Positions 1-64,000 of a stretch of DNA of 64,000 bases are shown here, piece by piece; positions within the stretch are counted from its first letter, which is position 1, and each line of letters begins with the position of its first letter. Source of the stretch: an uncultured SAR116 cluster alpha proteobacterium (GTDB taxonomy: Bacteria > Pseudomonadota > Alphaproteobacteria > Puniceispirillales > Marisalimonadaceae); NCBI GenBank assembly GCA_902524215.1, contig CABZCK010000002.1, positions 52,639-116,638 on the forward strand, read 5' to 3'. The notes below the pieces were generated by a model. That model was not told where the DNA came from. It saw only the letters and a program-made list of their open reading frames with translations, and ran no database searches. The translations under genes were made by a program, and so were the position numbers.

Positions 1-96
1 GCTCCTAAACTTGGTGAACACAATTCAGAAATTCTTAAAAAGTTAGGATATACAGATAATGAAATTGAAAATTTAACAAACGAAAAAATTATTTAA
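1..96 (+). CDS. CaiB/BaiF CoA-transferase family protein, C-terminal fragment (runs off window start)
   Basis: Frame 1 reads APKLGEHNSEILKKLGYTDNEIENLTNEKII*, typical of the C-terminus of CaiB/BaiF family CoA-transferases. Confidence 0.7.
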   Translation, partial: APKLGEHNSEILKKLGYTDNEIENLTNEKII

Positions 97-619
97 TTTC
101 TTCAAGCTCTTTTATAAACTTTTTAAAATTATCTACATAGTGCTTAGATGATCTAGTCATATCTTTTATCATTTCAGGACTTAATTCTCTTACTGCTTTA
201 GCTGGAGAGCCTATAATTAACATACCATCAGGAAATTCTTTGTTTTCAGTAACTAAAGCCCCTGCTCCAACAAGACAATTATTTCCAATTTTTGCATTGT
301 TAAGAATAGTTGCTCCCATTCCTACCAAAGAATTATTTCCAATAGTACAACCGTGAATTATTGCATTATGGCCTATAGTACAATTATTTCCAATTGTGAC
401 AGGAGTATTTGGATCAACATGAATAATTGTATTTTCTTGAATATTAGTTTCATTTCCTATTTTTATGAGATCATTATCACCTCTTAAAACCGAACCAAAC
501 CAAATTCCAACATCCTGACCTAGAATAACATTACCTATAACATGTGCATCTGGTGCCACCCAATAAGAACCTTCGGAAGGTAATTGAGGCTCTTTTTTTC
601 CTAAATTGTAAATCGGCAT
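89..619 (-). CDS. Gamma-carbonic anhydrase-like hexapeptide-repeat protein
   Basis: Left-handed beta-helix repeats (VIGNVILGQDVGIWFGSVLRGD, IGNNCTIGHNAIIHGCTIGNNSLVGMGA); likely start MPIYNLG inside the listed ORF 89..682. Confidence 0.85.
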   Translation of the reverse strand: MPIYNLGKKEPQLPSEGSYWVAPDAHVIGNVILGQDVGIWFGSVLRGDNDLIKIGNETNIQENTIIHVDPNTPVTIGNNCTIGHNAIIHGCTIGNNSLVGMGATILNNAKIGNNCLVGAGALVTENKEFPDGMLIIGSPAKAVRELSPEMIKDMTRSSKHYVDNFKKFIKELEEIK

Positions 620-782
620 TTTTTCTCCCTGATAATTATATTTAATACTAATTATTAATTCATTAATTAATTCGATCAACAAGGATAATTATTGTCAAGA
701 AAAGAAAATATTTTATGCTATAATTGAATTGTTTTTTATGTATATTCAAATATGCTTTTTTTCTAATTATTATTAAAATAAT

Positions 783-1952
783 TTAAAACGGTAATCCAAC
801 GTAATTTTCGGCAAATGATTTTTGAGCGACTTCTGAATTTTCTAAATATTCAATTTCAGTCTCTTGCATTTTTTGGTCAAAATCAGACTGATTGGGAAAT
901 TTATGAAAAGTTACTGTCATCCACCAACTAAATCTAATGGCTTTCCAAACTCTATTTAATGCTCGTTTTGAATATTTAGATAAAACCGTTTTATTTTTTT
1001 CTTGGTAATATTCTTCTAAGGTCTCAACTAAATAGTTTACATCTGAAAAAGCTAAATTTAGTCCCTTTGCACCCGTAGGTGGAACTATATGAGCAGCATC
1101 TCCAACTAAAAATAAATTTCCATAACTCATTGGTTCTACCACAAATGATCTTAGAGGAGCTAGTGACTTCTCTATAGATGGACCTGTTACGAGATTTTCT
1201 AAACATTCTTCTGGTAATCTTTTTTTTATTTCATTCCAGAAACGATCATCACTCCATTCAGTAGTTTTTTCGTCAATTGAAGTTTGGATATAATATCTAC
1301 TTAAATTTTCATTCCGCATAGAAGCCAGAGCAAAACCCGTTTTATGGTTTGCATAAATTAATTCTTCGCTAATTGGAGGTGTTTCAGATAAAATTCCCAA
1401 CCATGCAAAAGGGTAGACTCTCTCAAAGGTTTTAATTTTTTCTTTAGGAATTGTATTTCTTGAAACACCATGAAATCCATCACAACCTATTATAAAATCC
1501 GCATTAATTTTTGTTTCTTTATCAAAGATCTTGCATGTAACGTATGGATTACTTCTTTCAATTTCATGAATTTTTACATCTTTAACTGAATTAAAAACTT
1601 TACCATTATTTTTTTCTCTTAACTCATATAGATCTTTTGTCACTTCTGTTTGACCATAGACAGTAACTTTTTGATTAATCAATTTTTTAAAATCCATTCT
1701 AAATCCACGATTTTTTAAAGACAAAAAAATGCCATCATGAGAAAAACCTTCATCCTTTATCCTTTTGAAAATTCCTGCCTTTTTAAGTAATTTTATAGTT
1801 CCTTCTTCTAAAACTCCTGCTCTTATTCTAGATAACACATGTTTTTTAGTGTGTTTTTCCAAAACTAAACAATCAATATTAATATCACTTAAAAGTTGCG
1901 ACAATAGTAATCCTGAAGGCCCTCCTCCAATGATAAGAACTTGAGTTCTCAT
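783..1952 (-). CDS. pobA: 4-hydroxybenzoate 3-monooxygenase
   Basis: FAD GxGxxG motif (IIGGGPSG), SRIRAGVLEEGT, GDAAHIVPPTGAKGLNLA; full PobA-like length. Confidence 0.9.
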   Translation of the reverse strand: MRTQVLIIGGGPSGLLLSQLLSDINIDCLVLEKHTKKHVLSRIRAGVLEEGTIKLLKKAGIFKRIKDEGFSHDGIFLSLKNRGFRMDFKKLINQKVTVYGQTEVTKDLYELREKNNGKVFNSVKDVKIHEIERSNPYVTCKIFDKETKINADFIIGCDGFHGVSRNTIPKEKIKTFERVYPFAWLGILSETPPISEELIYANHKTGFALASMRNENLSRYYIQTSIDEKTTEWSDDRFWNEIKKRLPEECLENLVTGPSIEKSLAPLRSFVVEPMSYGNLFLVGDAAHIVPPTGAKGLNLAFSDVNYLVETLEEYYQEKNKTVLSKYSKRALNRVWKAIRFSWWMTVTFHKFPNQSDFDQKMQETEIEYLENSEVAQKSFAENYVGLPF

Positions 1953-2074
1953 AAAAATATCCAGTAAATTTTATTTTTTAATAACAAAAACATATATGAG
2001 AATTATAATAAATGAATGTTTTATTAAAAATCAAATTGAATTAAAAAATTAATTTCAAATTTTTGTTACATTTG

Positions 2075-3394
2075 TTAATAAAAAGCCCATAACATTATTA
2101 GAGTAATACTTGGGAATGAAAATAATAGTATTATTCTGATTATATCACTTAACAAAAAGGGTATAACGCCTTTAAAAGTATCAATTATAGGTACATCCTT
2201 AGCCATTTTATTAATTATAAATACATTTAGTCCAACAGGTGGAGTTATTAAACCAACTTCAACAACAACTAGAGTTAATATTCCAAACCAAATTGCTGTT
2301 TCTTCTGGAGATAATCCAAAATCAAGTGACATTACTAAAGGAAAAAAAACTGGAATTGTTAATAATATCATTGCTAAGCTATCCATCAAACATCCTAAAA
2401 ACAGATATAAAATCATAATACAAGCAACAACTATTAGAGGTTCTAAATTATTTTCTTTAGAAAATTCAGTTAATAAATTTGGAAGCTGAGTTAAAGCAAT
2501 AAAAGAATTAAAAAATTCTGCACCTAATAAAACAAAAAATATCATTCCTGTTGTAACTGCTGTACTTTCAATAACCTCAATAAATGACTTTATGTTAAAT
2601 GATTTATTTGTAATGGCTATAATACCGGTTCCTGCAGCACCAATTGCAGCACCTTCAGTAGGTGTAAAAAAACCCATGTAAATACCACCAATCATTACAA
2701 CAAAGATCAAGATTATATGCCAAATATTTTTAAATAAATACATACGGTCTTTCCAAGGAACTCTATCTTTAATAGGTCCAGAATTTTGGTTTAATCTGAC
2801 ATATAAACTAATTGCAACTATATAACCTAAGGCAGCAAGTAAACCAGGTATGAAAGCGCATAAAAACATTTTAGCTATGTTTTGTTCAGTCAGAATAGAA
2901 TAGATTATTAATATAACTGAAGGAGGAATTAAAATGCCTAGAGTTCCCCCTGCAGCTAATGCACCAGTACTTAGTGCTCCTGAATACCCTAATCTTCTTA
3001 ATTCTGGCAAAGCTACTTTTCCCATGGTTGCTGCAGTCGCCAATGATGATCCACAAATTGCTCCAAACCCAGCACATGCTCCAACGGCAGCCATGGCAAC
3101 GCCCCCTTTTCTATGTCCTAAACATGCACCAGCAAACTTAAACAATGCTTCACTCATACCAGCTTTGGATGCAAAGTTACCCATAAGTAAAAAAAGTGGA
3201 ATTACTGAAAGAGAGTAATTTGAAAATAAATGCCATGCACTTGTCTTAGCCAGAGACATAACAGGAAGCCATCCTGTAATTAAAATTGTACCAGTACATC
3301 CAACTAATAACATAGCTAAACCAATAGGAACTCTGAATGCTAAAAGTGAAAATAGAATTGGGAAAGCTAGAATACCAAGAATATATTTGTCCAT
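2075..3394 (-). CDS. dctM: TRAP transporter large permease (DctM family)
   Basis: 439 aa multi-TM protein with DctM features (PLFLLMGNFASKAGMSEALF, LGILIPPSVILIIY). Confidence 0.9.
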   Translation of the reverse strand: MDKYILGILAFPILFSLLAFRVPIGLAMLLVGCTGTILITGWLPVMSLAKTSAWHLFSNYSLSVIPLFLLMGNFASKAGMSEALFKFAGACLGHRKGGVAMAAVGACAGFGAICGSSLATAATMGKVALPELRRLGYSGALSTGALAAGGTLGILIPPSVILIIYSILTEQNIAKMFLCAFIPGLLAALGYIVAISLYVRLNQNSGPIKDRVPWKDRMYLFKNIWHIILIFVVMIGGIYMGFFTPTEGAAIGAAGTGIIAITNKSFNIKSFIEVIESTAVTTGMIFFVLLGAEFFNSFIALTQLPNLLTEFSKENNLEPLIVVACIMILYLFLGCLMDSLAMILLTIPVFFPLVMSLDFGLSPEETAIWFGILTLVVVEVGLITPPVGLNVFIINKMAKDVPIIDTFKGVIPFLLSDIIRIILLFSFPSITLIMLWAFY

Positions 3395-3396
3395 GA

Positions 3397-3927
3397 TTAA
3401 CTTCTCGATAGAATGAATTCACGATAAAATGTGTATAAACAACATGCAGATAGTAATCCAAATGAAAATGTCACTGGCAAAAAGGGTATCCAAATTGGGA
3501 ATTGAAGTAACATAGTTTCTTCTTGATAAAAATACATGTCTTTTGCTCCGAAAAACATCCTCCAAGTAAAGAACAAGGCTACAAGTCCATAAATAACTGA
3601 GCTAATACAATCTAAAAAAGCAATTTTTTTGAAATTTAATTTTGCAGTTATGAAATCTACAATAACATTACCTTTTTTTAAATGGCACAAAGGTAAAAAG
3701 GAAGATATCGCAATTGCACTACCTATTTCAACCAATTCAAAATCACCTACTAGAGGATTTAAGAATATAATTCTGCTTAATATCGAAATAAAGTTAATTA
3801 AAATAACAATGACAAGAATTATACCTCCTAAAATAGCTAAGATATAAGCTAAATCATATAAAAAACGACCAAATTTGTCATTTGGTCGTTCTGTAAGTTC
3901 ATCAATAGGATTATTTGATGAACTCAT
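3397..3927 (-). CDS. dctQ: TRAP transporter small permease (DctQ family)
   Basis: 176 aa, four TM segments, between dctP and dctM. Confidence 0.85.
   Translation of the reverse strand: MSSSNNPIDELTERPNDKFGRFLYDLAYILAILGGIILVIVILINFISILSRIIFLNPLVGDFELVEIGSAIAISSFLPLCHLKKGNVIVDFITAKLNFKKIAFLDCISSVIYGLVALFFTWRMFFGAKDMYFYQEETMLLQFPIWIPFLPVTFSFGLLSACCLYTFYREFILSRS
3864..3890 (-). promoter_or_regulatory. Terminator-like hairpin inside dctQ (candidate attenuator)
   Basis: Minus strand AACGACCAAAT-GACAA-ATTTGGTCGTT then TTTTA: perfect 11-bp stem, 5-nt loop, U-tract; begins at nt 38 of dctQ. Confidence 0.6.
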
Positions 3928-3931
3928 TTAA

Positions 3932-4960
3932 TTATAGTGATTTTTCATATTTTGAAATTAAGCTTTTTGCTGTATCTAAAAGTTTTTGAGCGTCTAAACC
4001 TTTTTTATTAGTACTCTTAATCCAATCTTCAGTTACTTTTTTTCCAGCAGCTTTCATTTTAGCTAGTTCTTCACCTTGCAAAGTAAAAAACTGCCCACCA
4101 GCATTTACTGCTAATTTTCTTGCAGGAACTTCAAAGCCGTCCCAAAGTTTACCTGCCTCTTTTGCTAAAGATAAACCTGAATTGTTGTCAATAACCTTTT
4201 TTTGCGATGGTGATAAACTCTCATACTTTGCTTTATTCATTATAAATAAAAAAGGTGTTGTATATAAACCTCTATTACCCGCAACATTAGTATGTGCTTT
4301 TGTTAATTCTTGCAATTTAAATGAAGGCATAATTTCCCAAGGCACAACCATTCCATCAATTACACCTTTTGACAATGACGGAGCAACTTTTGGAACTGGC
4401 ATTCCGACTGGAGTGGCACCCATGCTTTTAAGCATCGTTGTAATTACTCTTGTAGGACCTCTCATCTTCATACCTTGAAAATCACCAATAGACTTAATCA
4501 GCTTATTTTTTGTATGTATCATACCAGGAGCATGCACATGAACTGTTAAAATTTTATAATCTTTTAGATCTTCTGCTCCTATGGTTTCTACATACTCCTG
4601 AACCGCTTGTGATGTTATTACTGATTTTGTTGGCAAAAATGGTAATTCAAAAGCTTCAAGTCTTGGAAATCTACCTGGTGTATAACCTGCAACTGTCCAA
4701 ACTATATCAACTACCCCTTCTCTAACTTGATCAACTAGCTGGGGTGGCTTTCCTCCAAGTTGCATTGAATAATACATCTCAGTTATAATCTCACCATTTG
4801 ATTCTTTTTTAACTTTTTCTGCCCATGGCAAAACAAATTTTGCATTAGAATTAGCTGGTGCAGGAACAAATGTATGAAATTTTAAAGTGACCTTATCAGC
4901 TAAAGCAGAAAATGAAAAAAAAGTTAATGATAAAATAATCATTTTTATAAATATTTTCAT
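3932..4960 (-). CDS. dctP: TRAP transporter substrate-binding protein (DctP family)
   Basis: Signal peptide then VTLKFHTFVPAPA...GGKPPQLVDQVREGVVDIVW; DctP-like. Confidence 0.9.
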   Translation of the reverse strand: MKIFIKMIILSLTFFSFSALADKVTLKFHTFVPAPANSNAKFVLPWAEKVKKESNGEIITEMYYSMQLGGKPPQLVDQVREGVVDIVWTVAGYTPGRFPRLEAFELPFLPTKSVITSQAVQEYVETIGAEDLKDYKILTVHVHAPGMIHTKNKLIKSIGDFQGMKMRGPTRVITTMLKSMGATPVGMPVPKVAPSLSKGVIDGMVVPWEIMPSFKLQELTKAHTNVAGNRGLYTTPFLFIMNKAKYESLSPSQKKVIDNNSGLSLAKEAGKLWDGFEVPARKLAVNAGGQFFTLQGEELAKMKAAGKKVTEDWIKSTNKKGLDAQKLLDTAKSLISKYEKSL

Positions 4961-5072
4961 TTTTTCCTCCTAAATAAGAGAAATTAAATCACAAAAAAAA
5001 ATAACTTACTAATATAAATTTAAAAAATTGATTTTAAAAAATCGATTGATAAAATTTATCAAGGTAATTGAT

Positions 5073-6050
5073 ATGGCAATAAAAGCTCTTTCATATTTAG
5101 GCGTTACGTCAGAAAAGATTCAAGATTGGTCTGATTATGCAACAAAGAATCTTGGTATGCAGGAAATTGATAAAACAAAAAACTCTTTGATGCTAAGAAT
5201 GGATGATCAAAAACAAAGGTTTTCTATTTCTAATGATGGTGGTGAAGGTTTATCATTTTTAGGCTGGGAAGTAGAAAACAAAAGTGATTTAGACAATTTT
5301 GCATCGATATTAGATCAAAATAATGTAAAAGTCTCGAGAGGACAAAAGTTTCTTTGTGATAAAAGATATGTTGAAGATTTAATTTATTTTAAAGATCCTG
5401 CTGGAAACCAAATTGAATTCATATTTAATCCATTTAAAACTGATGAAGAGTTTAAACCTGGAAGAGCAATATCTGGTTTCAAAACTGGAATTTGTGGTTT
5501 AGGTCACGCCGTATTACATACTGACAATATAGAACCACTCGTAAAATTTTATCGGGATTTATTGGGTTTTAAAGTAAGTGATTTTAGTTTTGAACCAATC
5601 AGACTTCACTTTTTTCATGTCAATGAAAGACATCATAGTTTTGCACTTGTTGAAACAGGCAAAGTTGGTTTTCATCATTTTATGGTAGAATACAATAATT
5701 TGGATGATGTTGGTCAAGGCTATGATCTTCTACAATTTGAGGACAATAAAATTGCATATACCATGGGTAGACACACTAATGACTACATGACATCATTTTA
5801 TTCATATTCACCTTCAGGATTTTTTGTAGAAAATGGTTGGGGAGGACGGCTCATTGACCCAAACACATGGAAGCCTGAATTAACTGATATTGGACCTAGT
5901 TTTTGGGGACATGAAAGACTTCATCTTCCAAAAGATCAAAGACTAAAATTTAGAGATAAAAGGATGGAAATAGCAGCTAATGGAATTCAAGCACCTCTAA
6001 TAATTGATTGTCCATGGCTTTATCAAAATCAATCCAAAAAAGATGCATAA
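5073..6050 (+). CDS. Type I extradiol (catechol 2,3-) dioxygenase-like VOC protein
   Basis: Two VOC modules; metal triad visible as GLGHAVLH, HHFMVEY and SGFFVENG (H, H, E). Confidence 0.8.
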   Translation: MAIKALSYLGVTSEKIQDWSDYATKNLGMQEIDKTKNSLMLRMDDQKQRFSISNDGGEGLSFLGWEVENKSDLDNFASILDQNNVKVSRGQKFLCDKRYVEDLIYFKDPAGNQIEFIFNPFKTDEEFKPGRAISGFKTGICGLGHAVLHTDNIEPLVKFYRDLLGFKVSDFSFEPIRLHFFHVNERHHSFALVETGKVGFHHFMVEYNNLDDVGQGYDLLQFEDNKIAYTMGRHTNDYMTSFYSYSPSGFFVENGWGGRLIDPNTWKPELTDIGPSFWGHERLHLPKDQRLKFRDKRMEIAANGIQAPLIIDCPWLYQNQSKKDA

Positions 6051-7506
6051 TATTAGATGTAATGTTTTAATTGTTGGTTTTGGTCCAACTGGGTCAGTGC
6101 TTGCTAATTTACTATCAAAATATAATATCACTATCCATATTTTAGAAAAAGAAAACGAAATTTATAATTTGCCTAGAGCTGTTCATTTTGATGATGAAAT
6201 TATGAGAACATTTAAGAGTATCGGTATTTTTAAAAAATTTTTAAAAAAAACTATTATCAATAAGGGAACAAAATTTGTTGATGAATATGATAATCTAATA
6301 TTAGATTGGCCAAGACCGAAAAAAATTACAGAAAATGGTTTTTACCCAAGTTATAGATTTCATCAGCCAGATCTTGAAAAAATTTTAAGAAAAAACTTAA
6401 TTAAAAATAAAAAAGTTAAAATTAGTTATAATTCTGAGTTATTAGAAATATCAGAAAAAGGTAATTTTGTATCTGCAAAATATTTAGATAAAGTCAGTAA
6501 TTCTTTTCAAATCATTAATGCAGATTATGTTATAGGATGTGATGGAGCTAATTCTTTTGTTAAAGAATATATTAGTCCAGAAATCATAGATTTTGGTTTT
6601 GAAGAAAAATGGGCAGTTATTGATTTAATTATGAAACAAAATAATAATAACTTACCTGACAGAACTATTCAATATTGTAGTAAAAAAGCTCCTGCAACTT
6701 ACTGTAGAAATGTTGGCAGAAGAAGAAGATGGGAATTTTCTTTAGATAAAAATTCGGTAGATAAAGAAATTTTAAATGACGATAAAATTTGGCATTTTTT
6801 GTCTAAATGGATTACCCCAGAAGATGCAACAATAGAGAGAAAAACAATTTATACTTTTAAGTCTTTGATTGCAAAAAAATGGAAAAAAGGAAGAGTATTT
6901 ATTGCTGGAGATGCTGCTCATTTATCACCACCATTTATGGGTCAAGGAATGTGTTCTGGGATAAGAGACGTTTCAAATCTATTTTGGAAAATAGCTTATT
7001 GTTGTAATTTTGGACATAAAGAAAAGCTTCTCAAAACTTATGAGAGTGAAAGATTAAAAAATGTAAAAGAATATATCATAACCACAATTAATATGGGAAG
7101 ATTATTAAATTCAATTGGTGATACAAATGTTTCTGATACAGTAAAAGAAGAAAAAGACGGATCTAAAAAAATGACTTCTATAAAACCCCCTTTAGGTCCT
7201 GGATTAGGAGATAATAAAGATAAATTGAGAGGAAAAATTTTTCCTTACATAAATTTATTAAATTCAAATGTATCAAATTTTGACACACAATTTGAAACAG
7301 AGTTAGTTTTGCTTACAAAACAAAACGTAGATAATAAAAAAATCAAGCATATAAATGTGAACAAATATAAAGAAGTAATGAAAGTTTTCAATAAACTAAA
7401 TACTAGTGCTTTGATTTTAAGACCTGATAGATTTATTTTAAGTTCATTAAATGATAATTCAAAAATTAATGATTTTATCGAGAAATCGACATTACAGTTT
7501 GGTTGA
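6043..7506 (+). CDS. FAD-dependent aromatic hydroxylase, MhpA-like (3-(3-hydroxyphenyl)propionate hydroxylase family)
   Basis: VLIVGFGPTGSVLANLL, GDAAHLSPPFMGQGMCSGIRDVSNLFWK; start overlaps the upstream CDS by 8 nt. Confidence 0.8.
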   Translation: MHNIRCNVLIVGFGPTGSVLANLLSKYNITIHILEKENEIYNLPRAVHFDDEIMRTFKSIGIFKKFLKKTIINKGTKFVDEYDNLILDWPRPKKITENGFYPSYRFHQPDLEKILRKNLIKNKKVKISYNSELLEISEKGNFVSAKYLDKVSNSFQIINADYVIGCDGANSFVKEYISPEIIDFGFEEKWAVIDLIMKQNNNNLPDRTIQYCSKKAPATYCRNVGRRRRWEFSLDKNSVDKEILNDDKIWHFLSKWITPEDATIERKTIYTFKSLIAKKWKKGRVFIAGDAAHLSPPFMGQGMCSGIRDVSNLFWKIAYCCNFGHKEKLLKTYESERLKNVKEYIITTINMGRLLNSIGDTNVSDTVKEEKDGSKKMTSIKPPLGPGLGDNKDKLRGKIFPYINLLNSNVSNFDTQFETELVLLTKQNVDNKKIKHINVNKYKEVMKVFNKLNTSALILRPDRFILSSLNDNSKINDFIEKSTLQFG

Positions 7507-8354
7507 AAATTATGAAATTAAGTGCATTACAAGCAGGTTTTAATTTAGATCATATTGCTCTTGAAAGTCCTTCTCCAAATGAGTTATCAAAATTTTATAA
7601 AAAATTCATTATGATGGAACGCATTGAGAAAAAAAATAAGGAAATAATTTGCGAGGGACAAAATAGAAAAGTCATATTAATCAAAGGAAAAAAAAACAAG
7701 CTTTCTTATGCAGGTTTTTCGTGCAGAAATAAAAAAAACCTTGAACAATTTAAAAACTTTATAATTTCAAACAAAGTCCCATTTTCAAAATTTGTAAATA
7801 ATCACCTTGAAAAAGGTGGTTTCTCAATTGTTGACCCTGATAGCAATATAATATCCTTCGGAATTCGAAAAAAAACAAATATTGTATTTAAAAATAAATT
7901 TTGTTTGCCTTTACAACATTTAACTTTTGCTAGCAGAGATGTTGAACGATTTGAGCATTTTTATTGTGAAATGTTAGGTTTTAAAACTACAGATAGAGTT
8001 GTTCATAAGAATAGAAGTTTAGCTACAAGTTTTTTAACTTCGAATCACGAACACCATACTATTGCCTGTTTCAAATCTAATAAAATTGGTATTGATCACT
8101 ATTCATATGAAGTCAGTAAATGGGAAAATATCAAAATTTTGTGCGATTATTTTTCACAACAAAATATTAAAATAATATGGGGACCAGGAAGGCATGGTCC
8201 TGGAAATAATTTATTTGTATTTATTGAAGATTTGGACAAAAATTGGTTAGAATTTTCTGCAGAATTAGAAATAATTCATGATAGAAAAGTAAATGAATGG
8301 CCACAATCTGAAAAAACTTTAAATTTATGGGGCAAAGGAATATTAAGGTCCTAA
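7503..8354 (+). CDS. VOC family / second extradiol dioxygenase-like protein
   Basis: Two VOC modules with LQHLTFASRDVERFEHFY, GIDHYSYEV, NWLEFSAE. Confidence 0.7.
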   Translation: MKIMKLSALQAGFNLDHIALESPSPNELSKFYKKFIMMERIEKKNKEIICEGQNRKVILIKGKKNKLSYAGFSCRNKKNLEQFKNFIISNKVPFSKFVNNHLEKGGFSIVDPDSNIISFGIRKKTNIVFKNKFCLPLQHLTFASRDVERFEHFYCEMLGFKTTDRVVHKNRSLATSFLTSNHEHHTIACFKSNKIGIDHYSYEVSKWENIKILCDYFSQQNIKIIWGPGRHGPGNNLFVFIEDLDKNWLEFSAELEIIHDRKVNEWPQSEKTLNLWGKGILRS

Positions 8355-8399
8355 TGTAAAACCAAATACATTTTTGAACAATAATTTAGGAGATTTTTT

Positions 8400-9251
8400 T
8401 TGGAATTTATCCAACATGACGCACCACTATCTGGAAGTATAAAAGATATTGATTTAAATGATTTTATATCAAATCAAGCAAAAACAAATATAATAAAATT
8501 TGTTGACAATAATTTAGTAGTACTTATTAAAAATCAATTCATAAATGAATATAAGCTTAAAGAGTTTAGTAATTTTTTTGGAGAGTTAGACCCACCAGGA
8601 CCAAATCCTTATGGTATTAATTTTTTGCCAGAACATCCTGAAATTAATGTAATATCAAACGTTAAAAATTCGAAGGGAATTCCTATTGGAAACCTTGGAG
8701 ACGGCGAAGCAACATGGCACGCAGATATGACTTATCTTAAAAAACCTCCAAAATACGGAATACTTTATGCAGTTGAGGTACCTAAAAATCAAGGAAATAC
8801 TCATTTTGCAAACATGTATAAAGCCTATGATAACCTACCAAATAATTTAAAAAAAATTATTGATGATAAAATAATAATACATGATAGCTCTCATAATAGT
8901 GCTGGAATGCTTAGAAAAGGTTTTGAAAAAGTTAGTAGGCCAGATTTAACACCAGGTGCACATCATCCTGCTGTTATAACTAATCCACACACAAATAAAA
9001 AAAGACTTTTTTTAGGAAGAAGGCCTAATGCTTACATTTTAGGTTTAAGAATAAATGAGAGCGAGAAATTATTAAATGATATTTGGCATTATGCTACAAC
9101 TGACGAAGTTACCTGGACTCAAAATTGGGAAGTTGGTGATTTGTTAATTTGGAAAAACTTATATGTTCTTCATAAAAGAGATGCATTTGATCCAAATTCA
9201 AGAAGAATTATGCATAGAACTCAAATTAAGGGAAATGACAATCTAAATTAA
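8400..9251 (+). CDS. TauD/TfdA family Fe(II)/2-oxoglutarate dioxygenase (TTG start)
   Basis: HxD motif WHADMTY and distal His in RRIMHRTQIKG; RBS-like TTAGGAGA upstream. Confidence 0.85.
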   Translation: MEFIQHDAPLSGSIKDIDLNDFISNQAKTNIIKFVDNNLVVLIKNQFINEYKLKEFSNFFGELDPPGPNPYGINFLPEHPEINVISNVKNSKGIPIGNLGDGEATWHADMTYLKKPPKYGILYAVEVPKNQGNTHFANMYKAYDNLPNNLKKIIDDKIIIHDSSHNSAGMLRKGFEKVSRPDLTPGAHHPAVITNPHTNKKRLFLGRRPNAYILGLRINESEKLLNDIWHYATTDEVTWTQNWEVGDLLIWKNLYVLHKRDAFDPNSRRIMHRTQIKGNDNLN

Positions 9252-9336
9252 GATAGCTAATAAATTGTAAAAAGTTGTTGTTCCAAAAGTATCTAAATGT
9301 AAAGATTATTTAATTAAAATATAAACGGAGGATTTT

Positions 9337-10326
9337 GTGGAATTAATTTTTCAAAAATTTAAATTATTTGTTATTGGATTTTTTAGCTCAATAGCAATTT
9401 TTTCATTATCTCTTTTATTTGGATTTTCAGCTAACGCGGACGAATATCCAAATAAACCAATTGAGATAGTTATTCATGCTAAGTATGGAGGTGGAACTGA
9501 TACAACCGCCAGAATGGCATCAATAAGATCAAGAAGAATATTAAAAACAGATATTAGAATAGTTTCAAAAAGAGGTGGAGCAGGAGCAAAGGCTCAAAAT
9601 TATGTGCTGACAAGGCCTGCTGATGGTTATACTGTAATGGCCCTCACACAAACTCATTTATATACTATGGCTAGAGGTAAATCTAACATGAAAATTGATG
9701 ACATAGTTGGGGTAGCTAGAGCAATGGATGACCCAACTTTTATTACTGTGTCTGGGAAAAGTAAGTATAAGACATTAGACGACGTTATCAGTGCATCAAA
9801 AAAAGCTCCCTTAAACTGGGGTGTAGCAAATATTGGTGGAACTGAACATATAGGTCTTGTTCAATTTGCAAAAGAAGCTGGAATAAAAGTTAAAGTAGTA
9901 CCTTTTGGTTCTGGAGCACAAATGGTTCAAGCTTTAATGGCTGGCAAAATTGATGCTACGTTACCTAATGTAAGTGAAGCCACAAACCAAGTTGCTGACG
10001 GAACTTTTAGAGCGCTAGTTGTTTTAGCCGAAAAAAGATTAAAAGATTATCCTAATGTTCCTTCTTCATACGAATTAGGTATTAAAGCTAAATGTTCTAC
10101 AACGAGAGGATATGCTGTATTAGCTTCGACTCCAAAACCAATTATTGAAAAAATTTCAAAAGGATTGGTTAAAGCGATGAAACATAAAGTATTTGCTAAC
10201 TATTTAGCTAGTGCAGGTTTAACTGTAGAAGGTAGTGTTGCAGGTACAGCAGTTTGGGACAAACATCTTAAAGAAGAATTTAAGGTGGCTCAAAGTGCAT
10301 TAAAAGATTTGGGGTTATTGAAATAA
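9337..10326 (+). CDS. tctC: Tripartite tricarboxylate transporter substrate-binding protein (TctC/Bug family; GTG start)
   Basis: YPNKPIEIVIHAKYGGGTDTTAR, signal peptide; followed by tctB and tctA. Confidence 0.9.
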   Translation: MELIFQKFKLFVIGFFSSIAIFSLSLLFGFSANADEYPNKPIEIVIHAKYGGGTDTTARMASIRSRRILKTDIRIVSKRGGAGAKAQNYVLTRPADGYTVMALTQTHLYTMARGKSNMKIDDIVGVARAMDDPTFITVSGKSKYKTLDDVISASKKAPLNWGVANIGGTEHIGLVQFAKEAGIKVKVVPFGSGAQMVQALMAGKIDATLPNVSEATNQVADGTFRALVVLAEKRLKDYPNVPSSYELGIKAKCSTTRGYAVLASTPKPIIEKISKGLVKAMKHKVFANYLASAGLTVEGSVAGTAVWDKHLKEEFKVAQSALKDLGLLK

Positions 10327-10338
10327 TTTAATTCACTA

Positions 10339-10836
10339 ATGAATAATTCTTTTAAAAATTTATTTAATAAAACTGATACTATCATAGCGATCATAATATT
10401 TGCTATGATAGTATTTTTATGGAATGCTGCAGACAACTTTGATAGCGTTTCGGATTTGTTTGCACAAAACATACCGCCTCAATTGTTTCCTCAAATTTTG
10501 TTAATTACAATTGGTTTATTAACAGTATTAATACCGTTTGAACACATTTTACTAAAAAAGTCTGGCAAAGATATCGACTCAGGTAGGAAGAAAAAAATTA
10601 ATTTTGCAACTTACGGTACGATGGCTATTTTATTAACGATAATTGTTTTTTCAGAATTTTTAGGAGCTTATGTTACAATTTTTTTAGCATGTTTTGTTCT
10701 TCCAGTTTTCTGGGGAGAAAAAAATCTTAAATTATTGATACCTTATATCATTTTATTTCCACTATTTATAATATTGATATTTAATATTTTATTAGGTGTT
10801 TATTTTGAACCAGGTATCTTAGAAGGCTATTTATAA
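10339..10836 (+). CDS. tctB: TTT family small permease TctB
   Basis: 165 aa, four TM segments, between tctC and tctA. Confidence 0.85.
   Translation: MNNSFKNLFNKTDTIIAIIIFAMIVFLWNAADNFDSVSDLFAQNIPPQLFPQILLITIGLLTVLIPFEHILLKKSGKDIDSGRKKKINFATYGTMAILLTIIVFSEFLGAYVTIFLACFVLPVFWGEKNLKLLIPYIILFPLFIILIFNILLGVYFEPGILEGYL
10376..10414 (+). promoter_or_regulatory. Terminator-like hairpin inside tctB (candidate attenuator)
   Basis: ATACTATCATAGC-13 nt-GCTATGATAGTAT then TTTTATGG: perfect 13-bp stem plus T-tract; begins at nt 38 of tctB. Confidence 0.6.
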
Positions 10837-10848
10837 TTAGGGCTATTT

Positions 10849-12321
10849 ATGGAAGATATAGTTAAAGGTTTATCCTTAATTTTAGAATTTGAAAATATAA
10901 TTTTAATTTTAGGTGGAGTATTAATTGGAGTTTTAGTAGGAGCTCTGCCTGGATTAAGTTCACCAATGGCTATAGCTTTATTGATACCATTTACCATAAC
11001 ACTTGATCCGGTAGCCGCTATCGCTATGATGGCAGCTTTATATTGTGCTGGTACCTTTGGTGGCTCTATTACAGCTATTCTAATCAATGCACCTGGAGCA
11101 CCTCCAGCAGTTGCTACAGCTCTTGATGGATATCCAATGGCTAAAAATGGAGAGCCTGGAAGAGCACTTGGTCTCGCAGCTGTTTCAAGTGTGCTTGGTG
11201 GTATATTTAGTTTGATTGTTTTTATTTTTGCTGCACCATTACTTGCACAAGTTGCCCTAGAATTTGGACCACAGGAATATTTTGGTTTAGCTATTTTTGC
11301 ACTTTCTATGCTTGCAACAATGAGTGGCAAATCTTCAATAAGAAATCTTATCTCAGGTTGTGTTGGCGTTTTAATTGGTACTATTGGAATTCATTTAACG
11401 ACTGGAGTAGAGAGATTTACATTTGATGTACCTGAGTTAGAAGAAGGTATAAGTTTTGTTCCTGTTTTAATTGGTTTATTTGCAGTTAGTGAACTGTTTA
11501 AGCAGTCGGAAACATTAAACTCTGTTGTTGATAGAATTCACGCTAAAGCTTTAAGATTACCAACAATTGCAGAATTAAAAAAACTGAAATATACAATTTT
11601 AAGATCTTCAGGGATAGGAACTTTTATCGGAATTTTGCCTGCAGAAGGATCTACAGTCGCTGCTATTATGGGTTATAATGAAGCTAGGAGATGGTCAAAA
11701 AATAAAGATCAGTTTGGGAAAGGTTCGCCAGAAGGTATTGTTGGCCCAGAAGCAGCAAATAATTCTGCTGCTGGTGGCGCAATGGTTCCTACATTAGCCT
11801 TAGGAATTCCTGGCAGTGGATCTACAGCTCTTATACTAGCAGCTCTAATAATGCATGGATTTCGTCCTGGACCTTACTTAATAAATGAAACTCCTGAATT
11901 TGTTTATGCTATTTTTGGTGCAATGTTAATTGCAAATTTTGGCTTTCTAATTATTGGTCTAATTGGAGCTAAATTCTTTTCATTAGTAGCATTCATACCA
12001 AAAAAACTTTTATGGCCTGCTGTTTTCATATTTGCTATGATTGGCTCTTATTCGTTTAGTTCTTCAATGTTTGATGTTTGGGTTATGTTAACATTTGGTG
12101 TAATTGGATATTTTATGAGTAGACATGGATTTTCTGCCGCTCCATTAGTAATGGGTTTGATTCTTGGAAAATTAGTTGAGGAAAGTTTTTCTCAATCAAT
12201 GATAATTCACGATAATAATTTCTTTGCATTACTAGACAAACCAATAGTAGTTTTCTTCTTCATACTCACTTTCTTAAGCCTGACTACTCCCCTTTGGACA
12301 AAAATTTTTAAGAAAAATTAA
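10849..12321 (+). CDS. tctA: TTT family large permease TctA
   Basis: GALPGLSSPMAIALLIPFT, GSITAILINAPGAPPAVATALDGYP, PEAANNSAAGGAMVPTLALGIPGS; TctA hallmarks. Confidence 0.95.
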   Translation: MEDIVKGLSLILEFENIILILGGVLIGVLVGALPGLSSPMAIALLIPFTITLDPVAAIAMMAALYCAGTFGGSITAILINAPGAPPAVATALDGYPMAKNGEPGRALGLAAVSSVLGGIFSLIVFIFAAPLLAQVALEFGPQEYFGLAIFALSMLATMSGKSSIRNLISGCVGVLIGTIGIHLTTGVERFTFDVPELEEGISFVPVLIGLFAVSELFKQSETLNSVVDRIHAKALRLPTIAELKKLKYTILRSSGIGTFIGILPAEGSTVAAIMGYNEARRWSKNKDQFGKGSPEGIVGPEAANNSAAGGAMVPTLALGIPGSGSTALILAALIMHGFRPGPYLINETPEFVYAIFGAMLIANFGFLIIGLIGAKFFSLVAFIPKKLLWPAVFIFAMIGSYSFSSSMFDVWVMLTFGVIGYFMSRHGFSAAPLVMGLILGKLVEESFSQSMIIHDNNFFALLDKPIVVFFFILTFLSLTTPLWTKIFKKN

Positions 12322-13692
12322 ATGTCAAATAAATTTGACGAATTTGGGATTGCTGAAAATTTTGCTAATTGGTGTTTTAACATAGAATTTGAAGACATAC
12401 CAAATGAAGTTATTGATAAAATCAAATTAATTTTTATGGATAGCTTAGGTTTAATTTTTGCTAGTAGAAATGAAGATTATATTAAAGCAATAAAAAAATC
12501 TTTTACTGATAGCGGCAATTGTAGTGTTCCTGGACACTCAGAAAAATTTTGTCCATCAGATGCTATTATATTAAGTGGTACTGCAATACATGGAGAAGAT
12601 TTTGATGATACTTTTGAGGGAACACCAGTTCATGTAGGTTCTGTAATGTCTTCTTCACTATTAACTGCTGCAGAATATTATAAATTAAAGCCTGAAGAGA
12701 TTTTAAAAGGATTTGCTGTCGGATCAGAGCTAATGTGCAGACTTGCTCTTGTGTCGCCTATGGCAATCCATAAACAAGGATTTCATCCAACTGCGATACT
12801 AGGTTCATTTGGAGCATCTATTGGCATTTCAAAAATATTAAAAAATAATATATCTCAAATGACTTCATCCTTAGGAATAGTTGGTAGTATGGCTTCAGGT
12901 ATTATTGAATATCTGGCTGAGGGCACCTGGACCAAGAGATTACATCCAGGTTGGGCTGGAGCTTCAGGTTGGAAATCTGCTCACTTAGGAAAAAGTAATT
13001 TTAAAGGTCCTAGAACTGTATTTGATGGAAAAAACGGTATTTTTAATTCTTTTGCTGATAGAAAGATAATTCCTGACTTTGAAAAATTAACTAATGATTT
13101 AGGATCATGTTGGCATACAAATGATCTTGCTATAAAACCTTTCGCATGTGGAACAATGACACAACCATTTATTGATTGTGCAATTAAAGCAAGAGATAAA
13201 GTAAAAGATTTAAATGAAATTAAATCAATCATATGCAAAGTAGGAGAAGGAACTGTTCATAGATTATGGGAACCATTGTCAGAAAAAAGAAACCCTACAA
13301 CTCCATATAGTGCAAAATTCTCAGTACCATTTTGCATTGCTGCAGGTCTTTTTTTTGGTAAAGCAGGCCTCGTAGAATTCACAGAAAAACAGATAAAAGA
13401 TCATGATATTTTAAATCTGTGTTCAAAGATTTCTTATGAAATTGACCCTGAAAATGAATATCCAAAAAATTATAGTGGTGACATTAAAATTATTCTTAAT
13501 AATTCTCAAGTCATTCAAGAGATACAACCGGGTTTAAGAGGAGGAAGATTATTTCCTTTAGATGGAAAAGAAGTTGAAGAAAAATTTTTAGATAATTTGA
13601 AATTTGGTAATCTAAATTCAAGTGAAATTAATAATGTAAAAAAATTCTTTAAAACTTTTTTTAAAGATCCAGATTTTTCTTTATTAAATTAG
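12322..13692 (+). CDS. MmgE/PrpD family protein
   Basis: FMDSLGLIFASR, HGEDFDDTFEGTPVHVGSV, KPFACGTMTQPFIDCAI. Confidence 0.85.
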   Translation: MSNKFDEFGIAENFANWCFNIEFEDIPNEVIDKIKLIFMDSLGLIFASRNEDYIKAIKKSFTDSGNCSVPGHSEKFCPSDAIILSGTAIHGEDFDDTFEGTPVHVGSVMSSSLLTAAEYYKLKPEEILKGFAVGSELMCRLALVSPMAIHKQGFHPTAILGSFGASIGISKILKNNISQMTSSLGIVGSMASGIIEYLAEGTWTKRLHPGWAGASGWKSAHLGKSNFKGPRTVFDGKNGIFNSFADRKIIPDFEKLTNDLGSCWHTNDLAIKPFACGTMTQPFIDCAIKARDKVKDLNEIKSIICKVGEGTVHRLWEPLSEKRNPTTPYSAKFSVPFCIAAGLFFGKAGLVEFTEKQIKDHDILNLCSKISYEIDPENEYPKNYSGDIKIILNNSQVIQEIQPGLRGGRLFPLDGKEVEEKFLDNLKFGNLNSSEINNVKKFFKTFFKDPDFSLLN

Positions 13693-14699
13693 ATTTCTTT
13701 ATTACAAAAATTACCAAATAACATAGCTTTTAATTTTGGTAATCTCTCAAAGAAGTTTTCCCTATTAACTACCCATTTTATATGATCTGTATATTTAGGG
13801 TCTGGATTAATCTTTATTCCCCACAGACCTTCTGCCTCATTCGGAATTGCAGAATATCTTACATCTATAATTAGGTCTTTTTCATTATCGTATGCTAGAT
13901 AACCTTGAGAAAACCAATTAAACCTTAAGATATCCTTAAATTGCTTACTATCTTTATTTAAATTTATATAATGAATATTAGTATCAAGTTTATCAATTGT
14001 TTCTCCAAAACAAAATCTTGTCTTTCCAAGAAGATTTACTGAGTCTATATAATATTTACCATCATATAAGTATACAATTTTCCATAAAAAAATATTTCCA
14101 AAACTAGGTTTAACAGTAATCTTTTTAAAGTCATGGTTTCTATACTTAGCAAGATTTATTGCTTCTTTTAAAGCTAAAGAACTTTGAAAAAATCCAAACC
14201 CTAAATATGCAAAAATCCAAAATAAACTTACTATATTTAAAAATTTATTTTTCATAATAACAGCTAAGAACATGAGTAATAATATTGGTATAGTCAAAAG
14301 AGGATCAATTATAGAAATACTATTCCACGCAAACCTATAATTCGAAAATGGCCATAATAACTGTGTCCCATAACTTGTACATGCATCTAGCAAAGCATGA
14401 GTAGAGTACCCGATAAAAGCAAAAATGTAATTTTCAAAAAAGGTAATATATTTTTTAAAAACATAATAAGTAAATAAAGTTACAATTAGTGCGCCAAGAG
14501 GGATAAAAATAAAAGAATGGGAGAATTGCCTGTGATACTCTAAGCTGAGCAATGGGTCATAAGATGACTTAATAAATACATCAAGATCTGGAGCTAAACC
14601 AGCTAAAACTCCAATAATTGTAGCAACAGTTATTTTTTTTTTTGAAGAAAAAAACTGAGAGAACAAACCTCCAAAAGTTCCTTGTGTTATTGGATCCAT
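13689..14699 (-). CDS. Inner-membrane metal-dependent hydrolase (YdjM/DUF457 family)
   Basis: MDPITQGTFGGLFSQ, HRQFSHSFIFIPLGA, YSTHALLDACTSYGTQLLWPFS. Confidence 0.85.
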   Translation of the reverse strand: MDPITQGTFGGLFSQFFSSKKKITVATIIGVLAGLAPDLDVFIKSSYDPLLSLEYHRQFSHSFIFIPLGALIVTLFTYYVFKKYITFFENYIFAFIGYSTHALLDACTSYGTQLLWPFSNYRFAWNSISIIDPLLTIPILLLMFLAVIMKNKFLNIVSLFWIFAYLGFGFFQSSLALKEAINLAKYRNHDFKKITVKPSFGNIFLWKIVYLYDGKYYIDSVNLLGKTRFCFGETIDKLDTNIHYINLNKDSKQFKDILRFNWFSQGYLAYDNEKDLIIDVRYSAIPNEAEGLWGIKINPDPKYTDHIKWVVNRENFFERLPKLKAMLFGNFCNKEI

Positions 14700-14776
14700 A
14701 TTATTCCATTTATGTTATTAAATTATTGACGATATCTATCCTTATACACTAACTTATATGAAGGTACAAAAGTATA

Positions 14777-16378
14777 ATGACGAAAAATTCTTACGATGCA
14801 ATAATAATTGGAGCTGGCTTTTCAGGCTTATATCAACTTTATAAATTAAGAGATCAATTGAATCTCAATTGTAGAGTGTTAGAGAAAGGTTCTGGTATTG
14901 GAGGGACTTGGTATTGGAACAGATATCCCGGAGCAAGATGTGATACTGAAAGTCATGCATATACGTATTTTTTTTCCGAAGAAATATTTCAAGAATGGGA
15001 GTGGAGTGAACGCTATCCAGGCCATGCAGAAATTCGTAAATACTTAAATTATGTTTCAAATAAATATTCTTTAAATAAAGATATACAGCTTGATACTGAA
15101 GTTATTTCAGCAACATATAATGAAAAAAATAATTTGTGGATTTTAAAAACAAAAAATGATGAAACATTTACAACTAAATTTTTAATAACAGCAGTTGGAT
15201 GTATTTCAACAACAAATGTACCTGATATAAAAGGTTTAAATAAATTTGAGGGTGAATATTACCATACAGGAAATTGGCCTAAAAATGACGTTGATTTTTC
15301 TGGAAAAAAAGTAGGGCAAATTGGGACTGGGTCAACTGGGATACAGGCCGCACCTGTAATTGCAGAAAAAGCAAAACATCTTACAGTTTTCCAAAGAACA
15401 CCAAATTTTAGTGTGCCAGCCAGAAATAATACTCTGACCAAAGAATTCAAAAAGTATGTAAAAAATAATTATAATGAACTTAAATCACTTGTAAAAGAAA
15501 CGCCTAATGGTCATGCTTTTCGGATTAGTGAAAAACTTACTTTTGATGTTGGTGAAAAGGAAAGAGAACAAAAATACGAAGAATTCTGGGAAAAAGGGGG
15601 GTTGCAATTTAGAGGTGTTTTTAAAGATATAATTACAAACAAACAAGCCAATGACTCTGCATCAAATTTTTTAAAGAAAAAAATTAGTCAAGTTGTTAAA
15701 AATAAAGAGTTTGCAAAAATACTTACGAATTTTGATCATCCATATGGGTGCAAAAGACCTCCAATAGACACAAATTATTTTGAAACTTATAATAGGGACA
15801 ATGTTCATTTAGTAGATATTAAAAAAGATCCTATAATTGAAATTGATAAAACTGGAATTAAAACTGAAAAAAATTATTTTAAACTAGATACAATTGTTTT
15901 CGCAACAGGTTATGACGCAATGACCGGCACTCTTATAAATTTAAATATAACTGGAGAAAATAGCTTGAAGTTAAAAGATTATTGGAATGAAGGCCCGAAA
16001 ACTTACCTTGGTTTACAAATTGCAGGTTTTCCTAATATGTTTACTATCACAGGACCTGGTAGCCCTTCGGTACTAACAAATATGCCTACAGCAATTGAAC
16101 AACATGTTGAATGGATTACAAATTGTATCTCATTCATGATAAAAAATGATTTTAAAAAAATCACAACTTCAGAAAAAGAATCAGTCGAATGGGGTAAGCA
16201 AGTTAAAGAAGCAGCAGATAAAACATTACTTCCTACTGTTAAACATTCTTGGTATTTAGGCGCTAATATTCCTAACAAACCAAGAGTATTTATGCCTTAC
16301 GCAGGAGGACTTCCGACTTACACAAAAATTTGTGAAAATATAAAAAATAATAACTACAAAGGCTTCTTATTTTACTAA
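14777..16378 (+). CDS. Flavin-containing (Baeyer-Villiger type) monooxygenase
   Basis: GAGFSGLY, GGTWYWNRYPGARCD, and BVMO fingerprint FEGEYYHTGNWP. Confidence 0.9.
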   Translation: MTKNSYDAIIIGAGFSGLYQLYKLRDQLNLNCRVLEKGSGIGGTWYWNRYPGARCDTESHAYTYFFSEEIFQEWEWSERYPGHAEIRKYLNYVSNKYSLNKDIQLDTEVISATYNEKNNLWILKTKNDETFTTKFLITAVGCISTTNVPDIKGLNKFEGEYYHTGNWPKNDVDFSGKKVGQIGTGSTGIQAAPVIAEKAKHLTVFQRTPNFSVPARNNTLTKEFKKYVKNNYNELKSLVKETPNGHAFRISEKLTFDVGEKEREQKYEEFWEKGGLQFRGVFKDIITNKQANDSASNFLKKKISQVVKNKEFAKILTNFDHPYGCKRPPIDTNYFETYNRDNVHLVDIKKDPIIEIDKTGIKTEKNYFKLDTIVFATGYDAMTGTLINLNITGENSLKLKDYWNEGPKTYLGLQIAGFPNMFTITGPGSPSVLTNMPTAIEQHVEWITNCISFMIKNDFKKITTSEKESVEWGKQVKEAADKTLLPTVKHSWYLGANIPNKPRVFMPYAGGLPTYTKICENIKNNNYKGFLFY

Positions 16379-16379
16379 G

Positions 16380-16853
16380 CTAATCACTAGCTATATCATT
16401 TATTTGAGATATTTTTTTTCTTAGATTTGTTATTCTGCTTGATAATTCTCCATCAACTTTAGAGTCTCCCTTTAAAGATGATAATAACTCGGAAACTTCG
16501 TTAGCAAGTTGATTAATTTTACTATTAGCGTCCATTAAACGAACCTGAGTTTTTCTAATCAAAGCATTTAAAACAACATCATTTTTCTTTAATTGTACAA
16601 AATAATCTTTTGGAATAATGTTTGCAACAACTTTTTGGGAACAAGCTTTAGCTGTAACTGTTCTCTTAGTTCCTAAAAGCAAAGAAGTTTCTCCAAAAAC
16701 TTCGCCTACTCCTAATCTATTTAACTGAAATTTATCTTTTGTTTCTATAATTACATAACCTTCCAATATCAAATAAGCTTCCTCAGGAATATTTCCAATT
16801 TCATAAATTAATTCTCCTGGGTTCCAAATTATTGAATTGTCATTTCTTTGCAT
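16380..16853 (-). CDS. Cyclic nucleotide-binding domain protein
   Basis: YEIGNIPEEAYLILEGYVII...LGVGEVFGETSLLLGTKRTVTAKA. Confidence 0.8.
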   Translation of the reverse strand: MQRNDNSIIWNPGELIYEIGNIPEEAYLILEGYVIIETKDKFQLNRLGVGEVFGETSLLLGTKRTVTAKACSQKVVANIIPKDYFVQLKKNDVVLNALIRKTQVRLMDANSKINQLANEVSELLSSLKGDSKVDGELSSRITNLRKKISQINDIASD

Positions 16854-16865
16854 AATTATTTTCGT

Positions 16866-17036
16866 CTATCCTAAAGGGGGCATCCAAAAAACATATCCCC
16901 AAAAAACCACATAACAGAAAAAAAGAAAATATGCGAAAAGGCCCATGGGCTTATTATCTTTTGTCCTTTCATTTTCTTCCAATGTTTCCTTTATGTAGGA
17001 TTGGTAGTGTCGAATAATTAAGTTTGATCTAGGCAT
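16866..17036 (-). CDS. Small single-TM protein, unknown function
   Basis: MPRSNLIIRHYQSYIKETLEENERTKDNKPMGLFAYFLFFCYVVFWGYVFWMPPLG; start chosen inside listed ORF 16866..17060. Confidence 0.5.
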   Translation of the reverse strand: MPRSNLIIRHYQSYIKETLEENERTKDNKPMGLFAYFLFFCYVVFWGYVFWMPPLG

Positions 17037-17049
17037 AGTTAATGATAAC

Positions 17050-17622
17050 TTAAAATTCAAAAAAAATCGTCTCTTTTTTTCCTTGAAGATAAATATTAAA
17101 AATAAAATTTTTATTATCTTCCGTGTAAGGAATTAAAGTGTTTAATCTATCTTCAATTTTTATACTATTTAACATTAAATCATTTCTTAAATCATTTTCC
17201 AGAAAATACATGCGAGTAATTAATGGCCTGTTCATTCCTCTTGCCACAATCCAAAATGTAATATAAGAAGCAGAAAGAGATCCATCTGTATTAATTTTAT
17301 TTCCTGGCCGAATAGTTTTAAGTTGATACTCTCCAGTTTTAAAGTCTGTGACTATTCTTGCGAATCCTTGATTACTGGAATAGTTTCCATTTTCGTCACA
17401 TTGCCATGTTTCTATCATTGCATCTATTATTGGTTCGTCATTCCCATCATATATTTTTCCTTTGATATTGATGGCTTCATTATCAGAAATGTCTTGGAAA
17501 GATGTCAGACCCAATTCACTCTTGAAAATATTAATCCCTGTTATTCTAGGAGTACATCCAATATGTAGGAATGGACCAGCAGTTTGAGAAGGTGTATCTA
17601 TCAACTTTTTAGGTTCATTCAT
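17050..17622 (-). CDS. pcaG: Protocatechuate 3,4-dioxygenase alpha subunit
   Basis: TPSQTAGPFLHIG, IDAMIETWQCDENGNY; adjacent to pcaH; start chosen at MNEPKK. Confidence 0.9.
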   Translation of the reverse strand: MNEPKKLIDTPSQTAGPFLHIGCTPRITGINIFKSELGLTSFQDISDNEAINIKGKIYDGNDEPIIDAMIETWQCDENGNYSSNQGFARIVTDFKTGEYQLKTIRPGNKINTDGSLSASYITFWIVARGMNRPLITRMYFLENDLRNDLMLNSIKIEDRLNTLIPYTEDNKNFIFNIYLQGKKETIFFEF

Positions 17623-17626
17623 AATT

Positions 17627-18328
17627 TTACAAGCCTTCTCTTTTGTTTTCAAAGAAAGTTTGTTCTTTACCTCTTAAAATTATATCAAATCTATAACCAA
17701 GAATTTTTTCATTTTCAGTTTTTGAAAGGTCTAATTTTCCAATAAGTAATTTTCTAGCATTAATATCAGGTATAGAATTAATCATGGGACAGGATTTGAT
17801 TAATGGATCACCTTCAAAATACATTTGAGTAATTAGTCTTTGGATAAACATCGATCCAAGCAAAGAAAAATGAATATGTCTTGGTCTCCATTCAGTACCT
17901 CTATTTGGATAAGGATAAGCACCAGGTTCAATCGTTTTAAATATATAATATCCGTCTGAAGAAGTTATAAATCTTCCACAACCTCCAAAGTTCTCATCTA
18001 ACTTTATATTACTAGGATCATTTTGATGTCTATATTTTCCTCCTGCATTTGCTTGCCAAATTTCAATCAAAACGTTTTTTAAATTATTTCCATTTTCATC
18101 TTTAACAAATCCATGTACAAATATTTCTTGCCCTAGAGGTTTTTCTCCAATTTTAGAAAAATTTAAAGTAAGATCATTGTCATTTTTATTTATAATATTT
18201 TCTCTAAAAAGTGGCCCTGACATTTCTGAACTAGAAGAATTTATCCGTAAAGGCTCCTTGTTTGGTGATCTGGATATACTTGATTTGTAGTCAGGAAATT
18301 TTCTAAGAGGTTGATGTTTTTTAATCAT
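17627..18328 (-). CDS. pcaH: Protocatechuate 3,4-dioxygenase beta subunit
   Basis: VLIEIWQANAGGKYRHQND, GAYPYPNRGTEWRPRHIHFSLLG. Confidence 0.95.
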   Translation of the reverse strand: MIKKHQPLRKFPDYKSSISRSPNKEPLRINSSSSEMSGPLFRENIINKNDNDLTLNFSKIGEKPLGQEIFVHGFVKDENGNNLKNVLIEIWQANAGGKYRHQNDPSNIKLDENFGGCGRFITSSDGYYIFKTIEPGAYPYPNRGTEWRPRHIHFSLLGSMFIQRLITQMYFEGDPLIKSCPMINSIPDINARKLLIGKLDLSKTENEKILGYRFDIILRGKEQTFFENKREGL

Positions 18329-18335
18329 ATTTAAA

Positions 18336-18755
18336 TCAATTTATTATTTTATAAAATAAAATTATAATACAAACAAAAATTTGTAAAATATTGATTATTA
18401 CTGAAAATCTGTGAAGTCTTTCAAATTTAACTTTTGATAAATCATCAGATTTAGTTATTTCATCCTTAGCTTTATTAATGAGTGGAGTTAGATATTGTCT
18501 TGAAAAAACGAAGCCAAGAAAAATCAAACTTAAACTAAAAATAATTATAAAATCTTTTTCTAATGCTGAAACAAATATCCCAATTAAAGTAATTATTATA
18601 CCAAACAAATAATATTTAGGGAAAAAAGACCTCAAAAAAACACTAGATTGTTTTTCATTAAAATTTTTAAAAACACTAGGGGCTACAACAATAGGAAAAA
18701 AAATCATAAACCCTAAAATCATTCCTATAATCAAAATAATCAAATAAACCTCCAA
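18336..18755 (-). CDS. DUF4149-like membrane protein
   Basis: 139 aa, four TM segments, MIFFPIVVAPSVF, DUF4149-like layout. Confidence 0.55.
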   Translation of the reverse strand: MEVYLIILIIGMILGFMIFFPIVVAPSVFKNFNEKQSSVFLRSFFPKYYLFGIIITLIGIFVSALEKDFIIIFSLSLIFLGFVFSRQYLTPLINKAKDEITKSDDLSKVKFERLHRFSVIINILQIFVCIIILFYKIIN

Positions 18756-18801
18756 AAAATACTTTTAAAGTTAAGCATATTATTATTTAATATTTCATAT
18801 T

Positions 18802-19338
18802 ATGACTGAAAATTATGATGTCCAAGTTTTAATTGATGAATTAAAAATAAAAAATAGAATAAAAGAACTTAGTAGTGAAATAAATAAATTTTATACAACA
18901 ACAACTAAACTTTTGGTAGTTGGACTTTTACGAGGATCTTTTGTTTTTATTGCTGACTTAGCAAGAGAAATTAATGTGCCAGTAGAAATAGATTTTATGA
19001 CAGTTTCGAGCTATGGAAATTCTATGGTAAGTTCTCATAACGTTCGTATACTGAGTGATTTAAATACAGACATTAAAAATACCGATGTTCTCCTTGTAGA
19101 AGATATTATAGATACTGGCCATACTCTTAATCAGGTAATTAAAATATTAAATGAAAGAGAGCCAAAATCCTTAGAAGTTTGTTGCCTTTTAAATAAATCG
19201 TCAAGACGAGAAACGGATATAAATGTCAACTGGGTAGGTTTTGATATACCTGACGAGTTTGTAGTTGGCTATGGAATTGATTATGCACAAAATAATAGAA
19301 ATTTACCCTATATTGGAAAAGTAGTTCAAACAAATTAA
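18802..19338 (+). CDS. hpt: Hypoxanthine phosphoribosyltransferase
   Basis: PRPP motif [27 protein letters not shown]. Confidence 0.95.
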
Positions 19339-19661
19339 ATCAAGCTATCGTCAATCCATTTCAAGTATTCTTTATTTCCATCAATAATGGGTATTTTTAA
19401 AATACATGGAACTTCATAAGAATGTTTTTCTTTAATAAGTTTCTTAAGTAAAGGATATTTACTTGAATTAGTTTTTAAAATTAAAAGTGTTTCATCATCA
19501 TTTTGAAGTTTTTCATTCCATTTATAAACAGATTTCATTTTAGGAAAAATATTACCACAAGCTGCAAGATTTTTTCCTACAGCAACATTTGCTAAAGTAA
19601 GAGCCTCCTCTTCATTTTTAGTTGTGATGTAGGCAAGGAAAAAATTTGCTGTTATAGACAT
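19335..19661 (-). CDS. cutA: Divalent-cation tolerance protein CutA
   Basis: [37 protein letters not shown]. Confidence 0.9.
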
Positions 19662-19662
19662 C

Positions 19663-20793
19663 TTATTCCCATGGTTTTATAACTACTTTAATTGCGCCAT
19701 CAATTCTTTCCTTTGCATATTTTAAAGCAGTTGGTAATTCATTCATTTTAAATGTGTGCGTGTGAACAAGTTTAGCGTTAAATCTTTTTTGTCTCATAAA
19801 AGCCATTGCTCTGTGCGTTGCACTTTTACCTTCACCTCTTATGCCATACATATAAATATTATTTATTACCATGTGGGGAATATTAACTTTTATTGGATCA
19901 TGGGGGAAAGCTGCCAAACAAATTTTTCCACCTCTATTAGTCATCATTATTGCATCATCTAGAGCTTTTTCTGTTCCAGCACATTCAACAACATAATCCA
20001 CACCTAAATATCCAACCAAAGATTTGACCGAATTAACAATATCATTTTCTTCATTTACATTTAAAATAAAATCAGCTCCAAGTTTTTTTCCTATTTCAAG
20101 TCTATCATTTCTTGTGCCAACTAATATAACTGGATCTGCACCAAGAGCTTTCGCGACCGCCACTCCTAACAACCCTATAGGACCAGGGCCAATTACAACC
20201 AGACTTTCACCTGCTACTAAACCACCTAATTCAGTTAAACCATACATTGTTGTACCTGCTGTTACAACGAGTGTTGCTTCTTCATCAGTCATATCATCAG
20301 GTACTTTGATTAGCGTATTGATATGATTAATTGCATATTGTTTAAATCCACCATCAGAAGTGAAGCCATTTGCTCTATGACCTTTATTTTTTTTTCCATA
20401 ATTAAGTCCATAATTATGACATGATGTATACATCCCCATTCTACATCTTTTACATTGTCCACATCCTAAATGTATTTCTACTGTAACCCTATCTCCTATT
20501 TGAAACTCGTCAACTGAAGGACCAAGTTTAACAACTGTACCCATATATTCATGACCTGGAGTAAACTCTTTATTAAAGGGTTTCTCTCCTTCGATCAATG
20601 CTGGAGGACCATAACTTATCACATCCAAATCTGTAGCACATATAGCAACTGCATCTATTTTTACCAAAACTTCTGAGTAGCTAGGAGTAGGTATTGCTTT
20701 AGTTTTTAATTCCAATTCATTTGGACTTTTTAAAACCCAAGCTTTCATTTCTTTTGGTAATGAATAATTTTTTGAAATTTTTATATCATCCAT
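19663..20793 (-). CDS. Zinc-dependent medium-chain alcohol dehydrogenase family protein
   Basis: GHEYMGTVVKLG, GCGQCKRCRMGMYTSC, GPGPIGLLGVAVAKALGA. Confidence 0.9.
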   Translation of the reverse strand: MDDIKISKNYSLPKEMKAWVLKSPNELELKTKAIPTPSYSEVLVKIDAVAICATDLDVISYGPPALIEGEKPFNKEFTPGHEYMGTVVKLGPSVDEFQIGDRVTVEIHLGCGQCKRCRMGMYTSCHNYGLNYGKKNKGHRANGFTSDGGFKQYAINHINTLIKVPDDMTDEEATLVVTAGTTMYGLTELGGLVAGESLVVIGPGPIGLLGVAVAKALGADPVILVGTRNDRLEIGKKLGADFILNVNEENDIVNSVKSLVGYLGVDYVVECAGTEKALDDAIMMTNRGGKICLAAFPHDPIKVNIPHMVINNIYMYGIRGEGKSATHRAMAFMRQKRFNAKLVHTHTFKMNELPTALKYAKERIDGAIKVVIKPWE

Positions 20794-20847
20794 AATATCT
20801 AAATATTATATGAGTTTTGAAAACTTAAAAAGTTTTTTTATAAAACT

Positions 20848-20870
20848 AGTGGACACATTAAGTGTCCACT
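20848..20870 (-). terminator. Intrinsic terminator-like hairpin
   Basis: AGTGGACAC-ATTAA-GTGTCCACT, perfect 9-bp stem with T/A-rich flanks, in the gap between two minus-strand genes. Confidence 0.7.
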
Positions 20871-20912
20871 ATAATTTTTTTTTGGAGGATATCGTTATAT
20901 TCTAAAGTACGA

Positions 20913-21845
20913 CTATTTATTATTTTTGTTTAATAACTCTTTTTGTAAATTTAAAATATTATCAATATGAAATTCTGCTTCATATCTTTGAGCTTCATCA
21001 AATTCTTGAATATTACCTCTACATACATCTGTAGAAAATATTTCTTCAGCAACTCTTAACATTTTATAAAACTTAATTGATATGTCTATATGCTGATGCG
21101 CAAAAGAAATAGCTGGTAAAATTCTATAAAAAAGTTTTCTTGCCTCTTTTTCTTTGTTATTTATCATCAAATTATAAACAGAATTGTAAATTGTTTCCAT
21201 GGTGGACGGTATAAATCCATGAACGCCTCTTCTCATAGCCTCTATAAAACCAGTTGCAGCCCATCCTCCAGTGAGATGTAATTTATTTTTTGTTAAATTA
21301 ATAATATTGGAATATTTTTTTCCTGAGTTTACAACTTCTACTTTTAAGGATTTAAAATTTGAAACCTCATTCATAAGATTTTGAATTATTGCATCTGAAA
21401 GACCATATCCATCCCAAGACAAATCTTGTATCATCAAATGAGATGGTCCAATTTCATTTATTTTTTTATAAAAAACAATCAAATCACCTTCATCTAAATT
21501 GAGTGGGGCTTGAATTAAAACCCATTTAATTTTTTTTTGTCTCGCAAGATCAACTAAAGAATAAATTTCTTCTATTTTTTGTGAACTACATCCAAAAATA
21601 ATTGGAATTATATTTCTGCTAATATCTAATACAAATTCCATCATTTCTGCTTTTTCATTAAATGTTAAATTTTGAGTTTCACCCGCAACAGCTGACAAAA
21701 GCATACCAGCACAATTCTTGTCTATCGTATGCAAGACTAACTTTTCAAGACTTTTATAATCTATCAATTTATTATTTTTAAATGGCGTATGTAAACTAGG
21801 TATAATTCCATTTAACTCATTAATGGGAGAGAGTTTGGCATTCAT
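20913..21845 (-). CDS. Dihydrodipicolinate synthase/N-acetylneuraminate lyase family protein
   Basis: GIIPSLHTPF, LLSAVAGETQNLT, DapA-like fold pattern; exact substrate unknown. Confidence 0.75.
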   Translation of the reverse strand: MNAKLSPINELNGIIPSLHTPFKNNKLIDYKSLEKLVLHTIDKNCAGMLLSAVAGETQNLTFNEKAEMMEFVLDISRNIIPIIFGCSSQKIEEIYSLVDLARQKKIKWVLIQAPLNLDEGDLIVFYKKINEIGPSHLMIQDLSWDGYGLSDAIIQNLMNEVSNFKSLKVEVVNSGKKYSNIINLTKNKLHLTGGWAATGFIEAMRRGVHGFIPSTMETIYNSVYNLMINNKEKEARKLFYRILPAISFAHQHIDISIKFYKMLRVAEEIFSTDVCRGNIQEFDEAQRYEAEFHIDNILNLQKELLNKNNK

Positions 21846-22171
21846 CCTATTTTTGTACCATTTTCAACATTTGGATTAACTCCAAGCAATTTGACTTCTT
21901 TATCTGTAATTGCCCCTAAAATTAAGACTTCAGATAAAACGCCAGCAATATTTTTTTGTGGGAAATTAGTTACAGCTATAATTTTTCTATTTAATAATTC
22001 ATTTTTTGAATAGTTTGTAATTTGAGCAGATGATTTTTTTATTCCATCTTTTTCTCCAAAATCTATATCTATTACATAAGCTGGCTTTCTTGCTTTTTTG
22101 TTTTCTTTAACATCAACGATTGTTCCTACCTGAATATTAAATTTAATGAAATTTTCAAAATTAATTTCCAT
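21842..22171 (-). CDS. csaA: tRNA-binding protein CsaA-like
   Basis: FIKFNIQVGTIVDVKENKKARKPAYVIDIDFG...SSAQIT...AVTNFPQKNIAGVLSEVLILG. Confidence 0.9.
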   Translation of the reverse strand: MEINFENFIKFNIQVGTIVDVKENKKARKPAYVIDIDFGEKDGIKKSSAQITNYSKNELLNRKIIAVTNFPQKNIAGVLSEVLILGAITDKEVKLLGVNPNVENGTKIG

Positions 22172-22522
22172 TTAACTTCTTAAAACTTTACTTTTTAAAG
22201 TCTTTTGATCAGACATCTTAATAACTTTTGATGAATTTAAATACCCACCTTCATCTATCTTTAAGGTTCTATAAAGCAAATCACCTTCAACTTTCCCAGT
22301 CGACATGACATGTAATTTTTCAGCAGATATATCAGCTTTAATTTGCCCTTCTACGATAATTTCTTGAGCCGTAATATTTCCAATAAAGGATGCATTTTCA
22401 CAAACAATAAGTTTATCAATTTTTATTGTTCCTTTAAAAGTTCCACTTAAAGTTAAATCACCTGATCCAAAGTAGTTACCTTCAAAATTATCCTCAAATC
22501 TAATTTTCGAATCATATTTCAT
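22172..22522 (-). CDS. Bactofilin / polymer-forming cytoskeletal protein
   Basis: GSGDLTLSGTFKGTIKIDKLIVCENASFIGNITAQEIIVEGQIKADISAEKLHV repeats. Confidence 0.85.
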   Translation of the reverse strand: MKYDSKIRFEDNFEGNYFGSGDLTLSGTFKGTIKIDKLIVCENASFIGNITAQEIIVEGQIKADISAEKLHVMSTGKVEGDLLYRTLKIDEGGYLNSSKVIKMSDQKTLKSKVLRS

Positions 22523-22822
22523 ATTTTATACTTATGATATCATTTACTTTATAATTTTATAAATTGACATAAAGTGTTATAATATATCATGTTTATTACA
22601 ATAATAAATAAATTAAAATTTTCTTTTTTTATTTTCTTACTAATATCAATAATTATATCACTTCCCATTATTGCCAAAAATAATCAACTACTTCAAAATA
22701 TTTTATCTTTTTGTAGCTTTTAAAAATTCTTCTTTTTCAATCGAATAATTATGTTTCAATTTATAAATTGACATAACTTAGTATCTAATTATTTTAGTAA
22801 AACATTTAATAATGGTTTAACA

Positions 22823-23416
22823 ATGAACATAAAAAGACAACTAATAATTCCATGTACTTTAATTGGTCTATTAATTTTAATACCTATTTATTCCGTTGTG
22901 GTAGATTATTTTAAGTCAGCATCAACTTTATCATTAAAATCTACTTTAACCGAGGTGAAGCTCTTTTCACATCATGGAAAAATAGTTAATATCGAAGATT
23001 TTGAAGATACACCTTCTTTGCTTTTTTTTGGATTTACTCATTGTCCTGAAGTTTGCCCTACAACTCTTTCTAATCTATTAAATAATATTGAATTACTAGA
23101 AAAAAATAAAAAAAATTATAGAGTTTTATTTGTAACTTTAGACCCAGAAAGAGACACTATAAATATTTTAAACGATTATCTACAAAACTTTAATTCATCT
23201 GTGATTGGTTTAACTGGTGATTTAAATGAAATAAATAAATTTGCTAAAAATTGGAATATTTATTGGGAAAAAGTTTCTGAAGGAGATGGCTACACAATTA
23301 ATCACACTGCCACAGTATTTATGATTAATAAAAAAGGAAGTTTTGCTGGAACAATAGCCTGGGGAGAAAGTGATAAGTCCATGAAATTAAAACTAAAAAA
23401 GCTTCTTAATCTGTAA
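22823..23416 (+). CDS. SCO1/SenC family copper chaperone
   Basis: FFGFTHCPEVCPTTL (CxxxC), FVTLDPERDT, NHTATVFMINKKG. Confidence 0.95.
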   Translation: MNIKRQLIIPCTLIGLLILIPIYSVVVDYFKSASTLSLKSTLTEVKLFSHHGKIVNIEDFEDTPSLLFFGFTHCPEVCPTTLSNLLNNIELLEKNKKNYRVLFVTLDPERDTINILNDYLQNFNSSVIGLTGDLNEINKFAKNWNIYWEKVSEGDGYTINHTATVFMINKKGSFAGTIAWGESDKSMKLKLKKLLNL

Positions 23417-24155
23417 CTCCATAACCAAATGATTTGATAATTTTTTTAGTATCTTTAGATTTTAAAAAATTAAAAAATAACTTTGCCTTATTATTATTTC
23501 TTGCATTTTCTAAAAGAATGACATCTTGTTTGATTGGCAAATAAAGATTTTGGGGTATTTCTTTAAAATATCCAAATTCATATTTTTTGAGTTTCAACTT
23601 GTCAGAATTAGAAATTATACCTAAATCAGCATTTCCTGAATAAATAAATGATGAAACTTGATTAATATTTGAAGCAAGAATAATCTTATTTTTAAACAAT
23701 GACCATATACCTAAACTTTCTAAAACTTGCTTAGATGCAAGACCATATGGTGAAAATTTAGGGTTACCTATAACAATTTTATTTGATAATTTTTGATTAA
23801 GAAATTTTCCCAATTTTAGTTGTTTTAAAATTTTCGATTTTGAGAAAATTACAAGTTTTCCAATAGCATAAGTGAATTCACTTCCTTGAATTTTTTTATT
23901 ATCCGGCAATTTTTTTATTGTTAATTGATCTGCAGATAGAAATATGTCTATTGGTGCATTATTTATTATCTGAGAAAAAAGTTTTGCTGTTGATCCTTTT
24001 GATGTTGTAATTATTATTTTATTCTTTTTTAAAAATTGCTTTTTTATCAAATCTAATGGTTCTATAAAATTTGAAGATACAGCAATATGAACTCTTTCAT
24101 ATGCGTAAACATTAGAAATACAAAAAAGAAAAATAAAAAATAAATATTTTATCAT
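23406..24155 (-). CDS. modA: Molybdate-type ABC transporter substrate-binding protein (ModA-like)
   Basis: VHIAVSSNFIEPL, APIDIFLSADQLTIKKL, GNPKFSPYGLASKQVLESLG. Confidence 0.8.
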   Translation of the reverse strand: MIKYLFFIFLFCISNVYAYERVHIAVSSNFIEPLDLIKKQFLKKNKIIITTSKGSTAKLFSQIINNAPIDIFLSADQLTIKKLPDNKKIQGSEFTYAIGKLVIFSKSKILKQLKLGKFLNQKLSNKIVIGNPKFSPYGLASKQVLESLGIWSLFKNKIILASNINQVSSFIYSGNADLGIISNSDKLKLKKYEFGYFKEIPQNLYLPIKQDVILLENARNNNKAKLFFNFLKSKDTKKIIKSFGYGVTD

Positions 24156-24476
24156 TTATTTAAATTTTAAATCTAAATCCTGTAATCCCCTAGAAACCTC
24201 AACCTCACAATTTCCTTCAAATCTAGTTACTTGGCCACCCATTTCTTTTATTTGATCCCAAAACTTATTTGATTTTGTTGTCCTTACCTCTTCCATTTCT
24301 TTCTTTGTTCTAAAAACATGAAATATTTCTACTTGATTTTCTGTCCTATCTACAAAACATCTTAACATTAGACCGTTATTTTGAAATAAATCATTACTCC
24401 AATCTTTTAAAGCAAGGATAATTGCCTTTTTTGCTAATTCATTTTGTACTTTAATTGTTACATTAACTGCATACAT
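24156..24476 (-). CDS. Conserved hypothetical, antibiotic-biosynthesis-monooxygenase-like fold
   Basis: 106 aa ferredoxin-like pattern (LMLRCFVDRTENQVEIFHVFRTKKEMEEV). Confidence 0.45.
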   Translation of the reverse strand: MYAVNVTIKVQNELAKKAIILALKDWSNDLFQNNGLMLRCFVDRTENQVEIFHVFRTKKEMEEVRTTKSNKFWDQIKEMGGQVTRFEGNCEVEVSRGLQDLDLKFK

Positions 24477-24496
24477 AAATCCCTCTTATGTCTAAA

Positions 24497-25270
24497 TTAA
24501 AATTTAACCTCATCATTTATTTTAATAGTACCCTTGTTCAAAACTCTCCCATATACACCTAGATCGTAATGACCATAAATTTTTTGAAGTTGATTGGGTA
24601 TATTCAAATCCCTTAAACCAGTTTTTGGATTCACATTAGTAGCAGCACACCTTTTTGTTTTTCTAAATATCTCAAATTTAACATCTCCAATACTTATAAT
24701 CTTGCCTAACCAATTAAATTCTTCCCATGCGTTTATTCCTGAAAGAATTAAATTACCTCTAAATCTATTGTAGTTAACTTCCTTTTTAATCTTTACTTCA
24801 AAATCATTTACACTATTTAAATTTACAAATGATAAAGCTTTGTCGGGTATATCCGAAAAAGAATGTTTGTTATCGTTTTTAACATCAGATTTATCTGTAA
24901 CTAATCTTGGTTTTTTCTCTAAATTAATGTTAAGAAAATTTGCTAAGCATAAATTTAATTTTTTAATATCTTTATTATTATTTAAGAAACCATTGAAAAT
25001 TTCTTTATTTTTGTAAATCAATTTTAAAAAATTAGTTTTTAAATTGATCTGAGGCTCTAATAAAGAGAGTTTTTCTTCCTTAACTAGCGCAAGAAAATTT
25101 GTTTTTTTCATATAAATTAAAGATTTTTCACAAATGTCATTTTCAAATTTTGCAAAAGCATATTTCCTATCACCTGAGATTGTTGATCCTGGATGAAGGT
25201 TTGCTGTATTCATGAATTCCCCGTTAAGACCTTTTATAGGATAACGGATAATATATTTTACAAATGTCAT
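24497..25270 (-). CDS. MOSC domain-containing protein
   Basis: YIIRYPIKGLNGE, NRFRGNLILSG, KRCAATNVNPKTG. Confidence 0.9.
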   Translation of the reverse strand: MTFVKYIIRYPIKGLNGEFMNTANLHPGSTISGDRKYAFAKFENDICEKSLIYMKKTNFLALVKEEKLSLLEPQINLKTNFLKLIYKNKEIFNGFLNNNKDIKKLNLCLANFLNINLEKKPRLVTDKSDVKNDNKHSFSDIPDKALSFVNLNSVNDFEVKIKKEVNYNRFRGNLILSGINAWEEFNWLGKIISIGDVKFEIFRKTKRCAATNVNPKTGLRDLNIPNQLQKIYGHYDLGVYGRVLNKGTIKINDEVKF

Positions 25271-25335
25271 AATTTATAATAATTGATCTAAATAAAATAT
25301 AAATAAATTTAACTAATATTATTTAGAGTAACTGA

Positions 25336-26835
25336 TTATTTATTATTACTAGATTTTAGTTTTTTAAGTACATCCGACAATAATTTAATAGCAGACTCAT
25401 TATCTTCAATTTCTGTCTTATCTAAAGACAAAGATAAGCCTGGTATATTTTTTTCAAATAAATTTTTATTTAAATCTAAAAATCCAGTTACTTCATAAGT
25501 TTGAACTGGATAAGAGATCCCCTTAACATTTATTGATTTTTTTTTCTTACAAGCAATTTTATTTCTTACAAGAAGATACGTATCCTCAGACAACAGAATT
25601 TTATTTACTTCTGAACTCGTTTCAAGTCGAGATGCCAGATTCACTCCATTGCCTATAATTGTATAATCTAGTCTATCTTCTGAACCAAAATTTCCAACTG
25701 TACATACGCCTGTGTGTATACCAATTCTAGCATTTAGTGGTTTTGCAAGTCCTTTTTTTCTCCAAGTTTTTCTCAAGCTATTTAATTTTTCTAACATTTC
25801 AATTGCCATAGATACACAGGATACGGCATCTTCTTCTTTTCCTTTTGTTTTTGGGTCGCCAAAAAATACTAAAATTGCATCTCCAATAAATTTATCTATT
25901 GTTCCACCCCATTTTATGGCTATGTTAGACATTTCTGTTAAATATTGTGTTAATAATTCGGTTAACACTTCAGGTTCTAATCTTTCTGTAAGTTCAGTAA
26001 AACCCTGTAAATCAGAGAAAAAAACAGTTAAGTGCTTTCTCTTAGTTTGAACCTTAACATCTAGTTTACCAGAAAAAATAGACTCATACACTTGAGGAGA
26101 GAAATACTTAGCCAACTTCTGTGAAAGTTCTTGCAATTCAGAAGTTCTCTCTTCAACTTTTTTTTCAAGATTTAAATTTAAATTTTCTAGCTGAAGGTGA
26201 GCATTATTCAATTCATTCAATCTTTTTTGTTCTAATTGGTAGAGTCTAGCATTTTGTAATGCGTTAGCTGCTTGATTTGCTAAAATTCCAATCAAAATCT
26301 CATCATCTTTATCAAATATATTTAACTTTACACTTTCAACTGAAATTACCCCCACTAACTCATCATCTATAAGCATTGGGATAGCTACTTGACTTTCAGC
26401 ATTTTTAAGACCAGGTAACTCAACTTCATCTTGCAATTTTTTATTTTCTGAAACACTTACCTGCTTTCGAATAGCTTGCATATAACTTCTCTGCATACCT
26501 AAATTTGCCATTCTCATTAGTTTTTTCTTTTGAGCAACAATACCAATTACGCCAATACCAAAATTGACCTTAGCACCTATACCTTTATTTTCGTAACCAT
26601 ACGTCTCTAATACATTAAGACATTTTTTATCCTCGGAAACTAGAAGTATCATGGAATGCTTAAAACCAAAATATTCATCCATTAAAGAGAGCATGGTTGA
26701 AGCTATAACAGAAAGATTTAGTGATTTATTTATTTGCCCAGAAATTTGTTTAATTATCTCAACTTCTTTAGTTCTTCTTTCCAAGAGATCCATGATTTTT
26801 TTGGTTTCTATTTCAGAATGATTTTGCTTATTCAT
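25336..26835 (-). CDS. GAF domain-containing class III adenylate/guanylate cyclase
   Basis: N-terminal GAF, coiled coil, C-terminal cyclase domain with FFSDLQGFT, DKFIGDAILVFFGD, DYTIIGNGVNLASRLE. Confidence 0.9.
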   Translation of the reverse strand: MNKQNHSEIETKKIMDLLERRTKEVEIIKQISGQINKSLNLSVIASTMLSLMDEYFGFKHSMILLVSEDKKCLNVLETYGYENKGIGAKVNFGIGVIGIVAQKKKLMRMANLGMQRSYMQAIRKQVSVSENKKLQDEVELPGLKNAESQVAIPMLIDDELVGVISVESVKLNIFDKDDEILIGILANQAANALQNARLYQLEQKRLNELNNAHLQLENLNLNLEKKVEERTSELQELSQKLAKYFSPQVYESIFSGKLDVKVQTKRKHLTVFFSDLQGFTELTERLEPEVLTELLTQYLTEMSNIAIKWGGTIDKFIGDAILVFFGDPKTKGKEEDAVSCVSMAIEMLEKLNSLRKTWRKKGLAKPLNARIGIHTGVCTVGNFGSEDRLDYTIIGNGVNLASRLETSSEVNKILLSEDTYLLVRNKIACKKKKSINVKGISYPVQTYEVTGFLDLNKNLFEKNIPGLSLSLDKTEIEDNESAIKLLSDVLKKLKSSNNK

Positions 26836-26887
26836 TTTAAATTATTTTATTTAAAAGAGATGTAGAGCCATTTTTTTGAAAATGATA

Positions 26888-27271
26888 TTAATCTGTGATT
26901 GAAAGAACTTCATAAACATCAGCTGCTTGCAGCTTAAAAATGCCAGTCATTCCAGTCATAGAGGCAATTGCTTGTAATTTCATGTCCATTTCCTCAAATA
27001 AATTACCTTCAGTTTCAGCATGGTCAAATTTCAATTCTAAATTATATTGTTTTAGAGTTGATGGGTCTGAAATTGTTGCATATGCGTATGGGTTTTCAGA
27101 TATGTTTCTCTTTGTTTTATTGAAAAATTGAAATGATAGGGCAACATGTTTTTCATCTACATACCAAATTTGAGAGATAACTGTTGTATTTGGTTCTCCA
27201 TCTTTTGAACAACTCGTTATCCAACTTGGAAACATGCCTTGAAGAGAAGGTAAATGTTTTTCCTTTATCAT
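26888..27271 (-). CDS. Pyridoxamine 5'-phosphate oxidase-like FMN-binding protein
   Basis: LPSLQGMFPSWITSCSKDGEPNTTVISQIWYVDEKHVALSFQFFNKTKRNI. Confidence 0.75.
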   Translation of the reverse strand: MIKEKHLPSLQGMFPSWITSCSKDGEPNTTVISQIWYVDEKHVALSFQFFNKTKRNISENPYAYATISDPSTLKQYNLELKFDHAETEGNLFEEMDMKLQAIASMTGMTGIFKLQAADVYEVLSITD

Positions 27272-27280
27272 AGTTTAATT

Positions 27281-27739
27281 CTATTCTCCAATTTCTTTTC
27301 CAGCGTCAGGACCTGGAGTTTGTACAAAAACTTTATCAACTTTAAATTTTATACCTATATCTGGTATTGCTCCATATTTAGATAAAGCTCCCTCCTTAGA
27401 CATCCCTATACTTGTAATTGTATCTACAATTTTATTTCTGTAAATGTTTGAGGCTTCTAAATCATCTCTTGATAAATTGATGACTTCCACAAATTGTCCT
27501 TTGAAATTGTAAGCTTCATGAGATATCATTCCAACAAAAAAACTTATCCTTCCAGACTCATTAAGAAATTCTAAAACTTCTTTAGTTTCATCATTCCTTG
27601 CATAACAAGTTAATGTTGAATTTTTAATGTCAACATTTACGCCTAATGTGTCAACATGACGAGTTTTATTATTTTTAGATGCAACTCCGAAATGACCAAA
27701 TCCATTTTCTAATGCACTTAATGTTAAATCTGGTATCAA
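27281..27739 (-). CDS. Pyridoxamine 5'-phosphate oxidase family protein
   Basis: ASKNNKTRHVDTLGVNVD...AYNFKGQFVEV; PPOX-like. Confidence 0.6.
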   Translation of the reverse strand: MIPDLTLSALENGFGHFGVASKNNKTRHVDTLGVNVDIKNSTLTCYARNDETKEVLEFLNESGRISFFVGMISHEAYNFKGQFVEVINLSRDDLEASNIYRNKIVDTITSIGMSKEGALSKYGAIPDIGIKFKVDKVFVQTPGPDAGKEIGE

Positions 27740-27754
27740 AACTATATCATCAAT

Positions 27755-28177
27755 TTAATTAGTTACTTTGAAAAGAACGTCTGGGTTTGTCATAGTTTTA
27801 ATTTCTAAAACATTTCCATTAGGATCTTCAACAAAAAAGGTTTCTTGTTCAAATTCAGTACCTTTAAATCTTCTATATGGTTTATCTAGATAATCAATAT
27901 CGCTAGCTTCAATTCTTTTTTTAACATTTTGAAATACGTCCTCATCAAGGTGAACTCCAAAGTGTGGCACACAAACATCTCCCATATCAACATGATGTCT
28001 TTCTCTATTCTGTCTAGTTTCAGTTTGATGAAGAGTTAATTCATTTCCCCAAAAATCAACATCAATCCAATGACCTTCTTCTTGATTGCCCGTTTTACAC
28101 CCTAAGATATCTTTATAAAATTTTAAGGCTGTAGGAATATCTCCTGCGGGAACTGCTAGATGAAAAGTATTAGCCAT
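27755..28177 (-). CDS. VOC family protein (glyoxalase-like)
   Basis: FHLAVPAGDIPTALKFYKDILGCKTG, TFFVEDPNGNVLEIKT. Confidence 0.9.
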   Translation of the reverse strand: MANTFHLAVPAGDIPTALKFYKDILGCKTGNQEEGHWIDVDFWGNELTLHQTETRQNRERHHVDMGDVCVPHFGVHLDEDVFQNVKKRIEASDIDYLDKPYRRFKGTEFEQETFFVEDPNGNVLEIKTMTNPDVLFKVTN

Positions 28178-28206
28178 AGTATAACTCCATTCATTTAATA
28201 TTTCTA

Positions 28207-28629
28207 TTATAGTTCTTTTAATAATTTCTTAAATATTTTTTTTGATTTTCCATAAAGTTTAACTTTTTTTATTTTTTCAAGATTACTTTTATCTCCACCA
28301 ACAACTACAATTCCTATCATGCCCATAGCCTTATGTGGAGTACATTGATAAAGATAAATACCAGGTATTTTAAATTCATATTCTGCTTTTTTATTTATTT
28401 TGGTTTTAAACTTCTTTACGCCTTTTGGCATTCCAATGAATTCAACATTGTGACCCTTGGATACATGTTTCCAAATAACTTTATCATTTAAATCAACTTT
28501 TGCTACCTTGACAGAATATACCATTTTTTCTTTGCCAAGTTTATTCAACATATCTATTTCAACAGTTTTTCCATAACTTATAGATGAATAAAATAATATA
28601 GATATTATAAAAATTATTTTTTTGAACAT
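28207..28629 (-). CDS. Pseudoazurin-like type I copper protein
   Basis: Signal peptide; Cu ligands in SKGHNVEF and YLYQCTPHKAMGMIG (H, C, H, M). Confidence 0.9.
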   Translation of the reverse strand: MFKKIIFIISILFYSSISYGKTVEIDMLNKLGKEKMVYSVKVAKVDLNDKVIWKHVSKGHNVEFIGMPKGVKKFKTKINKKAEYEFKIPGIYLYQCTPHKAMGMIGIVVVGGDKSNLEKIKKVKLYGKSKKIFKKLLKEL

Positions 28630-28673
28630 AAATCTACCTTCCTTTTATGATATTATAATTAATTATTAAATGT

Positions 28674-29927
28674 TTAATTAAAAGACCTATAATTTTTTAA
28701 TAATGGATTTTTATGACCAAGTATTAAATAGGAAAAGATTAATAAAATAATTACAAAAGACATACCAATCCTATGATCATCAAAAATAAATATTAAAAAA
28801 CCATACACTAAGGGACCTAAAAAACTTGTTATTTTTCCAGAAAAAATAGCAAACCCAAAAAATTGGCCTCCTTTTTTTGAAGGGACTAGATCACTTATTA
28901 ATACCCTACTTGAAGATTGAAGTGGACCAATAAAAAGACCTAAAAAAAAACTTACTACCCAAAAATATATTTCATTTTTAATTAAAATTAAAAATATACC
29001 AAGAATAATTAAAGATATTATACAACATTGTATTACTCTAAACGAAGAAATAATCCTATCATAAAAACCACCAATAATAGCGCCTAGAGCTGCAGATAAG
29101 TTTATTAAAATTGCAAAATACAAAATTTGTTTTGTAGAGAAATCAAATACATTTGATGCATAAATACCCCCAAATGCAAATAATGTAGCCAGAGCATCAA
29201 AATAAAATAGTCTTGATAAAAAGAATCTTAAAATCAATTTCTCATTAAATATAAATATGCAACCTTGTTTTATGTACTGAAATGTACTTTTGTTTGTTTT
29301 ATTTTTTTTAGGTTCTGAAGTAAAAATAAATAGTGGTATTGCAAAAACCATCATCCATATTGAAATAAATAACATACATGCTCTTATATTTTCACCATTT
29401 TCTTTTGTTAAACCAAAGATCAATTTTTCAGGAAAAATAAATAAAACTAAACATAATAATAAAGATATAATTCCAGCTGCATATCCAGCTCCCCAAGAAA
29501 AACCGGATAAAATTCCATAATTTTTTTTAGTTGTTGAGCTTGATAGAAGTGAATTATATAAAACAAATACAACTTCCATTGTGAAAATACTTATACAAGA
29601 AAATATACTTGCAAATACTAAATATTCTATACCAGGTTTTGCAAACCATAATAACATGGTTGAAAACCCTCCTAGCATTGTAAGAAAGAATAAAATTAAT
29701 TTTCTTTTTCTTTTCTTGTCAGCATAACTTCCTAAAATTGGCCCCATAAATGCTGTCATTATTGCTGCAATTGCAATTATAACTCCCCATAAAAAGGACC
29801 CATTTTTAACAGCGATTTTTTCAACAAAATAAACTGAAAAAATAAAAGTGGTATGAATAGTTGTAATTGGTGATGTAGCCCAATCATACAAAATAAAAGC
29901 TAACGAATTTTTCTTTAAACTAACCAT
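28674..29927 (-). CDS. MFS transporter, UMF1 (Atg22-like) family
   Basis: LAFILYDWATSPITTIHTTFIFSVYF; 12-TM pattern. Confidence 0.85.
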   Translation of the reverse strand: MVSLKKNSLAFILYDWATSPITTIHTTFIFSVYFVEKIAVKNGSFLWGVIIAIAAIMTAFMGPILGSYADKKRKRKLILFFLTMLGGFSTMLLWFAKPGIEYLVFASIFSCISIFTMEVVFVLYNSLLSSSTTKKNYGILSGFSWGAGYAAGIISLLLCLVLFIFPEKLIFGLTKENGENIRACMLFISIWMMVFAIPLFIFTSEPKKNKTNKSTFQYIKQGCIFIFNEKLILRFFLSRLFYFDALATLFAFGGIYASNVFDFSTKQILYFAILINLSAALGAIIGGFYDRIISSFRVIQCCIISLIILGIFLILIKNEIYFWVVSFFLGLFIGPLQSSSRVLISDLVPSKKGGQFFGFAIFSGKITSFLGPLVYGFLIFIFDDHRIGMSFVIILLIFSYLILGHKNPLLKNYRSFN

Positions 29928-30246
29928 TAAGGTAATGAATATTGGTTAAAATTAAAAATATTATCATAGTAAGTAAAATAGTTGTCATTACATTTTTAAA
30001 TAAGATAGATGTTAATATTGCTAAAAAACCACAAATAATTTCGAAATTAACATTTTCAATCAAATCACCATTTTTATCAAAAAACAGAGCTTTAACAATG
30101 ATAGGAGTTAAAACGACTATTGGTATTAAATTAATTACCCTTAAATATAGTTCTGAACCTTTAAATTTAATTAATCCCGAAAGTGGGATAAACCTAATTA
30201 AAAAAGTTAGAACTCCACACAAAAATATTAAATACCACACACTCAT
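29920..30246 (-). CDS. azlD: AzlD family branched-chain amino-acid transport subunit
   Basis: 108 aa, GVLTFLIRFIPLSGL; adjacent to azlC. Confidence 0.85.
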   Translation of the reverse strand: MSVWYLIFLCGVLTFLIRFIPLSGLIKFKGSELYLRVINLIPIVVLTPIIVKALFFDKNGDLIENVNFEIICGFLAILTSILFKNVMTTILLTMIIFLILTNIHYLNG

Positions 30247-30932
30247 TGTGAATTATCTTTTTCAATGAAAGGTAAGGAAATTAACAAGCTCAATAGAGCA
30301 GAAAAGATAATCCATAATTCGAAATTTAATTTGTAAAATAAAATAGCTAAGATACCAGAAGCTAAACATGCTATTATTTCATACTTTAGTTTTATCATTG
30401 GTGTAATTATAGCTATAAAACTCAATGGTATTATAAATGCTAAATCAATATTTTTAGGAATTAATTGCCCAAAAAAAATACCAAATAACGTTGAAATTTG
30501 CCAAGTTAAAAATAATGTCAAACCAGAGCCTAAAAGATGATAGTGCATAAATTTTTTATTTTTATTTGTTGCAAAGTATTTAATTGAAACAGCATAAGCT
30601 TCGTCCGTTAAAAGATAGGACAATATTATTCTCCATTTTAGAGAAAGTTCTTTTAAATATTCATTAATTGATATGCCATAAAGCAAATGTCTCAAGTTAA
30701 TTGAAATTATTGAAGTAATTAAAGAAAAAGGGGATACTAATAAATAAAACTGTGCAAAAACAATTTGGCTAGCTCCAGCAAAAATAATTGAAGACATTAA
30801 AAAAGCTTGTAATACAGATAAACCACTTTCAATAGCTAATATTCCATATATTAATCCAAATGGGAATACTCCTATTTGCAATGGTAACTCTTGGATGATA
30901 CCTGATTTAAAATGTTCTAATTTTGTTTCCAT
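30243..30932 (-). CDS. azlC: AzlC family ABC-type branched-chain amino-acid exporter subunit
   Basis: PLQIGVFPFGLIYGILA, MSSIIFAGASQIV, INLRHLLYGISI, LLTDEAYAVS. Confidence 0.9.
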   Translation of the reverse strand: METKLEHFKSGIIQELPLQIGVFPFGLIYGILAIESGLSVLQAFLMSSIIFAGASQIVFAQFYLLVSPFSLITSIISINLRHLLYGISINEYLKELSLKWRIILSYLLTDEAYAVSIKYFATNKNKKFMHYHLLGSGLTLFLTWQISTLFGIFFGQLIPKNIDLAFIIPLSFIAIITPMIKLKYEIIACLASGILAILFYKLNFELWIIFSALLSLLISLPFIEKDNSQ

Positions 30933-30984
30933 TTAACTTAAAGATTAGTTTAGATTTTCTTATAGATATTTTATATATTAAAGT

Positions 30985-31671
30985 ATGACAAATTCTAAAA
31001 CTATTTTAATTACTGGTTCTAATAGAGGTATAGGTCTAGAATTAGTTAAAGAAAGTTTGACTAAAAATTTTTCTGTTGTCGGAACATTTAGAAATAAAAA
31101 TAATGCTAAAGAACTTTTAAAATTAAAATCTAATAATCTCAAACTTTTTGAAATGGATGTCGTTAAAGAAAATTCTATTTTAAGTGTGTCAAATAATATT
31201 GATTATACAATTGATTATTTAATATGCAATGCTGGCATAAATAATGGCTATGGAGGTATTTTTGATCAAGATCATAGTTATGAGAAAATGTTAGAAGTAT
31301 TGAACGTAAATGTATTAGGTTGTATTTTGACAATTAAGCATTTTACTAGAAATTTAGGAAAAAATGCCAAGATAATATTGATTTCATCAATTATGAGTGT
31401 TCAAAAACATAGTGGCTCTAATGCTCTTATTTATAGAGCATCTAAAGCGGCAGTTAACAATATAATGGTTTCGATTTCACAAGAGTTTAAATCAAAATAC
31501 ATAATTGTGTCATCTTTTCATCCAGGTTGGGTTAGAACTGATATGGGGGGACCAAATGCAACACTTTCAGCTAAAGAGAGTGCATCATCATTAATAAAAA
31601 GTTTTGAAAATTTAACATTTGAAGATACTGGAAAATTCTTTAATTATGATGGAAACGAAATGAATTTTTAA
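30985..31671 (+). CDS. Short-chain dehydrogenase/reductase
   Basis: ITGSNRGIGLELV, NAGINNGYG, YRASKAAVN. Confidence 0.95.
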   Translation: MTNSKTILITGSNRGIGLELVKESLTKNFSVVGTFRNKNNAKELLKLKSNNLKLFEMDVVKENSILSVSNNIDYTIDYLICNAGINNGYGGIFDQDHSYEKMLEVLNVNVLGCILTIKHFTRNLGKNAKIILISSIMSVQKHSGSNALIYRASKAAVNNIMVSISQEFKSKYIIVSSFHPGWVRTDMGGPNATLSAKESASSLIKSFENLTFEDTGKFFNYDGNEMNF

Positions 31672-31683
31672 AAAGGAGATAAT

Positions 31684-31974
31684 ATGCCAAAAGGTTATTT
31701 TTTAAGTGCACATAGAAGTCCAGCAGATCCTGAAAAAAGGGCAGCATATTTAGAATTGGCTGGTCCAGCAATGTTAAAAGCTGGAGGAAAAGTTTTAGCT
31801 AGCACCAGTGATATTGTCGCTCATGAAAAAGGAATTTCTCAACAAACGGTTTTAGTTGAGTTTGAAACATTTGAGAAAGCAGTTGCAGCATACGAAAGTG
31901 AAGATTATCAAAAAGCATTAAAAGCATTAGATAATGGAGCAGATAGAGAAATTAGAATTTTTGCTGGTGTTTAA
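31684..31974 (+). CDS. DUF1330 domain-containing protein
   Basis: GYFLSAHRSPADPEKRAAYLELAGPAMLKAGGKVLA; RBS AAAGGAGA upstream. Confidence 0.85.
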   Translation: MPKGYFLSAHRSPADPEKRAAYLELAGPAMLKAGGKVLASTSDIVAHEKGISQQTVLVEFETFEKAVAAYESEDYQKALKALDNGADREIRIFAGV

Positions 31975-31978
31975 ATAA

Positions 31979-32824
31979 ATGGAAGTAAAATATAGTTTTT
32001 TTGAATATGATCAAAATAAGCTATATTATGGTATCGTTGGAGAAGGTTTTCCAGTTTTATTACTACATGGTTGGCCGCAAACTTCTTACATGTGGAGACA
32101 CCTTTATCCATATTTAGTAAAAAATAGATTTAAAGTAATTATGCCAGATTTACCTGGGCTTGGAAAATCATCTGCTCCTAAATCTTTCGATAAAAAAACC
32201 ATAGCTTCGTATATTCAAGTCTTTGTGCACGATTTTCTCGGATTAGATAAAATTTTTATTATAGGTCATGATTGGGGAGGGCCAATTTCTTTCTCTTATG
32301 CTCAAACATATCAAAATAGGGTTAAAAAAATTGTACTAATTGATGTTCCAATACCAGGAGATGGAAGTGCTGATTTTTCCGAAAATAGATGGCACCATCA
32401 ATTTCATAAAATTATCGACTTACCTGAAGAACTTACAATAGACAGAGAAGAGATTTATTTAAATTATTTTTATAATAATTGGAGTGGAAAAAATTTTGTT
32501 ATGGACAGAGATGCCCAAAAAAAATATTTAGATGCATACTCAAACAAAAATGCTATGAAATCAGGATTTGAATATTATAGAGCTTTACCACAGGATATTA
32601 AAGACAATCTTAAGTTTTTAAAAAAAGGTAAATTGAACATACCTTTTCTTGGAATTGCAGGAGGAGAAGGTTATGGAAGGGGCATTAAAATCATTTTAAA
32701 ATCTTTGAAAAGAGTGACAAATAATTACGAAGGTTATGAAATCTCTAATTGTGGACATTGGGTTGCTGAAGAGGAACCGGAGTTAATATCAAAATATATT
32801 ATAAAGTTCTTCAATAAAAAATAA
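31979..32824 (+). CDS. Alpha/beta hydrolase, haloalkane/fluoroacetate dehalogenase- or epoxide hydrolase-like
   Basis: LLHGWPQTSYMWR, nucleophile GHDWGG (Asp), NCGHWVAEEEPE. Confidence 0.85.
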   Translation: MEVKYSFFEYDQNKLYYGIVGEGFPVLLLHGWPQTSYMWRHLYPYLVKNRFKVIMPDLPGLGKSSAPKSFDKKTIASYIQVFVHDFLGLDKIFIIGHDWGGPISFSYAQTYQNRVKKIVLIDVPIPGDGSADFSENRWHHQFHKIIDLPEELTIDREEIYLNYFYNNWSGKNFVMDRDAQKKYLDAYSNKNAMKSGFEYYRALPQDIKDNLKFLKKGKLNIPFLGIAGGEGYGRGIKIILKSLKRVTNNYEGYEISNCGHWVAEEEPELISKYIIKFFNKK

Positions 32825-32831
32825 AAAATTC

Positions 32832-33878
32832 ATGACCTCTCTTTTTTACAAAATACTCTACTACGGTCTGTTATTTATTGTTACTTATTTACTATTCGTA
32901 TATCCGTCAGAAGTTATAGAATTATTAATATTAAATGGAGAAATTTTTAATTTAAAATCACTATTAACTACCCTGTTTATAAATTTACTAATCTTAATAT
33001 ACTTTAGAACATTTAACACAAACAAGCTTTTGAAATTATTTGTCAATGAAGGAATAGGTATTGGATTTGTAAGTTTTTGGATAACAAGCTTATCGCTTAT
33101 TTTTTCATTTTTACTAACACAATATCAAACCGAAAGTGGATATGCCTCTATTTTTTTAATTATTTTAATTACTATTCACGCATATTCAAATGGCGCAAAA
33201 ATCAATTTAAAATTTTTAACTTTTAATTCTGACTTAGTTAAAAATAAATCCAAAATTATCTTTATGAGTGATTTGCATCTTGGGACTAATTCAACAAAAC
33301 ATTTAAAAAAAATTTTAGATAAAATTACTAAAATTGACTTTGATTTTATTTTGATTGGGGGTGATTTGATTGATTCAAGTCAATTTAAATTATCTGATTT
33401 AGAAATTTTTAAAAAAATCAAAAAACCAATTTTATTTTGTACTGGAAATCATGATTACTATATCAAAGGATCTAAAGATAAATTAAATCAGTTATCTAAA
33501 TATAATATTACTTATTTAAATAATCGTTCTAAATTAATTAAAAATTTTAATATTATTGGTATCAATGATAATCAATCAATCGAAGAACAGAAAAATGTTG
33601 CACTTAGATATTTTGATAAAAATAGATTTAATATTTATTTAACTCATAAACCTTCACTCTTTAATATACTAAATTTATCTGGATTAGTTTTGTCTGGACA
33701 TACACATAATGGTCAAATATTTCCATTTAATTTAATTGTGAAAATAAAATTTCCTCATGTTTATGGATTTTTCAAAAAAGGGAATACAGATCTATACGTT
33801 TCTTCAGGATCAGGTTGTTGGGGACCAAGAATGAGATTAGGTTCTAATAATGAAATCATTATATTAGAATTTGTTTAA
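32832..33878 (+). CDS. Membrane-anchored metallophosphoesterase
   Basis: FMSDLHLGTN, LIGGDLID, FCTGNHDYY, LSGHTHNGQ. Confidence 0.9.
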   Translation: MTSLFYKILYYGLLFIVTYLLFVYPSEVIELLILNGEIFNLKSLLTTLFINLLILIYFRTFNTNKLLKLFVNEGIGIGFVSFWITSLSLIFSFLLTQYQTESGYASIFLIILITIHAYSNGAKINLKFLTFNSDLVKNKSKIIFMSDLHLGTNSTKHLKKILDKITKIDFDFILIGGDLIDSSQFKLSDLEIFKKIKKPILFCTGNHDYYIKGSKDKLNQLSKYNITYLNNRSKLIKNFNIIGINDNQSIEEQKNVALRYFDKNRFNIYLTHKPSLFNILNLSGLVLSGHTHNGQIFPFNLIVKIKFPHVYGFFKKGNTDLYVSSGSGCWGPRMRLGSNNEIIILEFV

Positions 33879-34839
33879 AGTATTTATTAATCAAAGTTTT
33901 TGAACATTCTATTCCTGATAAAAATGCATCTTCAACTCTCTGTCCATTTACACGATAATATCCATCTAACATAGGTGGACACCAATCACCAGCAATACCA
34001 AGAGGCATTATTTTTGAAATTTTACTATGCTCTAATGGGAAGTAATTCTTAACTTTTGCGTATCTCCATCTATGAATATTTTTATAAGTTATATCACTAT
34101 TTTTAACTTTATAAATTTTGGTAAATTCTCTTATTATTTTGTCTAAAACAAATTCTTTATTTTTTTCTAAATGATCAAGTGAGAACTTTTCATTTGCATG
34201 TATAGTTATACAATTATCACTTAATGAATTTTTAATTTTATTATTTTCAGAAATAATCCAACTGAAAATGCTGTTTTCTTCAATTTCAAATTTTTTTAAG
34301 TTCATATCTTTTATAGATATCATGACACACCAACAAGGAAAATATGTGACATTTTCTATTAATTTATAAATTTGGTTATCCAAGTTTTTTATTAATCCAG
34401 CAGTTTGAGATGCAGGAGCTGTAATTATTAACCCATCTGCAGTAAATTTTTTATTATTAGTAATAATAGTAAAGGTGTCATTGTACTCAATACGTTCAAC
34501 AAGAGTTTCCTGATATATTTCTAAATTTTTTGAAAACCAATATGAAAATTCTCTCATATCTGGATTTCCAATAAATCTGTCTTTTTTTGAAAGTATATTC
34601 CAATTTATTAATACATTATCCTTAACTCCAAGCTGGCATATTTTTTTAAATTCTTTCGATTTAGCTGTAAAAAATTGAGCGCCATGATTAAATATAAATT
34701 CTTTATTTTTTCTTGTGCTAATTCTTCCTCCAGGATATTTTCCTTTGTCTAGAACAGTTATGTTAAAATTTTTAGAATGAAAATGCTTTGCTGCAGCTAA
34801 ACCTGCAATACCACTTCCTATTACAACTATTCTTTTCAT
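33859..34839 (-). CDS. NAD(P)/FAD-dependent oxidoreductase (renalase-like)
   Basis: VVIGSGIAGLAAAKHF, PGGRISTRK, GDWCPPMLDGYYRVNGQRVEDAFLSG. Confidence 0.85.
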   Translation of the reverse strand: MKRIVVIGSGIAGLAAAKHFHSKNFNITVLDKGKYPGGRISTRKNKEFIFNHGAQFFTAKSKEFKKICQLGVKDNVLINWNILSKKDRFIGNPDMREFSYWFSKNLEIYQETLVERIEYNDTFTIITNNKKFTADGLIITAPASQTAGLIKNLDNQIYKLIENVTYFPCWCVMISIKDMNLKKFEIEENSIFSWIISENNKIKNSLSDNCITIHANEKFSLDHLEKNKEFVLDKIIREFTKIYKVKNSDITYKNIHRWRYAKVKNYFPLEHSKISKIMPLGIAGDWCPPMLDGYYRVNGQRVEDAFLSGIECSKTLINKYFKQILI

Positions 34840-34843
34840 AATT

Positions 34844-35578
34844 TTAAAATAAAAGTCTCAGCGCAAGTAAAAATAAAATAGAATCAAAAATAACCTTAAA
34901 AGTTTTCTCGTCAATTTTGAATAATAAAATTTGCCCTACCATGCTACCTAATATTGTACTAGGTATCATTAGTAAAATTAAAGTTAAATATTCATAAAAT
35001 TCAAATCCTATAAACATAAATCCAAAAATTTTAATTAGGTTTCCTGTGAAACCAAAAAAACCTAAAGTACCAACTATTTCTTCTTTTTTAGTTAAATTAT
35101 TTCTAATTATTATAGCCAATATTGGTGCTATGACACCAACTAACATATTCATAACTCCTGTAAAAAAACCTAAGATATAATAAAAATTTTTAGGAATTCT
35201 AACTTTTTTATTTTTCTTGATATTTTGAAATACTATTGTTGAAATAATGAATGCACCAATTAAAAACTTAATTTTTTGTGAATCTAAATTTTGAAAAATA
35301 GTTAATCCTAAATAAACTCCAAATGGTAAAAACATACAAAAAGGAAAAATTAATTTCCAAACCAAATACTTTCTAAATAAAAATACTCTTGCTATATTTG
35401 AGGTTAACTGGACAGTACCATGAATTGGTATTGCCACTAATGGATTTATAAACTGAAGCATGTAAGCTAATAAAATTGTACCACCACCAGCGCCAGCAAG
35501 AGATGTGATCATAGCAGTAAAAAAACTTATAACTATTATAGAGATAGTAATTAAATAATTATCAAGTATAACGTCCAT
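34844..35578 (-). CDS. Sulfite exporter TauE/SafE family protein
   Basis: LAGAGGGTILLAYMLQ, GVMNMLVGVIAPIL; 8-TM pattern. Confidence 0.85.
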   Translation of the reverse strand: MDVILDNYLITISIIVISFFTAMITSLAGAGGGTILLAYMLQFINPLVAIPIHGTVQLTSNIARVFLFRKYLVWKLIFPFCMFLPFGVYLGLTIFQNLDSQKIKFLIGAFIISTIVFQNIKKNKKVRIPKNFYYILGFFTGVMNMLVGVIAPILAIIIRNNLTKKEEIVGTLGFFGFTGNLIKIFGFMFIGFEFYEYLTLILLMIPSTILGSMVGQILLFKIDEKTFKVIFDSILFLLALRLLF

Positions 35579-35629
35579 AAACTATTTTTAAATTTTAAAA
35601 AATGAATTTGAAATCATATTTAAAAATTT

Positions 35630-36670
35630 CTAATATTTTAATTCCACCAATTTTTTTGTTTTTGAGGAAAGTTTAATAGCTTCAATAACCTCAATAGTGT
35701 CTTTAGCAATTGAGGCAGTGATTATTGGTTTTTCTTTTTTTTTAATCACATTACAAAAATGTTCAATTTGATTTACTAAAGGATCAGAAAATTTATAAGG
35801 ATAATTTGTACTAGAAATTGGAGTGACCCAATGCCCATTTTTGGAATGTTGCCATAATTTCAAGTTTGGCAAAGACATGGAAGCTTTTGTTCCACCAATT
35901 AAATAACATGATTCTTCTGTTGATGGATAAATCTCATTTTCTCTAGCTGTTAATTCCCAACTCCATGGTGAAACAACACTGTCAGATGAAAGAAAAGTAG
36001 CTATGATCCCACTTTTAAATTCTAAAACAGCTCCAGATACATCTTCATTTTTAAACCCTCTTAGTGAGTTTTGTGAAATTGAAAAAACCTTTATTATTCG
36101 TCCAAATAAAAAATTCATTAAGTCTAAATCATGAATTAGATTTACCAGAACAGGTCCAGCTCCATCTTTTTTTTTCCAAACAGCTTGTTTAAAGTAATAG
36201 TCAGGTTTATACATTTGGCAATTTATATTTATAGTCCTAACTTTTCCAAGCATATTGTTATCTATTAACTCTTTAGCTTTTTGCATTAATGGATTATGCC
36301 TTCTATGATGTCCAACTAAAATCTCAACTTTCATCTTTTTTGCTACAGATATTAATTTCTCAGTGTCTTTGGAATTTGTTGTGATTGGTTTTTCTATCAA
36401 AACTGTACATTTATGTTTAATAACTTCAAGACCATCCCTAAAATGTGATGCATTTGGAGTAGCAACAATAACACCATCAATTTTTTCAAATTTAAACATA
36501 TCTCTAATTGAGGTATAAAAATTTGAATTAATTTTTTTTATGAATGAATTTTCTTTTAAATCAACTACTGCTGATAATACCGCACCTTTAGTTTTTTTTA
36601 TCGCATCAATATGTTTCAGCCCCATGTCTCCAACGCCAACAACAGCTAATTTAATTTTTTTATAATTCAT
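35630..36670 (-). CDS. Gfo/Idh/MocA family oxidoreductase
   Basis: VVGVGDMGLKHI, IVATPNASH, LIEKPITTN, NLIHDLDLMNFLFG. Confidence 0.9.
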   Translation of the reverse strand: MNYKKIKLAVVGVGDMGLKHIDAIKKTKGAVLSAVVDLKENSFIKKINSNFYTSIRDMFKFEKIDGVIVATPNASHFRDGLEVIKHKCTVLIEKPITTNSKDTEKLISVAKKMKVEILVGHHRRHNPLMQKAKELIDNNMLGKVRTININCQMYKPDYYFKQAVWKKKDGAGPVLVNLIHDLDLMNFLFGRIIKVFSISQNSLRGFKNEDVSGAVLEFKSGIIATFLSSDSVVSPWSWELTARENEIYPSTEESCYLIGGTKASMSLPNLKLWQHSKNGHWVTPISSTNYPYKFSDPLVNQIEHFCNVIKKKEKPIITASIAKDTIEVIEAIKLSSKTKKLVELKY

Positions 36671-37054
36671 AAGTTTATGTTATAATTATTTCATATTTCA
36701 TCAAATTTATAATTTTGAACGTATAGTTGTTTATAAAATAAACAGATCTACAAAATCAATCCGTTTTCTAATATAAGTTTCATAAAATTTAAGGTGATAT
36801 ACTTTTTTTGAAATTTCTAATTTCTATTTTTTGTCACTAATATAGTTATTAAGCCAAACGAAACAAAAGCTAATTAAAGTTTCTCTAAAAGATTTCACTC
36901 AAAATTTGATCATTTTTGTAATGCTTTAATTGATAATATAGGAATTTTTTCAACAGGAAAAAAAATTTATAAATCACAAACTAGCCATATTCAATTCTAA
37001 ATTTTGTCATAATTACGGATTATTAAAAATATATTCATAAATCCTCCCAAAATT

Positions 37055-37081
37055 AGCATTAGTTTTTTAAAAACTAATGCT
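37055..37081 (-). terminator. Perfect 13-1-13 inverted repeat just downstream of the DmdA-like gene
   Basis: AGCATTAGTTTTT-T-AAAAACTAATGCT; 8 nt past the stop codon of the minus-strand gene. Confidence 0.5.
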
Positions 37082-37089
37082 TATGAATT

Positions 37090-38199
37090 TTAATTAAAAT
37101 CATTTATCGTGGTTTCAATAAAACCATGTTCAGTTTTTACATAATAATTTTTATTATTCTCCTTCGATATATCATTTTCGTAAGCTATTATAAATCCCAT
37201 GTTTTTTTTGTATTTTGGAGAAAAAATAATCGAGGTAATATCACCAATCTCTTTTTTTTCATGATAACATTTAAGCTTGCTTTTAATTTTTAAATCATTG
37301 TCCCCAAAGAAAACACGATATATATTTCTTTTTTGTTTATTTTTTACATAATTAGTTAAAGCTACTTTACCTATGAAATCATAAGACATGTCTATTGAAC
37401 AATATTTTCCTAGAGAACAATCATATGGAGTATCTTTTGAAGTCATATCATTCCCATAACTTAATAAAGAGTTTTCAACTCTTTCAATCATATTTGGACA
37501 TCCAACTTTTATATTAAATGGTTTACCTTCCTTGATTAAAAAGTCCCAAAATTCACAAGCAATTTTCGCATTATCAAAAAGAAATTCAAATCCTCCTTGC
37601 TTGCTGTAACCTGTTTTAGAAACTAGAACTTGAGTATTCTTAAAATCAAAGAAATCAAAACTAAAAAAAGGTAAAGAAATGATTTTTTTATCAATTAACT
37701 CTTCAGTTAATTTTCTAGACTTGGGACCTTGTAAAGCTATTGTATATATATGTCTATTTTTTATTTCAATATTATGATTTGTATTAACTAATAAACCACT
37801 AAACCACATGAACATATCAGAATCAGAAATTGATACCCAAATAGTTTCCTCATCTATGGAATATACTAAAGTATCATTTAACAAACCTCCATCAAAGTCA
37901 GTCATAGGTGTGTAATAACATTTAAATTTGTCAATTGTTTCAAAATTTCGACAAGATACATAACGCAGAAAATTTAGTGCATCAGTTCCTTTGATTTCTA
38001 TTATTTTTTGACAAGATACATCCCACATTTGAACATGGTTGATAAGATGATAGTAATCTTCTTCATAACTATTAAATATTGTAGGCAAAAGTGTCTTGTT
38101 ATATATTGTATATGATGATACTCCAGCAAGAGCATTCCTTGATGTAAATGGTGTAGAGTCAATTCTATTGGATTGAGTTAATTTGTAATCCATATACAA
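37090..38199 (-). CDS. GcvT/DmdA superfamily tetrahydrofolate-dependent methyltransferase/demethylase (DmdA-like)
   Basis: RNALAGVSSYTIYNKTLLPTIF, EEDYYHLINHVQMWDVS, SKTGYSKQGGFEF, GCPNMIERVENSLLSYGND; DmdA-clade-like layout. Confidence 0.75.
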   Translation of the reverse strand: MYMDYKLTQSNRIDSTPFTSRNALAGVSSYTIYNKTLLPTIFNSYEEDYYHLINHVQMWDVSCQKIIEIKGTDALNFLRYVSCRNFETIDKFKCYYTPMTDFDGGLLNDTLVYSIDEETIWVSISDSDMFMWFSGLLVNTNHNIEIKNRHIYTIALQGPKSRKLTEELIDKKIISLPFFSFDFFDFKNTQVLVSKTGYSKQGGFEFLFDNAKIACEFWDFLIKEGKPFNIKVGCPNMIERVENSLLSYGNDMTSKDTPYDCSLGKYCSIDMSYDFIGKVALTNYVKNKQKRNIYRVFFGDNDLKIKSKLKCYHEKKEIGDITSIIFSPKYKKNMGFIIAYENDISKENNKNYYVKTEHGFIETTINDFN

Positions 38200-38220
38200 A
38201 AAATATAAAAGGAATAAGAT

Positions 38221-39117
38221 TTGATCAACAACAATTTCGAAAAAAAATTAAAAAGTAAAGAGTTTGTATTTACAGCTGAAACATCACCTCCTGATTCAAC
38301 AGTTAGATCTGAAATAACTGATAGAGTTCTATGTCTCAAGGATCTAGCAGATGCAATAAATGTAACAGATGGTGCAAGTGCAAAATCACACCTTTCTTCA
38401 CTTGTCGTTTCGTCTATAATTAAAGATATTGAAATTGAGCCAATTCTTCAATTAACAACACGAGATAGAAACAGAATAGCCATTCAATCAGATTTACTTG
38501 GAGCATGGACATTAAATATACAAAATATTTTATGTATTTATGGAGATCAAGTAGAAACAGGTGATCAACCAGAAACAAAAGAAGTTCGTGACCTAGATAC
38601 TTTAGGAGTTATAAATACTGCAAATTATTTCAAAAAAGAAAAAAAATTTCCATCTGGCAGATCTATAAAATCAGCACCTGAGTTTTTTATAGGTGGTGCA
38701 GATACTCCATTTGAAATAGATGACAAATTTGATTGTGCAAATTTAATTAAAAAAATTGAACAAGGAGTTAATTTTTTTCAAACTCAGTATGCTTTTGATG
38801 CTCAAATTCTAAAAAAATATATGGATAGATTAAAAAAATTTAATATTACTAAAAAGGCCTATTACCTTGTTGGTTTAGGAGTCATCAAGTCTGCTAAAAG
38901 TGCAAAATGGATGAATAAAAATCTTTTTGGTATTAACATTCCAGATTCAATAATTCAAAGATTAGAAGATTCTACAAATGAAAGCAAAGAAGGAATTAAG
39001 ATTTGTATAGAATTAATAGAAAAATATCAAGAAATTGAAGGTGTTCATGGAATTCATTTGATGGGTTATCATCAAGAAGAACAAATTGCAGAAGTAATTT
39101 CACATTTTAAAAAATAG
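38221..39117 (+). CDS. Methylenetetrahydrofolate reductase family protein (MetF-like; TTG start)
   Basis: FTAETSPPDSTVRSE, INVTDGASAKSHLSSL, LQLTTRDRNRIAIQSDLLGAW. Confidence 0.85.
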   Translation: MINNNFEKKLKSKEFVFTAETSPPDSTVRSEITDRVLCLKDLADAINVTDGASAKSHLSSLVVSSIIKDIEIEPILQLTTRDRNRIAIQSDLLGAWTLNIQNILCIYGDQVETGDQPETKEVRDLDTLGVINTANYFKKEKKFPSGRSIKSAPEFFIGGADTPFEIDDKFDCANLIKKIEQGVNFFQTQYAFDAQILKKYMDRLKKFNITKKAYYLVGLGVIKSAKSAKWMNKNLFGINIPDSIIQRLEDSTNESKEGIKICIELIEKYQEIEGVHGIHLMGYHQEEQIAEVISHFKK

Positions 39118-39125
39118 AGGTTTTT

Positions 39126-40175
39126 ATGACTGATTTACAAAAAATAAGAGAACTTCAAGGTAAAGTTATGAAAGACATAGCTGCAGGAGCTCTTATACCA
39201 ATAATGATGATCGGAGATGAGTTAAATCTATTTGAAAAATTATATAAAATTGGCCCAATATCCTCTAAAGATTTTTCAAAAAAAATTGAAATGGATCATA
39301 GGTATATTAGAGAATGGTTATTAGCTATAAGTGCCTCTAATTATATCAACTACAATTCGAAAGAACAAAAATTTTATATGACTGAAGAACAATTTTCAGT
39401 TCTAGCTGATGAGGAAAGTTCATCTTTGATGATTGGTGGTTTTGAAAATTTAGTAGGAGCTGTTCATAATTATAAAATTATAAAAGAAAATTTTAAAAAT
39501 GGACAAGGAACTGAATGGGGATCACTTCACCCATGTTGCTTATCTGGATCTGCTCGTTTTTTCAAACCAGCCTATTCTATTTTTTTAATTAAAAAATGGC
39601 TTCCAAGTATTGATAACGCAGTTGAAACTCTTAGTAATGGTGGAAGCTTCGCTGATGTAGGATGTGGTTACGGACACTCAACTGAAATAATTGCAAAAGA
39701 ATTTCCAAAAGCAAAGGTCGTAGGTATAGATCCACACGAACCATCAATTCAAGAAGCAAAAACAAATTCTGCCTCTAAAGGACTAAATAATCTAACATAT
39801 CAAGTTGCTTCAGGAGAAGATTATCAAGGTAAGTTTGACATCATTTCTTTTTTTGATTGTCTTCATGATATGGGTGACCCAGTTAGCGCAATAGAATATG
39901 CAAAATCAAAACTAAATACTAATGGAACTTTAATGCTTGTAGAGCCCTATGCGGATGATGAAGTTTCAAATAATTTCAATTTAGTAGGTCAGATGTATTA
40001 TTCATTTTCAACTATTGCCTGTGTTCCTGCATCAAAATCGCAAAAAGTTGGTTTAGCATTAGGAGCTCAAGCAGGTGCAAAAAAACTTTCTAAAATTTTA
40101 AAAGAAGGTGGTTTTAACCATATAACAGTAACTTATAAAACAGCAACGAATATGGTTATTCAAGCAAAAGTTTAA
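39126..40175 (+). CDS. Class I SAM-dependent methyltransferase with N-terminal winged helix
   Basis: FADVGCGYGHSTEIIAKEFPKAKVVGID, DCLHDMGDP. Confidence 0.9.
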   Translation: MTDLQKIRELQGKVMKDIAAGALIPIMMIGDELNLFEKLYKIGPISSKDFSKKIEMDHRYIREWLLAISASNYINYNSKEQKFYMTEEQFSVLADEESSSLMIGGFENLVGAVHNYKIIKENFKNGQGTEWGSLHPCCLSGSARFFKPAYSIFLIKKWLPSIDNAVETLSNGGSFADVGCGYGHSTEIIAKEFPKAKVVGIDPHEPSIQEAKTNSASKGLNNLTYQVASGEDYQGKFDIISFFDCLHDMGDPVSAIEYAKSKLNTNGTLMLVEPYADDEVSNNFNLVGQMYYSFSTIACVPASKSQKVGLALGAQAGAKKLSKILKEGGFNHITVTYKTATNMVIQAKV

Positions 40176-40189
40176 TAATATCATCACAT

Positions 40190-40840
40190 ATGTTAAGAAA
40201 AGAAAAAGTAAATTTTATTTCGAAAGAACTTAATAAATTATACCCTAAAACACCTACCCCTTTAACACACCAAAATAAGTTTGAATTATTGATAGCAGTT
40301 CTATTAAGTGCGCAATGTACTGATGAAAGGGTTAATAAAATCAGTCCACTTTTATTTAAAGTTGCCAATAATCCTTTTGAAATGGAAAAAATATCTAAAG
40401 AGAAAATCTACAGTATCATTAAACCTTGCGGTTTAGGACCACAAAAATCAAAAGCCATTTCAGAATTGTCTAAAATTTTAGTTGAAGAGTTTAATGGTAA
40501 TGTCCCAAGAACTTTTAAAGAATTAGAAAAGTTGCCTGGTGTAGGTCATAAAACTGCTAGCGTTGTAATGTCTCAAGGATTTGGATTTCCTGCCTTTCCG
40601 GTAGACACGCATATTCATAGATTAGCTCAGAGATGGGGTTTAACGGATGGTCGTAGTGTTAATCAAACAGAAAAAGATTTAAAAAAGTTGTTCCCAAAAG
40701 AAAGCTGGAATAAATTACATCTTCAAATTATTTTTTATGGAAGAGAGTATTGTACTGCAAGAGGATGCCTGGGCATTAAATGTAATATATGCAGGACATT
40801 GTATCCCAAAAGAATTAAACCCATAAAAACAAAGAAATAA
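40190..40840 (+). CDS. nth: Endonuclease III
   Basis: LLSAQCTDERVNKI, LEKLPGVGHKTASVVMS, FPVDTHIHRLAQRW, Fe-S CTARGCLGIKCNICRTLYP. Confidence 0.97.
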   Translation: MLRKEKVNFISKELNKLYPKTPTPLTHQNKFELLIAVLLSAQCTDERVNKISPLLFKVANNPFEMEKISKEKIYSIIKPCGLGPQKSKAISELSKILVEEFNGNVPRTFKELEKLPGVGHKTASVVMSQGFGFPAFPVDTHIHRLAQRWGLTDGRSVNQTEKDLKKLFPKESWNKLHLQIIFYGREYCTARGCLGIKCNICRTLYPKRIKPIKTKK

Positions 40841-40844
40841 ATTG

Positions 40845-41891
40845 CTAAAAAGTTAATGCGTAGTTTTTGTAAACTAAACTTATTTCTTCCATAACTTCAT
40901 CATTTAAATCAATATCCAAACCTTTTATTACAACATCTAATTGTTCAACCGTTGTTGCACCAAATATAACAGATCCCATAAATGATCTTTTTGTACAAAA
41001 AGCTAAAGCCAAGTGCACCGGATGAATATTAAATTTTTTTGAAATTTTTATATACTCTTGAACAGCTTTCATAGCATTTATGTTAACCCTATCTCCAATT
41101 GTTGAAACTCTTTTTATTCTTGAATCAGTTGGCATTTCGTCATTTAGATACTTTCCAGTTAACAGACCTCCAGCTAATGGTGAATAAGCCAGCAAAGGTA
41201 TATTTTCATAATAAGACATTTCATTCATATCTGTGTCGTATAACCTGCATAAAAGACTATATTCATTTTGAATAGAAGCGACTGGAAAACTATCAAATTT
41301 TTTTACTGCATCAACATATTTAGTAACACCCCAACATGTTTCATTTGAAAGTCCAAAAGCTCTAATCTTTCCCTCTAATTTAAAATCATGCAGTGTTTCT
41401 ACTATCTCTAAGATATCATTTTCAACTTCATCTTTATTACTATCAGACGGGTTATAATTCCAATTTTTTCGAAAGTGATAAGAGCCTCGATTAGGCCAAT
41501 GAAGTTGATAGAGATCAACATAATCGGTCTGAAGTCTTTTTAAACTAGCCTCTAATGCAATTTTTAAACTTTTTCTATTTATTGGACCTCCATCTCTAAT
41601 GAATGTATCTCCATTACCAATAATTTTGGTGGCTAATATTAACTTGTTTCTTAAAGTTGGATTCTTTTTGATCCAAGTCCCAATAATTTTTTCAGTTTTG
41701 CCAGCAGTCTCTGCAAGGCGTGGACAGGTTGAATACATTTCTGCTGTATCAAAAAAATTTATTCCTGAATTATAAGCTTTGTCCATTTGTAAATGAGCAT
41801 CTATCTCATTAGTTTGCTCTCCATATGTCATTGTTCCTAAGCAATAGTTTGAAACTTTTAAATCACTTTTACCTAAAAAATTATATTTCAT
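40845..41891 (-). CDS. Aldo/keto reductase (Tas-like)
   Basis: CLGTMTYGEQTNEIDAHLQMDKAYNSGINFFDTAEMYS, YQLHWPNRGSYHF. Confidence 0.95.
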   Translation of the reverse strand: MKYNFLGKSDLKVSNYCLGTMTYGEQTNEIDAHLQMDKAYNSGINFFDTAEMYSTCPRLAETAGKTEKIIGTWIKKNPTLRNKLILATKIIGNGDTFIRDGGPINRKSLKIALEASLKRLQTDYVDLYQLHWPNRGSYHFRKNWNYNPSDSNKDEVENDILEIVETLHDFKLEGKIRAFGLSNETCWGVTKYVDAVKKFDSFPVASIQNEYSLLCRLYDTDMNEMSYYENIPLLAYSPLAGGLLTGKYLNDEMPTDSRIKRVSTIGDRVNINAMKAVQEYIKISKKFNIHPVHLALAFCTKRSFMGSVIFGATTVEQLDVVIKGLDIDLNDEVMEEISLVYKNYALTF

Positions 41892-42013
41892 GTTTTACTC
41901 TTATTAAAATTATTACTATTTCTTATAAAATTTTCTTTTTAAAACTCTGTATAAGTAAATACATAGAATTCCTATGATCAAATACAAATATTTCCAATAT
42001 TCTTCCATATCAA

Positions 42014-42943
42014 TTAATTCAAATTAAATTTTTCATTGAAATTTTTAACAACTTTTTCTCTCCAAAAAGTATATAAACCTGAAGATACAACAATAAAAAC
42101 ACCAAGTAAAATAAAGATATCTAATCTTTCAGAAAATACAAAAACTCCAATAATCGCAGAAAATACTAATTGAAGATATGAGTATGGTTGTATTAAAGAC
42201 GCTTCAACTAATTCTAATATTTTAACCATTAAAAAGTGAGATATTGCACTTAAAGTACACATAATAAAAACTAAGACATAAAACTCTTTTGAAATAATAT
42301 TTCCAAAAAAGACAATCATAAATATCATGGTTATACTTCCACCAAGACCTGTCCAAAAAAAACTTGTGATGGCGCCATCTTGCCTTGATGCATACTTAGT
42401 TAATATCAAATATAGTGCAAACATTAATGCACCAATAAACGCAAAAATTGAGCCTGTTGAAAAAATGGTAAAACCAGGTCTTAATATAATTAGCACACCA
42501 ATGAAACCAAAGGCTATTGCACTCCAACGTCGCCAACCAAACCTCTCTCCTAAAAAAGGTACTGAAAGGCCAGCAACTATAAGAGGATAACATGCTATTA
42601 CTGCATGTGTTTCTACAAGACCTATAATTGTAAAAGTATAAACAACAATACAATTGTTTAGTGACAAAATTAATCCACGGGCAAATTGTAAAAATGGTTG
42701 TTTTGTATAAGCAATTTCGCGGAATTTGTTTTTTGAAAAAATCCAATATGAAAATATAAAAACTAAAATAAACCAATACCTGATGGCAACCAAAGAAATT
42801 ACGTTATTATTTTCTGCTAAATATTTTGATACCCCATCCATGCAAGAAAACAGAAAAGTAGTCAATATCATAAGTAATATTCCAGTATTGGTATAATTTT
42901 TCATTTTATTCTTATAACAGTTAAGTAAAATTGTGATATGCAT
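42014..42943 (-). CDS. DMT family (EamA) transporter
   Basis: 10-TM EamA pattern; GERFGWRRWSAIAFGFIGVLIILRPG. Start could instead be the internal ATG (MKNYTNTG). Confidence 0.9.
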   Translation of the reverse strand: MHITILLNCYKNKMKNYTNTGILLMILTTFLFSCMDGVSKYLAENNNVISLVAIRYWFILVFIFSYWIFSKNKFREIAYTKQPFLQFARGLILSLNNCIVVYTFTIIGLVETHAVIACYPLIVAGLSVPFLGERFGWRRWSAIAFGFIGVLIILRPGFTIFSTGSIFAFIGALMFALYLILTKYASRQDGAITSFFWTGLGGSITMIFMIVFFGNIISKEFYVLVFIMCTLSAISHFLMVKILELVEASLIQPYSYLQLVFSAIIGVFVFSERLDIFILLGVFIVVSSGLYTFWREKVVKNFNEKFNLN

Positions 42944-42988
42944 TTAAATGATTTGACTTCAAAAAAGTAAAATTCATTTATAGAGAAA

Positions 42989-43609
42989 TTAAGTCAAAGT
43001 AGATATTAATTGATAAGCACCTATTTCTGCTTCATTAAAATTCCTTTTTGCGTCATCAATCAAACTTATTGCATCATTTCCATTAGTGAATTCTAAATAT
43101 AAGCAACTTGAAAACTTTTTATCCTCTCTCCCCCTTAAGCTTTCTTCTTTAGATATTTTATAATCATTAATTTCTTTTGACTCCCAAATTTCAGAATATA
43201 CTTGACTAATATTTTTTATTTTTTTTTCAAAATTAATTAAATGTTCAACTTCAATTTTATCTTTTACAGATATTGTTAAACAAAATGCTCCCCTTACACT
43301 TCCTTTAAGAATTGTTTTCTTAAAAACAGTTCTAAACATGTCTTGAAAAACAAATTCCATAACAAACTTTGTTTTTTTTGTAGGTTTATTTAACTTCTTT
43401 AAGTACTCCTCAGAAAAAAAAGTTTTGTATGTTTTAGCCTCATAACTGGTAAAATAATTATAATTAGATTTTAAACCTTGAAATCTTCTTGCAACATTGA
43501 TATTTGGAACACTCAATCTTTCAAAAAGGTGTTCATTATTATACCAATCTTCATAATCATGCAAAAACTTTTGATTAGCATTGTTCCAAATACCTAATAA
43601 CCCAGACAT
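42989..43609 (-). CDS. Conserved hypothetical protein (DUF4286/EthD-like)
   Basis: YEDWYNNEHLFERLSVPNINVARRFQGL resembles dimeric alpha/beta-barrel proteins. Confidence 0.55.
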   Translation of the reverse strand: MSGLLGIWNNANQKFLHDYEDWYNNEHLFERLSVPNINVARRFQGLKSNYNYFTSYEAKTYKTFFSEEYLKKLNKPTKKTKFVMEFVFQDMFRTVFKKTILKGSVRGAFCLTISVKDKIEVEHLINFEKKIKNISQVYSEIWESKEINDYKISKEESLRGREDKKFSSCLYLEFTNGNDAISLIDDAKRNFNEAEIGAYQLISTLT

Positions 43610-43622
43610 AAGATAAAAATAT

Positions 43623-45449
43623 ATGAAATTTGAAACTAATAAAATAAAAAATATAGCAATTATTGCACATGTAGATCATGGCAAAACAACTTTGGTTGAT
43701 AAAATGCTTCAACAATCTGGCACCTTTAAAGAACACGAGGAACTAAAAGAAAGAGTTTTAGATTCTAACGATCTTGAAAAAGAAAGAGGCATTACAATTT
43801 TATCCAAAAATACCGGTATAATTTGGAATGAATTTAGAATAAATATTATCGATACACCTGGTCATGCAGACTTTGGTGGAGAAGTTGAACGAATTCTTTC
43901 AATGGCAGATTCTGTCCTTTTACTTGTTGATGCAGTAGAAGGTCCAATGCCACAAACAACATTTGTTTTAAAAAAAGCTCTTGAAAGCTCCTTAAAACCA
44001 ATAGTAGTCATAAATAAAATAGATAGAGATGGTGCTAGACCTGACTGGGTATTAGATAAAACATTTGATTTGTTTGTAGAGCTAAATGCAAATGAGAAAC
44101 AATTAGACTTTCCAATAATTTATGCTTCAGCTTTGAATGGTTGGGCAACGAAAGAACATAACAAAAAAACAGATAACTTAAACGATCTATTCTCAATGAT
44201 AATTGATAATGTAGAATCTCCAGATGATAAATCAAATGAACCTCTACAAATGCAAATAACTGCATTAGATTATTCAAATTTTTTGGGCATTATTGGTATA
44301 GGAAAAGTAAAAAAAGGTTTAATTAAAAAAAATCAAACAGTCAGCATAATTGGTAAGGACGAAAAGGTAAAACAGGACAAAGTCTCTAAAATAATGATTT
44401 TTCAGGGCTTGCATCAAAAAGAAGTAGATGAGGCTTTTTGTGGGGATATAGTGGCATTAAGTGGTTTGGATGATTTAAAAATATCAGACACCATTTGCGA
44501 TCCAGAACATTTGGAAAAAATGCCTAATTTAAAAATTGATGAACCAACTTTTTCAATGATATTTCAAGTAAATGATAGCCCATTTGCAGGTAATGATGGA
44601 AAGTTTGTAACAAGCAGAGTACTCAAAGATAGATTAGATAAAGAAATAAAGACTAATGTAGCCTTAAAAGTAGAAAGTACAGAAAGCGCAGATAAGTTTA
44701 AAGTTTCTGGAAGAGGCGAGTTACATTTATCTATTTTAATTGAAAACATGAGAAGAGAGGGTTTTGAAATTGGTGTGTCTTCACCTGACGTAATTTATAA
44801 AACTATTGATGGGCAAAAATGTGAGCCTTTTGAAGACTTGATTTTGGATATTGAAGAACAACACCAAGGTGTTGTTATTGAAAAACTTGGAGAAAGAAAA
44901 GCTCAACTTATTAACTTAACTCCTTTTGAAAATAATAAGTTAAGATTAAATTATGAAATTCCAACTAGGGGATTAATTGGTTTTAGGTCAGAATTTTTAA
45001 CCCTCACTTCTGGAACTGGAATAATTAATCATACTTTTAAAGAATATAAACCTTGTGTCATCAACATCAACAGAAATAGAAAAAATGGAGCTCTTATTTC
45101 TATGAGTCAGGGAAAAGCTGTACCATACGCTTTATTCAACTTACAAGAACGAGGGAAATTAATTATTCCTAGTAACATTGAGGTATATGAAGGGATGATA
45201 ATTGGTTTTAATTCCAGAGAAAATGATCTAACTGTTAACCCACTAAAAACAAAACAATTAACTAATTTTCGTTCAAGTGGAGCTGATGAAGCAATAGTTT
45301 TAACACCAGAAACTAAGATTACATTAGAAAAGGCAATTGAGATGATCAATCATGATGAATTAATTGAGGTTACACCAAAAGAAATAAGACTTAGAAAAAG
45401 ATATTTAAAAGAACACGAAAGAAAAAAAGATCAAAGATCAAAAAATTAG
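43623..45449 (+). CDS. typA: Translational GTPase TypA/BipA
   Basis: IAIIAHVDHGKTTLVDKMLQQSGTF, ERGITILSKN, DTPGHADFGGEVER, NKIDRDGARP. Confidence 0.98.
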   Translation: MKFETNKIKNIAIIAHVDHGKTTLVDKMLQQSGTFKEHEELKERVLDSNDLEKERGITILSKNTGIIWNEFRINIIDTPGHADFGGEVERILSMADSVLLLVDAVEGPMPQTTFVLKKALESSLKPIVVINKIDRDGARPDWVLDKTFDLFVELNANEKQLDFPIIYASALNGWATKEHNKKTDNLNDLFSMIIDNVESPDDKSNEPLQMQITALDYSNFLGIIGIGKVKKGLIKKNQTVSIIGKDEKVKQDKVSKIMIFQGLHQKEVDEAFCGDIVALSGLDDLKISDTICDPEHLEKMPNLKIDEPTFSMIFQVNDSPFAGNDGKFVTSRVLKDRLDKEIKTNVALKVESTESADKFKVSGRGELHLSILIENMRREGFEIGVSSPDVIYKTIDGQKCEPFEDLILDIEEQHQGVVIEKLGERKAQLINLTPFENNKLRLNYEIPTRGLIGFRSEFLTLTSGTGIINHTFKEYKPCVININRNRKNGALISMSQGKAVPYALFNLQERGKLIIPSNIEVYEGMIIGFNSRENDLTVNPLKTKQLTNFRSSGADEAIVLTPETKITLEKAIEMINHDELIEVTPKEIRLRKRYLKEHERKKDQRSKN

Positions 45450-45450
45450 A

Positions 45451-45609
45451 TTAATTTTTTTTTGATACAAATAAGTCTCTAATTGTTGCAAAAAACAAAA
45501 ACCAAGATAAACGCAATTTACCAAATATTGACTTATTTTTTTTCAATGAATTGTATTGATCTATGCCACAAGATGTTTTGACAAAATCTTCAACTGAAAG
45601 TTTTTTCAT
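45451..45609 (-). CDS. Small hypothetical ORF (52 aa), not in the ORF track
   Basis: MKKLSVEDFVKTSCGIDQYNSLKKNKSIFGKLRLSWFLFFATIRDLFVSKKN*; fills the gap after typA. Confidence 0.4.
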   Translation of the reverse strand: MKKLSVEDFVKTSCGIDQYNSLKKNKSIFGKLRLSWFLFFATIRDLFVSKKN

Positions 45610-45823
45610 TTTTGTCAGATTTTCTTGATTTGAAATATATAACGTTTTTAAAAAACTTTTCTATCTTGTTATAATTGAAATAACTAATACATGCTAATAA
45701 AGCTAATAAAAAAGATGACAAAATACTAGTTGAACCTATACACATAAATTAATTATAGTTTTTTTTTACTTCATTTGCAATTTTATAAATTTTCAATTTA
45801 AAAAAAATTACTATATTCATTAT

Positions 45824-46372
45824 TTACTTTTTTAAATACAATAATGGACTATCTTCCATTTCTAACTGCATAACATCATTAAATTTATTAAAAAAAGTAC
45901 ACAAAGTTATACGAAATGTTAATTCAACCATTTGCTCCTCAGAAAAGTATTCTCTAAGTTTTTCATATACTTTATCTTGAATTTTATTATGATCTTTTGT
46001 GATCTGAACAGCATAGTCACGTACTAAAATATCTAATGGTTCTAAACCAGGACAATCTGCTTCCAATATATTATCAACCGTAACATTTGATAATCCCTCA
46101 GATATCAAATTTGGTGCATGATGTGCCACACAATAATCACATTTGTTAACAGCAGAAACAGACACAATTGCAATTTCTAAATATCTTTTGTCTATAATTG
46201 GCTTATCAGCCATTTCCATCAACATACTCATCATGTGTTTAAATATAATTGGTCTATGAGCAAAAACTTTTGCTTGATTAGAAAATGGTCCATAATTTTC
46301 AATAAATTTTTTATATATAGGACGTATTTCTTTTGAAACTTCGTCAATTTGTATGTCTTTGACTCTAGCCAT
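45824..46372 (-). CDS. Carboxymuconolactone decarboxylase/AhpD-like family protein
   Basis: EIAIVSVSAVNKCDYCVAHHAPN (CxxC..H). Confidence 0.85.
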   Translation of the reverse strand: MARVKDIQIDEVSKEIRPIYKKFIENYGPFSNQAKVFAHRPIIFKHMMSMLMEMADKPIIDKRYLEIAIVSVSAVNKCDYCVAHHAPNLISEGLSNVTVDNILEADCPGLEPLDILVRDYAVQITKDHNKIQDKVYEKLREYFSEEQMVELTFRITLCTFFNKFNDVMQLEMEDSPLLYLKK

Positions 46373-46410
46373 ATTAAATCTCCATTAGTTAAATAATTTT
46401 AAAAGATATG

Positions 46411-48165
46411 TTAATCTTTTTTGTTAGAAATCCAAACTGTTTGAAAAGGCTTTAATTTTAATATTTTTAAATTATTCAAACTTTCGTCAGGCTTTAAAAG
46501 ATCAAACCATAATTGATTTTCAAACAAGTTTATTTTACTTAATTTTAACTCTCTTACAACTGAAGATATATTCGTTATAGCAAAAATATTTTGGCTTCTA
46601 TCAATACTCTGTCTCCAAACACCAAATAATTTATTCCCAAGAGTTAGAGTATATTGTGTTGCATTTGGATGAAAGGCAATTTGTTTCTGCCTCAGAGATA
46701 TAATTTTTAGTATTTTTGAATATATAGTATTTTCTAAAGAGTTTTTATTTTTTAATTTTTTACTTAGATCACTAAAATCCCACTTGAAACGATTTATATT
46801 CCTTTTAATTCCTGTTTTTATGAATGCGTTTTGATCATTAGAAGTTCCAAATAGTGAATTAAAATAAATGGCAGGAACACCCTCTAAAGCAAGTAAGATT
46901 GAATGTGCAGCAATATATCTTTCAACTGCAAAATTTCCATCTTTATCAAAATCTGTTCGTTTTAATGCGTCAAACAAAGTGATATTAACTTCATATACTT
47001 TGTTTTTAGTTTCAACTTTTCTAAAAGAGAATTTTCCGCCATTTTTTTCTACTCTTTTAAAAAGTTTATCTAAAATAATATTGTCTAAAATACCTTCAGC
47101 TGGCCTCATTCCGATCCCATCATGAGATGCAATAAAATTTAGATAAGCATTATTAATTTGTGCAGGTGGCATACTTTTACTCCAACCTGATATTTTAGAA
47201 CTATCCTCAAATAAAAAAGTATATAAAATCAACGGAGGCAATGGGAAGTTATAAATCCAATTTGCTTCATCATCATTCCCAAAATAACTTAAATTTTCTT
47301 TTCTAGGTAAATTTGTTTCTGTAACAATTAATGCATAAGGATTTATGAAATTTACAATTAATCTTAATAATTTAACAATCTCATGTGTTTCTGGCAAATT
47401 AACACAAGATGTACCATGTTTTTTCCAGATGAATGCTACTGCATCTAGCCTAAAAGTTGTGATCCCCTTACTTAGAAGCAAAAGAATTATTTCAATAAAC
47501 TCAATTAACACAACAGGGTCTTTGAAATTTAAATCAATTTGATCGTGACTAAATGTACACCACAAATTCTTTTTCTTTTTTTTATAATTATATATTTGAA
47601 TTAAATTATGGTCTCTTGGTCTTATCACTTTTGAAAAATCAAAATTATCACCGATTGTAAAAAAAAAGTTTTTATAATCTTCTTTTTCTTTGATGAATGA
47701 ATTAAACCATAAGCCTTTTATTGAAGAATGGTTCAAAATCAAGTCTGCCATTATTGACGCATGATTTGACAATAAACGTATATCACTCCATGTGCCTAAA
47801 TTTTTACTTACATTTTTGTGATCAGTTACTGAAAACCCTCCATCACTACTAGATGGATAAAATGGCAATACATGCAATATTTCAAAAAAGTTTTTAAGAT
47901 GTTTTTCAAAAAAATTTTTTAAAGTTTTTAAAGGTACTTCGTTTTTATTTTTTAGGTTATCTCCATAAGAGATTAATAAAAGAGTTTTTTCAGAAATAAT
48001 TTTGTTTTTGAATTTATAATCTTTTTGAAATGTTTTTATTAATTCTAGTATTAAATCTGAATAATACTTAATATTAAATCTTGTTTTCTCATTTCTGTAG
48101 ATAAATAATAATTTTTTATAAATTAAATGGTCAACGTTTTTTATATTAAGATTTGTATTTTTCAT
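46411..48165 (-). CDS. GH13 sucrose phosphorylase-like / probable glucosylglycerate phosphorylase
   Basis: HVLPFYPSSSDGGFSVTDHKNV, ADLILNHSS, FRLDAVAFIWKKHGTSCVNLPETHEIV, FIASHDGIGMRPAEG; next to GpgS/GpgP-like genes. Confidence 0.8.
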   Translation of the reverse strand: MKNTNLNIKNVDHLIYKKLLFIYRNEKTRFNIKYYSDLILELIKTFQKDYKFKNKIISEKTLLLISYGDNLKNKNEVPLKTLKNFFEKHLKNFFEILHVLPFYPSSSDGGFSVTDHKNVSKNLGTWSDIRLLSNHASIMADLILNHSSIKGLWFNSFIKEKEDYKNFFFTIGDNFDFSKVIRPRDHNLIQIYNYKKKKKNLWCTFSHDQIDLNFKDPVVLIEFIEIILLLLSKGITTFRLDAVAFIWKKHGTSCVNLPETHEIVKLLRLIVNFINPYALIVTETNLPRKENLSYFGNDDEANWIYNFPLPPLILYTFLFEDSSKISGWSKSMPPAQINNAYLNFIASHDGIGMRPAEGILDNIILDKLFKRVEKNGGKFSFRKVETKNKVYEVNITLFDALKRTDFDKDGNFAVERYIAAHSILLALEGVPAIYFNSLFGTSNDQNAFIKTGIKRNINRFKWDFSDLSKKLKNKNSLENTIYSKILKIISLRQKQIAFHPNATQYTLTLGNKLFGVWRQSIDRSQNIFAITNISSVVRELKLSKINLFENQLWFDLLKPDESLNNLKILKLKPFQTVWISNKKD

Positions 48166-49369
48166 TATCTAACTCAACTTTTTGCTTCAACCTATTCATA
48201 AAATTTGGAATTGCACTGTTAACTCTGCTCCAAGTTGGTATAAATGGAGTATCCATTGGGTTTTCAAAAAAACTTTCCCCAGCTTTCATGATATTTAAAG
48301 CAAACAATTCAACAGCTTTTTCTTCCATATGAGAGTCATATTTGAGACCATTCATTAAAGCATCACTTCTGTAAATATCAATCATGTCTAATGCAGTTCT
48401 ATAATATGTTGCTTTTATTGAACGAAATGTTTCAAGACTAAAAGAGTTACCTTGAGTAGCTAATTTTTTTATTAAAGTTTTAATAATATCAATGGACATT
48501 TTAGATAAACCTTTAGTTTGGTCATCAATAGATAAATCTTGATGTTTATGATCATATGTATCAGCTAAATCAACTTGACATATCCTATTTGATGCTTGAT
48601 TCCTGTACATCTCGGATAAAATCCCAATCTCTATTCCCCAATCACATGGAATTCTCATATCAGCCATTAAGTTTCTCCTAAAGGAAAACTCTCCAGCTAG
48701 TGGATATTTAAATGCTTTCATATAATCAAGATAATCGTTGTGACCAACAGTTTTTTCCATTGCCGTGAGAAGTGGTGTAACTAATAATCTTGAAACTCTA
48801 CCGTTCATTTTGCCTTCTGCAACTCTTGGATAATAACCTTTACAGAATTCAAAATTAAATAGTGGATTGACAACTGGATAAAAAAGTTTAGCTAATAACC
48901 TTCTATCAAATGTTAATATATCACAATCATGAAAAGCTATGGATCTCGCCTCACCTCTAGCAATAGCCATACCCAAACAATACCAAACATTTCGTCCTTT
49001 ACCTAGCTCCTGAGGAGCTAAATTATAATTTTTTAGCTCTTTATCTAATTTTAGAAGATTAGGACCATCATTCCATAAAATAGTGAATGGACAATTTAAT
49101 TTCTTAAAAAAGTTCCAAGCTTTCTTTGCTTGCTCTTCATTAGCCCTGTCTAACCCTATGATTATATGATTTAAATAATTCGTTTTGCTAATTTCACTAA
49201 CTATGTTTGGTAATGCATTACCTTCTAATTCAGAATAGAGACAAGGAAGAATAAGTTCCATTTTTCTATCCTTAGAGAATTTTTTTAAATCGCGTTCCAA
49301 ATCTTTCAAATCTCTGTTAGAAAAATCATGCAAAGTTGCAACTACACCATTTTGAGAAAATTCACTCAT
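48146..49369 (-). CDS. gpgS: Glucosyl-3-phosphoglycerate synthase-like glycosyltransferase
   Basis: LILPCLYSELEGNALPNIV, GKGRNVWYCLGMAIARGEARSIAFHDCDI, PLAGEFSFRRNL, DWGIEIGILSE. Confidence 0.85.
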   Translation of the reverse strand: MSEFSQNGVVATLHDFSNRDLKDLERDLKKFSKDRKMELILPCLYSELEGNALPNIVSEISKTNYLNHIIIGLDRANEEQAKKAWNFFKKLNCPFTILWNDGPNLLKLDKELKNYNLAPQELGKGRNVWYCLGMAIARGEARSIAFHDCDILTFDRRLLAKLFYPVVNPLFNFEFCKGYYPRVAEGKMNGRVSRLLVTPLLTAMEKTVGHNDYLDYMKAFKYPLAGEFSFRRNLMADMRIPCDWGIEIGILSEMYRNQASNRICQVDLADTYDHKHQDLSIDDQTKGLSKMSIDIIKTLIKKLATQGNSFSLETFRSIKATYYRTALDMIDIYRSDALMNGLKYDSHMEEKAVELFALNIMKAGESFFENPMDTPFIPTWSRVNSAIPNFMNRLKQKVELDNEKYKS

Positions 49370-50196
49370 CTAGTTCTAACTTCTTTTATAATATTTAAGG
49401 TTTTATTAACAACTTCAACCCAACCATCAGGAGCTTCTTTTTTTGAGACCATACATTGATTTTTGAAATTTATATTTTTAAGAGGACCATTTTTTACTAA
49501 ACATGGATAATCACATTTATCTAACATATCAAAATCATTTTCATTATCACCTACACAAATTGAAACATAATTTTTTTTAGTTTCATTTGACAATAATGAG
49601 ATGAATCTCATCATTGCATTACCTTTTGAAACCTTATCTCCTAAACTAAGAACTCTTCCACCGAATTGGATGTTCAGTCCATGAGCTTTTACGTTATTTT
49701 TTAATTCTAATTCTTCTTCTTTATTTCCTAAAAAAATAAATGGCATTGAAAATTTTCTATTCATAGCTTTAGATATTTTATTTTTAGGCAAACCCAAAAC
49801 CTCAATTTGATTTTGTAAAGTTTCATTTTCAAGAATTAAGCATTTTTTTTGAAGCTTAAAATTTATGTTATCTGAAAAGTTTTTAAATATTGTTTCTTTA
49901 TTTCTACTAAGACATATCTTTTCATTTAATTTATCATTTAAAAAATTTAAGCCATATATACAAGATCCGTTTTCGCTAATATAAACTTTTGGTATCTCTA
50001 ATTTTTCACATATTTCGTCAAGCTCTAAATCTGTTTTACTACTATTAGGAATGATGTTAATACCTTTACTTATACAATTTTTGATTAGATCTAAAGCAGC
50101 TTTAAATTCAAAAGTTTTTTTATTTAATAAGGTACCGTCAAGATCTGTAAATAATAGAATATTATCAAAACTCATATTTACTCTTTTAACAGACAT
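49366..50196 (-). CDS. Mannosyl/glucosyl-3-phosphoglycerate phosphatase (HAD-IIB)
   Basis: LLFTDLDGTLLNKKTFEF, GDKVSKGNAMMRFI, ICVGDNENDFDMLDKCDYP. Confidence 0.85.
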   Translation of the reverse strand: MSVKRVNMSFDNILLFTDLDGTLLNKKTFEFKAALDLIKNCISKGINIIPNSSKTDLELDEICEKLEIPKVYISENGSCIYGLNFLNDKLNEKICLSRNKETIFKNFSDNINFKLQKKCLILENETLQNQIEVLGLPKNKISKAMNRKFSMPFIFLGNKEEELELKNNVKAHGLNIQFGGRVLSLGDKVSKGNAMMRFISLLSNETKKNYVSICVGDNENDFDMLDKCDYPCLVKNGPLKNINFKNQCMVSKKEAPDGWVEVVNKTLNIIKEVRTR

Positions 50197-50320
50197 TTAA
50201 AATAACAAAAGTATGTTTAATTGTAATTTAATCATTATTAAATTTTTGCTTAATAATTAAGTTTTTTAAATAAAATCTTAGTCTTATTCCTTAAAGAAAG
50301 AAATAATTATTACATGCAAT

Positions 50321-50710
50321 TCAATTTTTTGAAAGTTCATCAAGAATTGGACAATTAGGTTTGTCATCTCCATGACAATTCGAAGCTAAAAAACTAAGCT
50401 CATTTCTTAAATCTTTAAGATCATTTAGCTTACTATCAATTTGTGATATTTTTTCTAGAGTTATCTTTTTAACTTCTTTGCTTGTTCTGTTTTTGTCTTC
50501 ATACAGAGATAATAATTCTTTACATTCATCAATGCTGAAATCAAACTTTCTTGCCTTCCCAATAAATTTAAGTTTGGCTACTTCTTCATCAGTATACTCT
50601 CTATAACCTGAGGAAATATTTTGCTCTGGTTTAACTAAACCTATGTTTGCGTAATATCTTACTGTTTTAATCGTTAAATTTGATAATTTAGCTGCTTTTC
50701 CAATATTCAT
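50321..50710 (-). CDS. MerR family Cu(I)-responsive regulator (CueR/HmrR-like)
   Basis: MNIGKAAKLSNLTIKTVRYYANIGLVKPEQ; C-terminal metal loop SNCHGDDKPNCPILDEL with two Cys. Confidence 0.95.
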   Translation of the reverse strand: MNIGKAAKLSNLTIKTVRYYANIGLVKPEQNISSGYREYTDEEVAKLKFIGKARKFDFSIDECKELLSLYEDKNRTSKEVKKITLEKISQIDSKLNDLKDLRNELSFLASNCHGDDKPNCPILDELSKN

Positions 50711-50721
50711 TATTTTTTCCT

Positions 50722-50752
50722 TTACTCTACCCTGAGGGGAAAGTATATATTA
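50722..50752 (+). promoter_or_regulatory. MerR/CueR-type operator-promoter with 19-bp spacer
   Basis: TTTACT-CTACCCTGAGGGGAAAGTA-TATATT: 19-bp spacer with central dyad ACTcTaCCCtgaGGGgAaAGT, between merR and the divergent DUF4396 gene. Confidence 0.75.
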
Positions 50753-50772
50753 GTATCACTAATGGGAAAATA

Positions 50773-51216
50773 ATGTCAATCCAAAATACTTTATCGATAA
50801 ATTGGTATTGCCATCATACTTGGCTTCAATCTTCAAAAAACACTTCATGGTGTTTGTTAGGTTGTTGTATTGGCGACTTTGGCACTATTGCTTTTTTTCA
50901 ATTTACAGGAATTGCCTGGTCAGTTTTAGCAATCATGTCATTAGCAATTATAAACGGTATATTAACATCTATAGCACTTGAAACTTATATACTTTCAAGA
51001 CAAATGTCTTTCAATATAGCTTTCAAGACAGCTATAGGAATGTCACTCGTTTCAATGATTTCGATGGAAGTTGCGATGAATGTTACAGACGTCATTTTTA
51101 CTGGAGGAGCTATCTTAACTTGGTGGGTTATACCTTTAATGCTGATAGCTGGATTTATAACACCACTTCCATACAATTATTGGAGGCTTAAAGCCTTAGG
51201 AAAAGCATGCCATTAA
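50773..51216 (+). CDS. DUF4396 domain-containing membrane protein
   Basis: WCLLGCCIGDFGTIAFFQF, SMEVAMNVTDVIFTGG, LPYNYWRLKALGKACH. Confidence 0.85.
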   Translation: MSIQNTLSINWYCHHTWLQSSKNTSWCLLGCCIGDFGTIAFFQFTGIAWSVLAIMSLAIINGILTSIALETYILSRQMSFNIAFKTAIGMSLVSMISMEVAMNVTDVIFTGGAILTWWVIPLMLIAGFITPLPYNYWRLKALGKACH

Positions 51217-51686
51217 TGTATTTTAAAAACAAATTTTTCATTATTTCAGTCTTGATTACACTACCAACATTATATTTTTTAATGACTTACTCCAATAAGT
51301 CAAATGCTAGTATAAATTTAAATACAACTGATAATTCGGTAATAGAAAATGGTAAAAAAATTTATGCTGATAATTGCGCATCATGTCATGGTGTTAACTT
51401 AGAAGGACAAAAAAACTGGATGTCACGATTACCTGATGGATTGATGCCAGCACCTCCTCATGACGAAACAGGTCACACATGGCATCACCCAGACAGGTAT
51501 TTATTCATGGTTACCAAGTACGGAATTGAAGAATTCATTGGAGAAAAATATCCAAATAATATGCCTGCTTATAAAGATTTATTAAGCGATGAAGAAATTA
51601 TTGCTGTACTTTCTTATATAAAGAGCACGTGGCCTAAAAAAATAAAAGAAATCCATAATAATATTAATTCTAGATCAAAACGTTAA
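51207..51686 (+). CDS. Membrane-anchored c-type cytochrome
   Basis: GKKIYADNCASCHGVNLEGQ, NNMPAYKDLLSDEEIIAVLSYIKSTWP. Confidence 0.95.
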   Translation: MPLMYFKNKFFIISVLITLPTLYFLMTYSNKSNASINLNTTDNSVIENGKKIYADNCASCHGVNLEGQKNWMSRLPDGLMPAPPHDETGHTWHHPDRYLFMVTKYGIEEFIGEKYPNNMPAYKDLLSDEEIIAVLSYIKSTWPKKIKEIHNNINSRSKR

Positions 51687-52016
51687 ATTAAGGAGCAACA
51701 GTGGAGTGAATTTTAAAGTAACATATAGAAACTAACCTAATTGTTATCCAAATAGTGGTTATTTCTTTACTAATACTTAAGGTATTGAAACTGTATCTCT
51801 TCATTAAATTATATCAATTCGACAAGCCAAAAAATACCGAATGTTATTATAAAATTACATAACAAAGGTTGGTTAAATAATGAAATAGTTACTTTCTTAA
51901 ACCTAAATGGGGTTCAAAGAAGAAATAAGAAAGAAATTATTAAAGAGAATTTATATAGATTAAAATAAAAAACTCAAAACTTCATCTAAGAGCGAGGCTG
52001 AATTAAATAAATGATT

Positions 52017-52889
52017 TTAACCACCCATAGGTAAAGTCATCGAAGTTGTAAGAATACTAGTTAAGGATAAAATGAGTAATGCAATGAACATTTCAATGCG
52101 AATGGATTTTTTTAGTTGTATCGAGCCAACTGTAGGCTCGTTTTTTATTAATGGAACATTTTTAAATTTATTTAGAGCTCCAAATAAAAGTAATAAAGAA
52201 ACAAAAGACATTTTAATTAAAAATGCGTTACCATAAGAAGTACTGAATAATAAACTAATGTCATTCATCAAAATATATGCAAATGAACCTCCAGATATTA
52301 TTAAAACAGCCAAATAAAAGACAGCTAGAATACCAAATCTATGGGCTATTACATGAAGATTACTTGTTTTAGCAGATGAGCACATATTGTATAACGGGAT
52401 AAAAGATCCAAGCCAAAACGCCACACAAATGAGATGAAATAATAGTAAAATCTGTGCCAAGATACCAGATTTTTGGGAATGACCTGTATAAATAAATGAT
52501 AAAAGGACAAAACCAATACCTAGCCACCCAAGGAACTTTAAAGAGGCTACCTTATGTCTTGTGCTAATTACAGTCAGTATAAAACCAATTAATGCAAAAA
52601 TTGCTGCATATCCCGCCTTTGATGTTAAAGCAAGCTCTAAAATAATTGGGTCTAAAATACTCAAAAATTCTCCACCTAAATTACCTGCTATGGAAAATAT
52701 CATCCCAACTGATATTATAAGGCCGTACAAACAGCTCTTTTGAGATAAGAAGTTACAGTATTCCATGTTGTCTATTGTTTGATATTTACTAAAATGAAGA
52801 TCAAATAATTTTGTTCCAACTACTGCTAATCCAACTAAATAAAGTAGAACTTTCAAAACAGGAGTAAAAACCATCCATACATCCATCAA
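52017..52889 (-). CDS. copD: Copper resistance protein CopD-like membrane protein
   Basis: 8-TM pattern; LLFHLICVAFWLGSFIPLY; adjacent to CopA-like MCO and CopC. Confidence 0.8.
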   Translation of the reverse strand: MMDVWMVFTPVLKVLLYLVGLAVVGTKLFDLHFSKYQTIDNMEYCNFLSQKSCLYGLIISVGMIFSIAGNLGGEFLSILDPIILELALTSKAGYAAIFALIGFILTVISTRHKVASLKFLGWLGIGFVLLSFIYTGHSQKSGILAQILLLFHLICVAFWLGSFIPLYNMCSSAKTSNLHVIAHRFGILAVFYLAVLIISGGSFAYILMNDISLLFSTSYGNAFLIKMSFVSLLLLFGALNKFKNVPLIKNEPTVGSIQLKKSIRIEMFIALLILSLTSILTTSMTLPMGG

Positions 52890-54296
52890 CTAACTTTTCC
52901 TATAATTTGGTTTTACAGCTGTAAATTGAGTTGTTTTTATCTTAGGTTTTGAAGACATAAGCGGATTGCCTGAACCATTTATTTTTGACATTTTTGGCAA
53001 TTCTCCTTTATACTCATACGCCTGTTTACCTATGGGGTTTTTAAACCAGCCGGGATCAGTGTAATCACCTGAGGCTTGATCAGCTCTAACCTTTAGTATA
53101 CTAAACATCCCTCCCATTTCAACAGAGCCATAAGGACCATCTCCTGTCATCATTGGGATTGTATTATCTGGTAATGGCATAGTCATTTCAGTCATATCAG
53201 CCATTCCTCGTTCACCCATAACCATATAATCTGGAACTAACTTCTTAATCTTTTCTGACACTCCTCTATGGTCAACACCAATCATTGTAGGTACATTATG
53301 GCCCATAGCATTCATTGAATGATGGCTTTTGTGACAGTGCATTGCCCAGTCTCCTTCTTCGTCAGCAATAAACTCTATTTGCCTCATTTGGCCAACCGCT
53401 ATATCACTAGTTACTTCTTTCCATCGACTCTCTGGTCGAGTTGGTCCACCGTCTGTACCTGTTACCTCAAACTCTATTCCATGGACGTGTATAGGGTGGT
53501 TTGTCATTGTTAAGTTTCCAATTCTAACTCTAACACGGTCATTTTTTCTTGCTATAAGGGGTGAAATTCCAGGAAAAATTCTGCTGTTCCAAGCCCATAA
53601 ATTGAAATCAAGCATAGTCATTATTTTTGGTGTCTCTGAGCCAGGGACAATATCAAATGCATTTAGTAATATACAATAGTCTCTATCTACTTTGCTAATC
53701 CAGGGATGTTCTTTTTTTGGATGAGTAACCCAAAATCCCATCATACCCATTGCCATTTGAGTCATTTCGTCAGCATGAGGATGGTACATAAAGGTTCCTG
53801 GTCGTTTTGCTTCAAACTCATATACGAAGGTTTTACCAGGACTTACAGCTAACTGGTTAAGCCCCGCTACTCCATCCATTCCATTTGGTAGCCTTTGGCC
53901 GTGCCAATGAATACTTGTGTGTTCTGGTAATTTATTTGTAAGGAAAATTCTAACTTTATCACCCTCAACAACTTCAATTGTAGGGCCAGGACTTTGACCA
54001 TTATATCCCCAAAGATTAGCATTCATTCCAGGTGCTAGTTCACGAACAACAGGTTCAGCAATTAAATGAAACTCTTTAAAGTTACCGTTCATTCTGTAAG
54101 GCAATGTCCAACCATTAAGTGTAACAACAGGATTATACTCGGATGTTCCCTTCGACTGATTTGGACTGATTGTGTCTGCAGATGTTTGTATGACCGGCTC
54201 TGGTAACCCTGCGAGTGACGAGGTGGCAACCGATGCACCAGCTATTGCTGTACCTGCTAATGCAGACATCTTTATAAATTCGCGTCTTGATTTCAT
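52890..54296 (-). CDS. Multicopper oxidase, CopA-like (Tat signal)
   Basis: RREFIKMSALAGTA Tat signal; HWHGQRLPNGMDG, YHPHADEMTQM, HPIHVHGIEF, WAMHCHKSHHSMNAM Cu sites. Confidence 0.95.
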   Translation of the reverse strand: MKSRREFIKMSALAGTAIAGASVATSSLAGLPEPVIQTSADTISPNQSKGTSEYNPVVTLNGWTLPYRMNGNFKEFHLIAEPVVRELAPGMNANLWGYNGQSPGPTIEVVEGDKVRIFLTNKLPEHTSIHWHGQRLPNGMDGVAGLNQLAVSPGKTFVYEFEAKRPGTFMYHPHADEMTQMAMGMMGFWVTHPKKEHPWISKVDRDYCILLNAFDIVPGSETPKIMTMLDFNLWAWNSRIFPGISPLIARKNDRVRVRIGNLTMTNHPIHVHGIEFEVTGTDGGPTRPESRWKEVTSDIAVGQMRQIEFIADEEGDWAMHCHKSHHSMNAMGHNVPTMIGVDHRGVSEKIKKLVPDYMVMGERGMADMTEMTMPLPDNTIPMMTGDGPYGSVEMGGMFSILKVRADQASGDYTDPGWFKNPIGKQAYEYKGELPKMSKINGSGNPLMSSKPKIKTTQFTAVKPNYRKS

Positions 54297-54327
54297 TTAA
54301 GTCTCCATTTTTTAATATTAACTCTCA

Positions 54328-55728
54328 CTAATGCCCTTTTTTGGCTTTATTAGAGGCAATCTCTGTAGTTCTTGATTTTGCTCCTAGTTTTCTTCCCACA
54401 GCAACACTATTTAAGTTTAGTTCTGCAGTAAATAAGTTTTGTAATGCGTCTATAGCTTTTATCTCAGCTGTTGATTTCTCAAGCCCAATTTGCATCAACT
54501 CAAATATTCCAATAATCATTCCATTGTAATTATAAGTTGCTTCTTCTAAGAGTATTTCATGCATTGGAATAATTTGATCATAATAATGCTTTGCGATATC
54601 AAAGGCTGTCCTGTATTTTTGATAAGCCTCACGAAATTCAGAGGCTGCAGCTAGTACAGTATTCTCATAAATTTTTTGCTTAGCAATTAGATTTGCTTGA
54701 ATTGTATCTCTTTGAAGATCACCCCAGTCGAAGATTGGAATTTTAATTTCAAGTTCATAGCCTTTTTTATTTGAGATAACTCCATCATCTTTTATTCTAT
54801 CATTTCTATATCCAAGTTCGATATCTGTGTAAGAATTAATTTTTTCAACTCCTAACTGTTCCAATAACAACTCATATTCAATACGAGCAGTTTTTACATC
54901 AAATCTGTCACTAATTTTATTAGCAATGTTCTCTATTGATATTGGTGCTTTTGGTAATTCTGGTAATTTTTTAGGTATAATTAAATTTTTAGATTCATTC
55001 TCTGTTAGACCTATTTTACGTATTAAGTTTTCACTACTAGATATTTTTCTCATTTTCGCTTTAGCAAGTGCTATAGTAGCCTCTGAATAGATTAATTGTT
55101 GACGAACTCTATCACTAGTTGTCATATTACCAGTTTTTTTCATTCGTTTAGCAAGTTCAGCATTTGCAGAAAAAGCAATAAAGGCATTATTATATAGAGT
55201 TAGTTGTTGTTCTGAAGCAACTGCTTCAAGCCAAGACATTCTTACATCATTAATTGCCCCAAAAATTTCAGAGGCAAAATTTATATCATTCAAATCAACA
55301 GCAAGTTTTGAGGATTTTTGTTTAGTTGGAAGTGTGAGCAAATCAAGAAGTCCAAAACTTAAAAACCTACCATATTCTATTTCAGAACCCTTAACCATTC
55401 GTTCCAACGAAAATACTGGATTAGAAATCCTTCCCTCTTGAGCAGCAGCTGATCCACTCCCGCGATATTTGAATAAAAGGGATTGAAAACTAGGACTTTT
55501 GGAAAGCATTAATTCTACAGCTTCCTTTTCACCAACTTCTGAATTTAGAAGCGCTTTTGAATTATTAAATAATTCATTTTGTTGTTCCTGGTTAATAGCT
55601 GCAGTTATTTTACCAGCAATAACTATATCTTTGTTGCTATTAATGTCATTTAAACTTTCTTCAAATTTATAAGACGTACAACCAGACATTATAAATATAT
55701 AGGCAAAATAAAAAATTCTCAATTTCAT
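54328..55728 (-). CDS. TolC family outer-membrane efflux lipoprotein
   Basis: Lipobox MSGCTSYKFEE after MKLRIFYFAYIF; long helical repeats typical of OEP proteins. Confidence 0.85.
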   Translation of the reverse strand: MKLRIFYFAYIFIMSGCTSYKFEESLNDINSNKDIVIAGKITAAINQEQQNELFNNSKALLNSEVGEKEAVELMLSKSPSFQSLLFKYRGSGSAAAQEGRISNPVFSLERMVKGSEIEYGRFLSFGLLDLLTLPTKQKSSKLAVDLNDINFASEIFGAINDVRMSWLEAVASEQQLTLYNNAFIAFSANAELAKRMKKTGNMTTSDRVRQQLIYSEATIALAKAKMRKISSSENLIRKIGLTENESKNLIIPKKLPELPKAPISIENIANKISDRFDVKTARIEYELLLEQLGVEKINSYTDIELGYRNDRIKDDGVISNKKGYELEIKIPIFDWGDLQRDTIQANLIAKQKIYENTVLAAASEFREAYQKYRTAFDIAKHYYDQIIPMHEILLEEATYNYNGMIIGIFELMQIGLEKSTAEIKAIDALQNLFTAELNLNSVAVGRKLGAKSRTTEIASNKAKKGH

Positions 55729-55735
55729 TGCTAAC

Positions 55736-56056
55736 CTATTTTTTCTCCTCGCTTTTTTCACGAGAGTAATATTGCCAACCTCCAATCTCATCGACAGTTT
55801 TATTTGAAATAATCCAGTCTGATGTGTCCTCCCATTCCCATTTTTCATAAGATTCAAAAATTGATTTATATATATTTTTATTTGTTGAATTCTCTTCACT
55901 TTTAGCGGCTACTGAAAACGAAATAGTTCCGGCAATCATTAAGAAAACCAAGGCTTTGAAAGTGAATAAGAAATTTTGAAAATTAAAATAGTAAGTTGAC
56001 ATAAAAATCATAATTTTAGAATTAGTTTTTGTAGTTGTTTCTTTTTTTATACTCAT
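55736..56056 (-). CDS. Small exported protein of the copper cluster, unknown
   Basis: 106 aa with central hydrophobic signal (ALVFLMIAGTISFSVAAKS). Confidence 0.55.
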   Translation of the reverse strand: MSIKKETTTKTNSKIMIFMSTYYFNFQNFLFTFKALVFLMIAGTISFSVAAKSEENSTNKNIYKSIFESYEKWEWEDTSDWIISNKTVDEIGGWQYYSREKSEEKK

Positions 56057-56070
56057 ATTTTATAAGTCAT

Positions 56071-56730
56071 CTATTTAGCTTCAATTTTAATAAGTTCTAA
56101 CTTTTTATTCACTTGAAACGTAACTTTGTCTCCCCTTTTAAAGTTTGAAATTACTTTTTTGTCTGAAACATTAAATTCCATTGTCATTGCTGGCATTAAC
56201 TCTCCTAATGGTCCATGTTTTATCGTTATTTTTGTCCCTCTTATGCGTTTAACTTTACCTTCACCCATCAACAATTTTACATCAGCGCCTGACATGTCTG
56301 AACCCTTGGGTGACACCTCAAATATAAACTCACCCTTAATAGCGTGACCATCTTCACTTAGTGCGCGCCATGCTGTTTTATAAATACCATCATCTAATTC
56401 AGGTAGACTTATAATATGTTGTCTTGATTCCTTCATAAGATGATCCTTATTTAATTTTATTGGAGTTAAGGTTTCATTCCCAAGCAATCCACTAATTAAT
56501 GACTTTTTTTGGTTTGATGAAACTTTCGAAAACTCAACTTTAATCAGTTTTGCCGGTGCAGTAAAAACAATTTCCATTTTTTCTGGAGCCTTTTTAATTA
56601 TAGACCCATCTTTTGGTACTACAAAACCTACTGGCGAATGAGCTGTAGCAGTTGAGAAATTTAACACTAAACTTAATATACAGATTATAAATGTCTTCAT
56701 TTTATATTTGCTCCAATTTTTAAAACTCAT
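56071..56730 (-). CDS. CopC domain fused to C-terminal CusF-like copper-binding domain
   Basis: CopC-like HSPVGFVVPKDGSIIKKAPEKMEIVFTAPAKL...AWRALSEDGHAIKGEFIFEV, then CusF-like GKVKRIRGTKITIKHGPLGELMPAMTMEFNV. Confidence 0.9.
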   Translation of the reverse strand: MSFKNWSKYKMKTFIICILSLVLNFSTATAHSPVGFVVPKDGSIIKKAPEKMEIVFTAPAKLIKVEFSKVSSNQKKSLISGLLGNETLTPIKLNKDHLMKESRQHIISLPELDDGIYKTAWRALSEDGHAIKGEFIFEVSPKGSDMSGADVKLLMGEGKVKRIRGTKITIKHGPLGELMPAMTMEFNVSDKKVISNFKRGDKVTFQVNKKLELIKIEAK

Positions 56731-56765
56731 GAGAATTTAGATTGTTAATAATGAATATCTAAATT

Positions 56766-56797
56766 ATATAAGCTTTACCCTTAGGGGAAGGTCAAGC
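56766..56797 (-). promoter_or_regulatory. MerR/CueR-type operator-promoter with 19-bp spacer driving the cop operon
   Basis: Minus strand TTGACC-TTCCCCTAAGGGTAAAGCT-TATATA; dyad CCTTCCCCTAAGGGTAAAG upstream of the CopC-CusF gene. Confidence 0.8.
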
Positions 56798-56882
56798 TTA
56801 TTTTTTAATTTTATATAATTTTAGATAGATTTCTCATTTTCCAATTGTCTTTGTTTTCCAATCACTTTTTCACATCTAGTTT

Positions 56883-57047
56883 TTACAGATATACCTTTAT
56901 GTGGTTTAGCTCTTCAAATTGAAATTTATACGTTTTAGAAACTTCAATACATTTTTTGTAAATTTTTGTTGGAACTCTTATCTCATATGCAGAGGGACCC
57001 TTACTTAGACCCATTATTTCTAAAATAACTAAAACAAATTCGTTCAT
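56883..57047 (-). CDS. Small hypothetical ORF (54 aa), not in the ORF track
   Basis: MNEFVLVILEIMGLSKGPSAYEIRVPTKIYKKCIEVSKTYKFQFEELNHIKVYL*. Confidence 0.3.
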   Translation of the reverse strand: MNEFVLVILEIMGLSKGPSAYEIRVPTKIYKKCIEVSKTYKFQFEELNHIKVYL

Positions 57048-57186
57048 TTATTAAAATTTTATAATTACCAATTTAAATTTACCATTTTTGTTTTACTTTT
57101 AACCAGCATACTTACAACTTCACTTACAACACCCTCAGGTGTATAATTGCTATTTTTGAAATGATTAATTATAATTGAAAACAATT

Positions 57187-58047
57187 ATGAATGTTAAAAA
57201 TTTTTTTGATAAAGATACTTCAACACTTAGTTATGTTGTTTTTGACAAAATAACAAAAGACTGCCTAGTAATTGATCCAGTTTTAAATTTTGACCTTGAA
57301 GAATCTACATTTTCGACAAAATCAATTGATCAAGTTTATAAATTCATAAAAAAAAATAATTTTAATCTTCATATGATTCTGGAAACTCACGCACATGCTG
57401 ATCATTTGTCAGGTGCACAATTCATGAAAGATAAATTCCCAAAATCCAAGCTTGCCATAGGTGAAAATATAAAATCTGTCCAAAGAACTTTTAAACATAT
57501 ATTCAATTTTAAAAACTTTAACGAAAATGGTTTACAATTTGATTTATTATTGAAAGATAATTCAGTTTGTTCAGTTGGTTCATTTAAAATAAAAACACTT
57601 TTTACACCTGGGCATACTCCTGCTTGCGTATCATATCTTATAAATGAAAAAATAATTTTTACAGGTGATGTTTTACTTATGCATGATTTTGGAACTGGAA
57701 GATGTGATTTTCCGGGAGGTAGCTCCGAACAAATGTATAATTCAATTAAAACAAAATTGTATACATTACCAGATAATGTAGAGGTATTTGTTGGCCACGA
57801 CTATATGCCTAATGGAAGGAAATTGGGGTATAAGTCAACTATTGGTATTCAAAAAAAACTTAATCCACATATCAATTCTATGACACAAAAAAAACAATTT
57901 ATTAAAAATAGAGATGATAGAGACAAAACTTTAAAATCTCCTCGTCTTCTTTTACAAAGTTTACAAGTGAATATTGATGCTGGAAAATTACCCGTTAAAG
58001 AAAAAAACAAGCAAAGATATTTAAAAATACCAATCAATCAAAAGTAA
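57187..58047 (+). CDS. MBL-fold metallo-hydrolase (ETHE1/Blh persulfide dioxygenase-like)
   Basis: ETHAHADHLSGAQ, TPGHTPACVSYL, GDVLLMHDFGTGRCDFPGG, VGHDYMPNGR. Confidence 0.9.
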   Translation: MNVKNFFDKDTSTLSYVVFDKITKDCLVIDPVLNFDLEESTFSTKSIDQVYKFIKKNNFNLHMILETHAHADHLSGAQFMKDKFPKSKLAIGENIKSVQRTFKHIFNFKNFNENGLQFDLLLKDNSVCSVGSFKIKTLFTPGHTPACVSYLINEKIIFTGDVLLMHDFGTGRCDFPGGSSEQMYNSIKTKLYTLPDNVEVFVGHDYMPNGRKLGYKSTIGIQKKLNPHINSMTQKKQFIKNRDDRDKTLKSPRLLLQSLQVNIDAGKLPVKEKNKQRYLKIPINQK

Positions 58048-58066
58048 AACTTTTTAGTTTTTTAGT

Positions 58067-58540
58067 TTAATTATTTTTATATGGTAATGAAGAATGATGA
58101 AGATTGATTACTAAACTTTGCATATTTTTTTTTATATAACCAAAAGTATACTCAACTTTAATTTCGTTATCATCATTTGAACTTTTAAAGAAATAATTAC
58201 CCATTGCAATAGCATAATTATCTAAAATTATAATGTTTCTGTCTTCAAAACGAATACTGTTCCAACATTTTAATGCAAAGCCTTCGTCTTCTTGAATTGA
58301 ACCTTTTATAAAATAAGATAGCGCTTCATCAAAAGTATTTCTAAATTGATTTTTACTCGCTAACGTAGGTTTAAATAAAACTTTATCAAAATCATATGCA
58401 TAAAAATTTTTTACAAAATTATGTGCATAATCTTTATAGTTACCACTTTCTAAATATAATTTTCCAATTTTAATAATATTTTCTGCCCATAATTCTTGAG
58501 CTTTAATAATTTCTTGTTCACTGATTTTCATATTTACCAT
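58067..58540 (-). CDS. Iota-class carbonic anhydrase-like protein (COG4337/SnoaL-like fold)
   Basis: AMGNYFFKSSNDDNEIKVEYTFGYIKKN...LVINLHHSSLPY; HHSS motif and VEYTFGY typical of iota-CA domains. Confidence 0.7.
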   Translation of the reverse strand: MVNMKISEQEIIKAQELWAENIIKIGKLYLESGNYKDYAHNFVKNFYAYDFDKVLFKPTLASKNQFRNTFDEALSYFIKGSIQEDEGFALKCWNSIRFEDRNIIILDNYAIAMGNYFFKSSNDDNEIKVEYTFGYIKKNMQSLVINLHHSSLPYKNN

Positions 58541-58743
58541 TAAGAATATGCTTTATATTTTGAAAATACAAAAGCATTTTATTATGTCTATTAAAAATAT
58601 TATTTTAACTATTATATTATTTTTTCATGAAGTTCTCTTAATTTTTAATTGCCACGAAATGGAGCAAAATATTTACATTTAATTAATAAACTTGTTTTTA
58701 TTGGATATTTATCTATTAATATTAATATAAATATTTACGCAAC

Positions 58744-58764
58744 CAAGTTGTCTTTTTCAACTTG
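58744..58764 (+). promoter_or_regulatory. Terminator-like hairpin in the leader of the GAF gene
   Basis: CAAGTTG-TCTTTTT-CAACTTG then ATACATTTTTTTTT, about 30 nt before the GAF ATG. Confidence 0.4.
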
Positions 58765-58794
58765 ATACATTTTTTTTTAAAATGAGTTTTTTTT

Positions 58795-59616
58795 ATGAAT
58801 TTTGTCTCTGCACAATTGCCAGATAATGAAGAAAGAAGAGCTGAAGCAGTTGAAAGAACTGGCCTTATAGATTCTAATCAAGCAAGCCTATTTAATATCT
58901 ATTGTGAATTAGCTAAAGATATTACTGGCTATGAAGCTGTTTTGTTTCAATTGTTCGATAGTAAAGAACGCTGTTACTTAGTAGAGATACAACCTGAAAT
59001 TAATGAAACACAAAATTTAAATACTCGTAGACCAAAAGATGGAAGTGTTTGTGCTCACGTTTTACTGGACACTAAACCATTAATTGCATTTGATGTAACA
59101 AAACATGAAATCACGAAAACTCACAGCAATGAAAAAGGAGTAAAAAGTTATATAGGATTTCCAATCATTGATAAAAATAACTATGCACTTGGTATGGTTT
59201 GTATGATGACATTTTCTAAGATCAAAGAAATACCTCAAGAAAAAATTGACTTAGTTGAAAAACTTATCAAAAAAGCAGCTCATCAAATAGATGTAATGAG
59301 TGATCAAAAACAGTTAACCTCTGATAGATTAATTAATGCTTTAGACATTTTTAATCAGGAAACAAATATAAATGATATGATAGTGTTTATAAATTTTATT
59401 CATGTATGCAATAAAATGGATGTGTCTAAAGATTTTGAAAAAACATTAATTGAGAATGATCTATGTACCATTAATTCAAAATTAAAGTTAGAATTAACTG
59501 ATAAAGGGAAAAAAATTCAAGATAGCATGGGGCTACATACAAAAATAATGAATAATATTAAACTAGAAGGTAAACAAGCTAATGACTTGATAGAAGGCAT
59601 GTTAGATGAGCTTTAA
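58795..59616 (+). CDS. GAF domain-containing protein
   Basis: DNEERRAEAVERTGLIDS, SVCAHVLLDTKPLIAFDVTKHEITKTH, KSYIGFPIID. Confidence 0.85.
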   Translation: MNFVSAQLPDNEERRAEAVERTGLIDSNQASLFNIYCELAKDITGYEAVLFQLFDSKERCYLVEIQPEINETQNLNTRRPKDGSVCAHVLLDTKPLIAFDVTKHEITKTHSNEKGVKSYIGFPIIDKNNYALGMVCMMTFSKIKEIPQEKIDLVEKLIKKAAHQIDVMSDQKQLTSDRLINALDIFNQETNINDMIVFINFIHVCNKMDVSKDFEKTLIENDLCTINSKLKLELTDKGKKIQDSMGLHTKIMNNIKLEGKQANDLIEGMLDEL

Positions 59617-59625
59617 CAGGTAAAT

Positions 59626-59955
59626 ATGTACGCAAAAGTTTTTCAATATAAATTTCCATCCATAACTGAGGCTAAAGTTGCAGCATCATTTTGTTCTGAT
59701 AATCTTGGAAAACAAATTACAAAATTCAATTTCCAATCCCTTAATATAATGATCGGAAAAGAAGGTGATCTTTCAATTTTTATTAAATTTAATACTATAG
59801 ATAAATTAAAAAAGTTTGAAAATGAATCCAATCAATTTATTGAAGACCTAAAAAAAACCTTTGTATTTAAAGAAAATCAATATGCTGGTGTTTTTGTTTA
59901 TAATTATGAATCTGAAGCAACATCTGCTCAAATCAAAATGACTGCGCCTGTTTAA
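59626..59955 (+). CDS. Hypothetical protein
   Basis: 109 aa ORF directly downstream of the GAF gene; no recognised motif. Confidence 0.6.
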   Translation: MYAKVFQYKFPSITEAKVAASFCSDNLGKQITKFNFQSLNIMIGKEGDLSIFIKFNTIDKLKKFENESNQFIEDLKKTFVFKENQYAGVFVYNYESEATSAQIKMTAPV

Positions 59956-60022
59956 AAATTAATAACTATCTGCGACAATAAATTCAACGAGATAGCTATT
60001 AAATTTATAAGTCTGTAAATAT

Positions 60023-60202
60023 TCAACCTGATTTAATTATTAATAATCTTTTTTGAAGTTGTTTTTCTAAAAGTTTCATATTACATGGTTTAATTTCTTC
60101 CATTTTCTAGCATCAATTTTCGAACCACCACAACCTAAAAACCATCCATTTTGACAAGTAAATTTGCAGATATCTATACATAGAATTTTCTTACTTTTTC
60201 AT
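60023..60202 (-). pseudogene. Frameshifted DUF1289-like small protein gene
   Basis: Minus-strand frames join as MKK|KKILCIDICKFTCQNGWFLGCGGSKIDARKWKKL|KPCNMKLLEKQLQKRLLIIKSG*; two single-nt indels needed. Confidence 0.45.
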
Positions 60203-60220
60203 TTTTAAAAACTTACTAAT

Positions 60221-61246
60221 TTACTCTATTATTTTAAAAAATTGTTCTATGCTTGTCTTTTCAATTTTATTTGTAATAAAAACTAATCTTGTTGAAACAT
60301 CATTATCTGGCCACTTATCCAACCATTCTAATGGATGAAATATATGTTGCACTCCATGAATTATTGCAGGACGATCTTCACCTTCCACATTTATTATACC
60401 CTTTATTCTCAGCATTTTTTCACCCATTTGATTAGATAATAATTCTAGAAAAAAATTTAAAGAAGTCATACTTACTGGTTTATTTGTTACTAAAGAAAAG
60501 GATTTAATATCATCGTCATGACGATTTATGTCATGATGGTGTTTATGATCATGTGAGTGCTTAACTTTATTTTTTTCTTCACTTAACCATTGTCTGACAT
60601 CCCACGATTCTGTATTAGGTTGATAGTCGTTTAATCCATAAAATTCTTTAATTGGCAATAAACCCTTTTTACTTTTAATTACAGAAGCTTTCGAATTGAT
60701 TTTGCTTATTCTTTTAATAAGATTTTCAATTTTTTTTGCGTCTCCAAGATCTACTTTAGATAAAATTAGTTTATTAGCAAAAGCGACTTGTTTTATAGAT
60801 TCTAAGTGATTATCAAAAGTTTTATCACCGTTTATAACATCTACAATAGTTATGATACCGTCAAATTTATAGGCTCGAACTAGATCAATTGATGTCATCA
60901 ATGTATGAATAATAGGGACTGGATCAGCTAATCCTGTTGTTTCAATGATAACTTTACTAAATTTTTTTATTAAACCTTTCTGCATTTTTGTTAAAAGATT
61001 TAAAAGAGTTGATTTTAAGTCTTCTTGAATCGTGCAACATATACAACCATTTTGCAGTTCTAACACAGTTTCATCAGAACTTTCTATTAAATTATGATCA
61101 AGACCTACTTCACCGAATTCATTAATAATAAAAGCGACGTCGTTTACATTTTTGTTTTTTACAAATTCCGATAATAAAGTTGTTTTACCACTTCCTAAAA
61201 AACCTGTTAAGACTGTTATTGAAATACTCTTAGGAAATGAATTCAT
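60221..61246 (-). CDS. COG0523/CobW-family metallochaperone GTPase
   Basis: TVLTGFLGSGKTTLL, CICC motif (NGCICCTIQEDL), His-rich stretch HSHDHKHHHDINRHDDD; start at MNSFPKS. Confidence 0.92.
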   Translation of the reverse strand: MNSFPKSISITVLTGFLGSGKTTLLSEFVKNKNVNDVAFIINEFGEVGLDHNLIESSDETVLELQNGCICCTIQEDLKSTLLNLLTKMQKGLIKKFSKVIIETTGLADPVPIIHTLMTSIDLVRAYKFDGIITIVDVINGDKTFDNHLESIKQVAFANKLILSKVDLGDAKKIENLIKRISKINSKASVIKSKKGLLPIKEFYGLNDYQPNTESWDVRQWLSEEKNKVKHSHDHKHHHDINRHDDDIKSFSLVTNKPVSMTSLNFFLELLSNQMGEKMLRIKGIINVEGEDRPAIIHGVQHIFHPLEWLDKWPDNDVSTRLVFITNKIEKTSIEQFFKIIE

Positions 61247-61291
61247 TATAATAAAAAAGTTAGTTAAATTTAAAAATTTTTGATAACATCC

Positions 61292-61306
61292 TGTTATAAT
61301 ATAACA
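61292..61306. promoter_or_regulatory. Zur-box-like palindrome
   Basis: TGTTATAATATAACA, perfect 7-1-7 palindrome in the divergent COG0523/folE intergenic region. Confidence 0.75.
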
Positions 61307-61328
61307 TAACGAAAATGAATAGCTAAAT

Positions 61329-61937
61329 ATGACAAAAAAAAATAACAATAATGTAATTAAATTTAACCCTAACCCCTCCCGAGAAGAGGCTATGCGTGCT
61401 GTTAAGACCCTTATAGCTTGGGCAGGAGATAATCCTGATAGAGAGGGCCTGATTGAGACTCCTAAAAGAGTTGTAAAGGCTTATGAAGAATTTTTTGAAG
61501 GATATAAAATAGATCCTAGAGAAATTCTCTCCAAAACTTTTGAAGAAGTTGAAGGATATAATGAAATGGTTTTAATTAAAAATATTAGACTTGAATCTCA
61601 TTGTGAACACCACATTGTTCCTATTCTTGGTAAAGCTCACGTTGCTTATATGCCTAAAAAAAGAGTTGTTGGAATTAGTAAAATTGCAAGATTAGTTGAC
61701 GTTTTTGCAAAGAGGTTACAAATACAAGAAACGTTAACATCACAAATTGCTGAAACTTTACAAAGTGTTTTAGATCCATTAGGGGTTGCTGTCTTAATAG
61801 ATGCATCTCACCAATGCATGACTACTAGAGGAGTACACAAACCTGAGTCCAGCACAGTTACAAAAAAAATGATTGGAATATTCAAAGAAAATAAAATTTT
61901 GCAATCGCAATTTATGGAATTAATTAATCAAAAATAA
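61329..61937 (+). CDS. folE: GTP cyclohydrolase I (type IA)
   Basis: [58 protein letters not shown]. Confidence 0.97.
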
Positions 61938-62435
61938 TTTTGGCTTTAAAATTTAATTAACAACATTTCATTTAAACATTGAATTAATTTAAGTTAAAAT
62001 TACATATCCATATATGAATTTTTTAGTTATAAATCTCATTAAACAATTCCTGAATTCACAGATAAGATTATATGTGTTTTCCGGTTGTGTATTGGGTTTA
62101 TATCAATTAATTTTATTGATTAAATATTAGTAGTAATAATGTTTGGATTAGGAATTTTAAAATGAACAATAATAGATTTAGTTTTTGGGCTTAAAGAAGC
62201 TTGCAAAAAGTCAAATAAAAATAAAGTTGATAGATCTCCAAAATTAAAAGAGTAGTTTACAAATATAATTAAGTTATTTCAAACTTGATCTTTATTTCTT
62301 CTTATCAGAATAATCTGCATAGGAAGTAGATAGATTTAAATATAAATAATTTAATTAAATTAATATGTTTGACTTCATTAAGATTTTAAACTTTGCTAAT
62401 TTATATATATTACCAATAGATGGGGAGATATTAAA

Positions 62436-62798
62436 ATGTCAAAATTACTAATTCACATACATAGTGGTCCTGACCTAAAAAACAAAGCTACTCTAGGGAT
62501 GTTGGTAGCTATTACAGCACACAAAAAAGGTTATGAACTTAACATTTTTTTAGCTGCTGACGGAACACATTTATTAAATACAAAAAATGAAGGTGAAGTT
62601 GTTGGACAGGGAACTGGAGATTTAAAAAATCATTTAGATTACTTAAAAGAAAATAATATTAAACTTTACGTTTCAGGAATGTCCGCTAAAGCTAGAGGAT
62701 ATGATGAAAGTTTACTTAATGGTTTCAATGCTGAGTTCGCAATGCCAGATAAACTTTTAGACCTTTCAACAGGAAGTGATACTGTACTTTGTTATTAA
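62436..62798 (+). CDS. DsrE family protein
   Basis: LLIHIHSGPDLKNKATLGMLVAITAHKKGYELNIFLAADG. Confidence 0.8.
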   Translation: MSKLLIHIHSGPDLKNKATLGMLVAITAHKKGYELNIFLAADGTHLLNTKNEGEVVGQGTGDLKNHLDYLKENNIKLYVSGMSAKARGYDESLLNGFNAEFAMPDKLLDLSTGSDTVLCY

Positions 62799-62849
62799 AG
62801 AATTTATTTATGGAATTCAAAATTGAAATCATTGGGGTGATTTTAAAAT

Positions 62850-63137
62850 ATGGATTTAAGTCAATATAAATGGAAATACAGAATTCTCGTCTTAAACACT
62901 ACTTGTTATCAAGACAAAGAATATATTAAAACCAAAGATTTATATTATAAGCATATAAATGATTTTAAAATACGAAACGTCAAACTTTTAACAAATAGAA
63001 AAAAAGGATTGAAGTTTAGTGTCAACTTAGTTGGTTTCGATGCAACTCTAAAATTAAAGAGTGAAACACTTATCCCTAATAATTTATTTAAAATAATTGA
63101 CAAAATGCCGATGAGTCAAAATGTTAATGTTTTATAG
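62850..63137 (+). CDS. DUF4174-like hypothetical protein
   Basis: MDLSQYKWKYRILVLNTTCYQDKEYIK...VNLVGFDATLKLKSETLIPNNLFKIIDKMPM. Confidence 0.6.
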   Translation: MDLSQYKWKYRILVLNTTCYQDKEYIKTKDLYYKHINDFKIRNVKLLTNRKKGLKFSVNLVGFDATLKLKSETLIPNNLFKIIDKMPMSQNVNVL

Positions 63138-64000
63138 TTTATTTTTCTCGACACTTCCTCTTTTTGGCTTAGTACTTATTGGCTTTATTTCAGGTAAATT
63201 TGATTTATTAAATAAATCAGATTCTAAAGTTTTACTTAAACTCGTTGGTCTAGTAATTGTGCCAACGTTAGGTATTAAAATTATTGGAAACTTTAGATAT
63301 GAGTTCATTAACTGGAATTTATATTTCTATTATTTTTTAACTCAATCAATCATATATTTTTTGGGATTTTCAATAGCAAAAATAACTTTCAAAAGACAAT
63401 TTTCTGAATCCATCATTATTGGCATGACTTCATCCTTCTCAAATCATTTGTTTTTTGTGTATCCAATAGCATTGTTTGAGTTTGGGCCAAAAGATATTGT
63501 ACCAATAGAAACTATAATTTCAGTTGATTTTATTATAGTAGGATTAAGTGTTTGTGCATTAGAATTAGCTAATCAAAAGAAAGTAAATTTTATTCAAATA
63601 TTTTTAAGTCAATTGAAAAATCCCGCCTTAATAGGTTTGTTTTTAGGTCTAACAATATTCTTTTTTCAAATACATGTTCCAATTAGTGTTAATAGGTTAG
63701 TTAATTTTATATGTGATGCTGGTACGCCATGTGCGTTAATAGCTATGGGTATATTACTATCTTACCAAACTGATAAAACACAAATTAAACTATCTATTGT
63801 ATTAACCTCACTAAAAATATTTTTTTTCCCATTGATACTCTTCATTATATTATATTTTATAAATTATGACCTTAATATTTCAAGAACAACCATGATGGTC
63901 GCAGCAGCTCCAATAGGAGCTATGGGTTTAGTTTTTGCTTCTATATACAATGTCACTACAGATGCTGTAGTTAGGTCAGGTGTAATTTCTTATATCCTAG
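63121..64000 (+). CDS. AEC (auxin efflux carrier) family transporter, runs off window end
   Basis: Open frame from ATG 63121: MLMFYSLFFSTLPLFGLVLIGFISGKFDLLNKSDSKVLLKLVGLVIVPTLGIKI...; AEC-like TM pattern. Confidence 0.8.
   Translation, partial: MLMFYSLFFSTLPLFGLVLIGFISGKFDLLNKSDSKVLLKLVGLVIVPTLGIKIIGNFRYEFINWNLYFYYFLTQSIIYFLGFSIAKITFKRQFSESIIIGMTSSFSNHLFFVYPIALFEFGPKDIVPIETIISVDFIIVGLSVCALELANQKKVNFIQIFLSQLKNPALIGLFLGLTIFFFQIHVPISVNRLVNFICDAGTPCALIAMGILLSYQTDKTQIKLSIVLTSLKIFFFPLILFIILYFINYDLNISRTTMMVAAAPIGAMGLVFASIYNVTTDAVVRSGVISYIL

Follow-up and report, generated by a model that had tools for sequence, protein, structure and literature searches.

The closest described counterparts of the RNA element reported here come from two bacterial groups. 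In Escherichia coli, differentially decaying operons (malE-malF and others) carry protective 3' RNA structures, 17 of 26 of which lie inside the downstream gene and without a U-tract; in the ABC operons among them the stabilised 5' gene is invariably that of the binding protein, and the downstream genes are unstable (Dar & Sorek 2018; PMC5927463). In cellulolytic Clostridia, internal intrinsic terminators that lie 3' of ABC binding-protein genes have been proposed to set the ratio of binding protein to permease; they occupy long intergenic regions (>50 bp), and a cited 24-bp case is transcribed continuously (PMC9045158).

The hairpins that we describe in the SAR116 lineage resemble both systems and depart from both. 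As in E. coli, a stable hairpin stands at the boundary between binding protein and permease (111 of 119 junctions in SAR116, against 0-3% in controls), and it is conserved, with constrained wobble positions, as in the SAR116 genes tctB and dctQ. The E. coli structures lack a U-tract; the SAR116 intragenic class is on average at background, although the tctB hairpin studied here is followed by UUUUAUGG. Unlike in E. coli, the SAR116 hairpins serve TRAP, TTT and TAXI systems besides ABC systems, occupy nearly every such junction, have perfect stems that are shorter and lie closer to the junction (15-56 nt inside the gene) and differ in their position within tctB from genus to genus. With the clostridial terminators they share a single stem-loop directly 3' of a 5'-located binding-protein gene, the lack of a regulatory partner and a low U content; in SAR116, however, short gaps are served by hairpins within the next gene, and U-tracts are mostly absent.

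The hairpin strategy, of which a preliminary description of this DNA knew no earlier account, is not undescribed: hairpins 3' of ABC binding-protein genes, some of them within the next gene, have already been reported (PMC5927463, PMC9045158). On the other hand, we found no description in the freely readable papers searched of hairpins in TRAP or TTT operons, or of a lineage in which nearly all such junctions have one. The use in TRAP and TTT operons and the near-universal pattern in SAR116 appear to be new, the principle being known for ABC operons.

Stem-loops within tctB and dctQ

The window, by which we mean the whole 64,000-nucleotide stretch of SAR116 DNA that was analysed, contains a TTT operon in which tctC, the gene of the substrate-binding protein (9337-10326, + strand, GTG start; PF03401, E = 1e-27), is followed after 12 nt by tctB, the gene of the small membrane subunit (10339-10836, +; PF07331, E = 4.8e-12), and then by tctA, that of the large membrane subunit (10849-12321, +; PF01970, E = 5e-156). 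The preliminary description had placed a perfect 13-bp hairpin with a 13-nt spacer and a T-rich tail at 10376-10414, and both the sequence and the RNA fold confirm it: the 5' arm ATACTATCATAGC (10376-10388, +) pairs at 13 of 13 bases with the 3' arm GCTATGATAGTAT (10402-10414, +), the intervening 13 nt (10389-10401, +) hold two further pairs, so that the folded RNA has a loop of 9, and the tail TTTTATGG (10415-10422, +) ends the element. Its reported start, at nt 38 of tctB and soon 3' of tctC, is also correct, the hairpin taking up nt 38-76 of the open reading frame 10339-10836 and beginning 49 nt past the tctC stop codon. The stem formed by the RNA comprises 15 bp, with a folding energy of -18.6 kcal/mol and a z-score of -7.1 relative to shuffled sequences, and when 10325-10440 is folded the stem is present and a strong competitor fold is absent.

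An internal intrinsic terminator is recognised by a G+C-rich stem and a U-rich tract; here, 4 of the 13 stem pairs are G-C, and the tail is T-rich, with a T-run that is not conserved. A consensus terminator scan did not pick up the hairpin, probably because the loop limit of the scan is 8. Attenuators and riboswitches, of which that of trp is an example, likewise use a hairpin to alter the expression of a downstream gene, but the SAR116 hairpin sits between structural genes, with no leader peptide or antiterminator fold seen around it; moreover, the whole window yielded no match to any Rfam family at gathering score, and a known sensing domain is absent.

Could the stem be a chance palindrome, arising in an A+T-rich genome from the codons used for the hydrophobic helix DTIIAIIIFAMIVF? 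The segment is indeed A+T-rich and its amino acids are repetitive, and perfect 13-bp stems arise about once per eight simulated windows. More precisely, the tctB hairpin is the window's sole perfect stem of at least 13 bp whose loop measures 3-13, and the same search in eight windows simulated with matching dinucleotide composition yielded one in total, and none with at least 4 G-C pairs. Against chance, an equally stable hairpin was reached in 4 of 3000 synonymous recodings of the start of tctB, the stem persists between genera through a compensatory change, and independent hairpins occur at equivalent junctions in 19 of 20 orthologous groups. We regard the probability of a chance origin as negligible, and the reservation that two such hairpins in one window might be coincidental is removed by the junction enrichment, the synonymous recoding and the conservation.

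Conservation was followed in tctB orthologues taken from the genomes of relatives. The stem is intact in all six genomes of the genus, the window's own included, as an unbroken run of 13 to 15 Watson-Crick pairs. Stem codons with comparable synonymous use are unchanged but for one at the loop end, loop codons vary, and synonymous differences per codon and genome pair amount to 0.04 in the stem versus 0.24 elsewhere (permutation p = 0.014). In a sister genus (G018, locus L009), where tctB is 71% identical, the stem is kept through a C-G to U-A exchange that turns a Met into an Ile. This is the single compensatory event among the five distinct sequences of genera g1 and g4, and as covariation it is weak alone. 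In these two genera the hairpin lies at about nt 36-78; in g2 and g3 that stem is absent, and another, of unrelated sequence (TGCACCCA...TGGGTGCA, with a loop of 4-6 nt), occupies about nt 16-43 (codons 6-14) in every tctB orthologue read and shows compensatory changes of its own. The hairpin has changed place within tctB between genera, with one retained at the junction.

A second intragenic hairpin is found in the TRAP operon of the window, which comprises dctP for the substrate-binding protein (3932-4960, - strand; PF03480, E = 2.6e-41), dctQ for the small membrane subunit (3397-3927, -; PF04290, E = 7.9e-15) and dctM for the large one (2075-3394, -; PF06808, E = 3.4e-91). The hairpin, AGAACGACCAAAT-GACAA-ATTTGGTCGTTTT (3862-3892, -), lies within dctQ, 39 nt past the dctP stop codon, and its uninterrupted AACGACC core begins at nt 38 of the gene. 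It is conserved in four of the four genera of the family. Across 15 distinct sequences, 96.9% of alignment cells are paired and three pairs have changed on both sides; the covariation score was reached by none of 500 shuffles, and slid controls scored far lower. In the most telling of the compensatory wobble pairs, the third positions of an Arg codon (CGA/CGT/CGC) and a Gly codon (GGT/GGA/GGG) pair with each other, both being unconstrained at the protein level. Covariation is stronger for the dctQ than for the tctB hairpin. Directly before the conserved dctQ hairpin, at 3894-3926 (-), a second stem of 12 bp, some of them G-U, spans nt 2-34 of the gene and overlaps the start codon; it was found in the window's genus only.

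Hairpins at transporter junctions

To place these loci in context, loci with TctB or DctQ matches were gathered across SAR116, the upstream binding-protein gene was identified by profiles, and each junction was scored by the most stable local hairpin between positions -10 and +130 relative to the binding-protein stop codon, with a cut-off of -12 kcal/mol. Hairpins at or below this cut-off occur at 111 of 119 unique junctions between binding protein and small subunit, and by median 19 of the 20 orthologous groups reach it. In the same loci, the corresponding figures are 1/118 at the junctions between small and large subunit, 1/118 inside small subunits and 0/118 inside binding-protein genes. 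Background was drawn from about 520 kb of stretches (the window and about 455 kb of G013 and G018), in which other co-directional junctions reached the cut-off in 11 of 345 cases (3%), convergent gene ends in 6 of 166 and sites inside genes in 11 of 724. Five of the 11 strong co-directional background junctions themselves follow ABC or TAXI binding-protein genes.

The pattern extends to ABC systems, whose families we selected by Pfam name: a hairpin follows 22 of 22 binding-protein genes of PF13458, 11 of 25 of PF13416 and 8 of 16 of PF00497. When the three families are pooled at a cut-off of -11.5, the hairpin is present in 32 of 35 cases in which another gene follows on the same strand at a distance of 20-150 nt, versus 10 of 28 in which none does. 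The one exception to the survey is a TRAP orthologous group of seven junctions (L108, L111, L117, L120, L122, L128 and L140; gap 16-33 nt), in which a search from -150 to +600 nt revealed no hairpin.

For the intragenic hairpins, an obvious concern is that the stems simply mirror the encoded protein. We recoded the first 45 codons synonymously, drawing codons from genome usage in 3000 trials for each of 12 genes. In 11 of these genes, 0-7 trials reached the observed stability; in the remaining one, 25 did. By this comparison, which the preliminary description had suggested, the stems are not explained by amino-acid sequence. The hairpin is specific to binding-protein/permease junctions and is kept by selection as a structure. 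A common hairpin strategy in unrelated transporters, proposed from two cases, is thereby borne out at 119 junctions in 20 groups, with background, paired, synonymous and covariation controls, and reaches beyond TRAP and TTT to ABC and TAXI systems.

Two broader functions were considered and rejected. A general gene-end terminator would not be in keeping with a comparable hairpin at only 6 of 166 convergent ends, and general operon punctuation is contradicted by the next junction in the same operons (1/118). As a separate observation, since so few convergent ends (6/166 at -12 kcal/mol or below, in the window and about 455 kb of G013 and G018) carry a strong hairpin, intrinsic terminators seem rare in these genomes, where Rho-dependent or other termination may prevail.

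Among other Alphaproteobacteria, 12 of 25 loci have their strongest hairpin, out of about 23 windows each, at the tctC-tctB junction (p = 1e-10); junction hairpins there are mostly intergenic and are mixed with loci that have none. The junction-hairpin pattern therefore extends beyond SAR116 without being universal in Alphaproteobacteria.

Position and tail of the hairpins

Intergenic hairpins start at a median of +9 nt from the binding-protein stop codon (interquartile 7-11.5), ABC hairpins 9 nt past it (7-14), and intragenic ones at a median of about +40 nt (39-45). Counted from the start codon, intragenic hairpins begin 15 to 56 nt into the gene and never less than 15 nt from the called start, these offsets being approximate because a simple rule was used to call gene starts; a few hairpins with gaps of 15-21 nt overlap the called start. 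The intragenic class consists of only two orthologous groups, tctB and dctQ, all other groups being intergenic. What matters for the position is the stop codon upstream and not the start codon: the hairpin is intergenic where the gap permits, and lies inside the next gene where that gene starts at once. The shared offset of nt 38 that had been remarked on is real for tctB and the core of the dctQ hairpin in the window; it does not hold in relatives, and, given the range of 15-56 nt, its occurrence twice in the window is a coincidence. We infer that the hairpin belongs to the 3' end of the upstream gene and keeps clear of the region in which the next gene starts.

This arrangement bears on the idea that the element acts on translation or on DNA, either as a stem limiting translation of the small subunit or as an inverted repeat serving as operator for a dimeric regulator. 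Such a role would suit the nearness of the intragenic hairpins to the small-subunit start codon, as well as the second stem over the dctQ start in the window's genus. However, given space, the hairpin adjoins the upstream stop codon and not the start codon, it also follows ABC binding-protein genes whose next gene encodes an ATPase, and its sequences are unrelated between operons and change in a compensatory manner, which points to RNA pairing and not to a protein-binding DNA motif. We consider a translational or DNA-level role very improbable.

The tails speak to another alternative, that of a leaky intrinsic terminator, a mechanism demonstrated in Clostridia, at which polymerase sometimes stops, so that less tctBA than tctC is transcribed. 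Several hairpins would suit it: the tctB stem of the window with its T-rich tail, the dctQ hairpin with CGUUUUUUA in the window's genus, and the intergenic hairpins of L038 (TTTTTTTTG) and L036 (TTTTTTAA), which resemble canonical terminators. About 45% of all such hairpins have at least 6 T in the 8 nt past the last G-C pair, and the clostridial terminators 3' of ABC binding-protein genes function despite low U (PMC9045158). Past the full stem, however, the T content of 8 nt in the intragenic class is about background (3.5 versus 3.2 expected from composition; 3.8 for intergenic and 4.0 for ABC hairpins), and T-runs of at least 4 follow only 10% of intragenic stems (26% of intergenic and 33% of ABC ones). 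In tctB the T-run decays among relatives (TTTTTATGG, TTATTATGG in G010, TTGTTATGG in G018) while the stem stays, some hairpins have A-rich tails (AAAAAAACCC, AATAAACATT), and terminators do not typically have stems of 13-16 bp that contain A-U bases. By their sequence, then, some of the hairpins would be canonical terminators and most would not. Attenuation by intrinsic termination, which the preliminary description had offered as the common strategy, is unsupported as a general rule, and we judge leaky termination to be an unlikely, if still serious, account of the tctB hairpin.

A proposed role in transcript stability and protein ratio

Because U-tracts are mostly absent or decaying, we favour an exonuclease barrier, a mechanism demonstrated in E. 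coli (PMC5927463), over attenuation: a hairpin that stabilises the upstream binding-protein mRNA is, in our analysis, the best explanation and a somewhat probable one. The tctB hairpin would then be the 3'-end stem-loop of the tctC mRNA, placed inside tctB because the two genes are only 12 nt apart. On this proposal, tctCBA would be transcribed as one unit, and its downstream tctBA part would be cut and rapidly degraded by endonucleases and 3'-5' exonucleases. Degradation would halt at the base of the hairpin, 49 nt past the tctC stop codon, leaving a stable tctC message with a longer half-life, from which binding protein would be made in large excess of the membrane subunits; some hairpins may contribute through leaky termination. 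Counting against an exonuclease barrier are the UUUUAUGG after the tctB stem in the window, the T-rich tails of about 45% of all such hairpins, the TRAP group that has none, and the ribosomes on tctB, by which a hairpin inside the gene would be unfolded.

In marine bacteria living on trace nutrients, binding proteins rank with the most abundant proteins, yet their genes share a transcript with those of scarce membrane subunits. The purpose of the junction hairpins is probably to provide far more binding protein than membrane transporter, and their anatomy and specificity point to a role in setting binding protein above permease. A hairpin at nearly every junction of four unrelated transporter classes would be a simple means of setting a protein ratio that can be read from sequence. 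Furthermore, in the intragenic version an RNA structure that serves the adjoining gene constrains the coding sequence of a membrane protein; synonymous changes in it are compensatory, and its position shifts between genera. A bolder reading, which we think improbable, is that a dedicated 3'-end stem-loop is a lineage-wide mark of SAR116 binding-protein genes (TRAP, TAXI, TTT and ABC), read by a specific factor for RNA binding or decay, and selected even inside a neighbouring membrane-protein gene, in bacteria whose other gene ends mostly have no strong hairpin. As a practical mark, a strong hairpin 3' of a gene in these genomes suggests high expression or a binding protein.

Strong hairpins in the window also follow genes of other kinds. 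One, TAGTGGACACTTAATGTGTCCACTA (20847-20871, -), lies about 41 nt after a gene of the dihydrodipicolinate synthase family (20913-21845, -), whose relatives in G018 and G013 have strong downstream hairpins too. Another, AGCATTAGTTTTTAAAAAACTAATGCT (37054-37080, -), starts about 8 nt past a DMSP demethylase-like gene (37090-38199, -; NCBIfam NF009133, 361.7 bits, under the cut-off of 410), which is likely another highly expressed gene.
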